Below, in pieces: positions 1 through 64,000 of a stretch of DNA of 64,000 nt. Under the pieces are notes generated by a model. That model was not told the DNA's origin. It searched no databases and was given only the letters and a program-made list of their open reading frames with translations. Position 1 is the first letter of the stretch; the number at the start of each line of letters is the position of its first letter. Where the stretch lies: positions 3,582,501-3,646,500 of the forward strand of contig NZ_CP101416.1 of assembly GCF_027942295.1 (NCBI RefSeq), read 5' to 3'. The translations under genes were made by a program, and so were the position numbers. The stretch comes from Pseudanabaena sp. Chao 1811 (lineage in GTDB: Bacteria; Cyanobacteriota; Cyanobacteriia; Pseudanabaenales; Pseudanabaenaceae).

Positions 1-2
1 CC

Positions 3-59
3 GATGTTGCTAGCTTCACTGTTACCCAAGAAGGTGAAGATCTATTTATTGATGCTTAA
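3..59 (+). CDS. C-terminal end of an unidentified protein (partial)
   Basis: Nineteen codons are open from the window edge to a TAA stop at 57-59. The visible tail is acidic and ends in ...GEDLFIDA. The rest of the gene lies outside the window, so no function can be assigned. It runs in the same direction as the ABC transporter gene that follows about 170 bp later. Confidence 0.45.
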   Translation, partial: DVASFTVTQEGEDLFIDA

Positions 60-143
60 TCACAAGCTGTTTCCCCTTCTTTGGCAGGAAAACATCTTGC
101 TGGAAAAATGCTACCTTGAATTAGCACTACAAGTATTTTGAAT

Positions 144-168
144 ATGGGCGACGCTAAGCGTCGCCCAT
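144..168. repeat. GC-rich perfect hairpin, 12-bp arms
   Basis: The arm ATGGGCGACGCT is followed after one base by its exact reverse complement. It lies between the partial gene and the ABC gene. No T-run follows, so a classical terminator is doubtful. It belongs to the window's class of GC-cored intergenic hairpins. Confidence 0.6.
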
Positions 169-227
169 CATTGTCTCAAAGGCTTGCTAGGAAAGCTTTT
201 GCCAAAATAAAGTAGTATGGATATATT

Positions 228-1982
228 ATGGCGCGATCGCAATTTCAAAATCTTCAAAAGTATCTCCGTCCTTACTGGAGTGACTTAGCTATTGGCACAG
301 TTGCCCTACTACTGGCAAATATTCTGGGTACATATATTCCTTCACTGATCAGGGGTGCAGTTGACGATCTTGGTAAGATTAAAACTGGGGATTTTCATCA
401 CCTGATGAATTACGTGTGGCTGATTGCGGGTTTGTCATCATTGATGTGGGGCATCCGCATGACATCCCGCGTCTGGATCTTTGGAATTGGGCGCAAAATC
501 GAGTTTAGTCTCAAGCAGCAAATTTTCGAGCATTTACTCAAGCTCCCCCCAAGCTACTTTGCCAACAATTCCGCAGGGGAAACGATCAGTATTGTCACCA
601 GCGATGTCGAGAATATTCGCCGCTTGATGGGGTTCGCACTACTCAGTATCATCAACTCAGTATTTGTCTATAGCCTGACATTGCCAGCAATGGTGGCAAT
701 TGACCCTTTATTAACTTTGCTATCAATTTCGGTGTATCCGATCATGTTAGCGATCGTGCAGCGCTTTAGTGGTCAGTTGCGCGATGAGCAGTTAGAAGTG
801 CAGGAAGAGCTATCGCAGGTTAGTTCCTTGCTCCAAGAAGATCTCAATGGCATGGCACTGATTAAAACCTATGCACAGGAGCAGAATGAACGGGATGCGT
901 TTGGTAAGCTAAATGATCGCTTGCTCGATGCCAATTTACGCATGGCGCGTAGTCGTAATATTTTATTTCCATTACTCGGTGGTATTGCCAGTATTAGCTT
1001 TTTAGTATTGATTTGGTTTGGTGGCGAAAAGCTCGCTAACCCCGCCAATACTACTTTTAAGATTGGTGATCTACTAACACTAATCATTTATGTAGAACGC
1101 TTGATCTTCCCAACAGCGATTTTGGGATTTGTGATGGTGACTTATCAACGGGGTATCGTCAGCATTGAGCGAATTCAGGGTATTCTCGATATCCCCCCTG
1201 CGATCATCGATCCACCCAATGCGATCGCCCTCAACAAAGAGCAAGTTACAGGCAAAATTGAGGCAAGAGATCTCTGTTTTACCTATCCTAATGCGAGTCA
1301 ACCTGCCCTTGATCATGTCAGTTTTATGATTCATCAAGGAGAAACGGTCGCAATTTTAGGAACGGTAGGTTCTGGAAAATCCACGTTAGCTAGTGCCTTG
1401 ATGCGCTTAGTGGAAGTTCCATCGGATCAAATTTTTATCGATGGGGTGGATATTACCAAAATGCGGATCGAAGACTTGCGATCAATCATTTCCTTTGTAC
1501 CACAGGATAGTTTTCTATTCAGTGCCACCATGCGTGACAACATCCGCTATGGTAAACCCCAAGCCTACGATCATGAAGTAGAAAACTTCGCGAATCAAGC
1601 TCGTATTGAGCAGGAAATTTTAAAATTTCCTAAGCAATACGATACACTGGTGGGTGAACGTGGAATTACCTTATCTGGTGGGCAAAGACAGCGCACTGCC
1701 TTAGCTAGAGCCTTGCTAGTGGATACGCCGATTTTGGTACTAGATGATGCACTGTCTAGTGTTGACAATCAAACAGCAACGGGAATTTTAAGTAATTTGC
1801 CGCGCAACAAAACAGTTCTCTTTATTACGCATAATCTATCGGCTGCCTCAACTTGCGATCGCATTATTTTGATGGATGCAGGCAAAATTGTCCAAGTAGG
1901 CAATCACGCCGAATTACTCGCCGATTCGTCGCTCTATCAAAAACTCTGGAATCAACATAAACTTGAAGTTTCCCTTCGCTAA
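228..1982 (+). CDS. ABC transporter, fused permease/ATPase half-transporter
   Basis: This is a 584-residue type IV (MsbA/MdlB-like) exporter half. Residues about 20-310 are the membrane domain with several hydrophobic segments. The nucleotide-binding domain has Walker A GTVGSGKST at 378-386, signature LSGGQ at 482-486, Walker B ILVLDD at 502-507 and the switch His at about 535. The residue after the Walker B Asp is Asp rather than the usual catalytic Glu, a variant seen in one subunit of heterodimeric exporters such as MdlA or YheI. It may therefore need a partner half encoded elsewhere. The substrate cannot be inferred. The start follows a spacer with a hairpin and no upstream operon partner. 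Confidence 0.9.
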   Translation: MARSQFQNLQKYLRPYWSDLAIGTVALLLANILGTYIPSLIRGAVDDLGKIKTGDFHHLMNYVWLIAGLSSLMWGIRMTSRVWIFGIGRKIEFSLKQQIFEHLLKLPPSYFANNSAGETISIVTSDVENIRRLMGFALLSIINSVFVYSLTLPAMVAIDPLLTLLSISVYPIMLAIVQRFSGQLRDEQLEVQEELSQVSSLLQEDLNGMALIKTYAQEQNERDAFGKLNDRLLDANLRMARSRNILFPLLGGIASISFLVLIWFGGEKLANPANTTFKIGDLLTLIIYVERLIFPTAILGFVMVTYQRGIVSIERIQGILDIPPAIIDPPNAIALNKEQVTGKIEARDLCFTYPNASQPALDHVSFMIHQGETVAILGTVGSGKSTLASALMRLVEVPSDQIFIDGVDITKMRIEDLRSIISFVPQDSFLFSATMRDNIRYGKPQAYDHEVENFANQARIEQEILKFPKQYDTLVGERGITLSGGQRQRTALARALLVDTPILVLDDALSSVDNQTATGILSNLPRNKTVLFITHNLSAASTCDRIILMDAGKIVQVGNHAELLADSSLYQKLWNQHKLEVSLR

Positions 1983-2011
1983 TAGAGACTTAGGCTAAAG
2001 GATATGCATAA

Positions 2012-2073
2012 AATAAGGAGCCAGATTTTTGGTGATACGGCAAAGCTGCACCGCCAAAAATCTGGTTCCTTAT
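2012..2073. repeat. Imperfect intergenic hairpin
   Basis: Arms of roughly 20-25 bp match with a few mismatches; the outer part reads AATAAGGAGCCAGATTTTTG. It lies 30 bp downstream of the ABC gene and just upstream of the permease start at 2096. Similar arms containing CCAG(A/T)TTTTT occur at 29254 and 55879, so this may be one dispersed family. Confidence 0.6.
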
Positions 2074-2095
2074 TTATTAAATCGCAGAAACCTAA

Positions 2096-3436
2096 ATGTT
2101 AACTTGGCAAGCGATAGTATCCCTAGCGACCTTCATAAGTGTCATCTTTTTACTGATTACTGAATGGATACATTTTGTAGTAGCCGCTTTTCTTGGCGCA
2201 TTGCTTCTGATTATTACTAACGTAATAACTATGCCTGAGGCGATCGGCTATATCGGCAAAAGTCACGGTACGTTGGGGCTGTTCTTTGGTGTGATGGTGA
2301 TGGTACGCGCCTTTGAACCTACAAAGGTCTTTGAGTACCTTGCCACCCAGATGGTGATTCTTGCCAAAGGAAGAGGCGATCGCTTGCTATTAGGAATAGT
2401 CGCAATCACCACACCGATCTGTGCCGTTTTACCTAATGCCACTACGGTGATGCTACTTGCACCATTAATTCCACCAATGGCACAGGAAATCGGCGTAGAT
2501 TTTGTACCACTGTTGATTTTGATGGTATTTGTGGCGAATAGCTCAGGCTTGCTTACCATCGTTGGCGATCCCGCTACTTACATTGTTGGTGATGCCATCA
2601 ATATGAGTTTTGTAGACTATCTCATGAAACTTAGTCTTGGGGGCGCGATCGCTGTTGGTGTGATTGTGGCAATTTTGCCTTTCCTATTTCGCAAAATCTG
2701 GAATAAGAAGTTAGAAAATCTTGAACGTCTTCCTCATCCCAAGATTAATCATCCCCGCACTCTGATTATTGGCGCAATTATTACTGCCTTTGTGCTGACA
2801 TTTTTTGTGATTGGCGAAACCTTACCAGTTCCCGTATCACCCGCAACTGTTGCTTTGCTCGGAGCTGCTCTCGCTCTCATGCTAGCTCACCATAGCAAAA
2901 TGGATACCGTACCGCATATTTTGCGAGATGTTGATTGGAGTACCCTGATTTTCTTCATGTGTATTTTTGTGCTGATTGGCAGCTTAGAGAAAACAGGTGT
3001 AATTGCCAGTATGTCTGGAGTTTTAGCAATCGTATTAGGAAAAAATATTGCCCTTGGTTCTATCTCTTTAATCTTTTTTGTAGGATTAATTTCCAGTGTA
3101 GTTCCGAATATTCCTCTTGTGGTGGCGATGGTTCCATTGCTTAAGCAATATGTCGTTAATGTCGGTTTAGCCAGCCCTGAAGTACTTGCGACCGATTTTG
3201 CAGGACAATTTCCCAGCGTAGTATTACCACTTTTCTATGCCATGATGTATGGCGCAACCTTGGGAGGCAATGGAACTTTAGTCGGGGCTTCCTCTAATAT
3301 TGTCGCGGCTGGAGTTGCCGAGCAGCATGGCAAACGCATTTCCTTTAAGGTGTTTTTGCGCTATGGCATTCCCGTCATGATTTTGCAATTGATTGCCGCA
3401 ACGATCTATGTCACGCTCAGATTTTTGATAGTTTAG
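2096..3436 (+). CDS. SLC13/ArsB-NhaD superfamily anion or ion permease
   Basis: This 446-residue, highly hydrophobic inner-membrane protein has about 11-12 predicted membrane spans. Two half-repeats each end in a Gly/Asn/Thr-rich signature: NSSGLLTIVGDPATYIVGDA in the first half and GATLGGNGTLVGASSNIVAAG in the second. Such repeated re-entrant signatures typify the ion-transporter superfamily that includes ArsB, NhaD, CitM and the mammalian P protein. Substrate is not predictable; arsenite, Na+/H+ exchange or dicarboxylate are all possible. No arsR or arsC lies nearby, which argues against a dedicated arsenic operon. Confidence 0.8.
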   Translation: MLTWQAIVSLATFISVIFLLITEWIHFVVAAFLGALLLIITNVITMPEAIGYIGKSHGTLGLFFGVMVMVRAFEPTKVFEYLATQMVILAKGRGDRLLLGIVAITTPICAVLPNATTVMLLAPLIPPMAQEIGVDFVPLLILMVFVANSSGLLTIVGDPATYIVGDAINMSFVDYLMKLSLGGAIAVGVIVAILPFLFRKIWNKKLENLERLPHPKINHPRTLIIGAIITAFVLTFFVIGETLPVPVSPATVALLGAALALMLAHHSKMDTVPHILRDVDWSTLIFFMCIFVLIGSLEKTGVIASMSGVLAIVLGKNIALGSISLIFFVGLISSVVPNIPLVVAMVPLLKQYVVNVGLASPEVLATDFAGQFPSVVLPLFYAMMYGATLGGNGTLVGASSNIVAAGVAEQHGKRISFKVFLRYGIPVMILQLIAATIYVTLRFLIV

Positions 3437-3473
3437 AAATGCTTCCCCTCTCTCTGAGAAAGCATTTCTAAAC

Positions 3474-5486
3474 TTAAGGTTGAGGCAGTTCCCAAATATC
3501 AATGCTCTTATCTTGACTACTACTAATCAATTTATGATTATCGGGAGTAATTATCAGAGAAGTTACCAAGTCCGTATGACCAATTAAATTCCAAATCGAT
3601 GCTCTAGTTTGCAGATTCCATAGACGAATGGAGTTTCTACTATCTTTATCCCCACTTACTAAATATTTCCCATCACTAGTAATTGCGATCGCCCCAATCA
3701 TTTCATCATGCCCCGTTAAAATAAATAGCTGCTTGCCTGAAGCAAAATCCCACACCCGAATTGATTTGTCATTACTACCACTGATGATCTTCTTGCCATC
3801 AGGCGTAATCAACACACAGGTAACATCCGATAGATGTCCTGAAAGAATTTTTAAGGTTTCTCCCGTTTTGACATCCCAAATCCTTAAGTGTTTATCCCGA
3901 CTAGCACTGACGACGTATTTGCCATCGGGCGAAATGGCAACCCCCAAAACTTTATCAGTATGACCTTTGAGAGATCGCAACAGTTTGCCAGTAGAGATTT
4001 GCCAGAGATTGACCGTATTGTCATAACTACCACTGACCAACAGATCACTAGCGGTTGCGATCGCTAAACTATTCACCAGATTGGTATGACCAATTAAGGA
4101 TTTGACGACTTTACCTGACGCAAGATCGATGATTTTGATGTTTTTATCTTGACCTGCGGTGGCAATCTGAAGATCAGAGATAAATACTACCGCACGTACC
4201 CAACCACCTTGATCTTTAATCTCGCGAATGGAATTGCTGTTGTCACCTTCCATCTCCCAAAACTTGACTGTACCATCGTCACTAGCACTAGCAATGGTTT
4301 TGCCATCAGGACTTAGGGCTAAATTCTGAATATTGTCCGTATGTCCCGATAAAGCCCTTTTGGGGGTTAAACGTTTTTGTTGAAAAATCGGCAGTTGAAA
4401 ACTAATTTCTTCACCAATAGCTGAGACTTTAATAACAGTACCAATGCCCAATCCCAAGGCTGCCGCAATTATTACGGATATGGTTAGCAAAACTGGTGAA
4501 GTTGCTTTACGGGTGGACTCCTTGATCGCTTTCTTGATTGATTTTCGTTTAGCGTTAGTCTTACCACTAGGAGCTAATTTTTCAAGTTGTTCCATCTCTT
4601 TGAGAATCTTTAAGATGGCTTCACAGTTGATTGGGCGATCGCTAGGCTTATGAGCAATCAAAGCATCAATGAGATCGGCTAGTTCTTCAGAAATTTCAGG
4701 AGCGTGCGATCGCCATTCCAAGACATCGCGATCGGGATTATAGGTGTCAAGGGGATATTTACCTGTCACGAGATGGATCATCGTGCAGCCGAGGGAGTAG
4801 AAATCAGACTGCGGCACGGCAAAGCCTTTTTCCTGCTCAGGGGATGTATATCCCACTGAGCAAATACTGGTAACTCCTTGGATACCGCCAATTTTAGCAA
4901 GATAGGTGTGGGTTGCCTCACGAGCAGTCCCAAAGTCAATCAACACTAGTTGCCCCGATGGAGACAGCATCACATTCGCTGGTTTAATATCACGATGGAA
5001 ATAGCCTTTGCTATGGACTAACGCCAGAATTTCTACCAATTGCCGTAGCCAGACGATCGCTCTTTTTTGAGCGATCGGTTGCCTGCCACGCTGATTGATC
5101 CATTGTTCAAGATTCACCCCCTCAATTTTTTGCATAACGATCCCATGCAGCATCTTGCCATTTTCCAAGGTGTGATGCACATAGGTTTCGATTTTTGGTA
5201 TTCCCGCATGTTCGATTTGCCCCAAGACAAAAGCCTCCTGCTGAAACAGCGAGACTGCTTTGCTATCCTCATTCAAATCCTGTTTCAAGATTTTGAGGAT
5301 CTTGGTTTGTCCTGCGGGATTCTCAGCTTCATATACGACTCCAAAGCCCCCAGAGTCGCTCAATAATTTAGTTACCGTATAGCAACCATCGATTAACAAC
5401 TCCGAGCCACATCCTTGACAAGTTGGATAATTGTCATTGTCGGGATGGTCAGGAATTGGACATTTCGGATTAATACATAGACGCAT
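3474..5486 (-). CDS. Ser/Thr protein kinase with WD40 repeats
   Basis: The protein has 670 residues. The N-terminus carries a short zinc-ribbon-like set of cysteines (C4, C9, C23, C26). The kinase domain spans about 35-290 with a Gly-rich loop at 43-52, HRDIKPAN at 164-171 and DFG at 184-186, so it looks catalytically complete. A Lys/Arg-rich linker and one membrane span at about 330-355 follow. Residues 385-670 form about seven WD40 repeats, each ending near xxWD or xLW. The topology suggests a cytoplasmic kinase tethered to an extracytoplasmic beta-propeller sensor. It is convergent with the upstream permease. Confidence 0.92.
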   Translation of the reverse strand: MRLCINPKCPIPDHPDNDNYPTCQGCGSELLIDGCYTVTKLLSDSGGFGVVYEAENPAGQTKILKILKQDLNEDSKAVSLFQQEAFVLGQIEHAGIPKIETYVHHTLENGKMLHGIVMQKIEGVNLEQWINQRGRQPIAQKRAIVWLRQLVEILALVHSKGYFHRDIKPANVMLSPSGQLVLIDFGTAREATHTYLAKIGGIQGVTSICSVGYTSPEQEKGFAVPQSDFYSLGCTMIHLVTGKYPLDTYNPDRDVLEWRSHAPEISEELADLIDALIAHKPSDRPINCEAILKILKEMEQLEKLAPSGKTNAKRKSIKKAIKESTRKATSPVLLTISVIIAAALGLGIGTVIKVSAIGEEISFQLPIFQQKRLTPKRALSGHTDNIQNLALSPDGKTIASASDDGTVKFWEMEGDNSNSIREIKDQGGWVRAVVFISDLQIATAGQDKNIKIIDLASGKVVKSLIGHTNLVNSLAIATASDLLVSGSYDNTVNLWQISTGKLLRSLKGHTDKVLGVAISPDGKYVVSASRDKHLRIWDVKTGETLKILSGHLSDVTCVLITPDGKKIISGSNDKSIRVWDFASGKQLFILTGHDEMIGAIAITSDGKYLVSGDKDSRNSIRLWNLQTRASIWNLIGHTDLVTSLIITPDNHKLISSSQDKSIDIWELPQP

Positions 5487-5566
5487 GGTGTTTTAAAGCG
5501 TACCAGTCTAGACTTACTATAATCTCTAGCGCAGTCAAATTTATCGTAAGGGTTATGCGATTTAAT

Positions 5567-5620
5567 AAAGAACCGATTTTTGTGGCGCGGCTTCGCCACG
5601 CCACAAAAATCGGGTTCTTT
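5567..5620. repeat. Near-perfect hairpin in a divergent promoter region
   Basis: About 22-bp arms (AAAGAACC...GATTTTTGTGGCG) enclose a CGGCTTCGC centre. It sits between the divergent starts of the kinase (5486) and livM-like (5700) genes, so it cannot be a terminator for either. It is better read as a dispersed palindromic repeat. Confidence 0.65.
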
Positions 5621-5699
5621 GTTGTACGGCATGTCCTTAAGCCTATAAAAAGCCCATAAAAGCAAAAAGATTGCTTAGCACCTTGTTACCGAATAATTC

Positions 5700-6596
5700 A
5701 TGATCGAATACATCACAACACTTGTTATCAATGCAGCAATCTTTGCTCTATTTAGTCTTGGACTCAATCTGCAATGGGGTTTCGCAGGATTAGTCAATTT
5801 TGGGCATGTTGCCTTTATGACTGTCGGTGCATATACCACCGTTTTACTAAGCCTCAATGGTGTGCCTTGGTTCCTTGCTTTTTTAATAGCCGCCGCGATC
5901 GCAGGTTTACTCGGCATCCTCATTGGCAGCACAGCACTCAAACTGCGCGAGGATTATCTTGGTATCGTCACCATTGGTGTATCGGAAATGGTGCGCCTCT
6001 TTGTCAATAACGAAGAATGGCTGACCAAAGGTACAGGTGGCGTACAGGACTTTCCGCTTCCACTGGTCAATATTGTGGCTCGTCAGAACTATTCCTTTAT
6101 TCTAGCTGCCCTATTAATAGTTGTCGTGGCGATCATTTATTGGCGCTTGGAATGGCTAGTGCGATCGCCTTGGGGAAGAGTCCTCAAAGCGATCCGTGAA
6201 GATGAGGAAGTGGTTAAGGCGCTGGGCAAAAATGTATTTTGGTATAAGTTACAAGCCTTTGCGATCGGTGGTGCGATCGGTGGTATGGCAGGTGCATTCT
6301 ATGCTTGGCAATTAACCACGGTCTATCCCGATAACTTTATTCCCCTGATTACATTCCAAGCATGGACAATCGTGACCATTGGCGGTGCTGGCAATAACCT
6401 TGGCGTGATCCTTGGCGCAGCATTATTTCAGTTTTACAATGCTGTACCCAGATTTCTCCCTGAACAAATACGTGCCGATGGTGGCAGATTTGAAGCAATT
6501 CAGTTAATTTTAATTGGCTTGACCTTAATTATCCTGATGCTCTGGCGACCACAGGGAATTTTAGGCAATAAAGATGAATTAACTTTGAACAGATAA
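5700..6596 (+). CDS. livM: Branched-chain/neutral amino-acid ABC transporter permease (LivM type)
   Basis: This 298-residue integral membrane protein begins MIEYITTLVI and contains the family segments NLQWGFAGLVNFGHVAFM and LKLREDYLGIVTIG. The EAA-like loop SPWGRVLKAIREDEEVVKALG contacts the ATPase. In cyanobacteria this class acts with NatA/B/C/E subunits in neutral amino-acid uptake (N-I system, where the equivalent is NatD). No other subunit is nearby, as is usual for scattered cyanobacterial Nat genes. The stop codon lies within the left arm of a long hairpin. Confidence 0.85.
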   Translation: MIEYITTLVINAAIFALFSLGLNLQWGFAGLVNFGHVAFMTVGAYTTVLLSLNGVPWFLAFLIAAAIAGLLGILIGSTALKLREDYLGIVTIGVSEMVRLFVNNEEWLTKGTGGVQDFPLPLVNIVARQNYSFILAALLIVVVAIIYWRLEWLVRSPWGRVLKAIREDEEVVKALGKNVFWYKLQAFAIGGAIGGMAGAFYAWQLTTVYPDNFIPLITFQAWTIVTIGGAGNNLGVILGAALFQFYNAVPRFLPEQIRADGGRFEAIQLILIGLTLIILMLWRPQGILGNKDELTLNR

Positions 6597-6639
6597 AAAA
6601 AGAGGTTGCTAAGCAACCTCTTTTTTTATCTGTTCAAAC
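6585..6639. terminator. 26-bp perfect hairpin spanning the livM stop codon
   Basis: Perfect 26-bp arms close over TTA/TAA-like central bases, with A-run and T-run on opposite sides, so it could terminate transcription in both directions. The left arm contains the last codons and stop of the LivM-type gene, and the right arm is their exact inverted copy. Confidence 0.75.
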
Positions 6640-6691
6640 CCCAAATAAGTGAAGGCGGCACTTCGTGCCGCCTTCACTTATTTGGGGTTTA
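6637..6691. terminator. 25-bp perfect hairpin with CTTCG loop
   Basis: Arms 6637-6661 and 6667-6691 are exact reverse complements around the loop CTTCG. It abuts and slightly overlaps the preceding hairpin. It lies downstream of the convergent moeB-like gene and ends in GGGGTTT, so it could act for that gene; it may equally be a repeat. Confidence 0.65.
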
Positions 6692-6736
6692 TGTCCTAAG
6701 CAAAACTTACATTGCTATAGCAAAAGAAATGCGTTT

Positions 6737-7909
6737 TTAGTATTTGGGAACCGAAGGATCGATTTGATCGCTCCATGCGTTAATACCACCCTGTACATTG
6801 ATCCCATCGATGCCAGCTTGCTTGAGAATGCCAAGAGCCTTCATCGATCGCCCACCCATTTTGCAATGCGCGATTAACTTATGCCCATTGAGCAAAGACT
6901 TGACCTTTTCTACACCATTACCATTTTCGATTTCTGGCAAAGGCACTAGCACGGTATTAGGGATTTTGCCAATTTCCCATTCATTAGGGTTACGCACATC
7001 AATGATTAGATAATCCGATGCACCAGCATCAATGATCTCTTTAAGTTCTTTGACGTTAATTTCGGCGATCGCCTTTTGTGCTTCCATTTCAGTTTCTTTT
7101 TGTTGGGGAATACCACAGAACTGCTGATAATCGATCAATTTCTCAATGACAGGACGTACTGGGTTAGGACGTAGCTTGAGTTCGCGGAAAGACATCTTCA
7201 AGGCATCGTAAAGTAACAAACGTCCACTCAGGGTATTGCCTTGTCCGAGAATAATTTTGACGGTTTCCGTGGCTTGGATCACACCAATGATCCCCGGCAA
7301 AATCCCTAGAACTCCACCTTCAGCGCAGGAAGGTACTAGTCCGGGTGGTGGTGGCTCTGGATAGAGATCGCGATAGTTAGGACCACCTTCATAATTGAAG
7401 ACCGTTGCCTGTCCTTCAAAGCGAAAAATTGAGCCGTAGACGTTAGGCTTATTTAGCAATACACAGGCATCATTGACGAGATAGCGTGTGGGGAAGTTAT
7501 CCGTACCATCAACCACAATATCGTAGGGAGCCATGATCTCCAAAGCATTAGCTGAAGATAGATGGGTATTGTACAGATCAATTTGGCAATAGGGGTTGAT
7601 CTCCAAGATCCGCGCTTTTGCCGACTCGATCTTAGGTTTACCAACTGTACTAGTGCTATGAATGATTTGACGTTGAAGGTTAGAGGTATCCACCACATCA
7701 AAGTCTACGATGCCAATGCGTCCGATCCCTGCGGCAGCGAGGTATAACAACAAAGGTGAACCCAAGCCACCCGTACCGATACATAGTACGCTAGCAGCCT
7801 TGAGTCGTTTTTGTCCTTCTACCCCAACTTCAGGCAAGATTAGGTGACGCGAATAGCGTTCGTAGTCATCTTGAGTAAGTTGAATCGAATTTGGGTCTGG
7901 GTTGAGCAT
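6737..7909 (-). CDS. moeB: ThiF/MoeB-type adenylyltransferase with C-terminal rhodanese domain
   Basis: The protein has 390 residues. Residues 1-270 are an E1-like adenylating domain with the nucleotide loop GTGGLGSP at 45-52 and the conserved DGTDNFPTRYLVND segment. Residues about 285-390 are a rhodanese domain with the active-site loop HCKMGGRS. It activates a ubiquitin-like sulfur carrier (MoaD or ThiS type) and can supply its sulfur, so it acts in molybdopterin and possibly thiamine or thiolation pathways. The four zinc cysteines of E. coli MoeB are not all present, as in other MoeZ-type proteins. MoeZ or MoeBR would be equally apt names. Confidence 0.88.
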   Translation of the reverse strand: MLNPDPNSIQLTQDDYERYSRHLILPEVGVEGQKRLKAASVLCIGTGGLGSPLLLYLAAAGIGRIGIVDFDVVDTSNLQRQIIHSTSTVGKPKIESAKARILEINPYCQIDLYNTHLSSANALEIMAPYDIVVDGTDNFPTRYLVNDACVLLNKPNVYGSIFRFEGQATVFNYEGGPNYRDLYPEPPPPGLVPSCAEGGVLGILPGIIGVIQATETVKIILGQGNTLSGRLLLYDALKMSFRELKLRPNPVRPVIEKLIDYQQFCGIPQQKETEMEAQKAIAEINVKELKEIIDAGASDYLIIDVRNPNEWEIGKIPNTVLVPLPEIENGNGVEKVKSLLNGHKLIAHCKMGGRSMKALGILKQAGIDGINVQGGINAWSDQIDPSVPKY

Positions 7910-8129
7910 GATTAAATGAATCGCACTTTGTTTTGCATAGGAGATCAGGAGATCGCTTATGCTGATTTGGCGTATTTTTATATTCCTATTGTAGTTTCCT
8001 AGTTTACGCTTTAATGCAATGTTGTATGTTTGTTGCGGTTAGTTTAACTGCTATAACTACGATCTAAGATTTACAAAAATTTAGATTACCAATTATTGCT
8101 AAGTACCTAAACAAGCTTTTGCAGAGCTT

Positions 8130-8441
8130 ATGGGGTTTTATACTCTATTTAGAGCGTTACTAAATCCACGCAGTACTATGGAGCTTATGGATACCCCTTA
8201 CATCTACTACATTCCGATTTACCCTGACGATGATAGTTCCGAAACTCTCATGCACTTATTTACTGGTCAGCCCGGTTTAGATAACGAGATTATTAGTTTA
8301 TTAGAAGCCCTTGACAGTCGTGAGCATGAGGGTGAAGCCGTTGATTATATTCACGAACTTGAAGAGAAAGTTGGTTTAAAGCGTCTTTCAGTCAGATATT
8401 TACCACGTAAACGCGATCGCGCTGTACCGATTATGACCTAA
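8130..8441 (+). CDS. Small conserved-looking protein of unknown function
   Basis: This acidic protein of up to 103 residues has a hydrophobic, Tyr-rich start and a basic tail (RYLPRKRDRAV). I do not recognise the family. In-frame alternatives at 8178 and 8187 give MELMDTPYIYY... and MDTPYIYYIPIY...; the latter has GGAG close upstream and may be the true start. A strong hairpin follows the stop, which supports it being a transcribed unit of its own. Confidence 0.6.
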   Translation: MGFYTLFRALLNPRSTMELMDTPYIYYIPIYPDDDSSETLMHLFTGQPGLDNEIISLLEALDSREHEGEAVDYIHELEEKVGLKRLSVRYLPRKRDRAVPIMT

Positions 8442-8446
8442 ACAAA

Positions 8447-8485
8447 AAATCGCGCAAAAGAAATCGTGTTTTGCGCGATTTCTTT
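8447..8485 (+). terminator. Rho-independent-like terminator
   Basis: Arms 8447-8459 and 8469-8481 (AAATCGCGCAAAA and complement) enclose a 9-nt loop and are followed by TTTT. It starts 6 bp after the stop of the small gene at 8130-8441. Confidence 0.75.
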
Positions 8486-8594
8486 TGTAAGGGTGTGATA
8501 TCCCCACTTCGGATAATTTCTGTAAAGTTGAGTCAGCTTGTAAAATTAGAATAGATGTAAATAAAAATAGATGTAAGTAAGACAGAGAGTTAAA

Positions 8595-8918
8595 ATGGCA
8601 TTTTTTGATTCTGAGATTGTCCAAGACGAAGCACGTAATCTATTCCAAGATTATCAAGCATTGACGCAGCTTGGTGGTAGTTATGGCAAGTTTGATCGCG
8701 AAGGCAAAATCCTCTTCATTGAAAAGATGGAAGAGATGATGGATCGCTATAAAATTTTTATGAAGCGTTTTGAACTGTCCGATGATTTTATGGCTCAAAT
8801 GACCCTAAAACAACTGGAGACTCAGTTAGGTAATTTTGGGATTACCCCACAGCAAATGTTCGACCAGATGAATTTGACTTTAGAAAGAATGAAGTCTGAA
8901 CTAGAACTCCACAGCTAG
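8595..8918 (+). CDS. DUF1825 family cyanobacterial protein
   Basis: The 107-residue protein begins MAFFDSEIVQDEARNLFQDY and contains YGKFDREGK and RYKIFMKRFELSDDFMAQMT. This is the pattern of the DUF1825 family, which is confined to cyanobacteria and close relatives and has no established function. It is predicted to be soluble and helical. It is monocistronic and convergent with comF. Confidence 0.85.
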   Translation: MAFFDSEIVQDEARNLFQDYQALTQLGGSYGKFDREGKILFIEKMEEMMDRYKIFMKRFELSDDFMAQMTLKQLETQLGNFGITPQQMFDQMNLTLERMKSELELHS

Positions 8919-8943
8919 GCTATTCTTTTTTAGCTGTTGGCTT

Positions 8944-9651
8944 TTATCTGTCAAATTGGGGACGGGCAAGTACAACTACGCTCCGTACAGCGATGTTACT
9001 AGCCTTGAGAGTAGCGATCGCTTCGCGGATAGTTGCGCCACTCGTATAAATATCATCAAATAGAATTACCTCTTGCTGATCAGATGATTGAGTTGATGGA
9101 ACTGCAAAGGCTCTAGATAGATTTTGTTCACGTTCTTGTTTACTCTTGGTCTGCATTTGCGCTTTGGTCTCCTTAACTCGTTGCAACAATTTTGGATTGC
9201 ATCGGAGCATAGTGACATCGCAAAAGCGACGAGCAAGAATTTCAGCTTGGTTAAATCCGCGAACTTTTAGCTTACTGTCATGTAGAGGAATGGGAACCAC
9301 AAAGAGTTTTTTATATTTTTTAGTCAGTGATAGAGTATGTGGCGATCGCTTCCATGTATCGGCAATTTTGACTGCGATCGCTTCCATAATTTCAGGATGA
9401 TTTTCATATTTGCAAGCAGCGATCGCCCGTTTCAATGCGCCATCATAAATTCCCCAACTATAAAGCGGAATCTCTGGAGCAATGGGATTATCTTTCTGCA
9501 AAAATTCTGTTGCTTGATAAGCAGTAATTTGGCGATCGCAGTCTTTGCATAAAATGCGATCGGCAGGACGTTTACATAATGGACAATTGGCTTGCCAGAG
9601 AGAATCTTTAACAGTATTAGATAAATTTTTGAACCATTGCATGATTTTCAC
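8944..9651 (-). CDS. comF: ComF-type phosphoribosyltransferase-like protein
   Basis: The 235-residue protein has an N-terminal zinc-ribbon (CPLC at about 23-26 and CKDC at about 35-38) and a C-terminal phosphoribosyltransferase fold with the PRPP-loop sequence VILFDDIYTSGATI. Between them lies VVPIPLHDSKLKVRGFNQAE, diagnostic of ComF/GntX. In naturally competent bacteria ComF acts in DNA uptake and in the transfer of single strands into recombination. It lies 38 bp downstream of glmS on the same strand and could be co-transcribed, with a small hairpin between them. Confidence 0.9.
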   Translation of the reverse strand: MKIMQWFKNLSNTVKDSLWQANCPLCKRPADRILCKDCDRQITAYQATEFLQKDNPIAPEIPLYSWGIYDGALKRAIAACKYENHPEIMEAIAVKIADTWKRSPHTLSLTKKYKKLFVVPIPLHDSKLKVRGFNQAEILARRFCDVTMLRCNPKLLQRVKETKAQMQTKSKQEREQNLSRAFAVPSTQSSDQQEVILFDDIYTSGATIREAIATLKASNIAVRSVVVLARPQFDR

Positions 9652-9656
9652 CCTAT

Positions 9657-9685
9657 CTAAGGGTGGTGCAATGCACCACCCTTAG
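9657..9685. repeat. 14-bp perfect hairpin between glmS and comF
   Basis: The arm CTAAGGGTGGTGCA and its complement surround one central base. It fills nearly all of the 37-bp gap after the glmS stop and reaches close to the comF start, where it could reduce read-through or affect translation. No T-run follows. Confidence 0.6.
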
Positions 9686-9688
9686 CAA

Positions 9689-11560
9689 TTATTCAACTGT
9701 GACAGATTTGGCAAGATTTCTGGGCTGATCGACATCTAAGCCACGATGTGCTGCTACATGATAGGAAAGTAGCTGTAATGGAATTACAGTGAGAATTGGT
9801 GAGAAAATCTCATCAACTACAGGAATTGGCAAAATGTAATCAAATACCTCGTGAGCAGCAGGATCATCTAAAGGTGCAACCCCAATTAATTTTGCATCTC
9901 TAGCCTTCGCTTCTTGAGAATTTGAGAGAACCTTCTCATAGACACTACCGGGAGTAGCGATCGCAACTACAGGTACATCTTCATCAAGCAATGCGATTGG
10001 ACCATGCTTCATCTCACCTGCGGGATAGCCCTCAGCGTGAATATAGCTAATTTCCTTGAGCTTGAGCGCACCTTCGAGAGCGATCGGGAAATTGATGCCA
10101 CGACCTAAGAAGATGAAATCTTTCGTATGGGTAAACTGGCGCGAAAGTTCCTCGATATAACGCTCTTGACTTTCGAGAATTCGTTCCATGTAGGCAGGAA
10201 GTTGACGTAATCCTTCGATTAATTCTTGGGTTCTCGTTGCTGACAGATTACCCTTAGTAACCCCAAACTCGATTGCCAATAAATAGAACATTAATAATTG
10301 AGCAACAAAGGTTTTCGTTGCTGCTACACCGATCTCAATTCCTGCTTGGGTATCAATCACCGCATCGGCAATACGCCCAATGGAGCTTTCAGTACGGTTG
10401 GTAATACCTAGACAGCGATCGCCTCTTGATTTTGCCAATTCCAAAGCGGCTAAAGTATCAGCAGTTTCACCCGATTGAGTTACGCCAATAACAAGTGTAT
10501 TCTTTAAAAAAGGTGGTGGTGAATAGCGATATTCCGAAGCATACTGCACACTGGTTGGGACACCTGCAATCTGCTCTAGGAGATATTTGCCCACCAAAGA
10601 AGCGTGCCAACTGGTTCCACAGGCAAGAATTTCTACCCGTTCAATGGAGTTGATAAAGCCTTCGGGAAGTCTCAACTGAATTTGATTGTTGTCGCTAATA
10701 TAACTAGCGAGACCTTCGCGAAATACCCCCGGTTGCTCATAAATTTCCTTGAGCATGTAGTGCTTGAAGCCTTGCTTCTCCACCATTGTTGGATTCCAGT
10801 TGAGGGTCTGGGGCGCACGGCGGAGGCGATCGCCTTTAGCATTAAACACCTGCACTGAGTCTTTCGTAAGTCGGGCAATTTCCCCATTTTCTAAAGGAAT
10901 GACTGTACGGGTATAGGCAACTAACGCAGGTGTATCCGAAGCACAGAAATTTTCATCTTTGCCAATACCAATAACGAGAGGAGCCTGTTGGCGCACCACG
11001 ATCAGCTCGTCAGGATAATCGGCGTGAATAACCGCGATCGCATAGGCTCCTTGCAACTTGGCTACGGTTAGGCGCACTGCTTCAAATAGAATCGAAGGGG
11101 ATTTTTCAGGAATAACATCGCCTAAATTCTTTAATTGCGAAAGAAATTCCGCAATCATGTGGGGAATTACTTCCGTATCCGTTTCACTGACAAAAACATG
11201 CCCAAGTGCTTTTAAATCAGTCCGCAGTAGGTGATAGTTTTCGACAATGCCATTCTGAACTACAGCAAGGTTTCCCATCGTATTGGTATGGGGGTGGGCA
11301 TTATGCTCTTCAGGTTTGCCGTGGGTTGCCCAACGGGTATGCCCAATGCCAATGGGTGCTTGGGGAGCCGTATCCGCATTTAATTTTTCTTCAAGTTGAA
11401 TCAGCTTGCCCTTAGCCCTGACTCGATGCAGACTGCGATCGCCTAGGGGAATTGTGGCAACGCCTGCGGAGTCATAGCCGCGATATTCCAGTTTGCGTAG
11501 CCCTGAGATTAAAACTTCATTTGCCGAGCGATGTCCGATGTAGCCAACAATTCCACACAT
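9689..11560 (-). CDS. glmS: Glutamine--fructose-6-phosphate aminotransferase (isomerizing)
   Basis: The 623-residue protein begins MCGIVGYIGHR, with Cys2 as the N-terminal glutaminase nucleophile after Met removal. The class II glutaminase domain covers about 1-230 (GHTRWATHGKP). Two SIS domains cover about 290-615 with the sugar-phosphate motifs CGTSWHAS and SQSGETADT and the C-terminus ...NLAKSVTVE. It makes glucosamine-6-phosphate, the first committed step to UDP-GlcNAc for peptidoglycan and lipid A. Length and motifs are normal. A large hairpin lies just upstream of the start in the likely 5' leader. Confidence 0.96.
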   Translation of the reverse strand: MCGIVGYIGHRSANEVLISGLRKLEYRGYDSAGVATIPLGDRSLHRVRAKGKLIQLEEKLNADTAPQAPIGIGHTRWATHGKPEEHNAHPHTNTMGNLAVVQNGIVENYHLLRTDLKALGHVFVSETDTEVIPHMIAEFLSQLKNLGDVIPEKSPSILFEAVRLTVAKLQGAYAIAVIHADYPDELIVVRQQAPLVIGIGKDENFCASDTPALVAYTRTVIPLENGEIARLTKDSVQVFNAKGDRLRRAPQTLNWNPTMVEKQGFKHYMLKEIYEQPGVFREGLASYISDNNQIQLRLPEGFINSIERVEILACGTSWHASLVGKYLLEQIAGVPTSVQYASEYRYSPPPFLKNTLVIGVTQSGETADTLAALELAKSRGDRCLGITNRTESSIGRIADAVIDTQAGIEIGVAATKTFVAQLLMFYLLAIEFGVTKGNLSATRTQELIEGLRQLPAYMERILESQERYIEELSRQFTHTKDFIFLGRGINFPIALEGALKLKEISYIHAEGYPAGEMKHGPIALLDEDVPVVAIATPGSVYEKVLSNSQEAKARDAKLIGVAPLDDPAAHEVFDYILPIPVVDEIFSPILTVIPLQLLSYHVAAHRGLDVDQPRNLAKSVTVE

Positions 11561-11578
11561 AATGTCAAGTTGAAGTAG

Positions 11579-11628
11579 ATACAGTAATAAATTTTGCGGA
11601 CTTTGTACACAAAAATTTATTACTGTAT
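11579..11628 (-). promoter_or_regulatory. Hairpin in the probable glmS 5' leader
   Basis: Arms of 17 bp (ATACAGTAATAAATTTT and complement) enclose a 16-nt loop, 18 bp upstream of the glmS ATG. The position suggests a leader structure or an operator, but nothing seen here resembles the glmS ribozyme core. It may simply be another dispersed palindrome. Confidence 0.4.
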
Positions 11629-12043
11629 TTAACCATGCAAAGCCGTGATTCCTAGTCTATCGCGATAATTTAGCGACAATTTATGGCTAATTACCTCGCA
11701 CTAATAAATCACCCCGTCCATAAAACAGACAGGATAGTTCATTTATACCCACCTAATTACAGTCCTAATTACAGTACTTTGCACAGCCAATATAGCTATA
11801 GCATTTCTAATTTCAAAACTAAAAATGGCTACGCCATTTTTAGTTTTGAAAACCCTTACTGAGTTTGGTTTTTAATTCACAAAAGTGTTATCACACTTTC
11901 GTGAATTGGTATGATTTTTGGGATTGTGGAAGCGCCCCACAAGCCATTTAGGATTGCGATATAATCTTCTATTAATGTTTATGGTTTATGATTAAAACTT
12001 TAGTCAATTATTAAATTTTTAGATCATCAACTGTACATAAAGA
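11629..12043. other. Non-coding spacer with small palindromes
   Basis: No convincing gene was found. The spacer holds an 18-bp hairpin at 11812-11850 (arm TTCAAAACTAAAAATGGC), an imperfect 15-bp hairpin at 11874-11907, and a shortened copy of the ...CCATTTAGGATTGCTATA repeat at about 11912-11963. Promoters for glmS and for the channel-like gene at 12044 must lie here. Confidence 0.55.
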
Positions 12044-14425
12044 ATGCGATCGCTGGCTCTTCTGATCAAAAATTGCTTATTAGATGTAGGCATTAAAGTA
12101 AATGTTACAGTTCGACGCAAGCGGAAAGAATTGCATGTTTTGCTAGAGTCTACCTATTTTGGCGATCGCCAATTGCTAGTGGAAGAGATCACTAAATGCT
12201 TTACAGATATCGACGATAGTTTAGAAGCCGCTAGAATTTACACCTTTCTATTTGGTCAACCATTACCACAATGGGTAGAAAAAATTGATTTTTCTCATCC
12301 TCATAGAAATCCGCAAGATCATTTAGATAAAGAGAAGCAATCAGATCCAAATGTAGATATAAACTCAAAAGAAACAATTGTATGCGATCGCTTTATTGTC
12401 TGTGGATTAGGTAGCTTAGGGCAGCATATCGTATTTAATTTAAAAAAGTTTGCCTATAAGGAATATGAAGTCAAAGTCTGTGGAATCGACAAAGTACAAC
12501 CCGAAATCACAGAGTTTGATCACTTTGCTGAACTTCTCGATGACTCAATTACTTTGGGAGATTGTCGCCGCACCGAAGTATTAATTAAGGCAGGAATTGA
12601 TAACTGTCGGGCAATTGTTCTTGTTACTAGTAATGAGAATGTAAACATTGAGGCGGCGATTGCAGCCCGACGGCTAAATCCCAATGTCCATATTGTGGTG
12701 CGGTCTTCGCGACAAAACCTCAATCAATTACTTAAGGATCAACTCGGAAACTTTGTTGCCCTCGACCCTGTAGATCTTCCTGCGGCTGCCTTTGCGGTAG
12801 CAGGTTTAAGTGAAGGCACATTAGGTCTATTTCAAATTGGCGATCTCAAATTGCGAATAGTGGAATGCACTGTGACAGCAGATGACTATCGCTTTGTGAG
12901 AAATCCTGCCTATCTACTACACAAAAAACATTTACGACTATTGAGTATCGCCGATCTAAATAATGATCGCTTATTCTTTCAATGGCATCCTGAGCAATTT
13001 GTGCAGGTTGGTGATAGGGTTACATTTATTGAATATGTTGATCAAGATTTCATTACTAACCATCGTTATGTTGAGCTAGCTTATTATTCCCAACCTCCTC
13101 AAGCCTCGAATTGGCAAAGACTTGATCAACTATTACAGAAATATACAGGTTCAACCTTTTGGAAATTCCAATGGAAGCAGATGATTGCTTGGTTTCAGGC
13201 AGTGCGATCGCGCCGTCTCATTCTCTGGGGCATCATTACCGTGATTGTTCTATTAGGTCTTAGTTCCGTAATTTTGTTTTTCAATGTGCCGAATATTTCA
13301 TGGCAAAAGGCAATCTCAACCAGCATGATCTTACTGTTAGGTGGTTATGGTGATGTCTTTGGAGGACTAGGGGAAGACCAAGTGCCTTTATGGGTAATGC
13401 TCTTTTGTCTAATGATTACTTTAATTAGCTTGCTATTTGTCTTAGGTGTTTTAGGACTCATTGCCGATCGCATTCTCAGTTCCAAATTTGAATTTTTTAA
13501 GCGATCGCTACCTTTGCCCACCCATGATCACATTGTTCTCATAGGATTTGGTAGACTTGGACAGAGAATTGCTGATCTCCTATTCAAGCTCCAACTTCCA
13601 TTTGTCATCGTTAGTGAAAATCCTAATGATTGCGATCTGGCGGACAAAGTGCCTTGGTTTACTGGCAATATTATCGAAGAATTATCGAAAACCAACTTGG
13701 CAAGAGCCAAAAGTATTCTATCTGTTACCGATGATCAAATGCTGAATCTCGAAGCTGCCTTGCTAGCTCGTGATGCTGCGAAAAAGATTAACCGTGACAT
13801 GAATCTTGCCATCCGCACTTACGATCGCTACTTCAGCGAAAACTTGGCGGAACTCTTGCCCAATTCCCAATCTTTTTGTGCCTATGCCCTCTCGGCAGAA
13901 GCATTTGCAGGGGCGGCATTTGGTGAAAATATGTTGAGTCTATTTCGGCTCAATCAGCGCACAGTCTTAGTCGCCGAATATATTATTTCTGAGCAGGACA
14001 CTTTGATCGGCAAAAATCTCTCGCAAATCGCCTATGGCTATACGGTTGTACCGATCTATTTAAAAACCTGTGAGCCAAAAGCCAATGGTCATAGTGAGTT
14101 CTTTATGCCATCAGATGATGAGGTAATGAAAATAGGCGATCGCCTAACGATTTTGGCTTCGATCTCAGGACTACGACGAATTGAGTTAGGCAATCTCTAT
14201 GCTCCCAAGCGTTGGCAGTTACGCGCTAAGCCTCCCCTCAATTCTAGTGTGCTACTTGATGCTGGCAATCAACTCAAAAATATTTCAGGTTGCGATCTAG
14301 AGCTTGCCCGTCGGTTTATGCAAAGTTTACCCGCCGCGATCGAGTTGCCGATGTATGACACTCAAGCCTATCGCTTAGGACAAGCCCTAATGAGACTGCT
14401 GCCAATTAAAATCTATCCGTTATAA
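12044..14425 (+). CDS. Double-RCK protein with a two-helix pore-like domain
   Basis: The protein has 793 residues. A basic N-terminal domain (1-75) of unknown role is followed by a Rossmann/TrkA-N domain (GLGSLGQ at 121-127), two membrane spans (about 391-414 and 448-475), and a second Rossmann/TrkA-N domain (GFGRLGQ at 501-507) with a TrkA-C-like tail. Between the two spans lies LLLGGYGDVFGG; GGYGD at 433-437 resembles the K+ selectivity filter TVGYGD. This suggests a ligand-gated K+ or other cation channel, with RCK domains on both sides of the pore. Ion selectivity is inference. It is monocistronic with a terminator at 14424-14460. Confidence 0.8.
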   Translation: MRSLALLIKNCLLDVGIKVNVTVRRKRKELHVLLESTYFGDRQLLVEEITKCFTDIDDSLEAARIYTFLFGQPLPQWVEKIDFSHPHRNPQDHLDKEKQSDPNVDINSKETIVCDRFIVCGLGSLGQHIVFNLKKFAYKEYEVKVCGIDKVQPEITEFDHFAELLDDSITLGDCRRTEVLIKAGIDNCRAIVLVTSNENVNIEAAIAARRLNPNVHIVVRSSRQNLNQLLKDQLGNFVALDPVDLPAAAFAVAGLSEGTLGLFQIGDLKLRIVECTVTADDYRFVRNPAYLLHKKHLRLLSIADLNNDRLFFQWHPEQFVQVGDRVTFIEYVDQDFITNHRYVELAYYSQPPQASNWQRLDQLLQKYTGSTFWKFQWKQMIAWFQAVRSRRLILWGIITVIVLLGLSSVILFFNVPNISWQKAISTSMILLLGGYGDVFGGLGEDQVPLWVMLFCLMITLISLLFVLGVLGLIADRILSSKFEFFKRSLPLPTHDHIVLIGFGRLGQRIADLLFKLQLPFVIVSENPNDCDLADKVPWFTGNIIEELSKTNLARAKSILSVTDDQMLNLEAALLARDAAKKINRDMNLAIRTYDRYFSENLAELLPNSQSFCAYALSAEAFAGAAFGENMLSLFRLNQRTVLVAEYIISEQDTLIGKNLSQIAYGYTVVPIYLKTCEPKANGHSEFFMPSDDEVMKIGDRLTILASISGLRRIELGNLYAPKRWQLRAKPPLNSSVLLDAGNQLKNISGCDLELARRFMQSLPAAIELPMYDTQAYRLGQALMRLLPIKIYPL

Positions 14426-14460
14426 AAGAAAGCATAGTAAGCCTTACAGTGCTTTCTTTT
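14424..14460 (+). terminator. Terminator of the double-RCK gene
   Basis: Arms AAAAGAAAGCA and complement begin at the stop codon, enclose a 15-nt loop and end in TTCTTTT. Confidence 0.7.
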
Positions 14461-14494
14461 AACATCAGTTCGATAGGAGTGATCGCGTTTAATC

Positions 14495-14549
14495 CTAAAT
14501 GGTTTGTGGAATCTCACCCTAAAAGGGTGAGATTCCACAAACCATTTAG
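14495..14549. repeat. 26-bp perfect hairpin derived from a dispersed repeat
   Basis: Arms 14495-14520 and 14524-14549 are exact complements around a 3-nt loop. Each arm begins CTAAATGGTTTGTGGAA, which matches one end of the roughly 93-bp imperfect repeat seen at 15685, 20869 and 59992. It looks like that end mirrored on itself. It lies between convergent genes. Confidence 0.7.
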
Positions 14550-14552
14550 AAA

Positions 14553-15638
14553 TCACGTAGAAGAATTGGTGTGAAACAGTCGTGATGTGCTGCATTTGCC
14601 ACACTCAGTAAAGAACTGTAAACCACTCTTCCGAATCTTTTCGCGATCGCCACAGCTTGAACAAATATTTTTAATTGCCGTATTTTTATCGCAGTCGTTA
14701 CATTTAAAAAAGTAACTATGCACATACAAAATTGACAGATTTGAGCTTTGACAATGGGAGCAAATATTTTGAGAACTTGGATTGATTTTTACGACTGGTT
14801 TTACGACGGGTTTATGGTTAATATCTGCTTTTTGGGGCAATTCTGAGGTAGTAGAAATAATTTTCTTTTGAGATAAATCTGGTTTTACTTTAGTGATCGA
14901 TTTCAAATTTGGGTCAGATCCAACACCTGTCGGAGGAACATTAGAAACTATGGGTGTGCTATCACCTTTCATTGAAATGACTTTAGCTTTTGCTGGTTTA
15001 TGTTGTGTTAGTAAGAACTGACTAATTCTTAGGACTTCATCTTTAGCCAAATCATAGGGAATCTCTAAACTAAGATTGAATAAACTATCTTTTTTGCGAT
15101 ACTCTGTCACGATTGCCTGCACCCTTGTAGCTACTTGATCGGCTTTGCAAACAATATCAAGCTTGTCATTCTTCGGACGATTAATAATGCCAGAATCTGA
15201 AATCGCTACTAACACATTGATCGGCATTTTTGTAAAATGTGACTGTCTGCCGATAATTGTCTTATTGAGGAGATCTCCAACATGATCCTCCAAGTAGTCT
15301 TTGAGAAATTTCCCTTGTCGTTGCGCTTGCAAAATTGGTGATGGCATTCCTTGCCAAGAATTGTTAAACCACCGTTTCCATTCACCGAGTTCATTTACTT
15401 CTACACGAGTTGTAACGCTCTTACTTTCAATGATGACCATTCCATACCGATGTAATAGCAAATGATCGATCTGGCAAGCATCATCATCTTTTTCCAACCG
15501 TAAATTGTTGAAAACTAGTATTTGTGGATCGTCTTTAAATTCTCTTTTTAAATAAAAAGCTAGCTGAGATTCAGCATGATATCCAGCCTGTCCAAATTTA
15601 TCGGTTGCTTCTATGTGATCTAGTTCTTTAATAATCAT
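14553..15638 (-). CDS. NERD-domain protein with C-terminal zinc ribbons
   Basis: The protein has 361 residues. The NERD (nuclease-related) domain spans about 15-140, with the catalytic-type pattern D58 in CQIDHLLL and E71/K73 in IIESKS, as in PD-(D/E)XK-like folds. A Pro/Lys/Ser-rich linker covers about 220-290. The tail has several CxxC pairs (CSHC, CNDC, CSSC, CGKC) that form one or two zinc ribbons. A role in DNA processing is plausible for the family but not shown by context. It is monocistronic. Confidence 0.82.
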   Translation of the reverse strand: MIIKELDHIEATDKFGQAGYHAESQLAFYLKREFKDDPQILVFNNLRLEKDDDACQIDHLLLHRYGMVIIESKSVTTRVEVNELGEWKRWFNNSWQGMPSPILQAQRQGKFLKDYLEDHVGDLLNKTIIGRQSHFTKMPINVLVAISDSGIINRPKNDKLDIVCKADQVATRVQAIVTEYRKKDSLFNLSLEIPYDLAKDEVLRISQFLLTQHKPAKAKVISMKGDSTPIVSNVPPTGVGSDPNLKSITKVKPDLSQKKIISTTSELPQKADINHKPVVKPVVKINPSSQNICSHCQSSNLSILYVHSYFFKCNDCDKNTAIKNICSSCGDREKIRKSGLQFFTECGKCSTSRLFHTNSST

Positions 15639-15684
15639 TGCTTTTATAAACCCCCAAACGCTTTTTAACTTTTATCCCAGCAGA

Positions 15685-15777
15685 TATACAGCATTCCTAA
15701 ATCATTTGTAGATTTTTGGGTTTGTAGAAGCGCATCCCTTTGGCATGCGCTTCTACAAACCCTTTAGGATTGCTATA
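15685..15777. repeat. Dispersed imperfect palindrome, copy a (about 93 bp)
   Basis: The outer ends TATACAGCATTCCTAAAT and CCTTTAGGATTGCTATA are near complements. The inner arm TTTGTAGAAGCGCATCC pairs with its complement. Close copies lie at 20869-20964 and 59992-60082, with fragments at 11912, 14495 and 27197. The size and terminal symmetry fit a MITE-like or REP-like element. Confidence 0.8.
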
Positions 15778-16020
15778 GAAACCCTTAGTTATTCATTTTA
15801 GGCTAATTTTTAGTCATTAAAGTAATCGTTTAGATCGGGATTTTGTGAAATTATGCAAGGTTTTTCTAGCAATGGAATAGCTTGCATCGCAAAAAAGGAT
15901 GATGCAAGGCGAAGATCTGTATCGGTTTCTTTGCCTCAGATTATCTTCACTTTTATTCTCTATATTGACTACAGAGTTACAACCCCATGATTACGAAGTA
16001 AAATTTTACTTCTAAACTAA

Positions 16021-16404
16021 ATGACAATAGAATCTCAAAAGAATATTGTATTGATCGATGACGATGAACATATTTGCGAAGTTGTGCAGTTTTGTGTAGA
16101 AATATTCAGCAAATGGAAAGTGATAACTGCTAGAACAGGACAAGAGGGATTAGCCGTGATTTCCTCCGTCAGACCTGACGCGATTTTACTGGATATACAA
16201 ATGCCAGAAATGGATGGTTTTGCTGTTCTCGAAGAACTAAAGGCTGATCCTCAGCTTGTGAATATCCCTGTTGTGTTATTGACTGCTCTCGTCGAACTAA
16301 CCGAACCTCAAAATATTGCTCAGTTAAGAGTCAAAGGAGCGATCTCTAAACCTTGTCATACCACCCAAATTTCTTCTCAAATTGCTCAGATTCTCGGTTG
16401 GTAA
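16021..16404 (+). CDS. Single-domain response regulator (CheY-like)
   Basis: The 127-residue receiver domain has no output domain. The acidic pocket is DDD near residues 13-15, the phospho-acceptor Asp lies in ILLDIQMP (about residue 57), the switch Thr in LLTAL (about 87) and the conserved Lys in ISKP (about 109). It should be phosphorylated by a histidine kinase encoded elsewhere. No kinase is adjacent. The start ATG follows an A/T-rich leader. Confidence 0.92.
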   Translation: MTIESQKNIVLIDDDEHICEVVQFCVEIFSKWKVITARTGQEGLAVISSVRPDAILLDIQMPEMDGFAVLEELKADPQLVNIPVVLLTALVELTEPQNIAQLRVKGAISKPCHTTQISSQIAQILGW

Positions 16405-16440
16405 AATAACGTCAGTTCGGGTTAAGCTGGCAAATTTTAA

Positions 16441-16489
16441 AAGTCAAAAAGTAAAAGCCTTGCTATGCAAGGCTTTTACTTTTTGACTT
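16441..16489. terminator. 23-bp perfect hairpin after the response regulator
   Basis: Arms AAGTCAAAAAGTAAAAGCC... and the exact complement surround the loop TAT. A second, imperfect hairpin (about 16490-16520, GAGAGAGGT arms) follows directly. Both lie between convergent genes and may end transcription from the regulator. Confidence 0.65.
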
Positions 16490-16544
16490 AGAGAGAGGTT
16501 GGCGTAGCACCTTCTCTCTAAGCATCTCTATCTCTTGAACTGTA

Positions 16545-16583
16545 ACAAAAAAGAGGATGTGCAAAGCACATCCTCTTTTTTGT
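16545..16583 (-). terminator. Terminator of desA (bidirectional form)
   Basis: The 18-bp perfect arms ACAAAAAAGAGGATGTGC and complement flank AAA. It lies just downstream of the desA stop at 16594 and carries A- and T-runs on the two sides. Confidence 0.75.
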
Positions 16584-16593
16584 TAGTAGTTAG

Positions 16594-17634
16594 CTAAACT
16601 GCTTTGTTAGCAGCATCGACTTCAGCGAAAGTTTTATAGCATTTCTCAGAGTCGTAGATATGACAGCGATCGCCAATATCCTTCATCAGTTCCCATGAAA
16701 ACTTAGTCTTATACATATACTGTCCCCAATTTTCATCTAGAGACTTGTGCGCTAGACGCAAGTTATAGGAAGGAATACCAGTAGAAACATGGTGAGGAAC
16801 ATGCACATTAATATCGTGACATAGCCATTCCACCCAAGCTGGATAGTCGCAATGCACAGTTCCAGTTAGCTGATCAGTTGCAGCTTGCCATTTGTCTGGA
16901 CTCTTAAACTGAATATCTGGCATCGTGTGGTGAACGATGGTGAAGGTACTCATCCAGAAGTGATAAACTAACCAAGGCATCAAAAAGAAATTGATAAATC
17001 CTAAGAAACCTGTGGTGTAAATCAAAACAGGAATCGCGATCGCGCCAAACACGATCACTAAGCGATAGGAAAACTTCACTTGTTTTTGTTGACGCTCAGG
17101 ATAGAGACTGGCATCGAAGTGTAAATTTGCCCAATGAATAATCGATCCAATCCACCAAAAACGGGTACGAATTAGACGATATACACCAGAAATCAGTCCC
17201 TTACCTTGTTCATACTCTTCGACAGTGAAGGGATACCAAGCATTATCTTCACCCATTTTATTGGTATGCAGGTGATGGTGATCATGCTTGAAACGCCAAC
17301 CGTGGAAAGGATATAGGAGTGGCAAAAAGGCAATATGCCCAACGAGGTCATTTACCCAGCTCTTGTTAGAAAAGGAGCGATGTCCACAGTCATGACCGAT
17401 TACGAACCAACCTGTTAGGGCTGTACCTGTAAAAATCCAAGCGAAAGGTAACAAATACCAAGGCGAGAAGGCAATGCTGGCATAACCAAGCGCGGCGGCT
17501 GTTACGGAAAACAATACACCCAACCAAGCTTTGAGAGGCTTTTTCTCAAAGTATTCGGAGGGGATAGTTTTAATGATGTCGCGGAGGGTGGTCTCAGGCG
17601 TAAGAGTGTGTGAGGAGTTTTGTATGGCAACCAC
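16594..17634 (-). CDS. desA: Acyl-lipid delta-12 (omega-6) fatty acid desaturase
   Basis: This 346-residue integral membrane di-iron desaturase has three His boxes: HDCGH at 81-85, HDHHH at 117-121 and HVPHH at 278-282, with membrane helices around 40-80 and 195-230. The sequence fits the cyanobacterial DesA class that introduces the delta-12 double bond into lipid-bound oleate using ferredoxin. The start is GTG and overlaps the TAG stop of the preceding 60-residue ORF by one base (TAGTG), which suggests translational coupling. A DesB or omega-3 assignment is less likely but not excluded. Confidence 0.9.
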
Positions 17635-17816
17635 TACTGAGCACTCCCTGCGGTGGTCAATCTTTGACGGCTCAAGCTTTGCAATTGCTGAAAAAGAACA
17701 TCAATGTCGGATTGCAATTCCGCTAGTTCAGCTTGAACTTCTTCGGAATATAACTTTTTGGCGGTTACGTTCAATGTAGAAATCTCTTTTGTTGGGGCTT
17801 CAGTTTGTTTGCTCAT
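17634..17816 (-). CDS. Small coiled-coil-like protein coupled to desA
   Basis: The 60-residue ORF has a helical, heptad-like stretch at about 20-52 ([20 protein letters not shown]). Its stop TAG shares one base with the GTG start of desA. The function is unknown. The overlap and amphipathic composition favour a real gene, perhaps a leader peptide or a small partner of the desaturase. Conservation in other genomes would be decisive. Confidence 0.55.
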
Positions 17817-18066
17817 ACTTTCCTTTAAAACGCTTTTAAAACGTTGCGATCACACCACAAAAATATTTATGACTCAGATTCTAGCCTATGTTATGTGTAT
17901 TTTTGTATACCCATAAACATATCTAATGAGTAATTATACGGATATGGATAATTTCCTCTGTCGCTTGCGCCACACTTATACCTAGAGATAAGTTGTAGCT
18001 AAACAGACAGGTTGTAGAAAACTATTGTTCCTCTAGTTGCGAGATGGTTGCAGCTTATGATCAAGC

Positions 18067-18462
18067 TTAGTATTTAGTGCCAAGAGGGGTATCAGCAAAT
18101 AGAATTGGCGCGATCGCGGCAGCCGATCCCAAGCGATCATCAAGATATTCTTCGAGACTGTAGTACTGATCCATGCGATCGCATAATCCTTCTGGGCTAA
18201 GGCTTTGGATATTGTGACTGATGATATAGCTTTGGGCAGCCGAACCACGGAAGGCGGCAAAGGCTTCTTCGCAATAAGCCTGTTTAGAATCACGGGAAGC
18301 TGAGATCCAATCAGAGCCGTGCATATTACCACTGAGAATCGGTTGACCATTGGCTGGAATCACGGGACGACGTTCTGCGGCGATCGCTGGATTCGATGTC
18401 ATGCAAAGGATCGCCACAAGAATTAAGCAGCAATTAATCAGGATACCTAAAATTTTGTTCAT
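18067..18462 (-). CDS. Small secreted or periplasmic protein of unknown function
   Basis: From the ATG at 18462 the product has 131 residues: MNKILGI, a hydrophobic core and TSNPAIAAE, a standard Sec signal peptide cleaved near residue 29. The mature part is about 100 residues with two Cys (YCEEAF and GLCDRM) that could form a disulfide. An earlier start at 18483 would add seven residues and weaken the signal. I do not recognise the family. Confidence 0.6.
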   Translation of the reverse strand: MNKILGILINCCLILVAILCMTSNPAIAAERRPVIPANGQPILSGNMHGSDWISASRDSKQAYCEEAFAAFRGSAAQSYIISHNIQSLSPEGLCDRMDQYYSLEEYLDDRLGSAAAIAPILFADTPLGTKY

Positions 18463-18907
18463 AATCCACTTGAAGTTAATCAAAAATTAATAAAAAGGCT
18501 TTGCGAAAAGACAGCTTCAATATTGATACAAGTCTTGTTCCTCAAGGGTTTGCCAAGGTTTAGCAATAGGGTTGTCAATCATAATCTTGAAAAATTTGAA
18601 AAATTTTTGGAGTTAACTGATCCCAGCGCACAAGGCATTAAGGTTTGATAACAATTACTGATTAATCGCACAAACCATATCAAAATGGTAATTGCAATGC
18701 TATCGAATAGGTTGTGCAATCAAATTTCTAGGGATTTTTAAAATTTTTCTTAAAAGCTCAGTTATGATGATTTCATTAAACTGGTGTTGTATACGATACA
18801 GAAAAAATTCATTTCTTCAAAAGGATTTTGTGCTTAGATAAAATCTTGTGCTTTTCCTCGGATAACTCTCCAAGAACATTAATTTATTACATTCCCAAGC
18901 CCGCCCA
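18463..18907. other. A/T-rich spacer upstream of pipX
   Basis: No gene or long hairpin was seen. The stretch must contain the promoters of the divergent secreted-protein gene and of pipX. A GT-N10-AC pattern at 18786-18799 is a weak NtcA-like match with the first half-site GTT instead of GTA. Confidence 0.4.
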
Positions 18908-19177
18908 ATGTCCGAACATTATCTAAATCATCCTACTTTTGGCTTGCTATCTCGCCTATGTAGGGTCGATGAGTTTCGTAGTTTATTTACTACGCTCTAC
19001 GCACAAAGGTTATTCTTTCTGATTACCAATAGTCCTGAAGGTATTCAATTTGAGCCTGTCTCGCGAGCAGATGCTAAGCTCATGGTTGAAAATCAGATGC
19101 GATCGCTACGTCGCATTGGTTCTGATACGGATCAAAAAAATCTCCAACATATCTACAAACGCACTTTTTCCCAATGA
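18908..19177 (+). CDS. pipX: PipX, PII-interacting co-activator of NtcA
   Basis: The 89-residue protein has the family's core: YLNHPTFGLL, LFTTLYAQRLFFLIT, SRADAKLMVENQMRSLRR and a C-terminal YKRTF. PipX has a Tudor-like domain followed by two helices. It switches between PII (GlnB) and NtcA according to 2-oxoglutarate and ADP/ATP, so it tunes nitrogen-responsive transcription. Length is as expected. Its TGA stop overlaps the ATG of ispE (ATGA), which indicates an operon. Confidence 0.93.
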   Translation: MSEHYLNHPTFGLLSRLCRVDEFRSLFTTLYAQRLFFLITNSPEGIQFEPVSRADAKLMVENQMRSLRRIGSDTDQKNLQHIYKRTFSQ

Positions 19178-20082
19178 CCTCGCGTATTTCTCTCAAGGCT
19201 GCGGCAAAAATTAATCTTTACCTAGAGATTACGGGCAATCGACCTGATGGATATCACGATTTGGTGATGATCTTGCAGAGTATCGATCTATGCGATCGCG
19301 TCGATATTCGGAAAATTGGTATAGATGATATTCAAGTAACTTGTACTAATCCTGAAGTACCTTGTGATCGCAGTAACCTTGCTTATAAAGCTGCTGCCTT
19401 GATGCAGAGTAACTTTCCAGAAATTGGGGGAGTCGAGATTGCGATCGACAAACAAATTCCGATGGGAGCTGGTTTAGCTGGGGGATCGGCAAATGCGGCG
19501 GCGGTTTTAGTGGGAATTGATCGCCTGTGGAATTTAGGACTTACCCAGTCACAGATTTGCGAGCTTGCGGCGCAGTTAGGTTCTGACATTCCCTTTTGTG
19601 TAGTTGGTGGTACAGCTTTAGCGACAGGTCGTGGAGAGATTTTATCGCCATTACCTGATCTCAAGGATTTGGTTCTCGTAATTTGCAAACCTCGTCATAT
19701 TTCGATCTCCACCGTCTGGGCATATCAAACCTTCCGATCACAGGGTTTGCTAGCGAACAATCCTGCTAAACATGAGGCGCTCTCTAGTCACATGGTGGCG
19801 GCGATCGCGGCGGCTGAAGAATCTACACCCACAAAAATCGGGCGGTTGCTGTATAACGATTTAGAACGGGCGGTATTGCCTGAGTATCCTGAACTTGTAG
19901 ATCTAAAAAATAAATTGCTGGAACAGGAATGTCTCGGTGCAATGATGTCAGGTTCTGGCTCAACGATGTTTGCGATCGCCGCAGATTTAGATCGCGCCCA
20001 TCAAATCGCTGAAGCCGTCAGAACCGATGATATTGATGTATGGGTCGTGAAGAGTTTAGTTAGATCGATTTTTGATGCTTGA
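19174..20082 (+). CDS. ispE: 4-diphosphocytidyl-2-C-methyl-D-erythritol kinase
   Basis: This 302-residue GHMP kinase has the N-terminal substrate segment KINLYLEITGNRPDGYHDL, the ATP loop PMGAGLAGGSANAAA at about 91-105 and the C-terminal GAMMSGSGSTMFA motif. It phosphorylates CDP-methylerythritol in the MEP pathway that feeds carotenoids, the phytyl chain of chlorophyll and quinone side chains. It overlaps pipX by 4 bp and is followed by a hairpin terminator shared with the convergent regulator gene. Confidence 0.96.
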   Translation: MTSRISLKAAAKINLYLEITGNRPDGYHDLVMILQSIDLCDRVDIRKIGIDDIQVTCTNPEVPCDRSNLAYKAAALMQSNFPEIGGVEIAIDKQIPMGAGLAGGSANAAAVLVGIDRLWNLGLTQSQICELAAQLGSDIPFCVVGGTALATGRGEILSPLPDLKDLVLVICKPRHISISTVWAYQTFRSQGLLANNPAKHEALSSHMVAAIAAAEESTPTKIGRLLYNDLERAVLPEYPELVDLKNKLLEQECLGAMMSGSGSTMFAIAADLDRAHQIAEAVRTDDIDVWVVKSLVRSIFDA

Positions 20083-20091
20083 TTTTTACCT

Positions 20092-20119
20092 TAGACAAGG
20101 GGCTTAAGCCCCTTGTCTA
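20092..20119. terminator. 14-bp perfect hairpin between convergent genes
   Basis: The self-complementary stretch TAGACAAGGGGCTT plus its mirror lies between the ispE stop (20082) and the stop of the Crp/Fnr gene (20123). The same AGACAAGGGGCT sequence recurs in the hairpin at 42431-42476. Confidence 0.65.
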
Positions 20120-20122
20120 GAA

Positions 20123-20812
20123 TTAATCGCTAGTTTCTTGTAAGCGATCACGATCTAGTAACTCTATCTGTGAGCCATTGATAGCGATTAAGCCTTCACT
20201 ATTGAGCCGATACAAAGCCCTTGATAGAGTTGCGGGAATTGTTCCTAATCTTGCGGCTAGTTGAGTTTTCGTGACATCTAAAGTGATGATATTCGATTGA
20301 TGGTGGCGATCGCTTAAATCTAATAGGTAAGAAGCTAATCTTTGCGGTACATCTTTGCATGACAATTCCTCGACCATATGCGCCAGTTTGCGCGAATGTG
20401 TAGCCAGACTCATCAGCATATTAATGGTGATCGCAGGATATTGATGGAGCAATGCTAGAAAAGCTAATCGAGGGAAAAAGATTAACTCTGTATATTCCAA
20501 AGCGATTGCGGATGCGGGGAAACATTTTCCATCGAGGGCAGGGACTTCGGCAAAGTAATCGCGCACACCTAGCAAATGCATGATTTGTTCTTTACCGTTA
20601 GATGCCATTTTAAATACCTTGACTCTCCCCTCTTGCACCACAAAAAATCCCGTTGCTTCACTGTCTTGGATAAAGATCATTTCTCCCTTTTGAAACTTTT
20701 GCAGTTGCGAAATTTGGACTAGTGGCTCAAGCTGCTCTAGAGATAATCCTTGAAAAATTAGAGTTGTTTGTAACCAGTTACTTAATTCGGATTTATGCAC
20801 TATCTGCCTCAA
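20123..20812 (-). CDS. Crp/Fnr family transcription regulator
   Basis: The 229-residue protein has an N-terminal cyclic-nucleotide-binding-type beta-roll (about 15-135), a dimerisation helix (about 115-150) and a C-terminal winged helix (about 160-225) with recognition-helix region TKTQLAARLGTIPATLSRAL. It lacks an FNR-style N-terminal cysteine cluster and the CRP cAMP-pocket RS motif. A DNR/NnrR- or HcpR-like NO sensor is therefore the better guess. It is divergent from glbN and ric, with an FNR-like box in the spacer. The ligand is unknown. Confidence 0.82.
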   Translation of the reverse strand: MRQIVHKSELSNWLQTTLIFQGLSLEQLEPLVQISQLQKFQKGEMIFIQDSEATGFFVVQEGRVKVFKMASNGKEQIMHLLGVRDYFAEVPALDGKCFPASAIALEYTELIFFPRLAFLALLHQYPAITINMLMSLATHSRKLAHMVEELSCKDVPQRLASYLLDLSDRHHQSNIITLDVTKTQLAARLGTIPATLSRALYRLNSEGLIAINGSQIELLDRDRLQETSD

Positions 20813-20868
20813 TGTGATCGCCAGCGATTTTTACAGGTGATTGACATCTATTCTCTCAAAAATCACAA

Positions 20869-20964
20869 GATATAGCAGTCCTAAATCATTTGTGGATTTC
20901 TAGGTTTGTGGAAGCGCACCCCTTTGGGGTGCGCTTCCACAAACCATTTTAGGATTGCTATATC
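20869..20964. repeat. Dispersed imperfect palindrome, copy b (about 96 bp)
   Basis: This is the same element as at 15685-15777, with outer ends GATATAGCAGTCCTAAAT and TTTAGGATTGCTATATC and the inner arm GTTTGTGGAAGCGCACCCC. It sits between the divergent regulator and glbN and separates their promoters. Confidence 0.8.
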
Positions 20965-20988
20965 TGCGGGGCAACTTTATTTGCAGTT

Positions 20989-21002
20989 TTGACTTAAATC
21001 AA
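20989..21002 (+). promoter_or_regulatory. FNR/DNR-like operator upstream of glbN
   Basis: TTGACTTAAATCAA matches the dyad TTGAT-N4-ATCAA with a single change and TTGAC-N4-type half-sites used by HcpR/DNR regulators. It lies 55 bp upstream of the glbN ATG, next to the divergently encoded Crp/Fnr regulator. Its use by that regulator is inferred. Confidence 0.6.
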
Positions 21003-21056
21003 AGGATTTTAGTGGATATTCTCCTATGCTGTCCTCACAAGACAAAAGGAAATTCC

Positions 21057-21431
21057 ATGACAACATTGTTTGAAAAACTTGGCGGTGCTGAGGCTGTTGA
21101 CCTAGCAGTAGATCGATTCTATGAAAGAGTATTGCAAGACGATCGCATCAAACACTTTTTTGCGGATACCGATATGGCAAAACAGCGATCGCACCAAAAA
21201 GCCTTTCTCACCTACGCCTTCGGTGGTACGGATAAATACGATGGTCGCTATATGCGCGAAGCTCACAAGGAGCTAGTGGAAAAGCAGGGCTTAAACAGCA
21301 GTCACTTTGATGCGGTTGCCGAAGACTTAATGATTACGCTCAAGGAGATGGGAGTTTCCGATGAACTCTTGGCAGAAGTGGCAGCAGTAGCGGCGGCTCC
21401 ACAACATAAGAAAGATGTTTTGAATGGCTAA
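21057..21431 (+). CDS. glbN: Group I truncated haemoglobin
   Basis: From the ATG at 21057 the product is 124 residues (MTTLFEKLGG...). It matches TrHb1 length and pattern: VDRFYERVLQDDRI with the B10 Tyr, THE-like FLTYAFGG, and the proximal His in REAHKEL. An upstream in-frame start would add about 34 residues coded by promoter sequence and is unlikely. Cyanobacterial GlbN protects against reactive nitrogen species by NO dioxygenation. The FNR-like box and the following Ric gene support that role. Confidence 0.93.
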   Translation: MTTLFEKLGGAEAVDLAVDRFYERVLQDDRIKHFFADTDMAKQRSHQKAFLTYAFGGTDKYDGRYMREAHKELVEKQGLNSSHFDAVAEDLMITLKEMGVSDELLAEVAAVAAAPQHKKDVLNG

Positions 21432-21436
21432 ATATT

Positions 21437-21469
21437 TGCCAAGATTTCGGCGGAGCCGAAATCTTGGCA
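21437..21469. repeat. 15-bp perfect hairpin inside the glbN-ric operon
   Basis: The arm TGCCAAGATTTCGGC and its complement surround GGA. It lies 6 bp after the glbN stop and 24 bp before the ric ATG. It lacks a T-run, so it may attenuate or stabilise the mRNA, or be a mobile palindrome. Confidence 0.6.
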
Positions 21470-21492
21470 CAGATAAAAAGGAGATAAAAGAT

Positions 21493-22209
21493 ATGACCAC
21501 TTTTCAAATTAGTGACACCGTAGGTGACATCGTTCGAGATCGCCCTTCCCTTTCACGGTTGTTTGAGCAAGCCAAGGTTGACTATTGCTGTGGTGGCAAG
21601 AAAACACTTGATGAAGCATGTCGTAAACAAGGGATTGATCCTCAAGTATTTCTCACACAGTTAGAAGCGATCGCTACTGTAAGTCAGGAACCAGAGCTAA
21701 ACATCACAACTTTATCTCTAACGGAACTAGCTGATCACATCGAGCAAACCCACCATGCTTACCTCCACACAGAACTTCCTCGTTTAGAACGAATGGTCAC
21801 AAAAGTTGCGGCGGTACATGGCGATCGGGAACCACGTCTACATCAAATAAAGGATATCTTTTTAGCGGTATCCCAAGAACTAGCAACACATTTGCAGAAA
21901 GAAGAACGGATTTTATTCCCAATGATTCGTCAGTTAGAAGCTAGTGCCACAACTCCACAATTCCACTGTGGCACGATCGCTAATCCTGTGCGTCAAATGG
22001 AATTTGAACATGATGATACAGGCGTTGCGCTGGGTCAACTGCGTCAACTCACTGAAAATTACACTCCCCCTGACTGGGCTTGCAATACCTATCGAGCCAT
22101 GCTGGATGGATTGTTGAATTTTGAGCAGGATATGCACCAACATATTCACAAGGAAAACAATGTGCTGTTTCCTAAGGCGATCGCTCAGGAGCAATCCAAA
22201 GCTAATTAG
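21493..22209 (+). CDS. ric: Ric/YtfE-type di-iron iron-sulfur cluster repair protein
   Basis: From the ATG at 21493 the product is 238 residues. The N-terminal ScdA-type domain contains VDYCCGGKKTLDEAC. The hemerythrin-like domain (about 80-230) has the iron ligands in HIEQTHHAYLH, HLQKEERILF, FEHDDTG and HQHIHKENNVLF. The family repairs Fe-S clusters damaged by NO or peroxide. A longer reading that starts at 21424 would run through the hairpin and is rejected. The gene sits directly behind glbN. Confidence 0.92.
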   Translation: MTTFQISDTVGDIVRDRPSLSRLFEQAKVDYCCGGKKTLDEACRKQGIDPQVFLTQLEAIATVSQEPELNITTLSLTELADHIEQTHHAYLHTELPRLERMVTKVAAVHGDREPRLHQIKDIFLAVSQELATHLQKEERILFPMIRQLEASATTPQFHCGTIANPVRQMEFEHDDTGVALGQLRQLTENYTPPDWACNTYRAMLDGLLNFEQDMHQHIHKENNVLFPKAIAQEQSKAN

Positions 22210-22212
22210 AGA

Positions 22213-22461
22213 CTAAGCGATTAAGGCAGGTCTCGCCTGTAAATCACAAAACATTAAATCACAAGCTTGTAATTTTAGGCGTGACACAATTCGCAATTCG
22301 TGAGGATAACGAGGACGCGGATCACCTACTAACCAGATTGGCGGAACCATCGTTGCCTCATACCAATCAATCTCGTATAAAACATCTGGTTTCGCTTTGA
22401 GTTCTACTATGGTTCTAGGTAGATATTCAAATACTTCATCCCAATCAATCCCTGTATTCAT
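22213..22461 (-). CDS. Small soluble protein of unknown function
   Basis: The 82-residue ORF is rich in Trp, Tyr, Pro and acidic residues (WDEVFEYLPRTIVEL, WYEATMVPPIWLVGDPRPRYP). It is tail-to-tail with ric, with 3 bp between the stops. I do not recognise a named family. The composition is protein-like and not that of an antisense shadow, but conservation should be tested. Confidence 0.5.
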   Translation of the reverse strand: MNTGIDWDEVFEYLPRTIVELKAKPDVLYEIDWYEATMVPPIWLVGDPRPRYPHELRIVSRLKLQACDLMFCDLQARPALIA

Positions 22462-22625
22462 AGTTTGCGCCCCTTGATGAAAGTTTTTTAAATTAATTGT
22501 TAGTTGTCAAAGCCCAAAGCAACTGCATAAAAATATAATTATTTTTGTATTTATTTTTACTAAATTTTAGGGTGATCACCAATGCTGCGTCCATAAGTCA
22601 ACAAATCTTGATATAAGGTATTCCA

Positions 22626-23069
22626 ATGTTATTTAAAATTTTAGTTGTTTTGCATATTTTGGGAGCCACTGTCTGGACAGGCGGGCATCTGGTGCTAGCG
22701 GCAACTGTTCTACCTCAAGCACTCAAACACCAAGATCCCGATCGCATTCATCAATTTGAAGAACATTTTGAAGGATTTGGACTGACGGCTCTGTTGTTGC
22801 AGGTGACTACAGGGCTATGGCTGACATGGACTTATTTCCCGAACTTCCAAAACTTTTTTGCCTTTGATTCCTATCTATCTACTTACATCGGTATTAAGTT
22901 ACTTCTATTATTAGGAACGATCGCATTAGCAATTCATGCGCGTTTTTTCATTATTCCCAATCTTACGAAAGAAACTTTGAATTCCTTGGCTTATCACATT
23001 ATCGGAGTTACTACCTTAGCTGTTTTATTCGTGATTTTAGGCGCAGGTATTCGTGTTGGTGGTTTTTAG
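22626..23069 (+). CDS. CopD-like small membrane protein
   Basis: The 147-residue protein has four predicted membrane helices. The N-terminus FKILVVLHILGATVWTGGHL carries His residues in helix 1, as in the CopD/DUF2269-like cytochrome-type membrane proteins. Later His residues (ALAIHARFF, LAYHIIG) could be haem or metal ligands. Copper import is known for true CopD; a role here next to NO-detoxification genes is only inferred. It is followed by the YwiC-like gene on the same strand. Confidence 0.65.
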   Translation: MLFKILVVLHILGATVWTGGHLVLAATVLPQALKHQDPDRIHQFEEHFEGFGLTALLLQVTTGLWLTWTYFPNFQNFFAFDSYLSTYIGIKLLLLLGTIALAIHARFFIIPNLTKETLNSLAYHIIGVTTLAVLFVILGAGIRVGGF

Positions 23070-23127
23070 ATGGGCATGATTAAAAGACTAATTCTCAATT
23101 TTCCTGATTGATTATGGAGTTTGCCCT

Positions 23128-23967
23128 ATGACAATTTCTCCTACTAACTCTAATTCCGCCGATGCTGTCTCTCTAAGCGAACCAACTCACAATTCCCATT
23201 CTCATTGGTATCGTCTCACCTTTTCCCCTGAGCATGGAGTTTATATTGTTCTATTTGGCTCATTTCTCACAGGAGCAGCATTAGCGCAACAATGGACGCT
23301 TAACACTACGCTTGCTCTAATTTGTACCTTTGCGGGATTTCAGGCAGAACATCCACTGGTATTGCAAATTAGACAGAGACGGAGTTGGAAGCCACGCTTT
23401 TTAGTGTGGGGTGGCATTTATGGTGGCATCTCATTAGGGATTGCAATTTATCTGTATCTGCAAACGCCTGTGTTGCTATGGCTATATTTGGGCGCGATCG
23501 CTACCCTCGTGATTGATGCGATCGCTGTTTTCTATCGTCAGCAAAAAGCGATCGCTAATGAAATCCTCACCTTTGCTGCCGTTTGTCTTGCTGCACCCTT
23601 TGCTAATGCTGTCGCTAGCGACACGATCACTATTTCTGTATTGGGATTGTGGCTATTAAATACGCTCTTTTTTAGCAGTGCGATTTTTACGGTAAAGCTG
23701 CGTAAACCGAAAACTGCTTCCTTGATGCCGAGTTTGATTTATCATGCGATCGCGAGTTTCGTTATTGCAGGACTTTGGTATTACGATTGGCTGAACGCAT
23801 TCTCAGCTTTAGCTTTTGGAGTAGCACTACTTAAGTTTGGATTGATTTTAGGACTGCGCGAATGGTATCAGACCACGCGAATTCAAAATGTGGCGATCGT
23901 TGAAACCATTTCGGCAATAATCTTCGTGGTGATTGTATCGATTTCTCTCCTACCTGCTCATCTTTAA
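23128..23967 (+). CDS. YwiC-like integral membrane protein
   Basis: This 279-residue membrane protein has a soluble Ser/Asn/His-rich N-terminus (about 1-28) and about eight hydrophobic segments. The segment FSPEHGVYIVLFGSFLTGA resembles the PxHGAW-type start of the YwiC family. In Bacillus ywiC lies by anaerobic nitrate genes. Here it lies behind glbN, ric and a CopD-like gene, consistent with a nitrogen-oxide context, but no biochemical function is established. Confidence 0.65.
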   Translation: MTISPTNSNSADAVSLSEPTHNSHSHWYRLTFSPEHGVYIVLFGSFLTGAALAQQWTLNTTLALICTFAGFQAEHPLVLQIRQRRSWKPRFLVWGGIYGGISLGIAIYLYLQTPVLLWLYLGAIATLVIDAIAVFYRQQKAIANEILTFAAVCLAAPFANAVASDTITISVLGLWLLNTLFFSSAIFTVKLRKPKTASLMPSLIYHAIASFVIAGLWYYDWLNAFSALAFGVALLKFGLILGLREWYQTTRIQNVAIVETISAIIFVVIVSISLLPAHL

Positions 23968-24017
23968 AGAATTGCGTTGTACCAACAAGGCTCTCTATTT
24001 TCGTTTAGATTTACCAA

Positions 24018-24095
24018 GCCCCCTAAATCCCCCAATTCTGGGGGACTTTGAAAAAAATTATTTTCTTGTTCCCCCAGAATTGGGGATTAGGGGGC
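24018..24095. repeat. Two-hairpin C/G-rich element (relative of the G elements)
   Basis: The outer arms GCCCCCTAAATCCCC and complement enclose an inner arm set around CCCCCAATTCTGGGGG. The centre contains TTTTCTTGTTCCCCC. The same GGGGAACAAGAAA core occurs in the elements at 47840 and 52113, so they share an architecture. It ends 6 bp before the stop of the convergent TerB/DUF697 gene. Confidence 0.75.
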
Positions 24096-24101
24096 AACTA
24101 A

Positions 24102-25064
24102 TTAGAGAAGTTCTTTCAACTTCGCTTGATATTCATCAGGGGTAATGTTACCTGCCTTTAGTTCCTCATTGAGCAATTGCACTTGAGGCTCGATCGCTTG
24201 TTTCTTCTCGGCAATTTCTTCGGCTTTAGTTTTGTAAATTGCTTCACCCTCTTTTTTAGCTTGCTTGAAGGCTTGGCGGAGGCTAAAGGCATCCATTTCA
24301 CCACCTGAGGCAAAATATTCGTTAGCAACTTTACCGAGTGCCCATGTACTGGCATAGGCAGTGGTTGCGCCGACGACCATGCCAAAGACGGGAACAAGCT
24401 TGGCTAGATTGCTAACGGCGATGCGGGTTCCTGTGATCCCCAAGCTGCCAAAGAGTGCCTTGCGAAGGTTTTCATTGTCGCGATCGTAGCCCCAGCTTTG
24501 ACCGATGGTTTGAGCGAGGTCGAGTTGGTTCCAATAGATCAACATATCGAAGGCGATCGCGATCCCCGGTAAGGGAAATGCGCCTAGCACGGCATTGAGG
24601 AAACAGGTATCGGTAATGGCGTTCTCCACTTCGATCGCGCGTTTGTCGGGATCATCAATTTGGCGCACTTGCTCAGAGATTGATGATCGCGTGGAGCGAC
24701 GTTCTAGGGTTTCCAGCCATTCTTGTTTCCCCCATAGTTTAGAACTGGTAAAGGTTGTACCAATTTTGTCTAAAAGTTCTTGTTCTTCAGAACTACAGTC
24801 TCCATCGATATTTGCCATTGCGTAGGCTGACTGGTAGACCATTTCCTGTGCGATTTCGCTGGTGATTTGCGAAAGTAATGTGTCGATGGGTTCGTCTTCT
24901 TCGTTCAATAGGCGATCGACGGTAACTCCTTCAGGGAGATGAATTTCTTCAAAAGTGTCGGCGAGACTGGCGAACTCTTCTTCGAGCAGTTTGCCGTCGG
25001 CTTTTGCCATGCTTACCAATACCTTAAAGCTTGCTAAAACTTCTTGCTGATTGACTGCGGACAT
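24102..25064 (-). CDS. TerB-like / DUF697 / SHOCT-like three-domain protein
   Basis: The protein has 320 residues. The N-terminal 1-115 is a helical TerB-like domain (MAKADGKLLEEEF, MANIDGDCSSEEQELL). The middle (about 150-255) has hydrophobic helices with Gly-rich patches typical of DUF697 (FPLPGIAIAFDML, LVPVFGMVVGATTAYASTWALG). The C-terminus has a charged helix and the SHOCT-like ending GNITPDEYQAKLKELL. Such proteins are thought to associate with membranes and stress responses; no specific role is known. Monocistronic. Confidence 0.75.
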   Translation of the reverse strand: MSAVNQQEVLASFKVLVSMAKADGKLLEEEFASLADTFEEIHLPEGVTVDRLLNEEDEPIDTLLSQITSEIAQEMVYQSAYAMANIDGDCSSEEQELLDKIGTTFTSSKLWGKQEWLETLERRSTRSSISEQVRQIDDPDKRAIEVENAITDTCFLNAVLGAFPLPGIAIAFDMLIYWNQLDLAQTIGQSWGYDRDNENLRKALFGSLGITGTRIAVSNLAKLVPVFGMVVGATTAYASTWALGKVANEYFASGGEMDAFSLRQAFKQAKKEGEAIYKTKAEEIAEKKQAIEPQVQLLNEELKAGNITPDEYQAKLKELL

Positions 25065-25196
25065 CGAATGCTTACTCCTTTCCAGAAATTATCACTGATG
25101 ATAACCGCGATCGCGATCTAAGTTTGTATAAAGCTAGTCTTCAGGTGCGATTTACTTGTTGATTTCTGGCGGTTTAAGCGATCGCTATCCAATAAT

Positions 25197-25307
25197 TTAA
25201 GAAAGAATTAATGTAATGTTTATTTCTGCGTGCTGACGGACAGCTTTAATTTTGTTCATAATCTCAGGGGCTGTTATTAAATTCTTGAGATCTAATTTTA
25301 GTTCCAT
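25197..25307 (-). CDS. Tiny ORF, second of a two-gene relic (36 aa)
   Basis: ATG at 25307 reads MELKLDLKNLITAPEIMN... to TAA. It directly follows another mini-ORF on the same strand. Between them ATGGAACTA is repeated, once followed by TAA and once by AAA. The residue pattern is protein-like and could be a remnant of an antitoxin-type gene. This is inference. Confidence 0.35.
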   Translation of the reverse strand: MELKLDLKNLITAPEIMNKIKAVRQHAEINITLILS

Positions 25308-25319
25308 TTATAGTTCCAT

Positions 25320-25427
25320 TTAGATGGGAGCTTTAGCTACTTTTGCGCGATTGCTAGGATGTAGTTTTTGTAATGTTGTAATCAGTTGTTCTAGGGTTGT
25401 CGGTAATTGAATAATAGGTCTAATCAT
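25320..25427 (-). CDS. Tiny ORF, first of a two-gene relic (35 aa)
   Basis: ATG at 25427 reads MIRPIIQLPTTLEQLITTLQ... and ends ...AKVAKAPI. The LEQLITTLQKLHPSNRAKVA pattern resembles the N-termini of small cyanobacterial antitoxin-like proteins. Its TAA stop is followed immediately by an ATG. No toxin partner remains. The rest of the 25065-25719 spacer holds nothing I can support. Confidence 0.35.
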   Translation of the reverse strand: MIRPIIQLPTTLEQLITTLQKLHPSNRAKVAKAPI

Positions 25428-25719
25428 CCAAATCTACCGAATTTTATTCTACATCTCTAAACTCAACTTCAAGAGACCAAATCACCTTTTACCTTTTTAC
25501 TTGGCATCAGCAGACTTCCCTTAATCTCTTGTATTGTCTCACAACGCACATAACAGTAAGTCTTCAGACATTCCACTTCATGTAAGTTTTGATTCGTAGA
25601 ACAAGGTAAAACTTACATTGCAATACTTATAAAATCAGTTTTTATTGTTAATTAAATATAATCATTCATATGATACAATAAACCTGTATTAACTTAAGCC
25701 CAAATAGAAAAAAATTAAT

Positions 25720-26202
25720 ATGGGTGACCTAACCAGTTTTGAGAACTTATTTGAAACACCAGAAGGGGAGATGATTCTAAAGAAACGTATGGCTGAGCTT
25801 TTAAAGGCTTTAACGCTAGACTTCCCAACTCAGGGTGGACAGACCGCCTTGGCAGATGAAATTGGAATTAAACAGTCGGCGCTTTCTGGATACTTGAATC
25901 CTGAAAAAAAAGATTCTAGGATGACAAGCAAGGACACTGACGCTTTAATCGTCAAGTACCTAAAAAAAACTAAAAGTTCAAAATGGAGCCTTCAAGAACT
26001 TTACAACTTTTTAGAATCTGGAGATTCATTTGAGACGTTTTCGGCTAAGTTAGAGCGTCAAAATTTATCAAAGGAGAACCTTACCGCAAAAAACCTTGTT
26101 GATTTTTTGAGTCCAGAAGAACAGGTTGAAGCGGTTCAATATATCTTCAATAGACTTAAAGAGACGGTTTCCAATGTAAGAAAAGTGGTCGGTAATGCTT
26201 GA
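25720..26202 (+). CDS. Small helix-turn-helix-like accessory protein
   Basis: The 160-residue protein has an XRE-like helix-turn-helix pattern at about 38-62 (GGQTALADEIGIKQSALSGYL) preceded by a helical N-terminus, and a charged helical C-terminus. A DNA-binding role is likely; the target is unknown. A damaged tandem copy of its 5' half, including its upstream region, lies at 26310. The A/T-rich composition and absence of HIP1 sites contrast with the neighbours and suggest acquired DNA. Confidence 0.6.
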   Translation: MGDLTSFENLFETPEGEMILKKRMAELLKALTLDFPTQGGQTALADEIGIKQSALSGYLNPEKKDSRMTSKDTDALIVKYLKKTKSSKWSLQELYNFLESGDSFETFSAKLERQNLSKENLTAKNLVDFLSPEEQVEAVQYIFNRLKETVSNVRKVVGNA

Positions 26203-26309
26203 TCTCGATATTAATCTACCTTTGTTTTTATAATTACTGTTTCTTATAATAATGTATGTGATATGGTAATCCCATGTCAACTTAAATCCAAATACAAAAG
26301 TAATTAATT

Positions 26310-26500
26310 ATGAGTGACCTAACCAGTTTTGAGAAATTTATTTGTCCCCCTGAGGGGAAGATAATTCTAAAGAAGCGTATGGCTTAGCTTTTAAAGGCTT
26401 GCATCAAAGCCTTTAAAAGCTAAATGGGGGCAAACCGCCTTGGCAGATGCAATTGCGATCAAACAGTCATCGCTTTGATAACACTGAGAAAAAGGATTCT
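26310..26500 (+). pseudogene. Decayed tandem copy of the HTH-like gene
   Basis: ATGAGTGACCTAACCAGTTT repeats the start of the gene at 25720, followed by the recognisable GAGGGGAAGATAATTCTAAA and AAGCGTATGGCT segments and then a TAG stop. Further matches (CAAACCGCCTTGGCAGATGC) continue out of frame. At 26385-26422 it holds a 16-bp inverted duplication (TAGCTTTTAAAGGCTT, spacer GCATCA, complement) that the intact copy lacks. Confidence 0.75.
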
Positions 26501-26611
26501 ATGAGCCTTTGATACATAAGAGTATAATTTATTTATTGATTATTTTTAAAGTTTGTTATATTGTAAATAAATGATAGTACTTAAAACGTGAACACCACAA
26601 GAGGATTAAGT

Positions 26612-26872
26612 ATGGAACCCCTAACAGTGATCGTAACGCCTAAGGTTATCGAACTATTCTTTAACGAATTTGTTAAATCTGGTGCTGGAGAACTTGGGAA
26701 GAAAACAGTCGGTGGAGCGATCAGCATAGTAAAAAATATGAGTGACAAAATTAAAGCCAAATCTCAAGGAACCGAACGGGCAGAAAAAGCCTTAACGGAA
26801 GTTGACCAACAGGGTAATTCAAAGACACTAGACAAAGTTACTAAACATCTAGACCTTATCAACCGAGATTAA
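26612..26872 (+). CDS. Small helical protein of unknown function
   Basis: From the ATG at 26612, with GAGG about 9 bp upstream, the product has 86 residues. It starts MEPLTVIVTPKVIELFFNEF, continues with a Gly/Ala stretch (KSGAGELGKKTVGGA) and ends in a charged helix. The N-terminus resembles helical leaders found on several cyanobacterial accessory proteins, but I cannot name a family. A GTG at 26588 is an alternative start. Confidence 0.5.
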   Translation: MEPLTVIVTPKVIELFFNEFVKSGAGELGKKTVGGAISIVKNMSDKIKAKSQGTERAEKALTEVDQQGNSKTLDKVTKHLDLINRD

Positions 26873-26981
26873 ATCGTTCAAGCTATCTCTTTCGTTGCTA
26901 CACATAACCCTTACATCATACTGTGGACTTGATTTGTGATGGTTAATGTCAATCTAAAAATGTACCCAATCAAACAAACAC

Positions 26982-27140
26982 ATGGAAACGCAACAAGTCA
27001 CCAGCCAACCTGCTAACCTCTCTAATCAATCAACTACAATGGTTAGCCTATTAAGCCCAATCAGCTACTCTCTAGCTGCGGTAATCGTCCTTGCTGGTTT
27101 AGGTGCTTTTCTCCGTCAACTATTTCATCTTGGTAAATAG
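26982..27140 (+). CDS. 52-residue single-span membrane peptide
   Basis: METQQVTSQPANLSN leads into one hydrophobic segment (LLSPISYSLAAVIVLAGLGAFL) and a short basic end RQLFHLGK. The soluble, polar N-terminus plus one helix is a typical small membrane protein. It is in line with the other small genes of this patch; its expression is unproven. Confidence 0.45.
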   Translation: METQQVTSQPANLSNQSTTMVSLLSPISYSLAAVIVLAGLGAFLRQLFHLGK

Positions 27141-27196
27141 CCATGAGTGCCATTGCGATCTCCTATTGGTTAAGCGCATAGGCGATCGCAATTAGC

Positions 27197-27429
27197 TATA
27201 TAGCAGTCCTAAAATGATTTGTGAGAAAGTAGAAGTTAGAAAAAAATTTTTAGAGAAGAAGGTAATATCAAAAGAACTGCAAGAATTTATCGAGGTAAAT
27301 TGAGATGCAAGAGAATTCAAGAGAAGTGTATCGGTACAAATGGATCTCGAAGTAAGCATCGAGATACCAAAGATGTTTTGGGATTGGATTCGGGATATAT
27401 CAGATCTCAACTCATTTAGGATTTCTATA
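27197..27429. repeat. Split copy of the dispersed palindrome with 190 bp between halves
   Basis: The left end TATATAGCAGTCCTAAAATG (27197-27216) and the right end CATTTAGGATTTCTATA (27413-27429) match the two ends of the element seen at 15685, 20869 and 59992. The middle is replaced by about 190 bp of unrelated A/G-rich DNA that holds only a 29-codon ORF on the plus strand. Confidence 0.55.
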
Positions 27430-27456
27430 GACGATAAAACAATCAAAAAATTAGCA

Positions 27457-27487
27457 AAAAAAAGGGGCGCTTAGCGCCCCTTTTTTT
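27457..27487 (-). terminator. Terminator of ndhB
   Basis: The 15-bp arms AAAAAAAGGGGCGCT and complement surround one base. The hairpin overlaps the ndhB stop codon, reads into a U-run on either strand and would be an efficient intrinsic terminator. Confidence 0.8.
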
Positions 27488-29033
27488 ATTGTGCAGTTGT
27501 TGGTAAGACTGCTACTGATTTTGCATTTGGTGCTTTAGCTTGAAGAAACTGGGTTTCTTTTACGGCTTGATTTGAGAGGGAGAAGAGAGGGTTAGAAGCA
27601 ATACCAGCGATCGCTGTGAAGATCAGCGTAAAGACGATCGCAGCTTGGAGAGGCTTCATACCTACTTGAGTCCATGTAATTGCTGGATAGTTCTTGACAG
27701 AAGCAGACATTTCTTGAGGCTCCTTAACTACCATCATCTTAACGACGCGGATATAGTAGTAGAGAGAAACCACACTCATGACTAGAGCCAGTAAGACCAA
27801 TCCGTAGGCTTGAGCTTGCCAACCTGCCCAGAAAATGTAGAGCTTACCAAAGAAACCAGCGAGGGGAGGAATACCACCGAGGGAGAGGAGACATACACTC
27901 AAAGCGAGGGTCAGCAAAGGATCTTTTTGGTATAAGCCACTGTATTCACTGATTTGATCAGTTCCTGTGCGGGAAGCAAACAGAATCATGCAAGCGAATG
28001 CTCCCATGTTCATGAACAGATACAGGATCAAGTAAAACACCATGCTGGCGTAACCTGCTTCGGAATCGATCGCCATGCCGAGCATCACAAAACCTGCTTG
28101 ACCGATAGAGGAGTAAGCCAACATCCGCTTCATGCTGGTTTGGGCGATCGCTACCACGTTGCCCAAGACCATACTCAAAACGGTCAATACGACAAAGACG
28201 TAATGCCATTGGAGAGAAGCCAGAGGAAACGCAGTAATCAAAAATCTGAGCGCTAGACCAAACCCAGCGACTTTAGAGCCAATCGATAAAAAGGCAACTA
28301 CAGGCGTTGGTGAACCTTCGTAAACGTCAGGAGTCCATTGGTGGAAAGGTACTGCGGAGAGCTTAAAGGAAACGCCCGCAATCACAAATACCATTGAGAT
28401 GATTAGAGCCGTGTTGCTAACGGTAATCTTTGAGGCGATCGCGGATAAAGAGGTTTCGCCGCCCGAAAGTCCGTAGAGCAAGGACATCCCGTAAAGGAAA
28501 ATCGCCGAGCTTGCCGCACCGACTAATAAATATTTGAGTGCCGCTTCATTGGAGCGTGGATCGCGTTTGGTGTAACCCGACAGCAAGTAAGACGAAATAC
28601 TCAGGGTTTCAAGGGAGACAAATACCATCACCATTTCGTCGGAGCCAGTGAGGAACATGCCGCCGAGGGTAGCACTGAGCAAAATGACTAGATACTCGCC
28701 AACTACTACGCCTGACTGCTCTAGATAACGGATCGAAACGAGGATCGTAAATAGAGCCGATAGGGCAATAATGGCGCGAAAAATAATGCTGAGTTTGTCA
28801 CTATTAAAACTGCCCAAAAAGGCGATCGGATTTTCTAAGCCCGTCCATTGCCACACAAGGGCGGCTGTGGATGCGACTAAACCAGCGATCGCAATATTAG
28901 GAAGAACATTTGCCGACTTGCGCCCTGATGCAATCAGATCGACGACTAGCACGAGTACCAATGTCCCAATGACAATGAGTTCTGGCAAGATCGCGCCACT
29001 ATTGAGTAGAGCATTGAGACTTGCTGTATCCAT
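27486..29033 (-). CDS. ndhB: NAD(P)H-quinone oxidoreductase subunit 2 (NdhB)
   Basis: The 515-residue protein has about 14 membrane helices. It is homologous to NuoN, with [21 protein letters not shown] carrying the proton-channel Glu and [20 protein letters not shown] carrying the Lys and His of the antiporter-like fold. It is a core membrane subunit of thylakoid NDH-1 complexes, used in respiration, cyclic electron flow and CO2 uptake. A spacer of about 370 bp lies upstream. Length and motifs are normal. Confidence 0.96.
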
Positions 29034-29373
29034 ACTTAATTTATGTGTTGTTTCTATGGCAATTGTATAGCAAAACTTGAAGCCCCTCTAATTTCTTGTT
29101 TTCTCTCTCTATAGCAAAGAAATCGAACTAGAATCAGGGTTTTACAGCTTCTAAGAAGCTCTCAATGAGCTATTGAGTTTGTTATTAGTTTATACAAGCC
29201 ATATTATAGATTGAATACTATGATTTTTTTAAAAATAATAGTCATTACACTATAAAAACTGATTGTGATGGCGCACCGTAGCTGCACCATCACAACCAGT
29301 TTTTAGGAAACAGTTAGCGATGTCGCAATACCTGAATTTCTAGGCAACCTTCCTCAAACTCTATCAGGCTAGT
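29034..29373. other. ndhB upstream spacer
   Basis: No gene was seen. It holds a near-perfect hairpin at 29254-29304 (arm AAAAACTGATTGTGATGG, with a GCACCGTAGCTGC centre) and small inverted repeats near 29150-29180. The ndhB promoter should lie within it. A weakly conserved CCAG-TTTTT arm links the hairpin to those at 2012 and 55879. Confidence 0.5.
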
Positions 29374-29408
29374 GTTTGGTTTTACCGCCTTTGGCGGTAA
29401 AACCAAAC
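29374..29408 (-). terminator. 16-bp perfect hairpin at the stop of the 29408 gene
   Basis: The arm GTTTGGTTTTACCGCC and complement surround TTT. It begins at the stop codon of the minus-strand gene and probably terminates it. Confidence 0.6.
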
Positions 29409-30001
29409 TATGCTTGGCGATCGCGTTGAGACTTTGCGGAGCCTTTCGCTGAGGTGTTAGCTGAACTATTTGCTGAATTTGCAAAGGGTTGCAAATTCCA
29501 ACCAAACACCATAAAGCTTTTGTGCTTGCGTTGCATCTGACGCAGGATCTTGACCACTTCCATCAAATCTTCGCGGTTGTCTGGAGGTTTCTTGGTGCGT
29601 AGCCTTGCAAAGGGCAACAGCACGCCAAATTGAGCAGCAGCATTGCAAAAGGAATTAAGCATTGCGCGTTCGGGGGCATGGACTCCGATGGTTGCCTCGC
29701 CTACCTGAATCAAACAGCCTTTATCACTGCCTGTCGCCTCACGGGTAACGCGATCAATCGTCAGCGAACAACGCATCGTGATGTAGTCCGACACCGCCAC
29801 AGGATCGGAGAAACTCACATTCCAATCGTGGCTCAGTGCATCAAGCCTTGAGCAGAGCATCAACCAAACTGTAAAAAATTCGGAATAATTTTGGCGATCT
29901 CCTTCACTGCAAGAACTACTCTGGGTGGCAATACCAAACGAGCGAGCCTTAGATGCTGACAGCAACAAAATGGGAGCGGAAGCATCAGAAACATGAGTCA
30001 T
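29408..30001 (-). CDS. Unidentified protein, faint Rad52-like pattern
   Basis: From the ATG at 30001 the product has 197 residues; a TTG at 30043 would add 14. The segment TMRCSLTIDRVTREATGSDKG followed by CNAAAQFGVLLPF is reminiscent of the Rad52/DdrA single-strand-annealing fold (CRLTI-x-GVTRED-G ... A-RFG). The match is by eye and weak. The C-terminus is Ser/Asn/Ala-rich and probably disordered. No partner is adjacent except the DUF790 gene upstream on the same strand. Confidence 0.5.
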   Translation of the reverse strand: MTHVSDASAPILLLSASKARSFGIATQSSSCSEGDRQNYSEFFTVWLMLCSRLDALSHDWNVSFSDPVAVSDYITMRCSLTIDRVTREATGSDKGCLIQVGEATIGVHAPERAMLNSFCNAAAQFGVLLPFARLRTKKPPDNREDLMEVVKILRQMQRKHKSFMVFGWNLQPFANSANSSANTSAKGSAKSQRDRQA

Positions 30002-30116
30002 AGTCAAAACCAAAAAACTCTTTGAATAATGTACATTTATCAAAGAGATCTGTCACCTGTCATTTATGACTAGAAATAGGCAAAATCCAGCAAAAAATTG
30101 TTTTCTTTGATTTAGG

Positions 30117-31340
30117 CTAGCTTTCTGATGGAATTACTTGCAAAACTGACTTTGGTAACAGCTTGTCTTTGAACCAAACTGTTAATGCTGGAGTATCGCT
30201 TACCTTCACACCCGCTTTTTCGAGATTTAGCCGCTCGGAAATTGCCAAAATCAAATTTTCACAATTAGCCTGTCGTACTTGCGAAAACTTTTTACGTAAA
30301 TATTCAGGTCGCCAATAGCCAACAATCTCTAATAAATAACTGCGTCCGTCAGGATGCACTAACCGAAAATCAGGAATCATCACGCTTCCAGGAATCGGAA
30401 TTAAATCCACTTCTCTTTCTAATTTCCACTCCGTTTTTAAATCTGCCCATTTCTCCGCAAAGGATGCCTCAAGCGCACTATCATACATTTTCCCCGCAGG
30501 ATAATGGCTAACTAACCCACATTCCGAATCAAGGGTAAATAAACCTTTACGCTTTTGTTTAGAATAGGTATCTTTTTCAACGAGCGTGGCTTGCAGACTC
30601 CATTTTGTGACATGGAGTAAAGCAGGGAGAAGCTTAGCGATCGCTAGTCCATAGCGTGTACTTGTGCCAAATAAACTGGTCGCACCATCCACAGTAATCG
30701 TAAAGCCATAATCCACATCCCCTTCGATATAGGACATTAATTGAAATAGCTTGAGATAGCGAAAGAGCAGCTTATATTCCCCAGGGTCATTGCGATGCAC
30801 ATTCAGCGTCATGTGACTAGCGCGATAAAAAATACCTTGTACTTGCGAGAGATTATAGCGATGGATGAGGTCTTCAGTAGTTGGCGTATCAAATTGCGTT
30901 AGAATCCGATTCTCCATGAGATCTGCATAAAGTCCTTGGGTGATTTGAGAAGGTAGCACTTCGCGATTAAGTTCTTGAGTGAGCTTATCTGCAAGCTTTG
31001 CTAACATTTCGCTAGTAGCTTGTTGACTAGGAATGACTTGAGCCGAAAGTTCAAAGACGCGGCGGCGCAATTCCTGCGGTTCTAATGGACTAATAATTTC
31101 AAAGGTGCTAAAGCTGGATTTGAGAATATGCGCTAATCCCCTCTTCACGCGATAATCGGGCGTGTCACCTTCTAGTTCTTGCAATTGGCGATCGAGTTCA
31201 CTCTGAGGCTGCCCCTTGCAACTTTCAAAAATAGCAATTAATTCCGTAGCGATCGCCTGATGCTGATCATCCAATTTCAATCTTTTGGGAATGACAGTTT
31301 CGCCATTCATTCGGTGCATCAAGAGATCGCTAGGGAGCAT
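30117..31340 (-). CDS. DUF790 (Bax1-like) nuclease-related protein
   Basis: The 407-residue protein begins MLPSDLLMHRMNGETVIPKRL, typical of DUF790. The C-terminal nuclease-like core holds VMIPDFRLVHPDGRSYLLEI followed by VGYWRPEYLRKKF, fitting a PD-(D/E)XK arrangement. The archaeal family member Bax1 partners the XPB helicase in nucleotide excision repair. No XPB-type helicase is in this window. It is upstream of the 29408 gene on the same strand (115-bp gap), so a DNA-repair pairing is possible but speculative. Confidence 0.8.
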   Translation of the reverse strand: MLPSDLLMHRMNGETVIPKRLKLDDQHQAIATELIAIFESCKGQPQSELDRQLQELEGDTPDYRVKRGLAHILKSSFSTFEIISPLEPQELRRRVFELSAQVIPSQQATSEMLAKLADKLTQELNREVLPSQITQGLYADLMENRILTQFDTPTTEDLIHRYNLSQVQGIFYRASHMTLNVHRNDPGEYKLLFRYLKLFQLMSYIEGDVDYGFTITVDGATSLFGTSTRYGLAIAKLLPALLHVTKWSLQATLVEKDTYSKQKRKGLFTLDSECGLVSHYPAGKMYDSALEASFAEKWADLKTEWKLEREVDLIPIPGSVMIPDFRLVHPDGRSYLLEIVGYWRPEYLRKKFSQVRQANCENLILAISERLNLEKAGVKVSDTPALTVWFKDKLLPKSVLQVIPSES

Positions 31341-31480
31341 AGATATTTTATGGAAACTCTAATGTGAAAGCAGCATATTTATAATCATGAATTCAGATTC
31401 TATATTAAATATCTTCTAAAGCTACCAAATCTAGAAACTCTAGAAACCTAAGCCAATAAGTTAGAGGTGTGCGACTTCGC

Positions 31481-32266
31481 GGCACTGGTCAGTAAAGGAG
31501 TGAGGGTTAAAATAAAGGGTGTGACCAAAATTTGATGTAGCAATTAGAGAGAGAAACCATAACGATTGATTTTAGACCAGAATTGCTGCCAACGCCCCTT
31601 GGTATAAGACAAAGATCTAAGGCTCAAAACTACAGAAGCACCCCAATCTTTCCATTTCATGCCAGAACAGCCCAGTCGAGCCTTGATAATAACTTTGCAA
31701 GCAGCTTCGGTGATCCCCGAGCCGATGGGTAGATTGGAGGAAATGGCTTCAATATAGAGCATCTGGTGATGATGATTGCGAAAATAAGTAATAGCATCTT
31801 GAAGCCCTTGAAGAATCGATTGAGAAACACGCTTGGGTTGAATAGTTTGCATTTCTGTGAGTATCCTTGATGCTGCACCAACTTCATGTTTAAGGCTGTG
31901 ACAACGATTATCCATCCAAGCTTTTTGAGCCTGTTCATCGCGTGGATAAATCGCCTTAGCTGCTTTGTCTAAGTACTGGGTGGCATGGTAAAAGTCCAAT
32001 GTTTGGGTATCGGTTACAGTATTCAGAAAAGCCCAGTTTTCGGGAGCACCATCGGCTAAACCTTGATAATGCGCGTTGGGATACAATTGTTTGACAGTCT
32101 CAACTTCCCGTCGCAGTCGTCCTAAAAAGGGGTAAGACCTCATGCGGGCTTAGGCAAGAATAAGACTCCAGCTATGGCGATTGGTCTATATCATCGTCCG
32201 CTTTCCATGTTGGAGTTGCTCTCATTACGAGGCTTTACTTCTCTCACGGGTTAACTGACCAGTGCC
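31481..32266 (-). mobile_element. 786-bp IS relic with intact ends and 9-bp target duplication
   Basis: The element starts GGCACTGGTCAGTAAAGG and ends in the complement of GGCACTGGTCAGTTAACC. It carries a truncated ISKra4-like transposase. Its first 37 bp are identical to the start of the IS1-type element at 57556. The direct repeats CGACTTCGC on both sides show a recent and complete transposition event. With no full transposase it must have moved in trans, or lost its gene after insertion. Confidence 0.85.
31544..32143 (-). pseudogene. ISKra4-like transposase, C-terminal part
   Basis: About 199 codons resemble the C-terminal half of ISKra4 family transposases: QLYPNAHYQGLADGAPENWAF (DDE-type second Asp region), DFYHATQYL, then GSGITEAACK with the last acidic residue. 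The N-terminal half, with the first catalytic Asp, is missing; only about 120 bp separate the fragment from the element end. It cannot encode an active enzyme alone. Confidence 0.75.
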
Positions 32267-32327
32267 CGACTTCGCCGCACACCTCTAACTTATTGGCTCC
32301 ATAACATCTAAGTAGCTGGTCATAATT

Positions 32328-32382
32328 AAAACCCAAAAAGCTGTGGTGCACGCGCAGCATGCGCCACAGCTTTTTGGGTTTT
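32328..32382. repeat. 19-bp hairpin with GCGCAGCATGCGC centre
   Basis: The arm AAAACCCAAAAAGCTGTGG and its complement enclose an imperfect GC-rich centre. A related AAAAGCTGTG arm occurs at 37851-37920, so this is one repeat family. The remaining 32383-32446 spacer holds nothing notable. Confidence 0.65.
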
Positions 32383-32446
32383 ATATTTAATTGCGCCCAA
32401 GTACTTAATCTTTAGGTAAAAAGGGATTATGTATTGAGATTTGTCA

Positions 32447-32496
32447 AAAAAAGAATGACCCTACTTAACTTGATTAAATAGCGGTCATTCTTTTTT
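32447..32496 (-). terminator. Terminator of the surface-protein gene
   Basis: Arms AAAAAAGAATGACC and complement enclose a 22-nt loop and end in a T-run on either strand. It lies 24 bp beyond the stop of the gene at 32520. Confidence 0.7.
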
Positions 32497-32519
32497 ATGC
32501 TGACAGTACTTTAGTTCTT

Positions 32520-33482
32520 TTAGCTAGCCTTAGCAGCTTTTTTCTTGAAAGCACGTTTCCCTAAAACACCTGAGGCTACAAACATACCAATCAGCATTCC
32601 GGGGACAGGTGCTGGCTTAGAATCAATAGGAGGATTGACAATAACTTCTGGAGGCATTTTAGAGCCTCTTAATCCAGTCATATCATTGAGACACTCCAAA
32701 ATTAAAGTAGCAACATAATTACCATCTGGAACTAAATTTCGATCAAATTTAAATCCAAATGTATTACTTCCGGAAAATCCGAAATTACTTCCTTCAAAAC
32801 CTGCATTTGCTAATTCTGAAGCATTGAGTAGATTGATATCACCAATTTTATTGCCCGAAGCAATCACATTCGGATAAAAGAAACTACTGGATGGATAGCT
32901 ATAGTAAGGGTCATTCCAAGCAAATTCACCAGTTGTTGGATCAAGACCTGTTCTAGCTTTTACTGTGTTACGGTTAGAATCTGGATTCCAGTAACCCGCA
33001 TTTGAGCCTACGACACTTTTTGCTCGAACATTAGCATAGATGCCTAGCGCGGCAGCAGCAGAGTCATTGTTTGCTGCAAACTTAATCGCAAATAGACTTG
33101 ATGAATTGCTAGCGTTCACAAAGTTGCTATTACCAAAATCAAAGAAAAAATCACCATATCCAATGTTTTGATTAGAAACTTGATAACCTCCATAATATGG
33201 CCCTGTAAATAAGCCATTGATGGGAAGATTTCCATTGATGGCAACCCAAACATAGCTGTTATCTACTTTGACTGCTGTTCCACCGAGATTAAATATACTA
33301 GAATTCCCAACAGCGAGACTGTCATAGCTTGGGTCAGATGCATAGTTCCAATTGTTGTAAAGATTCCCAGCGTTGACACTATCTGATTTTAAAAGAGTAA
33401 ACCCTACATTTAGAGTTCCTAGTAAAATGAGCGGCTTAATTAGCCATTTGCCCATTGTATATAAACTTGTAAATCTTCTCAT
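32520..33482 (-). CDS. Secreted exosortase-type (XDD3-like) surface protein
   Basis: The protein has 320 residues. An N-terminal signal segment (about 10-38, ending SVNAG) precedes NLYNNWNYASDPSYDS. The C-terminus has Pro-rich spacers, then PVPGMLIGMFVASGVLGKR and a Lys-rich tail (KKKAAKAS), the tripartite layout of exosortase sorting signals. The body (YVWVAINGNLPI, IGYGDFFFDFGN, SLFAIKFAANND) resembles the XDD3 family of cyanobacterial surface proteins. Its function is unknown; export and anchoring need exosortase genes outside the window. Confidence 0.75.
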   Translation of the reverse strand: MRRFTSLYTMGKWLIKPLILLGTLNVGFTLLKSDSVNAGNLYNNWNYASDPSYDSLAVGNSSIFNLGGTAVKVDNSYVWVAINGNLPINGLFTGPYYGGYQVSNQNIGYGDFFFDFGNSNFVNASNSSSLFAIKFAANNDSAAAALGIYANVRAKSVVGSNAGYWNPDSNRNTVKARTGLDPTTGEFAWNDPYYSYPSSSFFYPNVIASGNKIGDINLLNASELANAGFEGSNFGFSGSNTFGFKFDRNLVPDGNYVATLILECLNDMTGLRGSKMPPEVIVNPPIDSKPAPVPGMLIGMFVASGVLGKRAFKKKAAKAS

Positions 33483-33678
33483 TTTTATTTACTCAGTAAA
33501 TATTGAGAATATACGATCTAAAAATCCCTTAAGTCACTAGAAAACCATCCTGATTTGTACGTTATTTGTGCGGTTGATTGCACGCTTAACAGCTAGTCAT
33601 TTATGATTTGCTTAGTTACATCAATTTGTGCTGAAATATACAGCTAAGTGAAAATAGTCGGTTAATAGGTATAGACGA

Positions 33679-35118
33679 GTGACGGTAAGAAACAGGCAAA
33701 AGCTTTTTAGACTAACAAAAATCGGACATCAGCTAGTTAAAGAAGCATTAAAAGACTACGATTCAATTAATTGGTTTTGCGAAATACATAGAAAATGTAT
33801 TCGTCGCCAGACTTTTACCAATTTCTACAATGGTGACGGGGTAAAGCGAGAGACTGCTGAGACTTACTGTGATGTGTTAAAGATCCCGAACTGGCGTGAA
33901 AAGTGGGACACAATTTTTGAGCTTTTACCTGTAGCGATTGCCGATTGGAGTGTTTATGATGATCGCTGGGTGGGGCGCAAAAAATTAGTGAGCGACTTAA
34001 CCAAGAAAATTCGTAATAACTGTCGATTACTTCTATTACTAGGGATTACGGGGATTGGGAAGACGGCTTTAGCTGAAAAAATTGCTGATGACATTCAATC
34101 ACGATTTGGCAAAATTTTGCGGGTGAATTTTGATAGCGATGATCATCCAAGGGACTTTGTGGGAGTAGCAAGTCGTTGGTTAGAAGAATTAGGTGAGAGT
34201 CTATTACTCGAAGATAAACAACCAATGGCAATATTAAAGAGATTGATGAATCAGTTGCGAGAGGAGCGTATTCTAGTTTTAGTTGACTCTCTAGAAGCAC
34301 TATTAACCGAAAATGAAGATGGCTGGGGGGATTTTGAGGATGAATGGTGGACAAAATTTTTTGCATATTTTTTAGCGATCGCCTCTTCTCAAAGCACATT
34401 GATTATCACTTCTCAAGATCTTCCAACTAAAATCCAAAGTTTAGCTTCGCGCTATCCTAATATCTATCATCGTGAGATTTTGCATGGGTTACTTGATGAT
34501 GAACAAGTTGCTCTATTTGAGAAAGTTGGTTTGGACATGAGTTTGACATCAGCAGATAGACCAATCTTGATGCGAATCGGAAAAATATATCATGGACATC
34601 CATTGATGCTCAGAGTATTGAGTGGCGAAATCGTTGAGTCTTTTGCTAGTAATGCTCGTGCTTTTTGGGGAAATGTAGGAGAGGAAATCGAGTTAGTTGA
34701 AAAGCATTTGGCTGAAGCTGAGGCGGGGGCTAAATTAGAAAGTGCGAATGATGATTGGAAATTACATAAATTGACACGTAGAATTTGGATGAAGGTTTAT
34801 CGGCGTAGGCTCGATGAGGTTTTTAAACGGTTGAAACGACAAAATGCAGATGCCTATCTCTTGATTTGTGTAGCAGCAATCTATCGTCGTCCTGTGCAGG
34901 AGAGTGGTTGGTTATTGCAGCTAGATAGCTATATCCAACGCTTAAGGAATGAGGTTTATAGTAAAGAGCGACAACTACAAGTATTAGAGGATTTGTTTGG
35001 ACGTTTTTTAGTGGAGACATCCATTAACCATAATGATCGCCGCCTTCTAGGAATGCACAACTTGATTCGGAGTGTGGCTCTAGAACATCGTCAAGAGTTA
35101 TTTGCCGAATTTGGATAG
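33679..35118 (+). CDS. STAND/NB-ARC-like ATPase with N-terminal HTH-like domain
   Basis: The 479-residue protein starts at GTG. Residues 1-75 resemble a helix-turn-helix-like leader domain. VGRKKLV at about 98-104 precedes the P-loop GITGIGKT at 122-129, and RILVLVDSLEALL forms Walker B. A winged-helix-like C-terminal region ends in MHNLIRSVALEHR. STAND ATPases normally carry their sensor repeats on the same chain. Here the TPR sensor is a separate gene starting 9 bp downstream. Likely a signalling or defence switch; the ligand is unknown. Confidence 0.8.
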   Translation: MTVRNRQKLFRLTKIGHQLVKEALKDYDSINWFCEIHRKCIRRQTFTNFYNGDGVKRETAETYCDVLKIPNWREKWDTIFELLPVAIADWSVYDDRWVGRKKLVSDLTKKIRNNCRLLLLLGITGIGKTALAEKIADDIQSRFGKILRVNFDSDDHPRDFVGVASRWLEELGESLLLEDKQPMAILKRLMNQLREERILVLVDSLEALLTENEDGWGDFEDEWWTKFFAYFLAIASSQSTLIITSQDLPTKIQSLASRYPNIYHREILHGLLDDEQVALFEKVGLDMSLTSADRPILMRIGKIYHGHPLMLRVLSGEIVESFASNARAFWGNVGEEIELVEKHLAEAEAGAKLESANDDWKLHKLTRRIWMKVYRRRLDEVFKRLKRQNADAYLLICVAAIYRRPVQESGWLLQLDSYIQRLRNEVYSKERQLQVLEDLFGRFLVETSINHNDRRLLGMHNLIRSVALEHRQELFAEFG

Positions 35119-35127
35119 AGGCTCATT

Positions 35128-36504
35128 ATGAATTTGACCGCAGGACAGAAACTTTATGCTGCTTTAGAAATTGATACAAGGCTTGTTCCTCTCGATCGCC
35201 TTAATGCTTATAATGCGATCGCCTATTTCTTGACCGTTGAGGATGAGCCACCAGAGCAAGCAAAAAATCTCGAAAGAGTGGATCGCTATTTACAAGCTTT
35301 TCATCATCTTTGCGAAATGTCAGAATGGCAAAAGGCAGGACAGATTCTATCATTTTGCCCAATATCAAAGGAATTACACGATCAGTTAAGAATTTGGGGA
35401 TACTATCGAGAACAGATTGGGCTATATCAAGATCTTTTGGGAAAGGTAAGTCCAGAGCAAGATTTGGTCTGTCTGAATGGATTGGGACGAGCTTTTTATA
35501 ATCTCAGTGATTTTGATAAATCTTGGGGTTATTATCAACAGCAACTACAACTCTCTCGTCAAGTCAATAACCGCAAAACAGAAGCACAAGCGATCGGTGG
35601 TTTGGGTGATATCCAACATATGAGACAGAATTATTCTGAGGCGATCGCCTTGTTTCAGCAACAGTTAGATATTGCTCGTAAAATAGGCGATCGAAAACAA
35701 GAAGGTTATGCTTTGACTAGTTTGGGATGTGCTCTATATAATTTTGGGCTGACTCGAAACAAACAAAATTATCATCAAAACGGATTGAATTATCTGCAAG
35801 AATCGTTAGGGATTGCTCAAGAACTTCAAGATCCAGAAATGGAAAGCTTCTGTCTTACCAATGTTAGAAGAGCATATTTTGATCGTGGTCAATACGATCA
35901 AGTATTGATATTTATCCAACAGCAACTGGATATTTGCGACAAAACCAATGATAAGCGTGGTAGATACTTTGCCTTAGAAGATTTGGGTCAATGCTACAGT
36001 ATGCTCAGAAAATATGATCAAGCTCTTTGCTATGCTAAAGAAGCTTTGAGTATTGTCCGTGAATTTGGTGATAAGTTTTACGAGAGCTGCACTCTCAATA
36101 ACTTGGGTGTAATTTATTGTTATAAATTGCATCGCTATCAGGAAGCTCTTTCATACTTTGAGAAATCATTGGAGATATTACAGAAAACTGATAGTCAAGA
36201 ACGAATTGCCTTAATTGTAGTGAATATATTCAATTGTCATTGTTTTCTAAAAAATAAAGAGCAATCAGATTTCTATCTCAATAGGGCTAAGTTGTTTATG
36301 GCAAAATCCGATTCTTTAGAAGATAAGGGACTAGTGACAATGGCGATCGCCAATGCCTATTGGGGACGTAATGAGTTTTGGTACAAGGCATGGGGAATTG
36401 TTTTAGTGATCAAAGGTCTTCTCATGATGCCCCCTTGGCGTAGTGTTAATGGAAGGCTTGCAATGGAAGTAACAATTAAACAAATATTTGGCTTAGCAAA
36501 TTAG
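35128..36504 (+). CDS. TPR protein, probable sensor partner of the STAND ATPase
   Basis: The 458-residue protein has at least six tetratricopeptide repeats between about 110 and 370 (for example GLGRAFYNLSDFDKSWGYYQ and NLGVIYCYKLHRYQEALSYF). It starts 9 bp after the ATPase stop, so the pair is one transcription unit. The C-terminal 60 residues are hydrophobic and poorly TPR-like. Together the two proteins have the content of one STAND-TPR regulator such as MalT-like proteins, split in two. Confidence 0.8.
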   Translation: MNLTAGQKLYAALEIDTRLVPLDRLNAYNAIAYFLTVEDEPPEQAKNLERVDRYLQAFHHLCEMSEWQKAGQILSFCPISKELHDQLRIWGYYREQIGLYQDLLGKVSPEQDLVCLNGLGRAFYNLSDFDKSWGYYQQQLQLSRQVNNRKTEAQAIGGLGDIQHMRQNYSEAIALFQQQLDIARKIGDRKQEGYALTSLGCALYNFGLTRNKQNYHQNGLNYLQESLGIAQELQDPEMESFCLTNVRRAYFDRGQYDQVLIFIQQQLDICDKTNDKRGRYFALEDLGQCYSMLRKYDQALCYAKEALSIVREFGDKFYESCTLNNLGVIYCYKLHRYQEALSYFEKSLEILQKTDSQERIALIVVNIFNCHCFLKNKEQSDFYLNRAKLFMAKSDSLEDKGLVTMAIANAYWGRNEFWYKAWGIVLVIKGLLMMPPWRSVNGRLAMEVTIKQIFGLAN

Positions 36505-36533
36505 ATAATCCTAAAAAAGAAAGGATTTATTGT

Positions 36534-36572
36534 GGTGAGGATGGGCGGCGCGAAGCGCCGCCCATCCTCACC
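36534..36572. repeat. 18-bp perfect GC-rich hairpin, GAA loop
   Basis: The arm GGTGAGGATGGGCGGCGC and complement surround GAA. It lies between convergent genes and shares the GGCGC-GAA-GCGCC core with other hairpins of the window. Confidence 0.65.
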
Positions 36573-36630
36573 TATTAAGTGAAATTAAAACTACTAATTT
36601 TGCAAAATATTGATGGAATATATCTATGGT

Positions 36631-37812
36631 TTAAGTGATTTCCTTCACGATCGCTTTACCAATTTCTAAGGAAGAAGTAGCTGCGGGAGATGGGGCATTA
36701 CAAATATGGACAGAATTTCGATCTTTAATGATTAAAAAATCATCAACTAATTGTCCATTCGGTTTGAGGGCTTGGGCACGTACACCTGAATGCGTTGGGA
36801 CTAAATCCTCTGCTTTTACTTCAGGAATTAGTTGCTGAAGACTATGGACAAATGCAGCTTTACTAAAAGAACGAATGATTTCTTGAATACCATCTCTCGA
36901 ATACTTTGATGCTAGCTTCCAAAATCCAGAATAGGAAAAAATTTCGGCAGCATCTTGAAAATCAAAATCCATTTTTTGATATCCCTCACGTTTGAGGCTA
37001 AGGACGGCATTTGGTCCAGCATGGACAGTACCATCAATCATTTTGGTAAAATGAACACCTAAAAAAGGAAAATTAGGATTAGGAACAGGATAAATAAGAG
37101 TTTTTACTAAGTAGCGCTTTTCTGGCTTTAACTCGTAATATTCGCCACGAAAAGGAATAATTTGTGCCTGTGGATCAACATGATCTAATTTGGCTAGGCG
37201 ATCGCTTTGTAGTCCACCACAATTGATCAGCATTCGAGTTACAAAAGTTCCTGCATTTGTAACAATCTCTTTGCCTCCAGAAATATCTCTGATCTGTGTA
37301 ACTTGAGCATTGAGTAAGATTTCAGCCCCTTTATCCTGAATTAGTTCGACTAGCTTGGTACATACTTGGCGGTAGTTGACAATCCCTGTAGAAAATACAC
37401 GTAGCCCCGCAACACAATTTACATAGGGTTCAATTTCTCTAACTTCTTCAGCACTGATTTTTGTTACTTTAAGTCCATTGGCAAGACCCCGTTGATACAG
37501 ATTTTCAAGTAACTGCAACTCTTGGGGATGGGTCGCGACAATTACCTTGCCACATATTTCGTGAGCAATATCATATTTCTGGCAAAACGCCGTCATAGAG
37601 GTATTACCATCACGACAGAATTTAGCTTTAAAACTATCTGGTTTATAGTAAATACCAGAATGAATCACCCCGCTATTATTGCCTGTTTGGTGTAGCGACC
37701 ATTGGTTTTCTTTTTCTAAAATCAACAGTTTGGCATGAGGATGTTGCTGACTCAAAGTCATTGCCGTTGCAAGACCAACAATTCCACCACCTATAATAAT
37801 GAAGTCATACAT
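36631..37812 (-). CDS. lhgO: L-2-hydroxyglutarate oxidase
   Basis: This 393-residue FAD enzyme has the dinucleotide motif IIGGGIVGLATAMTL at residues 5-19, the family signature NNSGVIHSGIYY and the C-terminal PSPAATSSLEIGKAI that closes the FAD site. It oxidises L-2-hydroxyglutarate to 2-oxoglutarate, a metabolite-repair reaction that passes electrons to quinone or oxygen. Glycerol-3-phosphate dehydrogenase-like DAO-fold enzymes are the alternative, but the signature favours LhgO. Monocistronic. Confidence 0.88.
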   Translation of the reverse strand: MYDFIIIGGGIVGLATAMTLSQQHPHAKLLILEKENQWSLHQTGNNSGVIHSGIYYKPDSFKAKFCRDGNTSMTAFCQKYDIAHEICGKVIVATHPQELQLLENLYQRGLANGLKVTKISAEEVREIEPYVNCVAGLRVFSTGIVNYRQVCTKLVELIQDKGAEILLNAQVTQIRDISGGKEIVTNAGTFVTRMLINCGGLQSDRLAKLDHVDPQAQIIPFRGEYYELKPEKRYLVKTLIYPVPNPNFPFLGVHFTKMIDGTVHAGPNAVLSLKREGYQKMDFDFQDAAEIFSYSGFWKLASKYSRDGIQEIIRSFSKAAFVHSLQQLIPEVKAEDLVPTHSGVRAQALKPNGQLVDDFLIIKDRNSVHICNAPSPAATSSLEIGKAIVKEIT

Positions 37813-37850
37813 GATACATTCCTCTTTGCTTAGTCTTGTGTTGCCTTAGC

Positions 37851-37920
37851 CATTTAAGTAGCTAAAAGCTGTGACGTACGCTGCGCGTGCGCCACAGCTT
37901 TTGATTCTGCTACTTAAATG
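37851..37920. repeat. Imperfect nested hairpin
   Basis: The outer arms CATTTAAGTAGC and complement enclose inner arms AAAAGCTGTG and complement around a GCGCGTGCGC centre. It is related to the hairpin at 32328-32382. It lies upstream of lhgO, so it is not that gene's terminator. Confidence 0.6.
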
Positions 37921-38057
37921 CTATTAAACGATTAACTACAGGCTAATTTCTTTCAAATTAATGTCTTTCAAAACTTTACCTTTAAGCGTTACCAACAAAC
38001 TCAGCATTATGACAGAGTGATCCATTTTAGGTTTTTAGGAGTTGATTAGGAGTAACA

Positions 38058-38678
38058 ATGATTCGATATTTGCCCCTTGTTGTGGGGATAGTGGGTGGAT
38101 TGGCGCTATTAGCTAATCGGATGGTGACGGCAAATCTTACCTCTAGTCAGTCACGGGCTGATGCCTTGGGAATTTTATTAAGCGCAGTTTTGATTTTGAT
38201 TGGTTTGCTATGGCAGCAAGTACAACCAAAACCACCCGATGCCGTAACTTTAGTAGGGGAAGAAGGTTTTGAAATTGAAGAAAAGTTGTCAGAGGCAGTT
38301 AAGACAGAATTAGCTTGGGCTTCGCATATTTTGCTAACTAACACAGTTACCAAAGTGGTCACTGTTTATTACGATCGCCAAACTATCCTCCGTAGAGGGA
38401 TTTTAGGCAAAAGCAAACAAGTCAATATTGGCACGATCGCGCAAAGGGTGATGAAAACCCAAAAGCCTGTATATCTGGTCAAATTAGAGCTTTATCCTGG
38501 ACGAGTGGAGTTTGACTATTTACCCGAAAATACTCAGGGCGTAATCGTGCAACCTCTGGGCGAAAAAGGAGTCATGGTATTAGGCGCTAATGCCCCCCGT
38601 AGTTATACAAAACAGGATGAAAATTGGGTAACAGCGATCGCCGATAAACTTGCTTACAATCTCGACAAATCTCAGTAG
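38058..38678 (+). CDS. Cofactor assembly of complex C subunit B (CCB2/CCB4-like)
   Basis: The 206-residue protein has two N-terminal membrane helices (about 5-22 and 35-52) followed by a soluble domain with VYYDRQTILRRGILG and GVIVQPLGEKGVMVLGANAPR. This matches the CCB2/CCB4 family, which attaches haem c(n) to cytochrome b6 of the b6f complex. It runs in the same direction as the next two genes with short gaps. Confidence 0.85.
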   Translation: MIRYLPLVVGIVGGLALLANRMVTANLTSSQSRADALGILLSAVLILIGLLWQQVQPKPPDAVTLVGEEGFEIEEKLSEAVKTELAWASHILLTNTVTKVVTVYYDRQTILRRGILGKSKQVNIGTIAQRVMKTQKPVYLVKLELYPGRVEFDYLPENTQGVIVQPLGEKGVMVLGANAPRSYTKQDENWVTAIADKLAYNLDKSQ

Positions 38679-38729
38679 TTGGGTTAGTTTGCAACAATCC
38701 AACATAAACACCATCTACTTACTACAACC

Positions 38730-39359
38730 ATGCTAAATCGTATTTTTGCAACCATTACCATTTCTGCATTACTGACAACTGCGGCACTACTGCCATCATT
38801 AAGCTTAAATAAGGCGATCGCTCAAGTTCCGCAAGAGAGTAGTGAAACAAAGAAGCCAACCGAATCAGTCTCACCTGTAATTTCATCAGAAAAGCGTGAA
38901 TTGATTAAAGAACTGTTGGAAATTACTGAATCAAGTAAAAATGCCAACCAAATTATGGACGCGATGGTACGGGCAGAATTACCAAAGCTAGTATCAACAA
39001 TTTTGAAAACCGTACCTGCTCTAGGTAATGATCGCCCCGAAGTACAGAAACAATTTAATGACATCGTGTCGCGGATGGCGATCAAATATCGCGATCGCGT
39101 ACTGAAAAAGATTGATCTCAATCAGTTGGTGGAGCAAGTTTCCTATCCTATCTATGACAAGTATTTTACGGAGTCAGAACTGCGCGATATCATTGGTTTT
39201 TACAAATCCTCAACAGGTAAAAAAGCAATTAGTGTCTTGCCACAGATTGCAGTTGATTCGATGAGCCGCACTAACGATATCCTGTTGCCCAAACTATCAA
39301 GCATCATGACCGAAATCATTACTGAAGAGCTATTGAACGCTTTACCAAAGGCAAAGTGA
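38730..39359 (+). CDS. DUF2059 domain secreted protein
   Basis: The 209-residue protein has a signal peptide (MLNRIFATITISALLTTAAL...AIAQ). The DUF2059 core spans about 130-190 (YPIYDKYFTESELRDIIGFY, STGKKAISVLPQI). It is probably periplasmic; no function is known for the family. It follows the complex C assembly gene by 51 bp and may be co-transcribed. Confidence 0.85.
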   Translation: MLNRIFATITISALLTTAALLPSLSLNKAIAQVPQESSETKKPTESVSPVISSEKRELIKELLEITESSKNANQIMDAMVRAELPKLVSTILKTVPALGNDRPEVQKQFNDIVSRMAIKYRDRVLKKIDLNQLVEQVSYPIYDKYFTESELRDIIGFYKSSTGKKAISVLPQIAVDSMSRTNDILLPKLSSIMTEIITEELLNALPKAK

Positions 39360-39491
39360 ACTTTGTAAACCTACTTTGTATGTCTGAACCAATTCAATTT
39401 ACGCTTATACTGTAATGCTGACGGCGTTTACTCGCCTTCGCAATTTTTTAACCTTTAAACCTATTTCAACCGTTACATTCAGCAAATACGC

Positions 39492-40013
39492 ATGGCAATT
39501 TTAGATCGGCAAGGTCGTTTATTTGGCAAATTTAGCATTTTGGACATCGGCGCGATCGCCACAATCCTGATCGTCCTCATCGGCTTATTCGTTGTCCCCG
39601 GTAATAGCGGCAGTTCGATCGCCCAAATGTTATCTGCCGAAAACAAAACTGTCCAAGTAGACATGAATGTACGTGGTTTGAGTGCAACTAATCCCCAAAA
39701 TCTGATCAAGATTGGCGACAAAGTAAATATCATCATTCGTAACCAGCCACGGGGCGAAGTCACCATTAAAAAAGTCAGCATCTCCACCCCTCAAGTTGTT
39801 GCCGCCAAAGCCGATGGTTCTCCAGTTTTATTTGATGATCCCCGTGCGGTGTCCACATCCCAGTCTGACCTAGCCCTCACCCTTGAAGCTACCGCTAGAG
39901 TCACCAATGATGGTGTTGTATTTGGTAATGAAAAGGTCAAGGTTGGCACATCCATTGATATTGAAGGCCCCAAATATTTGATTCGTGGTAGCGCAATGGC
40001 AGTAAGGTATTGA
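39492..40013 (+). CDS. DUF4330 domain membrane-anchored protein
   Basis: The 173-residue protein has one N-terminal membrane helix (about 18-38) after the typical LDRQGRLFGKFSILDIGA start of DUF4330, then a soluble beta-rich domain that ends GPKYLIRGSAMAVRY. The family is common in cyanobacteria and of unknown role. It lies between DUF2059 and the kinase gene on the same strand. Confidence 0.85.
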   Translation: MAILDRQGRLFGKFSILDIGAIATILIVLIGLFVVPGNSGSSIAQMLSAENKTVQVDMNVRGLSATNPQNLIKIGDKVNIIIRNQPRGEVTIKKVSISTPQVVAAKADGSPVLFDDPRAVSTSQSDLALTLEATARVTNDGVVFGNEKVKVGTSIDIEGPKYLIRGSAMAVRY

Positions 40014-40059
40014 TTTTTTAATTACGAATTACGAATTACCGATTACTAATTACATAACA

Positions 40060-41811
40060 ATGCAACCCCCATTCCCCCAAGGTTTTGTTCTTAAAGGTCG
40101 CTATGCTATCCGCTCAACGATTGGACAGGGTGGTATGGGGCGCACTTATCTAGCGCAAGACCTAGAGCGCTTTAACGAAACCTGTGTTCTCAAAGAATTT
40201 ATTCCTCCCCAAGATTCCCTAGAGGTATCCGAAAAAGCGAAGGAATTGTTTCGGCGTGAAGCTACGGTACTATATCAAATTCGCCATCCCCAAGTACCAG
40301 AGTTTCGCGCTACCTTTGAGTCAGAGGGAAGGCTACTCCTAGTTCAAGACTATGTAGAAGGTAAAAATTATCGCAATTTGCTCCTTGAGCGATTAAAAGC
40401 AGGTCAAACCTTTTCCGAAAATGAAATTTTTGCCTTGATGCAGCAGCTTTTGCCAGTGTTGAGCTATCTGCATAGTCACAACATCATTCACCGCGATATT
40501 TCTCCTGAAAACCTGATGTTGCGATCGCAGGACAATTTACCTGTGCTAATTGATTTTGGCGTTGTCCAAGAAACTAATGCCAAACTCAATTCCCAAATGG
40601 GTATACCTGCATCAACAGTGGCAGGTAAAGCAGGCTATGCACCACCAGAACAATTACAGTCGGGCAATGCCTATGCCAATAGCGATCTCTATGCCCTTGC
40701 GGTAACTTCCATCGTGTTAATGACGGGAAGGGAACCCTCAGAACTATTTGATAGCATCAATCTGGCGTGGAATTGGCAACAGTTTACCAATGTTAACCCT
40801 GCCTTTGCGAGAGTAATCAATCAAATGCTGAGCTACAAACCCACCAACCGCTATCGATCGGCAGATGAGGTGATGCAGGCTCTACAGGTTGCCCAAGCTT
40901 CTTTCTCAGGGGCAAAGACCTATGCAGTCGGGCGGGCAGTACCATCGAATGTTGCAGCGACAATTCCGCAAAGAACTGTAGTGGCGGGAGCAAATAACCG
41001 CAATCCTGCCAATTATGGAGCTAGCAACCCCAATCGCGTTAATGAATCTAGTAATGGTGGTGGTGTGAACTGGTTTGTCGGAGTTCTGATCATTTTAGTT
41101 GCAGGGATTGGCTCATGGGCAGTTACTTCCTTCTTTTTTAGTCGCAATCGTCTTACACCCAATCCGACGGAAACAGCAATTACTTCGCCAACTAGCGCCG
41201 CAAGCGATCCAACTGTTACTAATATCAAGCTTGATCTCAATGATAACGAAGGCATAAATCGCAAATCTATTAGCGATAAGATTGTGGCAGGTAAAATTGT
41301 GAATGTTCGCCTTACTGGAGAAAGAGACGACTTTTTGACCGTATCTCTTACCAATGGCGACAATTTGCAAATGACCATTGAAAGTGCAGATCAGGTCAGC
41401 TTAGATAATGCAGCTAAAGATAATAAAACAGGGTATTGGGAAGGTAAATTGCCCAAATCTGGAACTTACTACATCAAGATCAAAACTACTAGCTCTCAAG
41501 AAACTACCTACAATCTAGAGGTAACTCGCAAAGTTACCCCTAAACCACAACCAACACCAACCAAAACGCCCACATCAACACCTACAGTCAAACCTAGCGC
41601 CACAGCTACACCTACAGAATCACCCACAATTAGCCCATCAGCTGATCCTTCCAATAGTCCTAGAGCTACGGAATCCCCAAGATTCCCTCCTTCACCCACT
41701 CCTAGTTCTACTGAACCAACGCGATCGCCATCGCCAGTTCCTAATCCTATCGAACCCGCACCCGAACCACGGCAACCCATCTCTACCCCTAAAAATCCCA
41801 ATACTTTTTAG
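40060..41811 (+). CDS. Ser/Thr protein kinase with extracytoplasmic Pro/Thr-rich tail
   Basis: The protein has 583 residues. The kinase domain spans about 14-275 with Gly-loop IGQGGMGRTYLAQD, HRDISPENLM as the catalytic loop and DFGVVQE. The Lys usual after HRD-x is Ser here, a form common in cyanobacterial kinases. One membrane span lies at about 331-352. The outer part has a beta-domain (370-490) resembling bacterial pre-peptidase C-terminal folds (GTYYIKIKTTSSQETTYNLEV) and a tail of Pro/Thr/Ser repeats, probably linked to the cell wall or glycosylated. Confidence 0.9.
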   Translation: MQPPFPQGFVLKGRYAIRSTIGQGGMGRTYLAQDLERFNETCVLKEFIPPQDSLEVSEKAKELFRREATVLYQIRHPQVPEFRATFESEGRLLLVQDYVEGKNYRNLLLERLKAGQTFSENEIFALMQQLLPVLSYLHSHNIIHRDISPENLMLRSQDNLPVLIDFGVVQETNAKLNSQMGIPASTVAGKAGYAPPEQLQSGNAYANSDLYALAVTSIVLMTGREPSELFDSINLAWNWQQFTNVNPAFARVINQMLSYKPTNRYRSADEVMQALQVAQASFSGAKTYAVGRAVPSNVAATIPQRTVVAGANNRNPANYGASNPNRVNESSNGGGVNWFVGVLIILVAGIGSWAVTSFFFSRNRLTPNPTETAITSPTSAASDPTVTNIKLDLNDNEGINRKSISDKIVAGKIVNVRLTGERDDFLTVSLTNGDNLQMTIESADQVSLDNAAKDNKTGYWEGKLPKSGTYYIKIKTTSSQETTYNLEVTRKVTPKPQPTPTKTPTSTPTVKPSATATPTESPTISPSADPSNSPRATESPRFPPSPTPSSTEPTRSPSPVPNPIEPAPEPRQPISTPKNPNTF

Positions 41812-41823
41812 TTCTACCCCCTT

Positions 41824-41882
41824 CCCAGTGAAAGATTAGACATTGCGGCGCTTCGCGCCGCAATGTCTAATCTTTCACTGGG
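41824..41882. repeat. 27-bp perfect hairpin with CTTCG loop
   Basis: Arms 41824-41850 and 41856-41882 are exact complements (CCCAGTGAAAGATTAGACAT...). The GCGGCG-CTTCG-CGCCGC centre is shared with hairpins at 6637 and 44070. It could end kinase transcription, though no T-run follows. Confidence 0.75.
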
Positions 41883-41909
41883 CTAATCATTTAGCACTAC
41901 CTTAAATTC

Positions 41910-42347
41910 ATGCAAACCGTAGAAATTAAATTCCAAAAGCTACATCCTGATGCACAGGTTCCCAGCTATGCCCATATTGGCGATGCTGGGGCTGATGTCT
42001 ATTCCGTCGTTGAAGTCACTCTGCAACAAGGCGATCGCGCCGCTATTCCCACGGGTTTAGCCGTAGATATTCCCCTTGGTTATGAGATCCAAGTGCGCCC
42101 TAAAAGTGGATTAGCGCTCAAACATGGTATTGCCGTTCTTAATTCCCCTGGTACTGTTGATGCGGGCTATCGTGGCGAAATTCAAGTAATTGTGATTAAT
42201 TTGGGTAAGAAAGCCTATACCTTTGCTAAGGGACAAAAAATCGCTCAGTTGGTCTTGAAACCAGTAATTCAAGCTCAATATATCGAGGGAGAATTAGGAA
42301 CAAGCGATCGCGGATCTGGTGGATTTGGTAGTACAGGTCTAACTTAA
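41910..42347 (+). CDS. dut: Deoxyuridine 5'-triphosphate nucleotidohydrolase
   Basis: This 145-residue trimeric dUTPase has all five motifs: GDAGADVYS, RPKSGLA, GTVDAGYRGEI with the catalytic Asp and substrate Tyr, KGQKIAQLVL, and the C-terminal RGSGGFGSTG lid. It hydrolyses dUTP to dUMP, which keeps uracil out of DNA and feeds dTMP synthesis. Length is normal. It is likely monocistronic. Confidence 0.96.
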   Translation: MQTVEIKFQKLHPDAQVPSYAHIGDAGADVYSVVEVTLQQGDRAAIPTGLAVDIPLGYEIQVRPKSGLALKHGIAVLNSPGTVDAGYRGEIQVIVINLGKKAYTFAKGQKIAQLVLKPVIQAQYIEGELGTSDRGSGGFGSTGLT

Positions 42348-42430
42348 GTTTTTGCTAATTTTTACATGGTTCCCCCAGAATCAGGTAATTTAAGGGTCTA
42401 TGCTTCTGGATTTTTAAACGCAATTCTATG

Positions 42431-42476
42431 GCACAAATGAAGACAAGGGGCTTTAGCCCCTTGTCTTCATTTGTGC
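42431..42476. terminator. 22-bp perfect hairpin covering the pyrD stop
   Basis: Arms GCACAAATGAAGACAAGGGG... and complement flank TT. The right arm contains the last codons (AHK, stop) of pyrD, and the left arm is an inverted copy of them. The AGACAAGGGGCT core is shared with the hairpin at 20092. Confidence 0.7.
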
Positions 42477-43579
42477 GCTAAACCGATCGCTTGTTGAATG
42501 TTATCTAAACCATGAGCATCTAGGTTAGCTACTAAGCCTTGCAAAATCTGCTTAACGACTAAAGGTCCTTCATAAATTAAACCTGTGTAAACCTGCACGA
42601 TCGCCGCACCAGCCGTAATCTTTTGCCAAGCATCCTCTGCTGTAAAAATGCCGCCTACACCAATGATCGGCAAATTACCATTTGTGGTTTTCCAGATGAG
42701 ATTAATGACTGCCAAAGAGCGATCACGTACAGGCTGACCACTGATGCCGCCTGCCTCTTCAGTCACAGGTTTACCTGTCATTGACAGATGTGTAGTTGTG
42801 AGATTTTGGCGAGAAATCGTTGTATTCGTGGCGATGATTCCAGCCACACCATAGGACTGACTAGCTTTAACAACTTCGATAATGTCCGCGTCATTCAAGT
42901 CAGGGGCAATTTTTACGAGAATGGGTTTATTCGCACTATTAATTGGTTGTAATTCCGCCAGAATTCCGCATAACTGCTCAGTAGCTTGTAGATCCCGTAA
43001 ATTGGGCGTATTGGGTGAACTCACATTAACCACAAAGTAATCGCCGAACTCATAGAGCGATCGCAAACTTTCGGCATAGTCAAATTTCGCATCGGCAAGT
43101 TCGGTAACTTTGGACTTACCGAGATTAATACCGAGGGGAATGCTAAGTTTATGATTTGCTAAATAATTTTGGAGGTCGATCGCTGTAGCGGCTGCACCAC
43201 GATTATTGAAGCCCATGCGATTTAGTACGGCGCGATCGCTCGGTAAGCGAAATAATCTTGGTTGGGGGTTGCCTGACTGTCCCTTTGCAGTAATTGTCCC
43301 TACTTCTGCAAAACCAAAGCCTAGATTTTCCCATGCCCCGATCGCTTCAGCATTTTTATCAAAACCTGCGGCTAAACCTACAGGATTATCAAATTTTAAG
43401 TTCCATAGGGTTTGTGATAGCCGTGCATCGCTATAGTAAAAGGTGGACTTGGCGATCGCTTGGAGTATTGAGGATTCACTAATGCGACGACAAGAGGCGA
43501 TCGCTAGATGATGGGCAGCTTCAGGATTGAGCGAAAATAGAAGGGGACGTACCCCATATTGATAAGCAAGGTTTAGCAT
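42467..43579 (-). CDS. pyrD: Dihydroorotate dehydrogenase (quinone), class 2
   Basis: The 370-residue protein has the N-terminal membrane-associating helices of class 2 enzymes (YQYGVRPLLFSLNPEAAHHLA). The FMN barrel has GLAAGFDKNAEAI, NRMGFNNRGA, VNVSSPNTPNLRDLQ with the catalytic Ser, and VGGIFTAEDAW. It oxidises dihydroorotate to orotate in pyrimidine synthesis, with electrons to the quinone pool. Its C-terminal residues are coded inside a hairpin. Convergent with dut. Confidence 0.95.
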   Translation of the reverse strand: MLNLAYQYGVRPLLFSLNPEAAHHLAIASCRRISESSILQAIAKSTFYYSDARLSQTLWNLKFDNPVGLAAGFDKNAEAIGAWENLGFGFAEVGTITAKGQSGNPQPRLFRLPSDRAVLNRMGFNNRGAAATAIDLQNYLANHKLSIPLGINLGKSKVTELADAKFDYAESLRSLYEFGDYFVVNVSSPNTPNLRDLQATEQLCGILAELQPINSANKPILVKIAPDLNDADIIEVVKASQSYGVAGIIATNTTISRQNLTTTHLSMTGKPVTEEAGGISGQPVRDRSLAVINLIWKTTNGNLPIIGVGGIFTAEDAWQKITAGAAIVQVYTGLIYEGPLVVKQILQGLVANLDAHGLDNIQQAIGLAHK

Positions 43580-43668
43580 AGATTACGAGTTTCATCATTA
43601 GTATGTTCTGATTGACAAGACATACTAAATTTCACAATTAAATTTCATAGCAGAGAGTACATTTTCCT

Positions 43669-43902
43669 ATGGTATGGCAACTACTGACAGCACCGCTTGA
43701 TGGTTTACTCTGGATTGCAGAACAAATCGAAGAACGGGCAACTACAGAATTAGAAAAAACTGAAAATCTTCAAAAACGGCTTACCACTTTACAGCTTCGC
43801 TTCGATCTTGGTGATATTAGTGAAGAAGATTTTATGGCGCAGGAACAAGAGATTTTAGAAGCAATGGAAGCAGAAATGGATGAGAAAGAACAAGAGCAAT
43901 AA
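43669..43902 (+). CDS. gvpG: GvpG-like gas vesicle protein (solitary)
   Basis: The 77-residue acidic helical protein reads LLTAPLDGLLWIAEQIEERA, then LTTLQLRFDLGDISEEDFM and a Glu-rich end. This is the GvpG pattern. GvpG normally sits in gas-vesicle clusters with gvpA/C/N/J/K/F/L. None of those is in this window, so it is either a stray member or has been recruited to another role. It is divergent from pyrD. Confidence 0.82.
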   Translation: MVWQLLTAPLDGLLWIAEQIEERATTELEKTENLQKRLTTLQLRFDLGDISEEDFMAQEQEILEAMEAEMDEKEQEQ

Positions 43903-43935
43903 CATATAGCGTATACCAATCTAGTGAAGTAGATG

Positions 43936-43966
43936 GTTGTGTTCCCGCCGAAGGCGGGAACACAAC
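43936..43966. repeat. 14-bp perfect hairpin, GAA loop
   Basis: The arm GTTGTGTTCCCGCC and complement surround GAA, 34 bp after the gvpG-like stop. It could terminate that gene but has no T-run. Confidence 0.6.
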
Positions 43967-44027
43967 TAATTGCTCCCAGCTACCTATTACATGTGTTATT
44001 ACTTAACGAAACGTTAGTTCGGCGAAA

Positions 44028-44106
44028 GCGAAAAATGGTAAAAATCGCTAAGCGGTTTTTACCATTTTTCGCCATTTGCGCGGCGCTTCGCGCCGCGCAA
44101 ATGGCG
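44028..44106. repeat. Two abutting hairpins upstream of the pentapeptide gene
   Basis: The first (44028-44072) has 22-bp arms GCGAAAAATGGTAAAAATCG... with one mismatch. The second (44070-44106) has 16-bp perfect arms CGCCATTTGCGCGGCG around CTTCG. They form an open reading frame in phase with the pentapeptide gene, but that is likely incidental. Confidence 0.7.
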
Positions 44107-44148
44107 TTATATAACTCACGTCAACGCAATTTATCTCTTGAAAAACTT

Positions 44149-44880
44149 ATGGAAGTCAGTGAACTAATCAACAGCTACCATTCAGGTCGCCGCAACTTTG
44201 CGGGAGTCAATCTTAGCAAAACTGATATGAATGGAATTGATTTAAGCCATGCCGATCTCAGTGGAGCGAATCTCAGTGAATCCAGTCTCTATGGCGCAAA
44301 CTTAAGCAATGCTAAACTCAATGGGGCAGACCTCAATGGGGCAAAGCTTTATCGCGCTACGCTCATTAGTGCAAATTTTAGTGGTGCTGATTTAGGGGAA
44401 GCTGACCTCAGTGAAGCAAATCTCAGTGAGGCAAAGCTATATGGTGTGAATTTATATAAAGCTATTTTGAGTAAGGCAAAACTACCCCGTGCCAAGCTGA
44501 TTGGAGCAAATATGGGCAAAACCAAGCTAAATCGTGCAGATCTCAGTGAGGCTATGCTCAGGGATGCCCGTTTGTTTGGCGCTAACCTCATTGAGGCAAT
44601 ATTACAACGGGCGGATATGAGTCGCTGTAGTCTCAATGGTGCAAATTTGAATAAGGCAACTATTTCAGAAGTGGATTTAACTTTTGCCAGTCTATATGGG
44701 GCAAGCCTCTGTGATGCTGATTTGAGCGAATCTGACTTAACTAGCGCGAATTTACAAGGTTCTGATCTCACCCGTGTCAATTTTTACAAGGCGAATTTAA
44801 GTAAGGCTAAACTTGCCGATGCTGTCACCGATGCAATGCAAACCCAAGAGGCAAATTTATCAGGTATTATCTGGACTTAA
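44149..44880 (+). CDS. Pentapeptide repeat protein
   Basis: The product has 243 residues from the ATG at 44149. After a short helical leader (MEVSELINSYHSGRRNFAGV), about 40 tandem A(D/N)LxX pentapeptides run to the end, predicted to form a right-handed quadrilateral beta-helix. Typical family N-termini begin just as this one does. Earlier in-frame starts (44101, 43933) lie in the hairpin repeats and are rejected. There is no signal peptide in this form, so it is probably cytoplasmic. Function unknown. Confidence 0.85.
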   Translation: MEVSELINSYHSGRRNFAGVNLSKTDMNGIDLSHADLSGANLSESSLYGANLSNAKLNGADLNGAKLYRATLISANFSGADLGEADLSEANLSEAKLYGVNLYKAILSKAKLPRAKLIGANMGKTKLNRADLSEAMLRDARLFGANLIEAILQRADMSRCSLNGANLNKATISEVDLTFASLYGASLCDADLSESDLTSANLQGSDLTRVNFYKANLSKAKLADAVTDAMQTQEANLSGIIWT

Positions 44881-44939
44881 ACATCTTAAAGACATGCGGT
44901 GTATATCTTTAAAGATGAACCTAATCATAAAAATCAATA

Positions 44940-45770
44940 ATGAATAACTTGCCATCAATTCTTCCCTTTATCCAAGAACTAACTCAACAAGTAGGCGATC
45001 GCTTGCTTGCCGATTTTGAACAGGCGCGAGTGGCGATCGCTAAGGATGACGGTAGCCTTGTCACCAAAAGCGATCGCTGGGCGGATGCCTATATCAAATC
45101 AGCATTAGAAAAAGAATTTCCTGAATTTGGTGTTTTAACAGAAGAATCAACGCAAATTTTGCCCGATTGCGAATGGGCTTGGGTAGTCGATCCTCTCGAT
45201 GGTACAACTAACTTTGCACGCGGAATTCCAATTTGGGGAATTTCTCTAGGCTTATTGCATTATGGTACGCCTGTATTTGGCTATGTTGCCATACCGCCAT
45301 TACATCAAAATATTTACGGTTGGTCAGATGAAAATGGTTCAGCCGCTTTTTTCAACGACCAGCCGATTCACTTACCTGAAACTTCACCCGATCCTGATGC
45401 CCTCAGTAATTACTTCTTTAGCGCCTGTTCCCGCAGTCTCGAAAAAATGGGCAGATCGAAGTTCCCTTTCAAATTACGGATGTTAGGTGTCGCGAGCTAT
45501 AACATTTTAACTGTTGCGATCGGTTCCACTATTGGTGCAGTGGAAGCTACTCCAAAGATTTGGGATATCGCGGCTGTATGGGTGATATTGAAAGCGATCG
45601 GTGCAATCTGGGTTCCCCTAGAAGCTTCTCAAAATATCTTTCCATTAGAACTTGGAAAAGACTATAGTAGCCGCAATTTTCCAACTTTAGTAGTGAGCCA
45701 TGCTGAACTCTTGCCAATGGCTCAGGAAATAGTAGGCAGTAGAGTGGGCATTGCCCACCCTACTGCCTAG
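44940..45770 (+). CDS. Inositol monophosphatase family phosphatase
   Basis: The 276-residue protein has the metal-binding motifs LTEES (about 70), VVDPLDGTTNFARGIP (about 83-98) and the C-terminal WDIAAVWVILKA. The family hydrolyses inositol-1-phosphate, histidinol phosphate or fructose bisphosphate analogues; the exact substrate is open. The last nine residues (RVGIAHPTA) are coded by a palindromic repeat, so the original C-terminus was probably shorter or different. Confidence 0.88.
   Translation: MNNLPSILPFIQELTQQVGDRLLADFEQARVAIAKDDGSLVTKSDRWADAYIKSALEKEFPEFGVLTEESTQILPDCEWAWVVDPLDGTTNFARGIPIWGISLGLLHYGTPVFGYVAIPPLHQNIYGWSDENGSAAFFNDQPIHLPETSPDPDALSNYFFSACSRSLEKMGRSKFPFKLRMLGVASYNILTVAIGSTIGAVEATPKIWDIAAVWVILKAIGAIWVPLEASQNIFPLELGKDYSSRNFPTLVVSHAELLPMAQEIVGSRVGIAHPTA
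45733..45769. repeat. 18-bp hairpin overlapping the phosphatase C-terminus
   Basis: The arm TAGGCAGTAGAGTGGGCA pairs with its complement with one mismatch. It supplies the last codons and the stop of the phosphatase gene (...VGIAHPTA). Confidence 0.65.
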
Positions 45771-45824
45771 ATATTGTGCAATCTGTTAGAATTGCGATAA
45801 CTTAATACCGCGCTTGTACAAGCT

Positions 45825-46553
45825 ATGGTTAACCTCACTTATCCAACTAATCGGATTCTTCCTACTGCTGAAGAATTGCCATCATCTGACGAAACGCCTG
45901 TGGATAACCAGTTACAGAATGACATCCCCAATTTACTGCTAAGTTTATTAGCCTCTATTTGGGCAGATCGTGATGATTGGTACTTTGGCGTAGATATGGG
46001 TATTTACTATAATCCTGATGAACCTGCGATCGTGCCTGATGGGTTTTTGGCAATTGGAGTAAAGCATGATACGGGGGAAAGAGGAAGGCTTAGTTATGTG
46101 CTGTGGGAAGAGCAGAACATTATGCCGATCTTTGCCCTAGAGGTTGTCTCTGAACGCTATAACAGTGAATATGAGGACAAGTTAGTCGATTACCAAGCAT
46201 TAGGTATTCCCTACTATGCGATTTACAATCCCTTAAGTGGACGTAGAGGAAGATTTAAAAATAGGCAGAGATTGGAAGTTTATCGACTAATTTCTGGTAA
46301 ATATGAACTTTTACCCATTGAGAATAATCGCGTTTGGCTACCAGAAATTGATTTAGCTCTCGGTTATGAACAGGGAGAACATATTGCTTGGCAGCGTGAA
46401 TGGCTCTATTGGTATAACGCTTCAGGCGATCGCTACTTGACTGCTAATGAGAGAGCAGTTAATGCTGAAATCATGGCTGCTAAAGAACGGCAACAAAAGG
46501 AAAAATTAGCAGCTTATTTACGGTCAATAGGCGTAGATCCTGATGCAATTTAA
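45825..46553 (+). CDS. Uma2-family putative nuclease (DUF820)
   Basis: The 242-residue protein has the Uma2 core: PAIVPDGFLAIG, IFALEVVSERYNSEYEDKLVDY with the acidic/Lys PD-(D/E)XK-type residues, and LGIPYYAIYNPLSG. The C-terminus is a charged helix (ERQQKEKLAAYLRSIGVDPDAI). The family is greatly expanded in cyanobacteria and its targets are unknown. The last residues AI and the stop lie in a hairpin shared with the convergent gene. Confidence 0.85.
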   Translation: MVNLTYPTNRILPTAEELPSSDETPVDNQLQNDIPNLLLSLLASIWADRDDWYFGVDMGIYYNPDEPAIVPDGFLAIGVKHDTGERGRLSYVLWEEQNIMPIFALEVVSERYNSEYEDKLVDYQALGIPYYAIYNPLSGRRGRFKNRQRLEVYRLISGKYELLPIENNRVWLPEIDLALGYEQGEHIAWQREWLYWYNASGDRYLTANERAVNAEIMAAKERQQKEKLAAYLRSIGVDPDAI

Positions 46554-46594
46554 TTTAGTGGGGCGGCTTAGCCGCACCACTAAATTAAATTGCA
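46544..46594. repeat. Hairpin shared by two convergent gene ends
   Basis: Arms of about 23 bp (GCAATTTAATTTAGTG...) with one bulge span the stop codons of both flanking genes. Because the arms are mirror copies, both proteins end in the same codons GCA-ATT-TAA (Ala-Ile-stop). Confidence 0.75.
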
Positions 46595-47772
46595 GAACCT
46601 TTAGTCGCAATGCGATCGTCAAAGACAAAGCATTCACCTTGCCACAGACTCTCTTCGGGAGGAACTTCCGCTAAATATTTGAGAATTCCTCCTTTAAGAT
46701 GGTAAACCTGATCAAAACCTTGAGCCAACATATAGGCACTTGCTTTCTCGCAACGGATGCCACCTGTGCAGAACATGGCGATTTTTTGCTGCTTATTAGC
46801 ACTTAAATTTTCCTCGACATATTTGGGGAATTCATGAAAGAAGTCGATATTGGGATCGATCGCTCCTTTAAAAGTGCCAAACTCTACTTCGTAAATATTG
46901 CGCGTATCAATGACAATCACATCGGGATCGGCAATTAACGTATTCCAATCCTTAGGATCGACATAGGTTCCCACCTCTTTACTAGGATCGATGCCTGATA
47001 CACCAAACTTTACTAGTTCCTTTTTGAGCCTTACTCGCAACTTGTTATAGGGCATAACATTGCAGTAAGTTTCCTTATGTTCCAAATTATGCAAACGCGA
47101 ATCGGCGCGTAAATAGCTTAATAAAGCATCAATGCCTTCTCGACTACCTGCGATGGTAGAGTTAATTCCCTCTGATGCTAATAAAATTACTCCCTTCAGT
47201 TCATGGCGATCGCAAAAAGCGGTAATGGGCGATCGCATTTCCTTGTAATCCTCTAACTCCGCGAAATGATAGAAAGTTGCTACTACAAATTGATTTTTCT
47301 CTAGGTAGTTGCCTAGATACTTTTCCATCACAAAGTTAGTCAATTTTTCGCCTCGGCAGGATACTTGCTGCTCCTTTACTACTGCAAATCCGCGACTCTT
47401 AAAAAATGCTCTTGCTGTAATGCTCACTTCCACAAATAGGCGTTCTATCTTTAATTCTAAAGCCTTTGCCTCGATCGCGCGATATAGCCGCGTTCCCACA
47501 CCACAGCGCTGATAGTCCTTATGACAAAAGAAACAGTCAATGTGCCCATTGGGTTCTAGTTGGGCAAAGCCGATAATTTCTCCTGCTTCTTCGGCAACAT
47601 AGGTGAAGCTATTCGTGCAGTCTTCTGTCCAGTTGGTGAAATAGAGATCATCGGGAGCCCATGCCTTTACCTGCTCAGGTGAGTAATCACGAATATTCAC
47701 CTCGCGCACAGTATCATGAAATAGCTGGGCGATGCGATCGCTATCTTGGCTTTGGAACAATCGAATTAACAT
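46585..47772 (-). CDS. trhO: Fusion of GNAT acetyltransferase and TrhO tRNA hydroxylase
   Basis: The protein has 395 residues. Residues 1-150 are a GNAT N-acetyltransferase (CGVGTRLYRAIEAKALELKI as the acetyl-CoA loop). Residues 160-395 are TrhO/YceA: ATFYHFAELEDY at the start, the acylphosphatase-like domain, then a rhodanese with FCTGGIRCEKASAY carrying the active Cys. TrhO forms 5-hydroxyuridine at U34 of certain tRNAs. TrhO is usually stand-alone, so the N-terminal acetyltransferase is unusual. No stop or start separates the two parts. Confidence 0.88.
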   Translation of the reverse strand: MLIRLFQSQDSDRIAQLFHDTVREVNIRDYSPEQVKAWAPDDLYFTNWTEDCTNSFTYVAEEAGEIIGFAQLEPNGHIDCFFCHKDYQRCGVGTRLYRAIEAKALELKIERLFVEVSITARAFFKSRGFAVVKEQQVSCRGEKLTNFVMEKYLGNYLEKNQFVVATFYHFAELEDYKEMRSPITAFCDRHELKGVILLASEGINSTIAGSREGIDALLSYLRADSRLHNLEHKETYCNVMPYNKLRVRLKKELVKFGVSGIDPSKEVGTYVDPKDWNTLIADPDVIVIDTRNIYEVEFGTFKGAIDPNIDFFHEFPKYVEENLSANKQQKIAMFCTGGIRCEKASAYMLAQGFDQVYHLKGGILKYLAEVPPEESLWQGECFVFDDRIATKGSAI

Positions 47773-47815
47773 AGTCTTTTTATTATCGTTTGCAATTACA
47801 ACAATTTACGTTCTC

Positions 47816-47963
47816 ACTGGTGTTACGTGGAAGCTCACACCCTCACCCCTAGCCCCTCTCCCAAAAGGGGAGAGGGGAACAAGAAACTAGTCTTACTCCC
47901 CTTCTCCCTTAATGGGAGAAGGGGCTGGGGGATGAGGGCGATATTTGTTCACGTAACATCAGT
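47816..47963. repeat. Inverted repeat flanking a G element at the GIY-YIG gene end
   Basis: ACTGGTGTTACGTGGAA (47816-47832) is a near-exact inverted copy of 47948-47963, which contains the last codons and stop of the GIY-YIG gene. The G element at 47840-47938 lies between the arms. Confidence 0.6.
47840..47938. repeat. G element 1 (two-hairpin, about 99 bp)
   Basis: CCCTCACCCC, a first hairpin CCCCTCTCCC-AAAA-GGGGAGAGGGG, the core AACAAGAAA, a second hairpin with CTTCTCCC/GGGAGAAGG, then GGGGATGAGGG. The ends are complementary to each other, so the unit is an overall palindrome. Similar units occur at 49181, 52113, 54250, 54367, 54481 and 54946. Confidence 0.85.
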
Positions 47964-49154
47964 TCTCACTAGATTTGCTGTTTCTGGATCATAGCGAAAT
48001 TGGTCGAGGTTCCCTTCTTTGATTTTTGTAATCACACTTTCTACTACTTCTAAAGGCACAAGAAACCATTCTCTCGGCTTTACGGGTATCCCAAAGCGAT
48101 CTTGCAATTGGACATCTAGCCTAACGTGATCAAAGAACTTGTGAAGTAGAGCTTCCAATTTTTTGGGGTTAATATTGGCTAATTTAAAGGTGGTAATAAT
48201 TTCCACATCTGCGAGCAAATAAGTAGGATCTTTAGGTGCATTAGCAACACGCTTTTTCACATCACCACTGGTGACACCAATTTTATGAATGATCGAGTGA
48301 TTTGCGACGATAAAAGGATCATCTGATTTACTCCGCAGTACATAAATATAACCAGTTACCAAATCATCTTTTGCTGGTGTATCCGAAAATAGGGGACCTA
48401 AATCGGGTGTGGTAATACGGCGACTGGTTTTGTCCTTATTTAAGGCTCGTTGGAGCGATCGCAATAATAAATCGCTCTCTGTACCATTGTCATAAACAAC
48501 CCGTAAGCGAGAGTTAGGCAGACCGTAATCGCTGGTAAACCACTTTCCCATTTCCGCGACGATCACTTTCTGACCATCGAGAATAAAGAGATCCCCTTGA
48601 TTGATGGCAGCATTGTCCTGATATTTGATGGTTTGGCGTTGACCACTTTTTAAGTCTTGTTGGACTTGATCAAAGATGGGCTTAAATTCGGCAAAGTCTG
48701 CACATTGGTTTCTTTGGGCAATTTCTTCGGCAGTTTTGATTTCTTGACGCGATCGCACATGGGTCAGATGGGTAATATCTTGTGCTGGGTCAGTTTCCGC
48801 TCCAAGAGCTGCCAATAGCTCAGCATCAGTAATCTCAGCAATATCTGATTCCGAAGATTGATTAATATTATTTGCATCTAATAAGCCTCCCGCATCTAGC
48901 CCCTTCAACACTTCACGACATTCTGACGATTCGCGGAGACGATCGAGACGCACTGCATAAAGGCGTTCAAAAATATCGCGATCGCTACCATGTTGAGGCA
49001 TTCTGCCTTGCTCTTCCACAAATCGCTGGATTTCCTCAAAACCAGCAATAATGCGTTCTTCTCTGGCGGAGAGTTGGTCAGTCTGATCGGTAGTAATCTC
49101 TAAGCCCAATTCTTCTAATAGGGCGAGATCATCATCAGTGGTGTATTTAGGCAT
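47949..49154 (-). CDS. GIY-YIG (T5orf172-type) nuclease-domain protein
   Basis: The product has 401 residues from the ATG at 49154; a longer reading would start in the adjacent repeat (GEGAGGVRV) and is rejected. The N-terminal 1-150 is helical, then comes a beta-rich linker (GQKVIVAEMGKW), then a T5orf172-type GIY-YIG domain with YIYVLRS at 269-275, KIGVT at 291-295, KKRV and KKLEALLHKFF carrying the late acidic residue. It is a probable DNA endonuclease. It is on the same strand as the helicase and methylase genes, which suggests one restriction-like locus. Confidence 0.8.
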   Translation of the reverse strand: MPKYTTDDDLALLEELGLEITTDQTDQLSAREERIIAGFEEIQRFVEEQGRMPQHGSDRDIFERLYAVRLDRLRESSECREVLKGLDAGGLLDANNINQSSESDIAEITDAELLAALGAETDPAQDITHLTHVRSRQEIKTAEEIAQRNQCADFAEFKPIFDQVQQDLKSGQRQTIKYQDNAAINQGDLFILDGQKVIVAEMGKWFTSDYGLPNSRLRVVYDNGTESDLLLRSLQRALNKDKTSRRITTPDLGPLFSDTPAKDDLVTGYIYVLRSKSDDPFIVANHSIIHKIGVTSGDVKKRVANAPKDPTYLLADVEIITTFKLANINPKKLEALLHKFFDHVRLDVQLQDRFGIPVKPREWFLVPLEVVESVITKIKEGNLDQFRYDPETANLVRTDVT

Positions 49155-49180
49155 CTTTTTCTCTTTCTTACTAATGTTAA

Positions 49181-49474
49181 CCCTCACCCCCCCAGCCCCC
49201 TCTCCCATGAAGGGAGAGGGAGTAAAACTAATTTCTTGTTCCCCTCTCCCAAAGAGGGAGAGCAGGGTGGTTTCATTTTCGGGAGGCTTGTATCTCCGCC
49301 CTACAGCCTGTCTCAGAAACGAGAAAGTTAAAAAAATCTAAAATCAACCAAGATCTTACATTTTTTGCTTGTATTTCGTTCAGAGTAATGTGGCTAGAAC
49401 ATAGCCCCGTAGAACGTTTCCGAAAATGAAACCACCCTGCTCTCCCAAAGAGGGAGAGGGGCTAGGGGTGAGGG
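49181..49474. repeat. G element 2, interrupted by a 177-bp MITE-like element
   Basis: CCCTCACCCC and the first hairpin (CCCTCTCCCATGAAGGGAGA) are followed by the second hairpin, which is split by the insertion at 49263-49439 and repeated on the far side. It ends GGGGCTAGGGGTGAGGG at the stop of the helicase gene. It fills the spacer between the GIY-YIG and helicase genes. Confidence 0.8.
49263..49439. mobile_element. 177-bp MITE-like element with 20-bp inverted ends
   Basis: CAGGGTGGTTTCATTTTCGG (49263-49282) is exactly complementary to 49420-49439. It has no coding capacity. CTCTCCCAAAGAGGGAGAG (19 bp, itself a hairpin) stands directly on both sides, at 49244-49262 and 49440-49458, so it looks like an unusually long target duplication. 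The transposase family is not evident. Confidence 0.75.
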
Positions 49475-51601
49475 CTAAAGATTATGATCTTCCTTGACTT
49501 TGCGTTGCAAAAAGGCGACTCCTTCCGCCATGCGTTTTTCCCAAGGATCGGAAGCGGTGAGGGAGGGTGGTCTGCCTCTTTCCTGTTTAAACCTTAGCGC
49601 CCGTTTCGCTAAATCTCTTGCTTCTTCTAAGGTGAGGCTAATGCCTTTTGCAGCAATCACTTCGGCGATCTGCTTGAGCCTTTCTTCGGTCATGGACTTG
49701 GCGAGAATGGCGTAGGCTTCGCCAAAGGGATTGATGCGATCGATCAGATCCATGTTCAACTCGGTGACGGAGAAGGCAAACTGGCGCACACCATCAATAA
49801 GAGCCGTATTTGGGGTTGGCTCACTTTCTAGCCGATCGCTAGTTGGAGTATCTGGCTGATTTGTCGGATCAGGAAGATTGAGCAGACTGGGAGTATAGCT
49901 TCCACCTGTTTCATTGAGGGTTTTCTTGGCTTGCTGAATCATATTTAGAGCCGCGATCGCGTGTTGGCGGACGGCTTCTTGATCTTGTTCTTCGAGGATG
50001 GGAAATTTCTCTTTCACAATTTTACCCATACGGACTTGGGTTAATTCTTCGGGGACTAACTCCTCATCAAATAGACCACGCTCGATCGCCTGTTTATCTT
50101 GGACAAAAGCTGTCACTAGTTCCGTGAGATCTTCGCGACAAATCCGTTTTGCTTCCTTGCTTTTGGGTTCCGCTAATCCTTTAATTTCTAATTGTATCTG
50201 ACCAGTCTCTGGGTTGAAGCCCACATTACATTTATTGGGATCGTAACCATTTTCACCATAGTCAAAGCCTTCTGTGGGTTGGTTATTGGGATTTTTAGGT
50301 TTGAAATCAAAGCGAGGCGCGAGGACTTGTTCCATTAACAAACTGGCGGCGATCGCCTTGAGGGTATCATTGACTGCTTCAGTGACGGCTTCCTCAGAGG
50401 CATCGGGTTCGGCGATGAGATTAGTAAAGCGGGCGCAGGTTTTGTTGGGTGCGTCACGGGTGGCGCGTCCGATGATCTGCACAATTTCGGTCAAGCTAGA
50501 GCGATAGCCAATCGTCAAAGCGTGTTCGCACCAAATCCAGTCAAAGCCTTCCTTTGCCATGCCGAGGGCAATAATCAGATCGACGCGATCGCGATTATTT
50601 TTATGATTAGGATCTTTGAGGGCGGCACTGACGCGATCGCGTTTACTAGGGTCATCATCGACGAGATCGGCAATTTTGAGGATCGTGCCGTCAGTGGTTT
50701 TGACTAACTGAAATCCTGTTTGCGGATCGGCTCCTTGCCATTCGCCTAGTGCTTCAATAATATGTTCTACTTCTTTTATTTTATCTTTGGTGCTTTCGCG
50801 GGAATTGACGTTAGGAATATGCAGAATTGTTTTTTCTTTGGGATTTAAGATTTGCATAATTTCATCGGTATAACTCCCAGAGTAGAAGTAATAACCGATG
50901 TCGAGTTGTTTGAGATATTGATAGCCATTAAGTTGTTCGTAGTAGGTGTAGGTAACAGTTTCAAATTTGGCTTCGTCTTGGGGATGCAGCACAGCGATCG
51001 CATCGCCACGAAAGTAAGAACCAGTCATGGCGATAATATGGGTTTTGTCTCGCGCCATCAGTTGACCGACATATTCACCCAGTTTGTTATTGGGATTTGC
51101 GGAAACATGGTGAAATTCATCAATGGCGATCAGGCGTTGATCGAAGGCTTCAATCCCAAATTTATCGACGGCAAAGCGGAAGGTGGCATGGGTACAAATT
51201 AGGACTTTGGCGGTGCTATCGAGAAATTTCTGAACAGCATTGACCTTGCCGCTATCGGTTCCCGATGCGTCGCAAAGGTTCCATTTCGGTTCGACGATCC
51301 AATCTGCCCAAAATCCAAACTGGGTGAGGGGTTCATTATGGAAGCTGGAGCCGATCGATTTTTCGGGAACGACGACGATCGCTTGTTTGAGTCCTTGATT
51401 TTCCAGCTTGTCGAGGGCGATAAACATGAGGGCGCGACTTTTGCCAGAGGCGGGGGGAGATTTGATCAGCAAATATTGTTCGCCGCGTTTTTGGTAGGCG
51501 CGTTCTTGCATGGGGCGCATACCGAGGGCATTGGGCTGGGTGGATGTGCCGTTGTGGGCGTAGGTGACGGATACGGAGGGGATGGCTTTGGGTTTACTCA
51601 T
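49475..51601 (-). CDS. DEAD/DEAH-type helicase of a restriction-like locus
   Basis: The 708-residue superfamily 2 helicase has P-loop PPASGKS at 49-55, Walker B DEFH at 161-164 (DEAH variant), a motif III-like MTGSYF and QIIGRATRD as motif VI. The C-terminal region (about 560-708) is helical with KERGRPPSLTASDPWEKRMA-like basic stretches. Such helicases provide ATP-driven translocation in type I/III restriction and related systems. Flanked by a GIY-YIG gene downstream and a methylase gene upstream, both on the same strand. Confidence 0.85.
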   Translation of the reverse strand: MSKPKAIPSVSVTYAHNGTSTQPNALGMRPMQERAYQKRGEQYLLIKSPPASGKSRALMFIALDKLENQGLKQAIVVVPEKSIGSSFHNEPLTQFGFWADWIVEPKWNLCDASGTDSGKVNAVQKFLDSTAKVLICTHATFRFAVDKFGIEAFDQRLIAIDEFHHVSANPNNKLGEYVGQLMARDKTHIIAMTGSYFRGDAIAVLHPQDEAKFETVTYTYYEQLNGYQYLKQLDIGYYFYSGSYTDEIMQILNPKEKTILHIPNVNSRESTKDKIKEVEHIIEALGEWQGADPQTGFQLVKTTDGTILKIADLVDDDPSKRDRVSAALKDPNHKNNRDRVDLIIALGMAKEGFDWIWCEHALTIGYRSSLTEIVQIIGRATRDAPNKTCARFTNLIAEPDASEEAVTEAVNDTLKAIAASLLMEQVLAPRFDFKPKNPNNQPTEGFDYGENGYDPNKCNVGFNPETGQIQLEIKGLAEPKSKEAKRICREDLTELVTAFVQDKQAIERGLFDEELVPEELTQVRMGKIVKEKFPILEEQDQEAVRQHAIAALNMIQQAKKTLNETGGSYTPSLLNLPDPTNQPDTPTSDRLESEPTPNTALIDGVRQFAFSVTELNMDLIDRINPFGEAYAILAKSMTEERLKQIAEVIAAKGISLTLEEARDLAKRALRFKQERGRPPSLTASDPWEKRMAEGVAFLQRKVKEDHNL

Positions 51602-51745
51602 TGTTTAGTTGATGGTTTCGCTGGAGTTTTCTGGCTGGTCATTTTTCTAATCCTGTACCTGATAGTTCGCGATCGCGCATATCAAAAGTAAAAAATGATA
51701 TAACTTAGTTAAACTTACTACTAACTTTTCCTCTATAACAAGGTT

Positions 51746-51964
51746 ATGAAAGGTATTGAATATATCATAGACGACCAAGGAGAGAAGACTTCTGTTGTCA
51801 TTAATTTGAAGCAATGGGGTAATGAATGGGAAGTATTTTATAATCTTCTACTAAAGCGGTCGTTCCCTTCTGAAAGCTGGGTACATGAAGATTCTTTCTC
51901 AGAAAAACTGGATCAGGCTTTGCAGTGGAATCATAATCACTCTTCTCAAATATTAGAAATATAA
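51746..51964 (+). CDS. Antitoxin-like small protein (solitary)
   Basis: The 72-residue protein starts MKGIEYIIDDQGEKTSVVIN and continues with LKQWGNEWEVFYN, a pattern shared by cyanobacterial Phd/RelB-like antitoxins. No toxin gene follows. It is encoded opposite to the helicase and methylase genes and lies between them. An AAGG close to the ATG may be its ribosome site. It could be an orphan antitoxin or a regulator of the locus. Confidence 0.6.
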   Translation: MKGIEYIIDDQGEKTSVVINLKQWGNEWEVFYNLLLKRSFPSESWVHEDSFSEKLDQALQWNHNHSSQILEI

Positions 51965-52112
51965 TTAATTTGGTAGGGGCAGAGCATTCCTGCGACTATT
52001 TATTTGGATCGCTAAGTTTTATATACAGGAATGCTCTGCCCTAAACTTAGGGCGATCGCTGGTTAATTCTCAACTGCGGAAATGGTAATAATCCCCACGA
52101 TCATCTACAAGA

Positions 52113-52211
52113 CCCTCACCTCTAGCCCCTCTCCCAAAAGGGGAGAGGGGAACAAGAAATTAGTCTTGCTCCCCCTCTCCCCTTTTGGGAGAGGGGGCTG
52201 GGGGGTGAGGG
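52113..52211. repeat. G element 3
   Basis: The same two-hairpin unit as at 47840, with near-identical CCCCTCTCCCAAAAGGGGAG and GGGGAACAAGAAA parts, ends 6 bp before the methylase stop. The preceding 51965-52112 holds a weak inverted pair (AGGGGCAGAGCATTCCTG and CAGGAATGCTCTGCCCT) around 51976-52041. Confidence 0.8.
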
Positions 52212-52217
52212 CGATAT

Positions 52218-55200
52218 TTATGACTTGGTTTTTCGTTTGCTAGCTGGTTTCCCTGTCTCTTGTTTACTGGTCATTTTGCTGTACATCTCAAACAACTTCT
52301 CTAATCGCTCGGTGTCGTTTTTAAACCGCCGCCCGATGTAAATCCGTTCAATGATTTCGTCATTTCTCTCGTGGGCTTGTCTGACTAATGGAAATTCGCT
52401 GTCCATTCTGTCGCGATCGTACATATCGGCGATGGTGGCAGGAAAGTAATGCTCTCTAGCTAACAGTATGTCTTCGGCGCAACGGGTGAGGTCGGTTTTG
52501 TTTTGTTCGGTGAGGGTGGGGACGGGGAAGGTGTTCCAGCCGAGGGTGTTGGAGTAAGAGAATCGCATTTCTAGCCGCACGCAAACTGTACCGATCCAGA
52601 CCCAATGGAGGCGTGAGGCGATGAGTGCCATGTTCCAGAGCGGGGCATCGTAGAGAGCATAAAGTTTGTTTGTAATTGTTTCCCATGAATTTAATAAGCC
52701 ACAAGGAAGAAACTCGCGATTTTCAGATGAAATAGCTGCAACTGTAACGGTTTGCTTTGTTCCAATATTCATCTCACGCATTTGATGATAACGATCAGCT
52801 AGAGCATTAGCATCTTTGGCTCGACTATTTAAACGCATTTTACGAACTCCTTCAATCCGTTGTCTAACAGGTTCAATTTTCAAAGCTTCATCTAAGTCTT
52901 CATCTTCAATCCATAAGCAATAACGAGATAATCCCCGAATAAATTCTGCTGATCCATAAATTCGTTTGATAAACTTATTTTTTTGCTCTTGGTTCAGCCC
53001 TATTCTATTTACTTCATCATAAGAAAGGAGCAAATTACCGCCATCCACAGGTTTATTACCAAAATTCATGGCAGGAATATCGCACAATGGCTTTGCTGCT
53101 TTTTCAATAATTACAGTTGCACCCGAAACCAAGTAAGCATTAATATTTTCAGCTTCCTTTACAATAGTTTGATTTTTCTCATCAATAGAAAATAGATATT
53201 TAAACTTTCTGGAATGATTAGAAATTCCCACAATAACCACTGTCACCCCAGCATTATGACTCGCTAGATTTGCCCATTTAAAAGAAGTATGAGCAAAAGC
53301 AATTTCATGACCAGTTGCAAAAATTAGTGACCAGAGAATTGGTACTTGTTGCCCCTGACAAATGGAATTAGTCGAAACAAATGCCGCCGCCGCTTGGGTT
53401 TGGGTTCCATAATCAGCAGCCTTCATAAACCAACCCGCCACATAATCTAGCGACTTCCATAACTTAGTACGTCCATCAAAAATTTGTTTTAAATCATCCT
53501 TCTGTTCCTTCGATTGCCAAGTAGAACCCAAATAAGGCGGATTTCCACAAATATAAGTTTCTCCTCCCTCATTTTTAAAATCAATCTCAGCCTCATCCCG
53601 CGTCTCTTGCCACAAATCCAAATCCTCACGCTGCACCCTTACCCCCGTTCCCGTTGGCGGACACAGACTCAACCAATCCAACCGCAACGCATTCCCACAA
53701 GTAATCCAATTATCACTCTTTAACGGCAAAAACTCCGCCAGCGCCAACATTTGCCCCCGATACAACACATCACACTGATACTCCGCAATAATCAACGCCA
53801 ACCGCGCCACCTCCACCGCAAAATGCCGAATCTCAATCCCCCGAAAATTGGTTAACGGAATCTCAGACTTGCGATCGCCCTCACCCCGCCGCCGATTGAT
53901 TTCCGCCTCAATGCCGCGCATCTCCTTATAAGCAATCACCAAAAAATTCCCCGACCCACAAGCAGGATCAAACACGCGAATCTTCGCCATCCGTTGCCGC
54001 AAATTCAACAACTTCCGCCCATTGTCCCCCGCCGCCTCCAACTGAGCGCGAAGATCATCAAGAAAAAGCGGATTAAGAACCTTCAAGATATTCGGCACAC
54101 TCGTATAGTGCATCCCCAAAGTGCCGCGCTCCTCATCATCAGCGATCGCCTGAATCATCGACCCAAAAATATCAGGATTAATCCGCTTCCAGTCCAGATT
54201 GCCAATATGCAGCAAATACGATCGCGCAATCTTGCTAAAACGAGGAACTCCCTCACCCCCAGCCCCTCTCCCAGAGCGGGAGAGGGGAGTAAGAGGAGAT
54301 TCTTGTCCCCCCTCTCCCTCCTTGGGAGAAGGGGTTAGGGGATGAGGGCGATCTACCAATTGAAGACCCTCACCCCCAGCCCCTCTCCCATTAGGGGAGA
54401 GGGGAGTAAGAGTCTTTTGTCCCCCTTCTCCCTCCTTGGGAGAAGGGGTTAGGGGATGAGGGCGATCTACCAATTGAAGACCCTCACCCCCAGCCCCTCT
54501 CCCAGTAGGGGAGAGGGGAGTAAGAGATTCTTGTCCCCCCTCTCCCGTCTTGGGAGAAGGGGCTAGGGGATGAGGGTTAAACCCCTGCCGTACAATAGCC
54601 AACGCCTCATCTAGCCTCGTTTCAACTAGCTCACTGGATACACGAACCACTCTCAAACCCAAGGATTCAAGTAGCTCTTGTCGTTGGCGATCTGCTTCTT
54701 GTTGTGAGTCATGCACACCGCCATCCACTTCAACAATTAGCCGTTCTGCCCCACAGAAAAAATCAACAATGAACGCTCCAATTGGCTGTTGTCGCCTGAA
54801 TTTGCGCCCTTCTAGTTTGCGTCCACGTAGAGCTTGCCAGAGAATGCTTTCACTGGGAGAAGGTTCTTTGCGAAATTGACGCGCCACCTCAATCATTTTT
54901 TCTTTAAGAGCAGAAGAAATTTCCCAGTATTCGCCTGAATTAATTCCCTCACCCCCAGCCCCTCTCCCAGTAGGGGAGAGGGGAGTAAGAAATCCTTCTT
55001 GTCCCCCTTCTCCCTCCTTGGGAGAAGGGGCTAGGGGATGAGGGCTAAATAGCCCTCCATTCACATAGGGAAACACATTCGCCCAATTACGAATCCCTAA
55101 CGCCTCGCGTTCCTGTAATGGTGTCGCCATCGCCCGAAACAACTCCGCCAAAACCTCATGGGTATTTTCACCGTCACTCATCTGCGCGATCGTCTGCGTA

Positions 55201-55790
55201 AACAGCCCATCCCCATGAAAAATATTCGTATCCTCCGCAAAAAAGCAGAAAATCAACCGCGCCATAAAATGATTAAAATCTTCACGGCGATCGCCCTGAT
55301 CCCAATCAGGATTGTCCTTTAGCAACTCCACATAAAGCCGATTTAGCCGCCCCGTCGCCTTAATATCAAAGGCATTCTCCCGAATCTGCTTAACCGTCGT
55401 AATCCCTGCCAACGGCAAGAAAAAGCCAAAATGATCGGCAAATTGAGGATATGCACAGGCGATCGTCTCCCCATCGCCCATACTTTCTGCCTCAAAGTCT
55501 TGCCCATCCGTCGCCAGAACAAACTTGACCTTATGCTTGGTCGTGGCTGGACTTGTCCGCAAAGCCGTGAGCGTTGCCCCCACCTCTCCCACATTACAAA
55601 CCTTAATATGAATGTTATTGCGCTGAAGCACACCACCTAGATCTGACAGATTTGATTCCGCACTTTTGAGTCGCTTGATCGTCGTCGCCTTGTTCCCAAA
55701 TGCCTCTAAAAAGGCAAAAGGAAACTCGCTAGCATCAAAAGGTGTCTCAGCTAAATTAGAAACTGCTTCTTCAATTTCAACGGCATTCAT
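52218..55790 (-). CDS. MmeI/YeeA-type DNA adenine methylase carrying an inserted DUF559 domain
   Basis: The protein has 1190 residues. The N-terminal domain (1-248) resembles MmeI_N and ends ...NVFPYVNGGLF. The native continuation RFSKIARSYLLHIGNLDWKR begins about residue 516. The methylase core has motif I FDPACGSGNFL at 607-617 and motif IV NPPY at 750-753, typical of N6-adenine methylation. A target-recognition region and C-terminal domain follow. Residues about 250-514 are an in-frame insertion of four G elements and a DUF559 domain. With helicase and GIY-YIG partners it probably modifies and recognises DNA in a defence system. Confidence 0.88.
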   Translation of the reverse strand: MNAVEIEEAVSNLAETPFDASEFPFAFLEAFGNKATTIKRLKSAESNLSDLGGVLQRNNIHIKVCNVGEVGATLTALRTSPATTKHKVKFVLATDGQDFEAESMGDGETIACAYPQFADHFGFFLPLAGITTVKQIRENAFDIKATGRLNRLYVELLKDNPDWDQGDRREDFNHFMARLIFCFFAEDTNIFHGDGLFTQTIAQMSDGENTHEVLAELFRAMATPLQEREALGIRNWANVFPYVNGGLFSPHPLAPSPKEGEGGQEGFLTPLSPTGRGAGGEGINSGEYWEISSALKEKMIEVARQFRKEPSPSESILWQALRGRKLEGRKFRRQQPIGAFIVDFFCGAERLIVEVDGGVHDSQQEADRQRQELLESLGLRVVRVSSELVETRLDEALAIVRQGFNPHPLAPSPKTGEGGQESLTPLSPTGRGAGGEGLQLVDRPHPLTPSPKEGEGGQKTLTPLSPNGRGAGGEGLQLVDRPHPLTPSPKEGEGGQESPLTPLSRSGRGAGGEGVPRFSKIARSYLLHIGNLDWKRINPDIFGSMIQAIADDEERGTLGMHYTSVPNILKVLNPLFLDDLRAQLEAAGDNGRKLLNLRQRMAKIRVFDPACGSGNFLVIAYKEMRGIEAEINRRRGEGDRKSEIPLTNFRGIEIRHFAVEVARLALIIAEYQCDVLYRGQMLALAEFLPLKSDNWITCGNALRLDWLSLCPPTGTGVRVQREDLDLWQETRDEAEIDFKNEGGETYICGNPPYLGSTWQSKEQKDDLKQIFDGRTKLWKSLDYVAGWFMKAADYGTQTQAAAAFVSTNSICQGQQVPILWSLIFATGHEIAFAHTSFKWANLASHNAGVTVVIVGISNHSRKFKYLFSIDEKNQTIVKEAENINAYLVSGATVIIEKAAKPLCDIPAMNFGNKPVDGGNLLLSYDEVNRIGLNQEQKNKFIKRIYGSAEFIRGLSRYCLWIEDEDLDEALKIEPVRQRIEGVRKMRLNSRAKDANALADRYHQMREMNIGTKQTVTVAAISSENREFLPCGLLNSWETITNKLYALYDAPLWNMALIASRLHWVWIGTVCVRLEMRFSYSNTLGWNTFPVPTLTEQNKTDLTRCAEDILLAREHYFPATIADMYDRDRMDSEFPLVRQAHERNDEIIERIYIGRRFKNDTERLEKLFEMYSKMTSKQETGKPASKRKTKS
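54250..54576 (-). repeat. Three tandem G elements translated in frame
   Basis: Copies at 54250-54348, 54367-54462 and 54481-54576 are separated by identical 18-bp spacers CGATCTACCAATTGAAGA. The repeat period is 114 bp, exactly 38 codons. The translated form is PHPLTPSPKEGEGGQ...TPLSPNGRGAGGEGLQLVDR, repeated. All three remain in frame with the methylase. Confidence 0.9.
54577..54945 (-). other. DUF559 nuclease-like domain inserted in the methylase gene
   Basis: About 123 codons contain EVARQFRKEPSPSESILWQA, the basic stretch RGRKLEGRKFRRQQPIGAF, D343 in IVDFF and E354-x-D356 in IVEVDGG, then HDSQQEADRQRQELLESLG. This is the DUF559 (Vsr-like PD-(D/E)XK) family, normally a free-standing small protein. 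Here it is flanked on both sides by G elements and read through as part of the methylase. Catalytic residues look intact. Confidence 0.85.
54946..55044 (-). repeat. G element on the N-terminal side of the DUF559 insert
   Basis: Same two-hairpin unit, translated as HPLAPSPKEGEGGQEGFLTP and so on in the methylase frame. It marks the join with the native N-terminal domain at about residue 249. Confidence 0.88.
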
Positions 55791-56146
55791 GGACAGATAT
55801 CAGTTAAAGGTGATAGGTTACGCGATCGCTCAACCATCCTACATTTAATTCCCACAACCTAGGGCTTCACAGTAGAATAAGAACCCAGTTTTTTGATGGT
55901 GCGGCTTTGCCGCACCATCAAAAAACTGGTTCTTTAATGAAAATGAGCTTTCTGGTTTCTGATTTTGGACATGGACATGACAGAGATGTATGATGCCAAT
56001 GGGCTGACACCTGTCATTATCAAAAAATGTCAAGGATGGCAATTCCCTTTGGGCATGAGTAAGCACAGATTAAATTTTGACTAGAATTTTAGGCAGTATA
56101 TATAAATCGCCCAAATCCCCATCCGCACTATCAATTTTAGGAAAAT
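55791..56146. other. Spacer upstream of the methylase and rlmD
   Basis: It contains an about 25-bp near-perfect hairpin at 55879-55934 (arm AAGAACC-AGTTTTTTGATGG..., GCGGCTTTGCCGC centre), related to those at 2012, 5567 and 29254. No gene is supported. The promoters of the two divergent genes should lie on either side of the hairpin. Confidence 0.5.
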
Positions 56147-57511
56147 ATGTTGCAACAAGGACAAAAAATTACGCTCACCATTGATGACCTCGCCGATAGT
56201 GGCGATGGAGTGGGTCGTTACGAAAATATTGCCATCTTTGTGCCGAATACTGTCCCTAGCGATCGCATTGTTGCCAAGCTAGAGTTTGTGAAAAAGAATT
56301 TTGCTAAGGCAAGCATTGAAAAAATTTTAACGCCATCAAGCGATCGCGTCCGTCCTAATTGCATTGTTGCTGACAAGTGCGGTGGTTGTCAGTGGCAAGC
56401 CGTCAGCTATCCTGCCCAACTGCGAACCAAGCAAAACATTGTTCTTCAAGCATTACAAAGAATCGGTGGCTTTGATGCTGATCTTTTAGAAGAACTCATT
56501 TCCCCGATTGTCGGTGCGAAAGATAGCTTGCACTACCGCAACAAAGTTACCTATCCCCTAGCTACTGGCAAAGATGGCAATCTTAAAGCAGGCTACTACC
56601 AGAAAGGAAGCCATAAGATCGTCAATCTCAATCAATGCCCTGCTCAAGATGAACGCCTCGATCCGATGCTTGCTGAACTTAAAATGGATATCCATAACCA
56701 ATGTTGGGAAATCTATGATGAGAATGCTCATACAGGCTTACTACGGCATTTAGGACTGCGTATCGGCAGACATACAGGCGAGATTCTGATTACTATTGTC
56801 ACCCGTGATTGGGATGTACCGAACTTAGGAGTATTTGCCCAGACATGGCTAGAGCGCTATGACAAGGTGGTGGGTGTAATTCTCAATTGCAATCCTGATA
56901 AAACCAATGCCATTTTTGGACGTGAGAGCCGTTGCATTGCGGGTAAAGACTATCTTTTAGAAAAATTTGCGGGTCTTACCTTCCGTCTGCGTGGAGATAC
57001 TTTCTTTCAGGTTTATACAGAGCAAGCAGAGAAGATGTTCAACATTATCGAATCAGAGTTGCAACTAGAAGGAACAGAAGTTCTCTTAGATGCCTATGCT
57101 GGTATTGGCACGATCGCTTTACCCCTAGCCGAACAGGTCAAGCAGGCGATCGCGATCGAAATTCAGCCACAGGCTACTGCTCAAGGTAAGCTCAATGCGG
57201 AACTCAACGGTATTGATAACGTGGTTTTCCACACTGGTAAAGTCGAAGAATTGATCAGCACTCTCAATGTACAGCCTGATATCGTGATCCTCGATCCTCC
57301 CCGCAAAGGTTGTGAACCTGAAGTAATTACCTTTCTCCGCGAAAATGCTCCTGAACGTATTGTCTATGTCAGTTGCAATCCCGCCACCCAAGCGAGAGAT
57401 CTCAAGTTGCTATGTGAAGGTAATCTCTATCAACTCACTCGCATTCAACCGATTGACTTTTTCCCGCAAACCTCTCACGTCGAAGCGATCGCTTTTTTGG
57501 CTAAGGCATAA
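56147..57511 (+). CDS. rlmD: 23S rRNA (uracil-5)-methyltransferase, RlmD/RumA type
   Basis: The protein has 454 residues. The N-terminal TRAM domain spans 1-60 (DSGDGVGRYENIAIFVPN). The 4Fe-4S cysteines lie in RPNCIVADKCGGCQWQ and a later NQC. The SAM domain has LLDAYAGIGTIALPLA, ILDPPRKGC and YVSCNPATQARDL with the catalytic Cys. It methylates uracil C5 in rRNA (U1939-type) or possibly tRNA (TrmA/RlmCD-like specificity not resolved). Normal length; monocistronic. Confidence 0.9.
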   Translation: MLQQGQKITLTIDDLADSGDGVGRYENIAIFVPNTVPSDRIVAKLEFVKKNFAKASIEKILTPSSDRVRPNCIVADKCGGCQWQAVSYPAQLRTKQNIVLQALQRIGGFDADLLEELISPIVGAKDSLHYRNKVTYPLATGKDGNLKAGYYQKGSHKIVNLNQCPAQDERLDPMLAELKMDIHNQCWEIYDENAHTGLLRHLGLRIGRHTGEILITIVTRDWDVPNLGVFAQTWLERYDKVVGVILNCNPDKTNAIFGRESRCIAGKDYLLEKFAGLTFRLRGDTFFQVYTEQAEKMFNIIESELQLEGTEVLLDAYAGIGTIALPLAEQVKQAIAIEIQPQATAQGKLNAELNGIDNVVFHTGKVEELISTLNVQPDIVILDPPRKGCEPEVITFLRENAPERIVYVSCNPATQARDLKLLCEGNLYQLTRIQPIDFFPQTSHVEAIAFLAKA

Positions 57512-57555
57512 ATCAAAAAAGTCTTGCTGCGTTAAAATACACCAATGACTACTAG

Positions 57556-58106
57556 GGCACTGGTCAGTAAAGGAGTGAGGGTTAAAATAAAGAGGTAGAG
57601 ACAAGGAAGCAAAGATGAAATGTCCGCACTGCCAAAGTGAACAGGTGGTCAAAAATGGCAGAGATTACCACCAAGACGGCAAAGCAATCCAAAATTATTT
57701 ATGCAAAGGATGTGGCAAAAGATTCAACGAACGGACAGGAACAGCGATGTCAAGGCTAAGAACCCCAGCAAGTATCGTGTCCTATGCCCTGAAAATGAGG
57801 ACAGAGGGGATGGGAATCAGAGCGAGTGGGAGAGTCCTAGAAAAATCGCACACCAGCATCATGAGATGGGAGCAAAAATTAGCACATCAAGCACAGCAAT
57901 GGAGTCCAGATGCGCCAGCAGGAGGAGAAGTGACTATTGAAGGAGATGAAATTTATACTCGCGTAGGCGAGAACCTTCCCCCCCAGTGAATCAAAAGGGT
58001 GGACAGTAGTATTTATCGAACGTAACAGTCGCTATTGGATTGAAGCAAAGGCAGGACAGAAAACCACTGAACTATTTGCAAAAGCAACGAAAACAGCATG
58101 GCAGTG
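57556..58106 (+). mobile_element. IS1-family element, 5' part only
   Basis: The left end GGCACTGGTCAGTAAAGGAG is intact and followed by the transposase start at 57615. The element breaks off at 58106, where a 98-bp MITE-like unit begins. No right end of its own and no target duplication is visible. Its 5' 323 bp are repeated in inverted orientation at 58205-58526. Confidence 0.8.
57615..58106 (+). pseudogene. Truncated IS1-family transposase (zinc-finger InsA + start of InsB)
   Basis: MKCPHCQSEQVVKNG, CKGCGKRF and the HTH GIRASGRVLEKSHTSIMRW form the InsA-like part; GDEIYTRVG begins the DDE domain. A run of seven C near 57978 shifts the frame (TGA follows). With one C fewer the reading continues SESKGWTVVFIERNSRYWIE and KTTELFAKATKTAWQW before the break. 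It cannot be active. Confidence 0.8.
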
Positions 58107-58204
58107 GGCACTGGTCAGCTAAATCGTGAGAGACATATTTGAGTCTTTTTTATCGACATGAAATGGACGTTTCAGAACTCATCCCACATTAGCTGACCAG
58201 TGCC
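58107..58204. mobile_element. 98-bp MITE-like unit with IS-type ends
   Basis: It begins GGCACTGGTCAGCTAA and ends in the exact complement. The inner left sequence CGTGAGAGA also occurs at the right end of the ISKra4 relic (32266 side). It sits between the two inverted IS1 fragments. No target duplication is visible. Confidence 0.75.
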
Positions 58205-58526
58205 TTTTTGCTCCCATCTCATGATGCTGGTGTGCGATTTTTCTAGTACTCTCCCACTCGCTCTGATTCCCATCCCCTCTGTCCTCATTTTCAGGGCATA
58301 GGACACGATACTTGCTGGGGTTCTTAGCCTTGACATGGCTGTTCCTGTCCGTTCGTTGAATCTTTTGCCACATCCTTTGCATAAGTAATTCTGGATTGCT
58401 TTGCCATCTTGGTGGTAATTTTTGCCATTCTTGACTACTTTTTCGCTTTGGCAGTGCGGATATTCCATGTTTTCTTCCAACTCTACCTCATTTATTTTAC
58501 TCCTCACCCCTTTACTGACCAGTGCC
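58205..58526 (-). mobile_element. Inverted second IS1-family fragment with transposase start
   Basis: On the minus strand it begins GGCACTGGTCAGTAAAGGGG at 58526 and codes from 58465 for MEYPHCQSEKVVKNG... up to ...SIMRWEQK, where the MITE-like unit cuts it. The last about 200 bp are nearly identical to the copy at 57556, while the first 100 bp differ at many sites, which suggests partial homogenisation or two sources. Confidence 0.78.
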
Positions 58527-58719
58527 GAGGCATATCAACATAGATCCGCTTGATTAGATGTTCTAGCAAAGTTTTGAGCCGATTTCTAACCTCCTTTTTT
58601 TCAGAACGCCCCAATGATTCGATCTCCTCTATCAAGTTTTCCAAGTCTACATGGTCAAAATCCCTAGCCTTGAGCTTGGCTGCAGTTTCCTCAGTCCATA
58701 GCAAAAAGTCTGTCTCATA
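58527..58719 (-). pseudogene. DUF29 gene remnant cut by the IS
   Basis: Codons for YETDFLLWTEETAAKLKARD and then LENLIEEIESLGRSEKKEVR are characteristic of DUF29. The start codon is lost (TAA just upstream of the Tyr codon) and the 3' end is cut by the IS end after ...IYVDMP. The missing C-terminal half is not found on the other side of the IS pile-up, so DNA has been deleted. Confidence 0.75.
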
Positions 58720-58783
58720 TTAGAGAGGCATTGAGAGATTTACGAGTTATCGCCTGTGTCATTTTGATTTAGCTCCTTTGCCA

Positions 58784-58837
58784 TAAAGTCCCAAAAAATT
58801 TTTGAAAGCGTCGCTTTCAAAAATTTCTTGGGACTTT
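58784..58837. repeat. 26-bp near-perfect hairpin
   Basis: The arm AAAGTCCCAAAAAATTTTTG... pairs with its complement with one mismatch around a very short loop. It lies between the DUF29 remnant and the RDD gene. Confidence 0.65.
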
Positions 58838-58919
58838 GCTTCAGCGCAAAGCACTGTAATTGTAATTATAAAGGCATAGAATATAACTCTGTGTCTTCAT
58901 CACGAATCAAGCAATCACA

Positions 58920-59819
58920 ATGGACTTCGAGCCAGCCTACAGTCGCTATCCCCTTGCCACGGTCAATCAACGCCTCGGAGCGCTCATCGTAGACTTTTTA
59001 AGTTGTTGGTTTATTTCCGAATTAACCGTCTCAATATTATCGATTGACCCTGCTAATCCCCTGCATCTATTTATATTTATCTCGACATGGTTTGTCTTTC
59101 GTGTATTTATCGCCGCACGCGCACAGGGACAGAGCTTTGGCAGATGGCTGATCAGCATTCGCGTGATTGATGCGGAATATGGCAAAACGGCTGGACTTGG
59201 CGCATTTATGAAGCGAGAGATTTTTGTCTTTGTTTGCTCCATTTTTCTGATTAAAACCATCACCTCGACCCTGATCGTCTTTGCATGGATTCCCTTTGTT
59301 GCCGATGCTGCCTTTGCGATCGTTGATAACGAAAAGCGTCAAGCCTTCCACGATCGCATTAGTGGCACGATTTCCATCCAGACCCGCAAAGGCTTTGCGA
59401 TCGATGAAAAGCTAGGCAAACTCTTTAACCAAGCAGGACAACAAGCAACTAAGCTCTACCAAAGTCGTCAAGAGCGTGATTTATATGAAGATGAATATAG
59501 CGCTCCTCGTCCCAAACCTAAGCGCCGCCCTCGCACCAAATCACGCCCACCCCAAGATTTTAATTTTGATCGAGAAAGCGAATTTGATCGGTCTTATCAA
59601 GATAGTTACAAAGATCCCTATGCTGAGCCTTTAGATCCGCCCAGAAATGTCTACAAAGGCGATGTGGATGGCTTCGATGATTGGGATAAGGATGATTTTC
59701 GTGATGACTATCGTGATGATCTGCGCGATCGCCCTAAGTCCTACGGCAATACTTACGAAAAACCTTACGAAGATGAACCACCAATTAAGCGATCGGCACG
59801 TCGTCCCAGACGCAGATAG
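58920..59819 (+). CDS. RDD family membrane protein with charged C-terminal tail
   Basis: The 299-residue protein has the RDD domain at about 8-155 with three or four membrane spans and the Arg-Asp signatures VNQRLGALIVDFL and RQAFHDRISGT. The C-terminal half is hydrophilic, Arg/Asp/Pro-rich (SAPRPKPKRRPRTKSRPPQD) and probably disordered. Some RDD proteins are Na+/H+ antiporters, but most are uncharacterised. Monocistronic. Confidence 0.85.
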   Translation: MDFEPAYSRYPLATVNQRLGALIVDFLSCWFISELTVSILSIDPANPLHLFIFISTWFVFRVFIAARAQGQSFGRWLISIRVIDAEYGKTAGLGAFMKREIFVFVCSIFLIKTITSTLIVFAWIPFVADAAFAIVDNEKRQAFHDRISGTISIQTRKGFAIDEKLGKLFNQAGQQATKLYQSRQERDLYEDEYSAPRPKPKRRPRTKSRPPQDFNFDRESEFDRSYQDSYKDPYAEPLDPPRNVYKGDVDGFDDWDKDDFRDDYRDDLRDRPKSYGNTYEKPYEDEPPIKRSARRPRRR

Positions 59820-59945
59820 TTATTAACATATGCGATTCAAACAGAGTTTGCTACCACGATTAATGCAAATTTGAGATAAAGCGTATTGCCAGAGTTTTCT
59901 CAGAACTACGTTGTACTTTTTGGGGGTATGTCTATTGTTCCAGAT

Positions 59946-59965
59946 ATATACCGTATACGGTATAT
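59946..59965. promoter_or_regulatory. 20-bp perfect palindrome, possible operator
   Basis: ATATACCGTATACGGTATAT is fully self-complementary with no loop, unlike the hairpin repeats. It lies 250 bp upstream of ndhD. The size and symmetry suit a dimeric repressor site, but the binding protein is unknown. Confidence 0.4.
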
Positions 59966-59991
59966 CGGTTTTTCGGTAATAGGAGGCTATA

Positions 59992-60082
59992 TATAGCAGC
60001 CCTAAATCATTTGTAGATTTTTAGGTTTGTAGAAGCGCACCCCACAAGAGTGCGCTTCCACAAACCATTTAGGATTGCTATA
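59992..60082. repeat. Dispersed imperfect palindrome, copy c (about 91 bp)
   Basis: Same element as at 15685 and 20869: TATAGCAGCCCTAAATCATT at the left, CCATTTAGGATTGCTATA at the right, and an inner GTAGAAGCGCACCCC arm. The rest of the 59820-60214 spacer holds no gene. Confidence 0.8.
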
Positions 60083-60214
60083 AGTGAAGCAACGATTTTG
60101 CTAAAAACAATCTTGACTCCTTGATGGTAGGCATCGAAAAGAATCATGCTTAAAACTTTGTAAAGTTTAGTACAATGCTTAACATTCCCTTGGTAAGTAT
60201 TTATTCTCATTGAC

Positions 60215-61918
60215 ATGACATTAGACCAATTTCCTTGGCTTACCGCGATTGTCCTGCTCCCCCTCATAGCTTCCTTGCTAATCCCCATATTGCCAGACAA
60301 AGAAGGCAAAACTGTGCGTTGGTATGCATTAGGTGTAGGCATCGCTGATTTTATTTTGATGTGCTACGCCTTCTGGAAAAACTATGATCCGAGCAGTGCA
60401 ACCTTTCAACTCGCGGAAAAGTACACATGGATACCCCAGTTAGGTCTCAGTTGGGCGGTCTCGGTCGATGGCATCTCTGCACCCTTAGTACTACTTGCAG
60501 GACTTGTTACCACGCTATCCATCTTCGCTGCGTGGCAAGTTAATATCAAACCCCGCTTGTTCTACTTCCTCATGTTGGTGCTGTATTCTGCACAGATCGG
60601 CGTATTTGTTGCCCAAGATCTCCTGATGTTTTTCATCATGTGGGAAGTAGAACTAATTCCTGTGTATTTGCTCGTTTCCATCTGGGGCGGTCAAAAGCGC
60701 CAGTATGCAGCCACAAAGTTTTTGCTTTACACCGCCGCCGCTTCCATTTTTATCTTGGTGGCAGGCTTAGCAATGGCTCTCTATGGCAATAACCTTACCT
60801 TTGACATGGCGGAGCTAGCGCTCAAAGAATTTCCTCTGTTCCTAGAGCTTCCCCTCTATGCAGGTTTGTTAATTGCTTTTGGTGTCAAACTCGCAATTTT
60901 CCCTCTCCATACTTGGTTGCCCGACGCTCATGGCGAAGCATCTTCACCTGTATCAATGATTTTGGCTGGTGTCCTGCTAAAAATGGGTGGATATGGTTTG
61001 ATTCGTCTAAATATGGGATTGCTTGAACATGCTCATGTTTACTTCGCACCCGTATTAGCGATGCTAGGCGTAGTCAATATTGTCTACGGGGCAGTAAATT
61101 CCTTTGCCCAAACCAATATGAAGCGCCGCCTTGCTTTCTCCTCAGTTTCGCACATGGGCTTTGTCCTGATTGGGATTGCCTCCTTCACTGACTTGGGAAT
61201 CAGTGGGGCAATGTTGCAAATGCTTTCCCATGGATTGATTGCCTCAGTCTTGTTCTTCCTTGCTGGTGTTACCTACGATCGCACCCACACAATGTTATTG
61301 AACGAGATGGGCTACATCGGTAAGGTCATGCCTAAGGTATTCGCTCTCTTTACGGTTGGCGCATTGGCATCTTTGGCTCTTCCTGGAATGAGTGGGTTTG
61401 CTAGTGAAATTGCTGTATTTGTAGGCATGACCTCTAGCGATGTCTATAGCTCTACTTTCCGCACAGTTACAGTATTCCTCGCCGCAGTGGGCGTAATTCT
61501 CACTCCGATTTATTTGCTGTCAATGTTGCGTCAGATTTTCTACGCCTGTGAGGGTAATCCTACCTGTGATATCAATCCTTCCTGCGATATCTCAGACATT
61601 AGTCTTAGATCACAAGGTAACCAAGAAGTAGTTTGTTTCGGTACAAGTTGTGCCTTGCCTAGTGAATCTGACTTTAGTGATGCGAGACCTCGTGAAGTAT
61701 TTATTGCGGTTTGCTTCTTAGTACCAATTATTGCGATCGGTGCTTATCCCAAGATGGCAACCAATATTTACGATGCGACTACGGTGGTAATTAATTCGCA
61801 AATGCGTCAAGCCCATGCTGATGTAGCATCGTCGAAAAAGTCTCCCATCTTAGCTCATCCATCTTCTTTCCCTACACTTTCAGAAGTTAAGGTAAATGCA
61901 GTTTTAGCTAACAAGTAA
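60215..61918 (+). CDS. ndhD: NAD(P)H-quinone oxidoreductase subunit 4 (NdhD)
   Basis: The 567-residue NuoM-like subunit has about 14 membrane helices. Proton-channel residues lie in [40 protein letters not shown] and [12 protein letters not shown] Cys-containing loop ([18 protein letters not shown]) lies near residues 450-490, as in NdhD1/D2-type proteins of the NDH-1L complex and unlike the CO2-uptake NdhD3/D4 types. No ndhF is adjacent here. The paralogue number (D1 or D2) is not settled. Confidence 0.92.
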
Positions 61919-61964
61919 CACCAATCTCAAAATGGCAATGCCATTTTTGAGATTAAAATTTTTG

Positions 61965-62025
61965 TCAAATAATATAAATAGAGAAAGCCTCGCATTGCGA
62001 GGCTTTCTCTATTTATATTATTTGA
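61965..62025. terminator. 30-bp perfect hairpin after ndhD
   Basis: Arms 61965-61994 and 61996-62025 are exact complements around a single base (TCAAATAATATAAATAGAGA...). A smaller hairpin at 61923-61954 (AATCTCAAAATGGCA arms) precedes it directly after the ndhD stop. They may terminate ndhD transcription. Confidence 0.7.
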
Positions 62026-62108
62026 GGCTTTGCGACAGCTATAGATACACTTGATTATAGAGTTTAAGAGTTTTAGGTTTAGTAGTGATTCTTGAATGCA
62101 ACCAGTTA

Positions 62109-63314
62109 ATGCCAACAAAACGAGTCCTATTTATCAGTAATGGTCATGGTGAGGATTTAAATGCTTGTGAAGTCCTGAAAGCTTTACGACACAAGTATCC
62201 CCATGTAGAGACGATCGCTTTACCACTGGTGGGAGATGGTAATGCCTATCGTCGGGCAGGGGTAGAAATCGCGACACCGACTAAAGCGTTACCATCGGGG
62301 GGATTTGGCTATATGAGTTTGCGTAAGCAAATTGAGGATTTTCAGTCGGGTTTGCTTAGCTTGACTTGGCAACAAATTAGAGCCGCGAAAGCCTGTGGTC
62401 AAACCTGTGATTTTGTATTTGCGACTGGTGATGTGCTACCTGCCATTTTTGCCTACTTGACAGGGTTGCCCTACGCAATATTTTTGGTATCCTCATCAGG
62501 TTTTTATGAAAACCGCTTTATTCCGCGTTGGGAATTAGCGCTGATCATGCGATCGCCGCGTTGTCGCCAAATTTTGACCCGTGATGCCTATAGTGCGAAG
62601 CTGCTGCAACAAGGGGGATATCAAAATGCTAGTTTTGCGGGCTATCCGATCATGGATGTTTTGGAACCAACGGGAAAGCATTTGCATTTAATTCCAAATG
62701 TGCCAACGATCGCTTTGTTGTCGGGGAGTCGTTTGCCTGAAGCTGCGGAAAACTTGGCATTACAATTGCGCCTATGTGTCGTGATCGCCAAAGAGTTTTC
62801 ACCTAATCCTGTTCAGTTTCGTGCAGCTCTCGTACCCAGCCTGATACCGCAATTGCCTGAACTTGCCACCAAGTCAGGTTGGGAATATATCGATGGCAAA
62901 TTCTATCAAAGGGATTCTGATATCAGCGTCCTTTGCTTTAGTGATGCCTTTCCTGATATTTTGCAGCAATGCGATCTAGCGATCGGCATGGCAGGAACCG
63001 CCGTTGAGCAGGCTGTGGGATTGGGAAAACCTGTAGTTCAAATTATGGGAAATGGTCCTCAATTTTCCTATCGATTTGCCGAAGCACAGGAAAGGTTGCT
63101 GGGTCTATCAGTCCAAACCATTGGCAAAAAATCCGCTACACCTGAAATTTTGCGAGAAGCAGCAAAGTGTGTCAAACGGACTTTAGGCGATCGCAATTAT
63201 TTAGAACGCTGCAAACAAAATGGTTTAGAGAGGGTTGGTACTAAAGGTGGTTCCGAAGGCTTAGCCGATGCGATCGCTAGTCAAATATTTCATGATAGTG
63301 CGATGCAGCATTAG
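62109..63314 (+). CDS. Lipid-A-disaccharide synthase-related protein
   Basis: The product has 401 residues from the ATG at 62109; a GTG at 62085 would add eight. MPTKRVLFISNGHGEDLNAC, LVGDGNAYRRAGVEI and GMAGTAVEQAVGLGKPVVQI match the cyanobacterial/plant LpxB-related glycosyltransferase (GT-B) family. It is distinct from true LpxB, and its sugar acceptor is unknown. It lies head-on to a glycosyltransferase gene. Confidence 0.85.
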   Translation: MPTKRVLFISNGHGEDLNACEVLKALRHKYPHVETIALPLVGDGNAYRRAGVEIATPTKALPSGGFGYMSLRKQIEDFQSGLLSLTWQQIRAAKACGQTCDFVFATGDVLPAIFAYLTGLPYAIFLVSSSGFYENRFIPRWELALIMRSPRCRQILTRDAYSAKLLQQGGYQNASFAGYPIMDVLEPTGKHLHLIPNVPTIALLSGSRLPEAAENLALQLRLCVVIAKEFSPNPVQFRAALVPSLIPQLPELATKSGWEYIDGKFYQRDSDISVLCFSDAFPDILQQCDLAIGMAGTAVEQAVGLGKPVVQIMGNGPQFSYRFAEAQERLLGLSVQTIGKKSATPEILREAAKCVKRTLGDRNYLERCKQNGLERVGTKGGSEGLADAIASQIFHDSAMQH

Positions 63315-63350
63315 TCCTGCAATAGCTTGAGGTACTTGACACCGCAATTT

Positions 63351-64000
63351 TCATAAATACATCTCGTACAGTTCTGCGGTTTTATTGAGCATAATTTCGC
63401 TGGAAAACATTTGTTGATAACGGCTATAGGCATTTTGGGCAAAGAGATCGCGTAGGTTTTGATCGGCAATTAATTCTGTCAGTTTTGCCGCAAGATGATC
63501 AGGATCGCGGGGCATGACAATAAAACCTGTTTGGCGATCGCTAACCTGTTCAGCAATACCACCCACACAAGTGCCAACTACGGGCTTACTTTGAGACATT
63601 GCCTCAGCACAGGCAAGGCTACAAGCTTCTTGCAAAGATGGCAGTACGAAAATGTCAAACAATTGCATTAGATTTGGTAAGTCATTGAGATAGCCTGTAA
63701 AAATTACGCGATCGCTGATACCTAAATCTTGAGCTTCTTGCTTGAGGCTAGCTTCCAAATCACCATTACCTGCAATGACTAGACGGAGATTAGTTTGTCT
63801 CGCAGCAAGAGATTGATAGCCACTACCTGTCCCTTGTCCTACTAGAGCAGGAGTTGGCACTGATAGACGGGTGAGCTTGGCAAAGGCTTGGAGTAAGTAA
63901 GTTAAGCCTTTCGCCTCCTCAAGACGAGCGGCTGTACCAAGAATGAGTTGCGTCGATGGATCAAGCTGGTATTGGCGGGCAAGACTTGCTGATTTAGCAA
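63351..64000 (-). CDS. Glycosyltransferase family 4-type protein (N-terminus outside window)
   Basis: The frame stays open to the window edge. The visible part has QLILGTAARLEEAKGLTYLL (nucleotide-sugar domain start), RLVIAGNGDLEASL, VIFTGYLNDLPNLMQLFDIF and VLPSLQEACSLACAEAMSQS with the catalytic E-x7-E motif. It is a retaining GT-B enzyme transferring a sugar to a polysaccharide or lipid; substrates are unknown. The piece SVPTPALVGQGTGSGYQSLA before the third strand looks longer than usual. Confidence 0.88.
   Translation of the reverse strand, partial: AKSASLARQYQLDPSTQLILGTAARLEEAKGLTYLLQAFAKLTRLSVPTPALVGQGTGSGYQSLAARQTNLRLVIAGNGDLEASLKQEAQDLGISDRVIFTGYLNDLPNLMQLFDIFVLPSLQEACSLACAEAMSQSKPVVGTCVGGIAEQVSDRQTGFIVMPRDPDHLAAKLTELIADQNLRDLFAQNAYSRYQQMFSSEIMLNKTAELYEMYL

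Follow-up and report, generated by a model that had tools for sequence, protein, structure and literature searches.

A DUF559 nuclease domain bounded by palindromic repeats, in frame within a Pseudanabaena DNA methylase: a probable copy of a homing-nuclease-like mobile unit

Rickettsia palindromic elements (RPEs) are palindromes of about 150 bp that occur in frame within protein genes, as stated in the relevant section of a review (PMC10969869). In phage methylases, the ShiLan element is described as an insertion that stays open in frame, contains an endonuclease and behaves in a homing-like manner (PMC11855218). A DUF559-containing gene has been classed under the EDxHD endonucleases in the part of a survey dealing with it (PMC9403480), and the Caulobacter DUF559 protein VsrA is presented as a predicted Vsr-like mismatch-repair nuclease (PMC12907096). 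In the open-licence PMC literature searched, neither the pairing of DUF559 with repeats nor in-frame DUF559 inserts other than inteins were the subject of any paper found. Here, we describe a DUF559 domain set between palindromic repeats inside a DNA methylase gene, in a 64,000-nucleotide stretch of the Pseudanabaena sp. Chao 1811 genome (hereafter, the window).

The methylase gene (52218–55790, minus strand) encodes an MmeI/YeeA-type (type IIG-like) protein of 1190 aa, matches the PADLOC model REase_MTase_IIG at 6e-277 and is a single open frame of 1190 codons running from 55790 down to 52218. The protein has the Pfam domain series of MmeI/type IIG methylases, MmeI_N (residues 1–159), MmeI_hel (171–248), MmeI_Mtase (584–867), MmeI_TRD (890–1093) and MmeI_C (1096–1175), with a DUF559 match (PF04480; residues 299–398; 99.6 bits against a cut-off of 20.6) placed after the helical spacer and ahead of the methyltransferase. 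The whole in-frame insert, also read on the minus strand, occupies 54249–55043 (residues 250–514) and comprises an upstream palindromic repeat (54945–55043, residues 250–282), the DUF559 nuclease domain with its edges (54579–54944, residues 283–404), in which E314, W318, Q334, D343, E354, D356, H360 and D367 are conserved, and three downstream palindromic repeats (54480–54575, residues 406–437; 54366–54461, residues 444–475; 54249–54347, residues 482–514) that are arrayed in tandem with a unit length of 114 bp. For each of the four inserted copies, the frame in use is the only one of the six that is open, and the gene has the RPE-type feature of a palindromic repeat in frame inside a protein gene. 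ORF, Pfam and repeat mapping confirm the preliminary description of this DNA, which had read residues 250–514 as one repeat, DUF559 and three repeats in frame; its numbering of D343 and E354 proved correct on rechecking the residue positions, and its view of a repeat-bounded insertion that kept the frame and supplied glycine/proline-rich linkers is supported. An intein or intron in the window insert was rejected: no intein family matched the protein at E 0.001 in Pfam or NCBIfam (the insert ends in GAGGEG, followed by V), no self-splicing intron matched in Rfam at gathering thresholds across 46000–57000, and no stop codon interrupts the frame.

Three of the four inserted copies were folded as DNA, together with a solo copy of the same repeat directly past the methylase stop codon (52109–52212, minus strand), and gave hairpins spanning their full length (−34.5 to −43.7 kcal/mol; z −5.2 to −9.3). 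The repeat core occurs eight times in the window (≤3 mismatches), against none expected from shuffles, and has 64 genomic occurrences (≤2 mismatches; 0 for the reversed control), and these genomic cores and the hairpin folds constitute the REPIN/RAYT-type feature of a multi-copy palindrome. Solo repeat copies are present in all three intergenic gaps of the genes from 55790 down to 46585 (47840–47860, 49454–49474 and 52113–52211). An inverted repeat of a different type, with 28-nt arms that are 89% complementary and 3 nt apart, stands upstream of the methylase (55878–55936). The genes downstream of the methylase include a DEAD/ResIII helicase (49478–51601, minus strand), a relative of which lies near 67 of 80 methylase homologues, and a T5orf172-domain gene (47952–49208, minus strand), with a relative near 60 of the 80; T5orf172 is presumably a GIY-YIG-like nuclease. 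Methylase, helicase and T5orf172 gene (47952–55790) form a set, as relatives of both partners are found near the methylase in 58 of the 80 homologous loci.

The insert is probably a copy of a repeat-bounded, homing-nuclease-like mobile unit able to persist in frame. The repeat-bounded DUF559 domain in the methylase, together with similar units inside many genes of several phyla, suggests a mobile element that lives in coding sequence without self-splicing. The alternative that comes next is a functional fusion, in which restriction-modification (R-M) enzymes recruit DUF559, the repeats serve only as a recombination tool or linker, and the insert is selected as the methylase becomes a cutter. 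We consider this unlikely, and the insertion site itself bears on it. A search with the portion of the methylase that follows the insert yielded 80 homologous loci with about 68–83% identity in named genomes of many phyla, and the flanks of the site could be read in 78 of them (L119 and L176 being unreadable). Close homologues are without residues 250–514: the site is empty in 70 of the 78, with 12 nt between the flanks (typically NGGLFS-GSTE-VPRFSK), and has 24 nt in two. The direct junction of NGGLF and RFSKIAR that had been predicted for normal homologues is seen in these 70, with a four-residue spacer. No target-site duplication is visible at the window site, where the 12-nt spacer appears to have been replaced. 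Searches with three seeds found DUF559 in none of the 80 homologues, which speaks against a fusion.

Repeats alone, 103–222 nt long, stand exactly at the insertion site in six of the 78 homologues (L115, L126, L146, L165, L178 and L181), and in L181 the frame is broken there. In L126 (4754–4990), a second palindrome family is nested within the first, in frame. The methylase is present in three of 26 genomes of the genus, in the window genome with DUF559 and in two with the repeat only, and these two relatives also count against a fusion. Both share a 10-nt stub of a first repeat, a spacer resembling the window's tandem spacer and one repeat, the pattern that a deletion within a longer array would leave; the lost part may have held DUF559. 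Three other genera carry DUF559 at the window site (L084, the right side of which ends at a contig edge, L089 and L087). The preliminary description had regarded DUF559 at this site without repeats in distant species as contrary to its reading, and in all three loci repeats are there too. That one and the same site exists in empty, repeat-only and DUF559-filled forms favours the mobile unit. L087 (698–4390) appears chimeric, one methylase passing into a different one at the DUF559 insert, through either domain shuffling or misassembly.

The arrangement recurs well beyond this site. All three DUF559 domains found in the window genome are within R-M genes and adjoin three different repeat sequences. 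Among relatives, all 71 strong DUF559 matches from 58 genomes were taken, weak matches (≤39 bits) being left out, and 42 of the 71 loci proved embedded, with hosts judged by reading; these include type ISP, MmeI-type (at three positions), HsdR, HsdS, DUF1156 and Eco57I-type methylases. One Eco57I-type methylase with a DUF559 insert lies near brxC on the complete Pseudanabaena galeata plasmid pPg_02 (L366, 3421–8286), where it is annotated as a single CDS, 'DUF559 domain-containing protein'. In wider samples, which consist of best-scoring rather than random loci, embedded domains account for 6 of 28 loci in Chloroflexota, 8 of 29 in Bacteroidota and 14 of 29 in cyanobacteria, and the 23 strong proteobacterial loci, likewise the best-scoring, are mostly free-standing, with L372 seemingly embedded in HsdM by eye. 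Among the hosts in the wider samples are LeuRS, PriA, IspE, HsdM and peptidases, as well as MetH at two positions and HsdR at a further position; one each of LeuRS, MetH, PriA and IspE was scanned and passed its NCBIfam cut-off despite the insert. Altogether, 70 embedded domains were placed at 29 host positions in cyanobacteria, Chloroflexota and Bacteroidota, the positions being named by eye with the aid of sequence clusters and three rows (L218, L236 and L244) apparently having been misread in the host reading of the wider samples. The event at the window methylase is real, as first proposed, but the view of it as a one-off gives way to recurrence.

Single Pfam domains are split by DUF559 in L067 (MmeI_Mtase) and L046 (Type_ISP_C), and in MetH L229 and HsdM L252 the profile match breaks off at the insert, so that the domain is apparently split. 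The 70 embedded cases include four inteins, four end fusions (L277, L287, L281 and L303) and one (L232) with the host on one side only; in L277 (334–2064), a single IspE frame holds two DUF559 domains, one on either side of the kinase. In L059, L062 and L077, the host resumes downstream of DUF559 in another frame and is interrupted or frameshifted, a pattern to be expected if these insertions did not originate as fusions, and in L248 the host frame looks broken by eye. As 'embedded' was first defined by ORF length, broken insertions are under-counted. That host-breaking insertions do occur argues against a law of in-frame insertion and in favour of selection after insertion. Of 29 free-standing loci, none is flanked by the two halves of a host gene from the embedded set. 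One interrupted host may lie on a Synechocystis plasmid, where a short DUF1156 gene is immediately followed by a DUF559 gene. Among the 29 listed of 31 loci on viral contigs, no DUF559 inside a host gene was recognisable by eye, and phage records gave only two weak DUF559 matches. The inteins L103, L240 and L241, situated in a DNA methylase, hold DUF559 (TIGR01443 above its cut-off in all three, PF14890 below its own), from which it follows that the family acts elsewhere as a homing-element endonuclease. DUF559 inteins stand at a CGSGTT-like methylase motif in L103, L239, L240 and L241, from one cyanobacterium and Chloroflexota (L239 by eye only), and repeat-like sequence is also found near their N-terminal part.

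A quick tree of 157 DUF559 domains (112 columns; L246 and rows with stops or fewer than 80 residues excluded), in which many forks are unresolved, placed the window copy in a clade of 15 rows (SH-aLRT 92) that spans seven host positions, and one sublineage therefore enters different genes. Switches between the embedded and free-standing states number 15, against 51.6 in shuffles. For several sites, namely ISP in the cyanobacterial relatives, PriA and the window site, the nearest kin of a copy are the copies at the same site.

All 70 embedded domains share, without exception, the eight residues conserved in the window domain, and for three groups the median dN/dS of DUF559 is 0.068, 0.145 and 0.056. 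In the first of these, the Mme2 group, in which linkers were measured, the linkers have a dN/dS of 0.66–0.72 and the host part 0.19. In the MmeI group, dS forms a valley of about 0.3 around the insert, against 0.5–0.7 over much of the upstream part; both gene ends are also low, and as other stretches of the gene partly share the valley, gene conversion is not proven. The DUF559 domain was modelled with a pLDDT of 87.9, whereas the prediction of the full-length protein was poor (mean pLDDT 55.9) and was not used. The predicted fold matches 3HRL (Z 15.5, rmsd 1.6 over 92 residues), the homing endonuclease I-Bth0305I (Foldseek E 2e-4; Z 13.0, rmsd 2.7 over 92 residues) and Vsr (Z 10.3), and the modelled domain would accordingly fit the catalytic fold of EDxHD homing endonucleases.

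The strong purifying selection and the intact catalytic residues are also what a functional fusion would predict, and among the cyanobacterial relatives most hosts are R-M or BREX-like genes. Against it, the operon already has a T5orf172 gene of its own, the hosts include HsdR, LeuRS, MetH, PriA and IspE, and three hosts are out of frame past the insert. HsdR already carries a nuclease. It is the operon's own T5orf172 gene, the housekeeping hosts and the broken hosts that weaken the fusion. The same evidence touches the earlier claim that the methylase has gained a nuclease: DUF559 is indeed in frame, but nuclease gain as the point of the insertion is less supported, given that a T5orf172 gene is often nearby and that LeuRS, MetH and IspE are hosts without an obvious use for a nuclease.

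The repeats of the window accompany DUF559 in other genomes as well. Across 41 genomes, 63 copies of the window repeat core were seen within 600 bp of DUF559 against 1.02 expected, a 62-fold excess, so that DUF559 with the same repeats, which the preliminary description had proposed to look for, does exist elsewhere. Genome G037 was excluded from these sums, its reversed-pattern control being as high as the signal. All three genomic copies in G053 and eight of 12 in G049 lie near DUF559 (≤600 bp); in 17 of the 41 genomes no core was found near it, partly because other repeat families stand there. Around 32 DUF559 loci (100,651 b) there are 49 cores, compared with none around 30 N6_Mtase loci of the same genomes (114,734 b) and none around their 30 best-scoring Y1_Tnp loci (98,871 b). 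The N6_Mtase control rejects a general clustering of repeats in R-M genes, though the window operon has its intergenic solo copies, and a RAYT as the mover is rejected by the lack of cores adjoining the 30 Y1_Tnp loci.

Short GC hairpins were counted whatever the repeat sequence. With the DUF559 domains relocated by tblastn, 27 of 42 embedded and 16 of 29 free loci of the relatives have hairpins on both sides of the domain. Among the best-scoring loci of the other samples, the counts for embedded and free loci are 3 of 6 and 10 of 22 for Chloroflexota, 4 of 8 and 14 of 21 for Bacteroidota, and 10 of 14 and 12 of 15 for the wider cyanobacteria; for Proteobacteria the count is 14 of 23 loci. The controls gave 0 of 30 (N6_Mtase) and 2 of 30 (Y1_Tnp), and the mean hairpin density in DUF559 flanks is about 4- to 12-fold over background. 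The left and right flanks of one locus are more alike than flanks of different loci (p 2e-7 for embedded, 1e-31 for free loci); when one embedded locus per position is taken, however, the 95% point of mismatched pairs is exceeded by only 7 of 28 left-right pairs.

Such an association could also arise if unrelated machinery, for example a RAYT-type transposase or plain recombination, moves the palindromes and DUF559 is cargo trapped between copies. We judge this improbable, and what probability it keeps is due to the fact that most repeat copies lie away from DUF559 (55 of 64 in genome G000). The repeat-only insertions at the window site agree with it, as do repeat-rich genomes without strong DUF559, five of which contain 47 (G006), 54 (G023), 35 (G036), 35 (G015) and 32 (G030) cores; the repeats can therefore now exist without DUF559. 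The density of cores with and without strong DUF559 is 5.1 and 1.0 per Mb, a modest difference (p 0.011) that is uncorrected for relatedness. However, the 30 best-scoring Y1 transposases have no repeat core near them, and hairpins flank DUF559 in samples of four phyla with linkers that differ from locus to locus by eye, which the trapping of a single cargo does not predict. An artefact of assembly or annotation is very improbable: repeats can mis-assemble and L087 resembles two joined methylases, but the window genome is one 4.73-Mb contig, the comparable arrangement on pPg_02 is a single CDS on a complete plasmid, and the frames are under selection in nine orthologues.

For the mobile unit that we favour, the following course of events may be proposed. 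The unit would consist of a DUF559 nuclease, with the Vsr/EDxHD homing-endonuclease fold, and the long, near-perfect palindromes that enclose it. The probable first step is a nick or cut made by the nuclease, either at a target or at an extruded palindrome, after which repair would copy the unit to new places; the nuclease would be the driver of the movement and the repeats its putative substrate. In coding sequence, the host protein would be kept only where repeats and nuclease match the frame of the host. The translations of the repeats, rich in glycine and proline, may act as flexible linkers on which the host enzyme goes on working, so that host and nuclease may both be active in the fused protein. 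Recombination between repeats could remove the nuclease and leave a repeat scar.

More broadly, and tentatively, these loci may represent a widespread bacterial mobile element made of a DUF559 nuclease and cognate long palindromes, which would spread to intergenic and coding DNA and sit in frame inside enzymes, housekeeping ones included, without splicing. Solo palindromes would be its non-autonomous remnants, and the whole would parallel REPIN/RAYT, with a nuclease of the Vsr/EDxHD fold as the driver in place of an HUH transposase. If this is true, a common but little-studied bacterial nuclease family gains a function, and palindromic repeats for which the literature searched names no agent gain a candidate. 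A third way besides introns and inteins would exist for a nuclease to reside within a gene, as an extra protein domain on repeat-encoded linkers, and multidomain proteins would have a further natural source.

The locus can finally be set against the systems named at the outset. Palindromic elements in frame inside protein genes are common to RPEs and the window, and the likeness to the Rickettsia elements drawn in the preliminary description finds support in the review, whose section on RPEs mentions no nuclease domain inside them, whereas here, as compared by description, the palindromes bound DUF559 (PMC10969869). With REPIN/RAYT, as characterised in the pertinent part of the source, the locus shares multi-copy palindromes beside a DNA-processing gene (PMC3116915); RAYTs, however, are Y1 transposases and REPs are extragenic, in contrast to a DUF559 nuclease and copies in coding sequence. 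The likeness to EDxHD homing endonucleases is one of predicted structure, I-Bth0305I being the second-best structural match of the modelled DUF559 domain, and unlike these and intein endonucleases, the window insert, in which searches showed neither a splicing domain nor an intron, remains part of the reading frame. The ShiLan element is likewise an insertion open in frame within a DNA methylase with an endonuclease inside, but that endonuclease is of the HNH type and lies in another frame, and flanking palindromes go unmentioned in the account of the element given there (PMC11855218). Free-standing DUF559 and Vsr-like proteins (3HRL and VsrA) have the same fold and motif, and the window domain differs in that it lies between repeats within another enzyme. 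The closest known systems are thus RPEs, REPIN/RAYT, EDxHD endonucleases and the ShiLan element, each of which shares part of the features of this locus.
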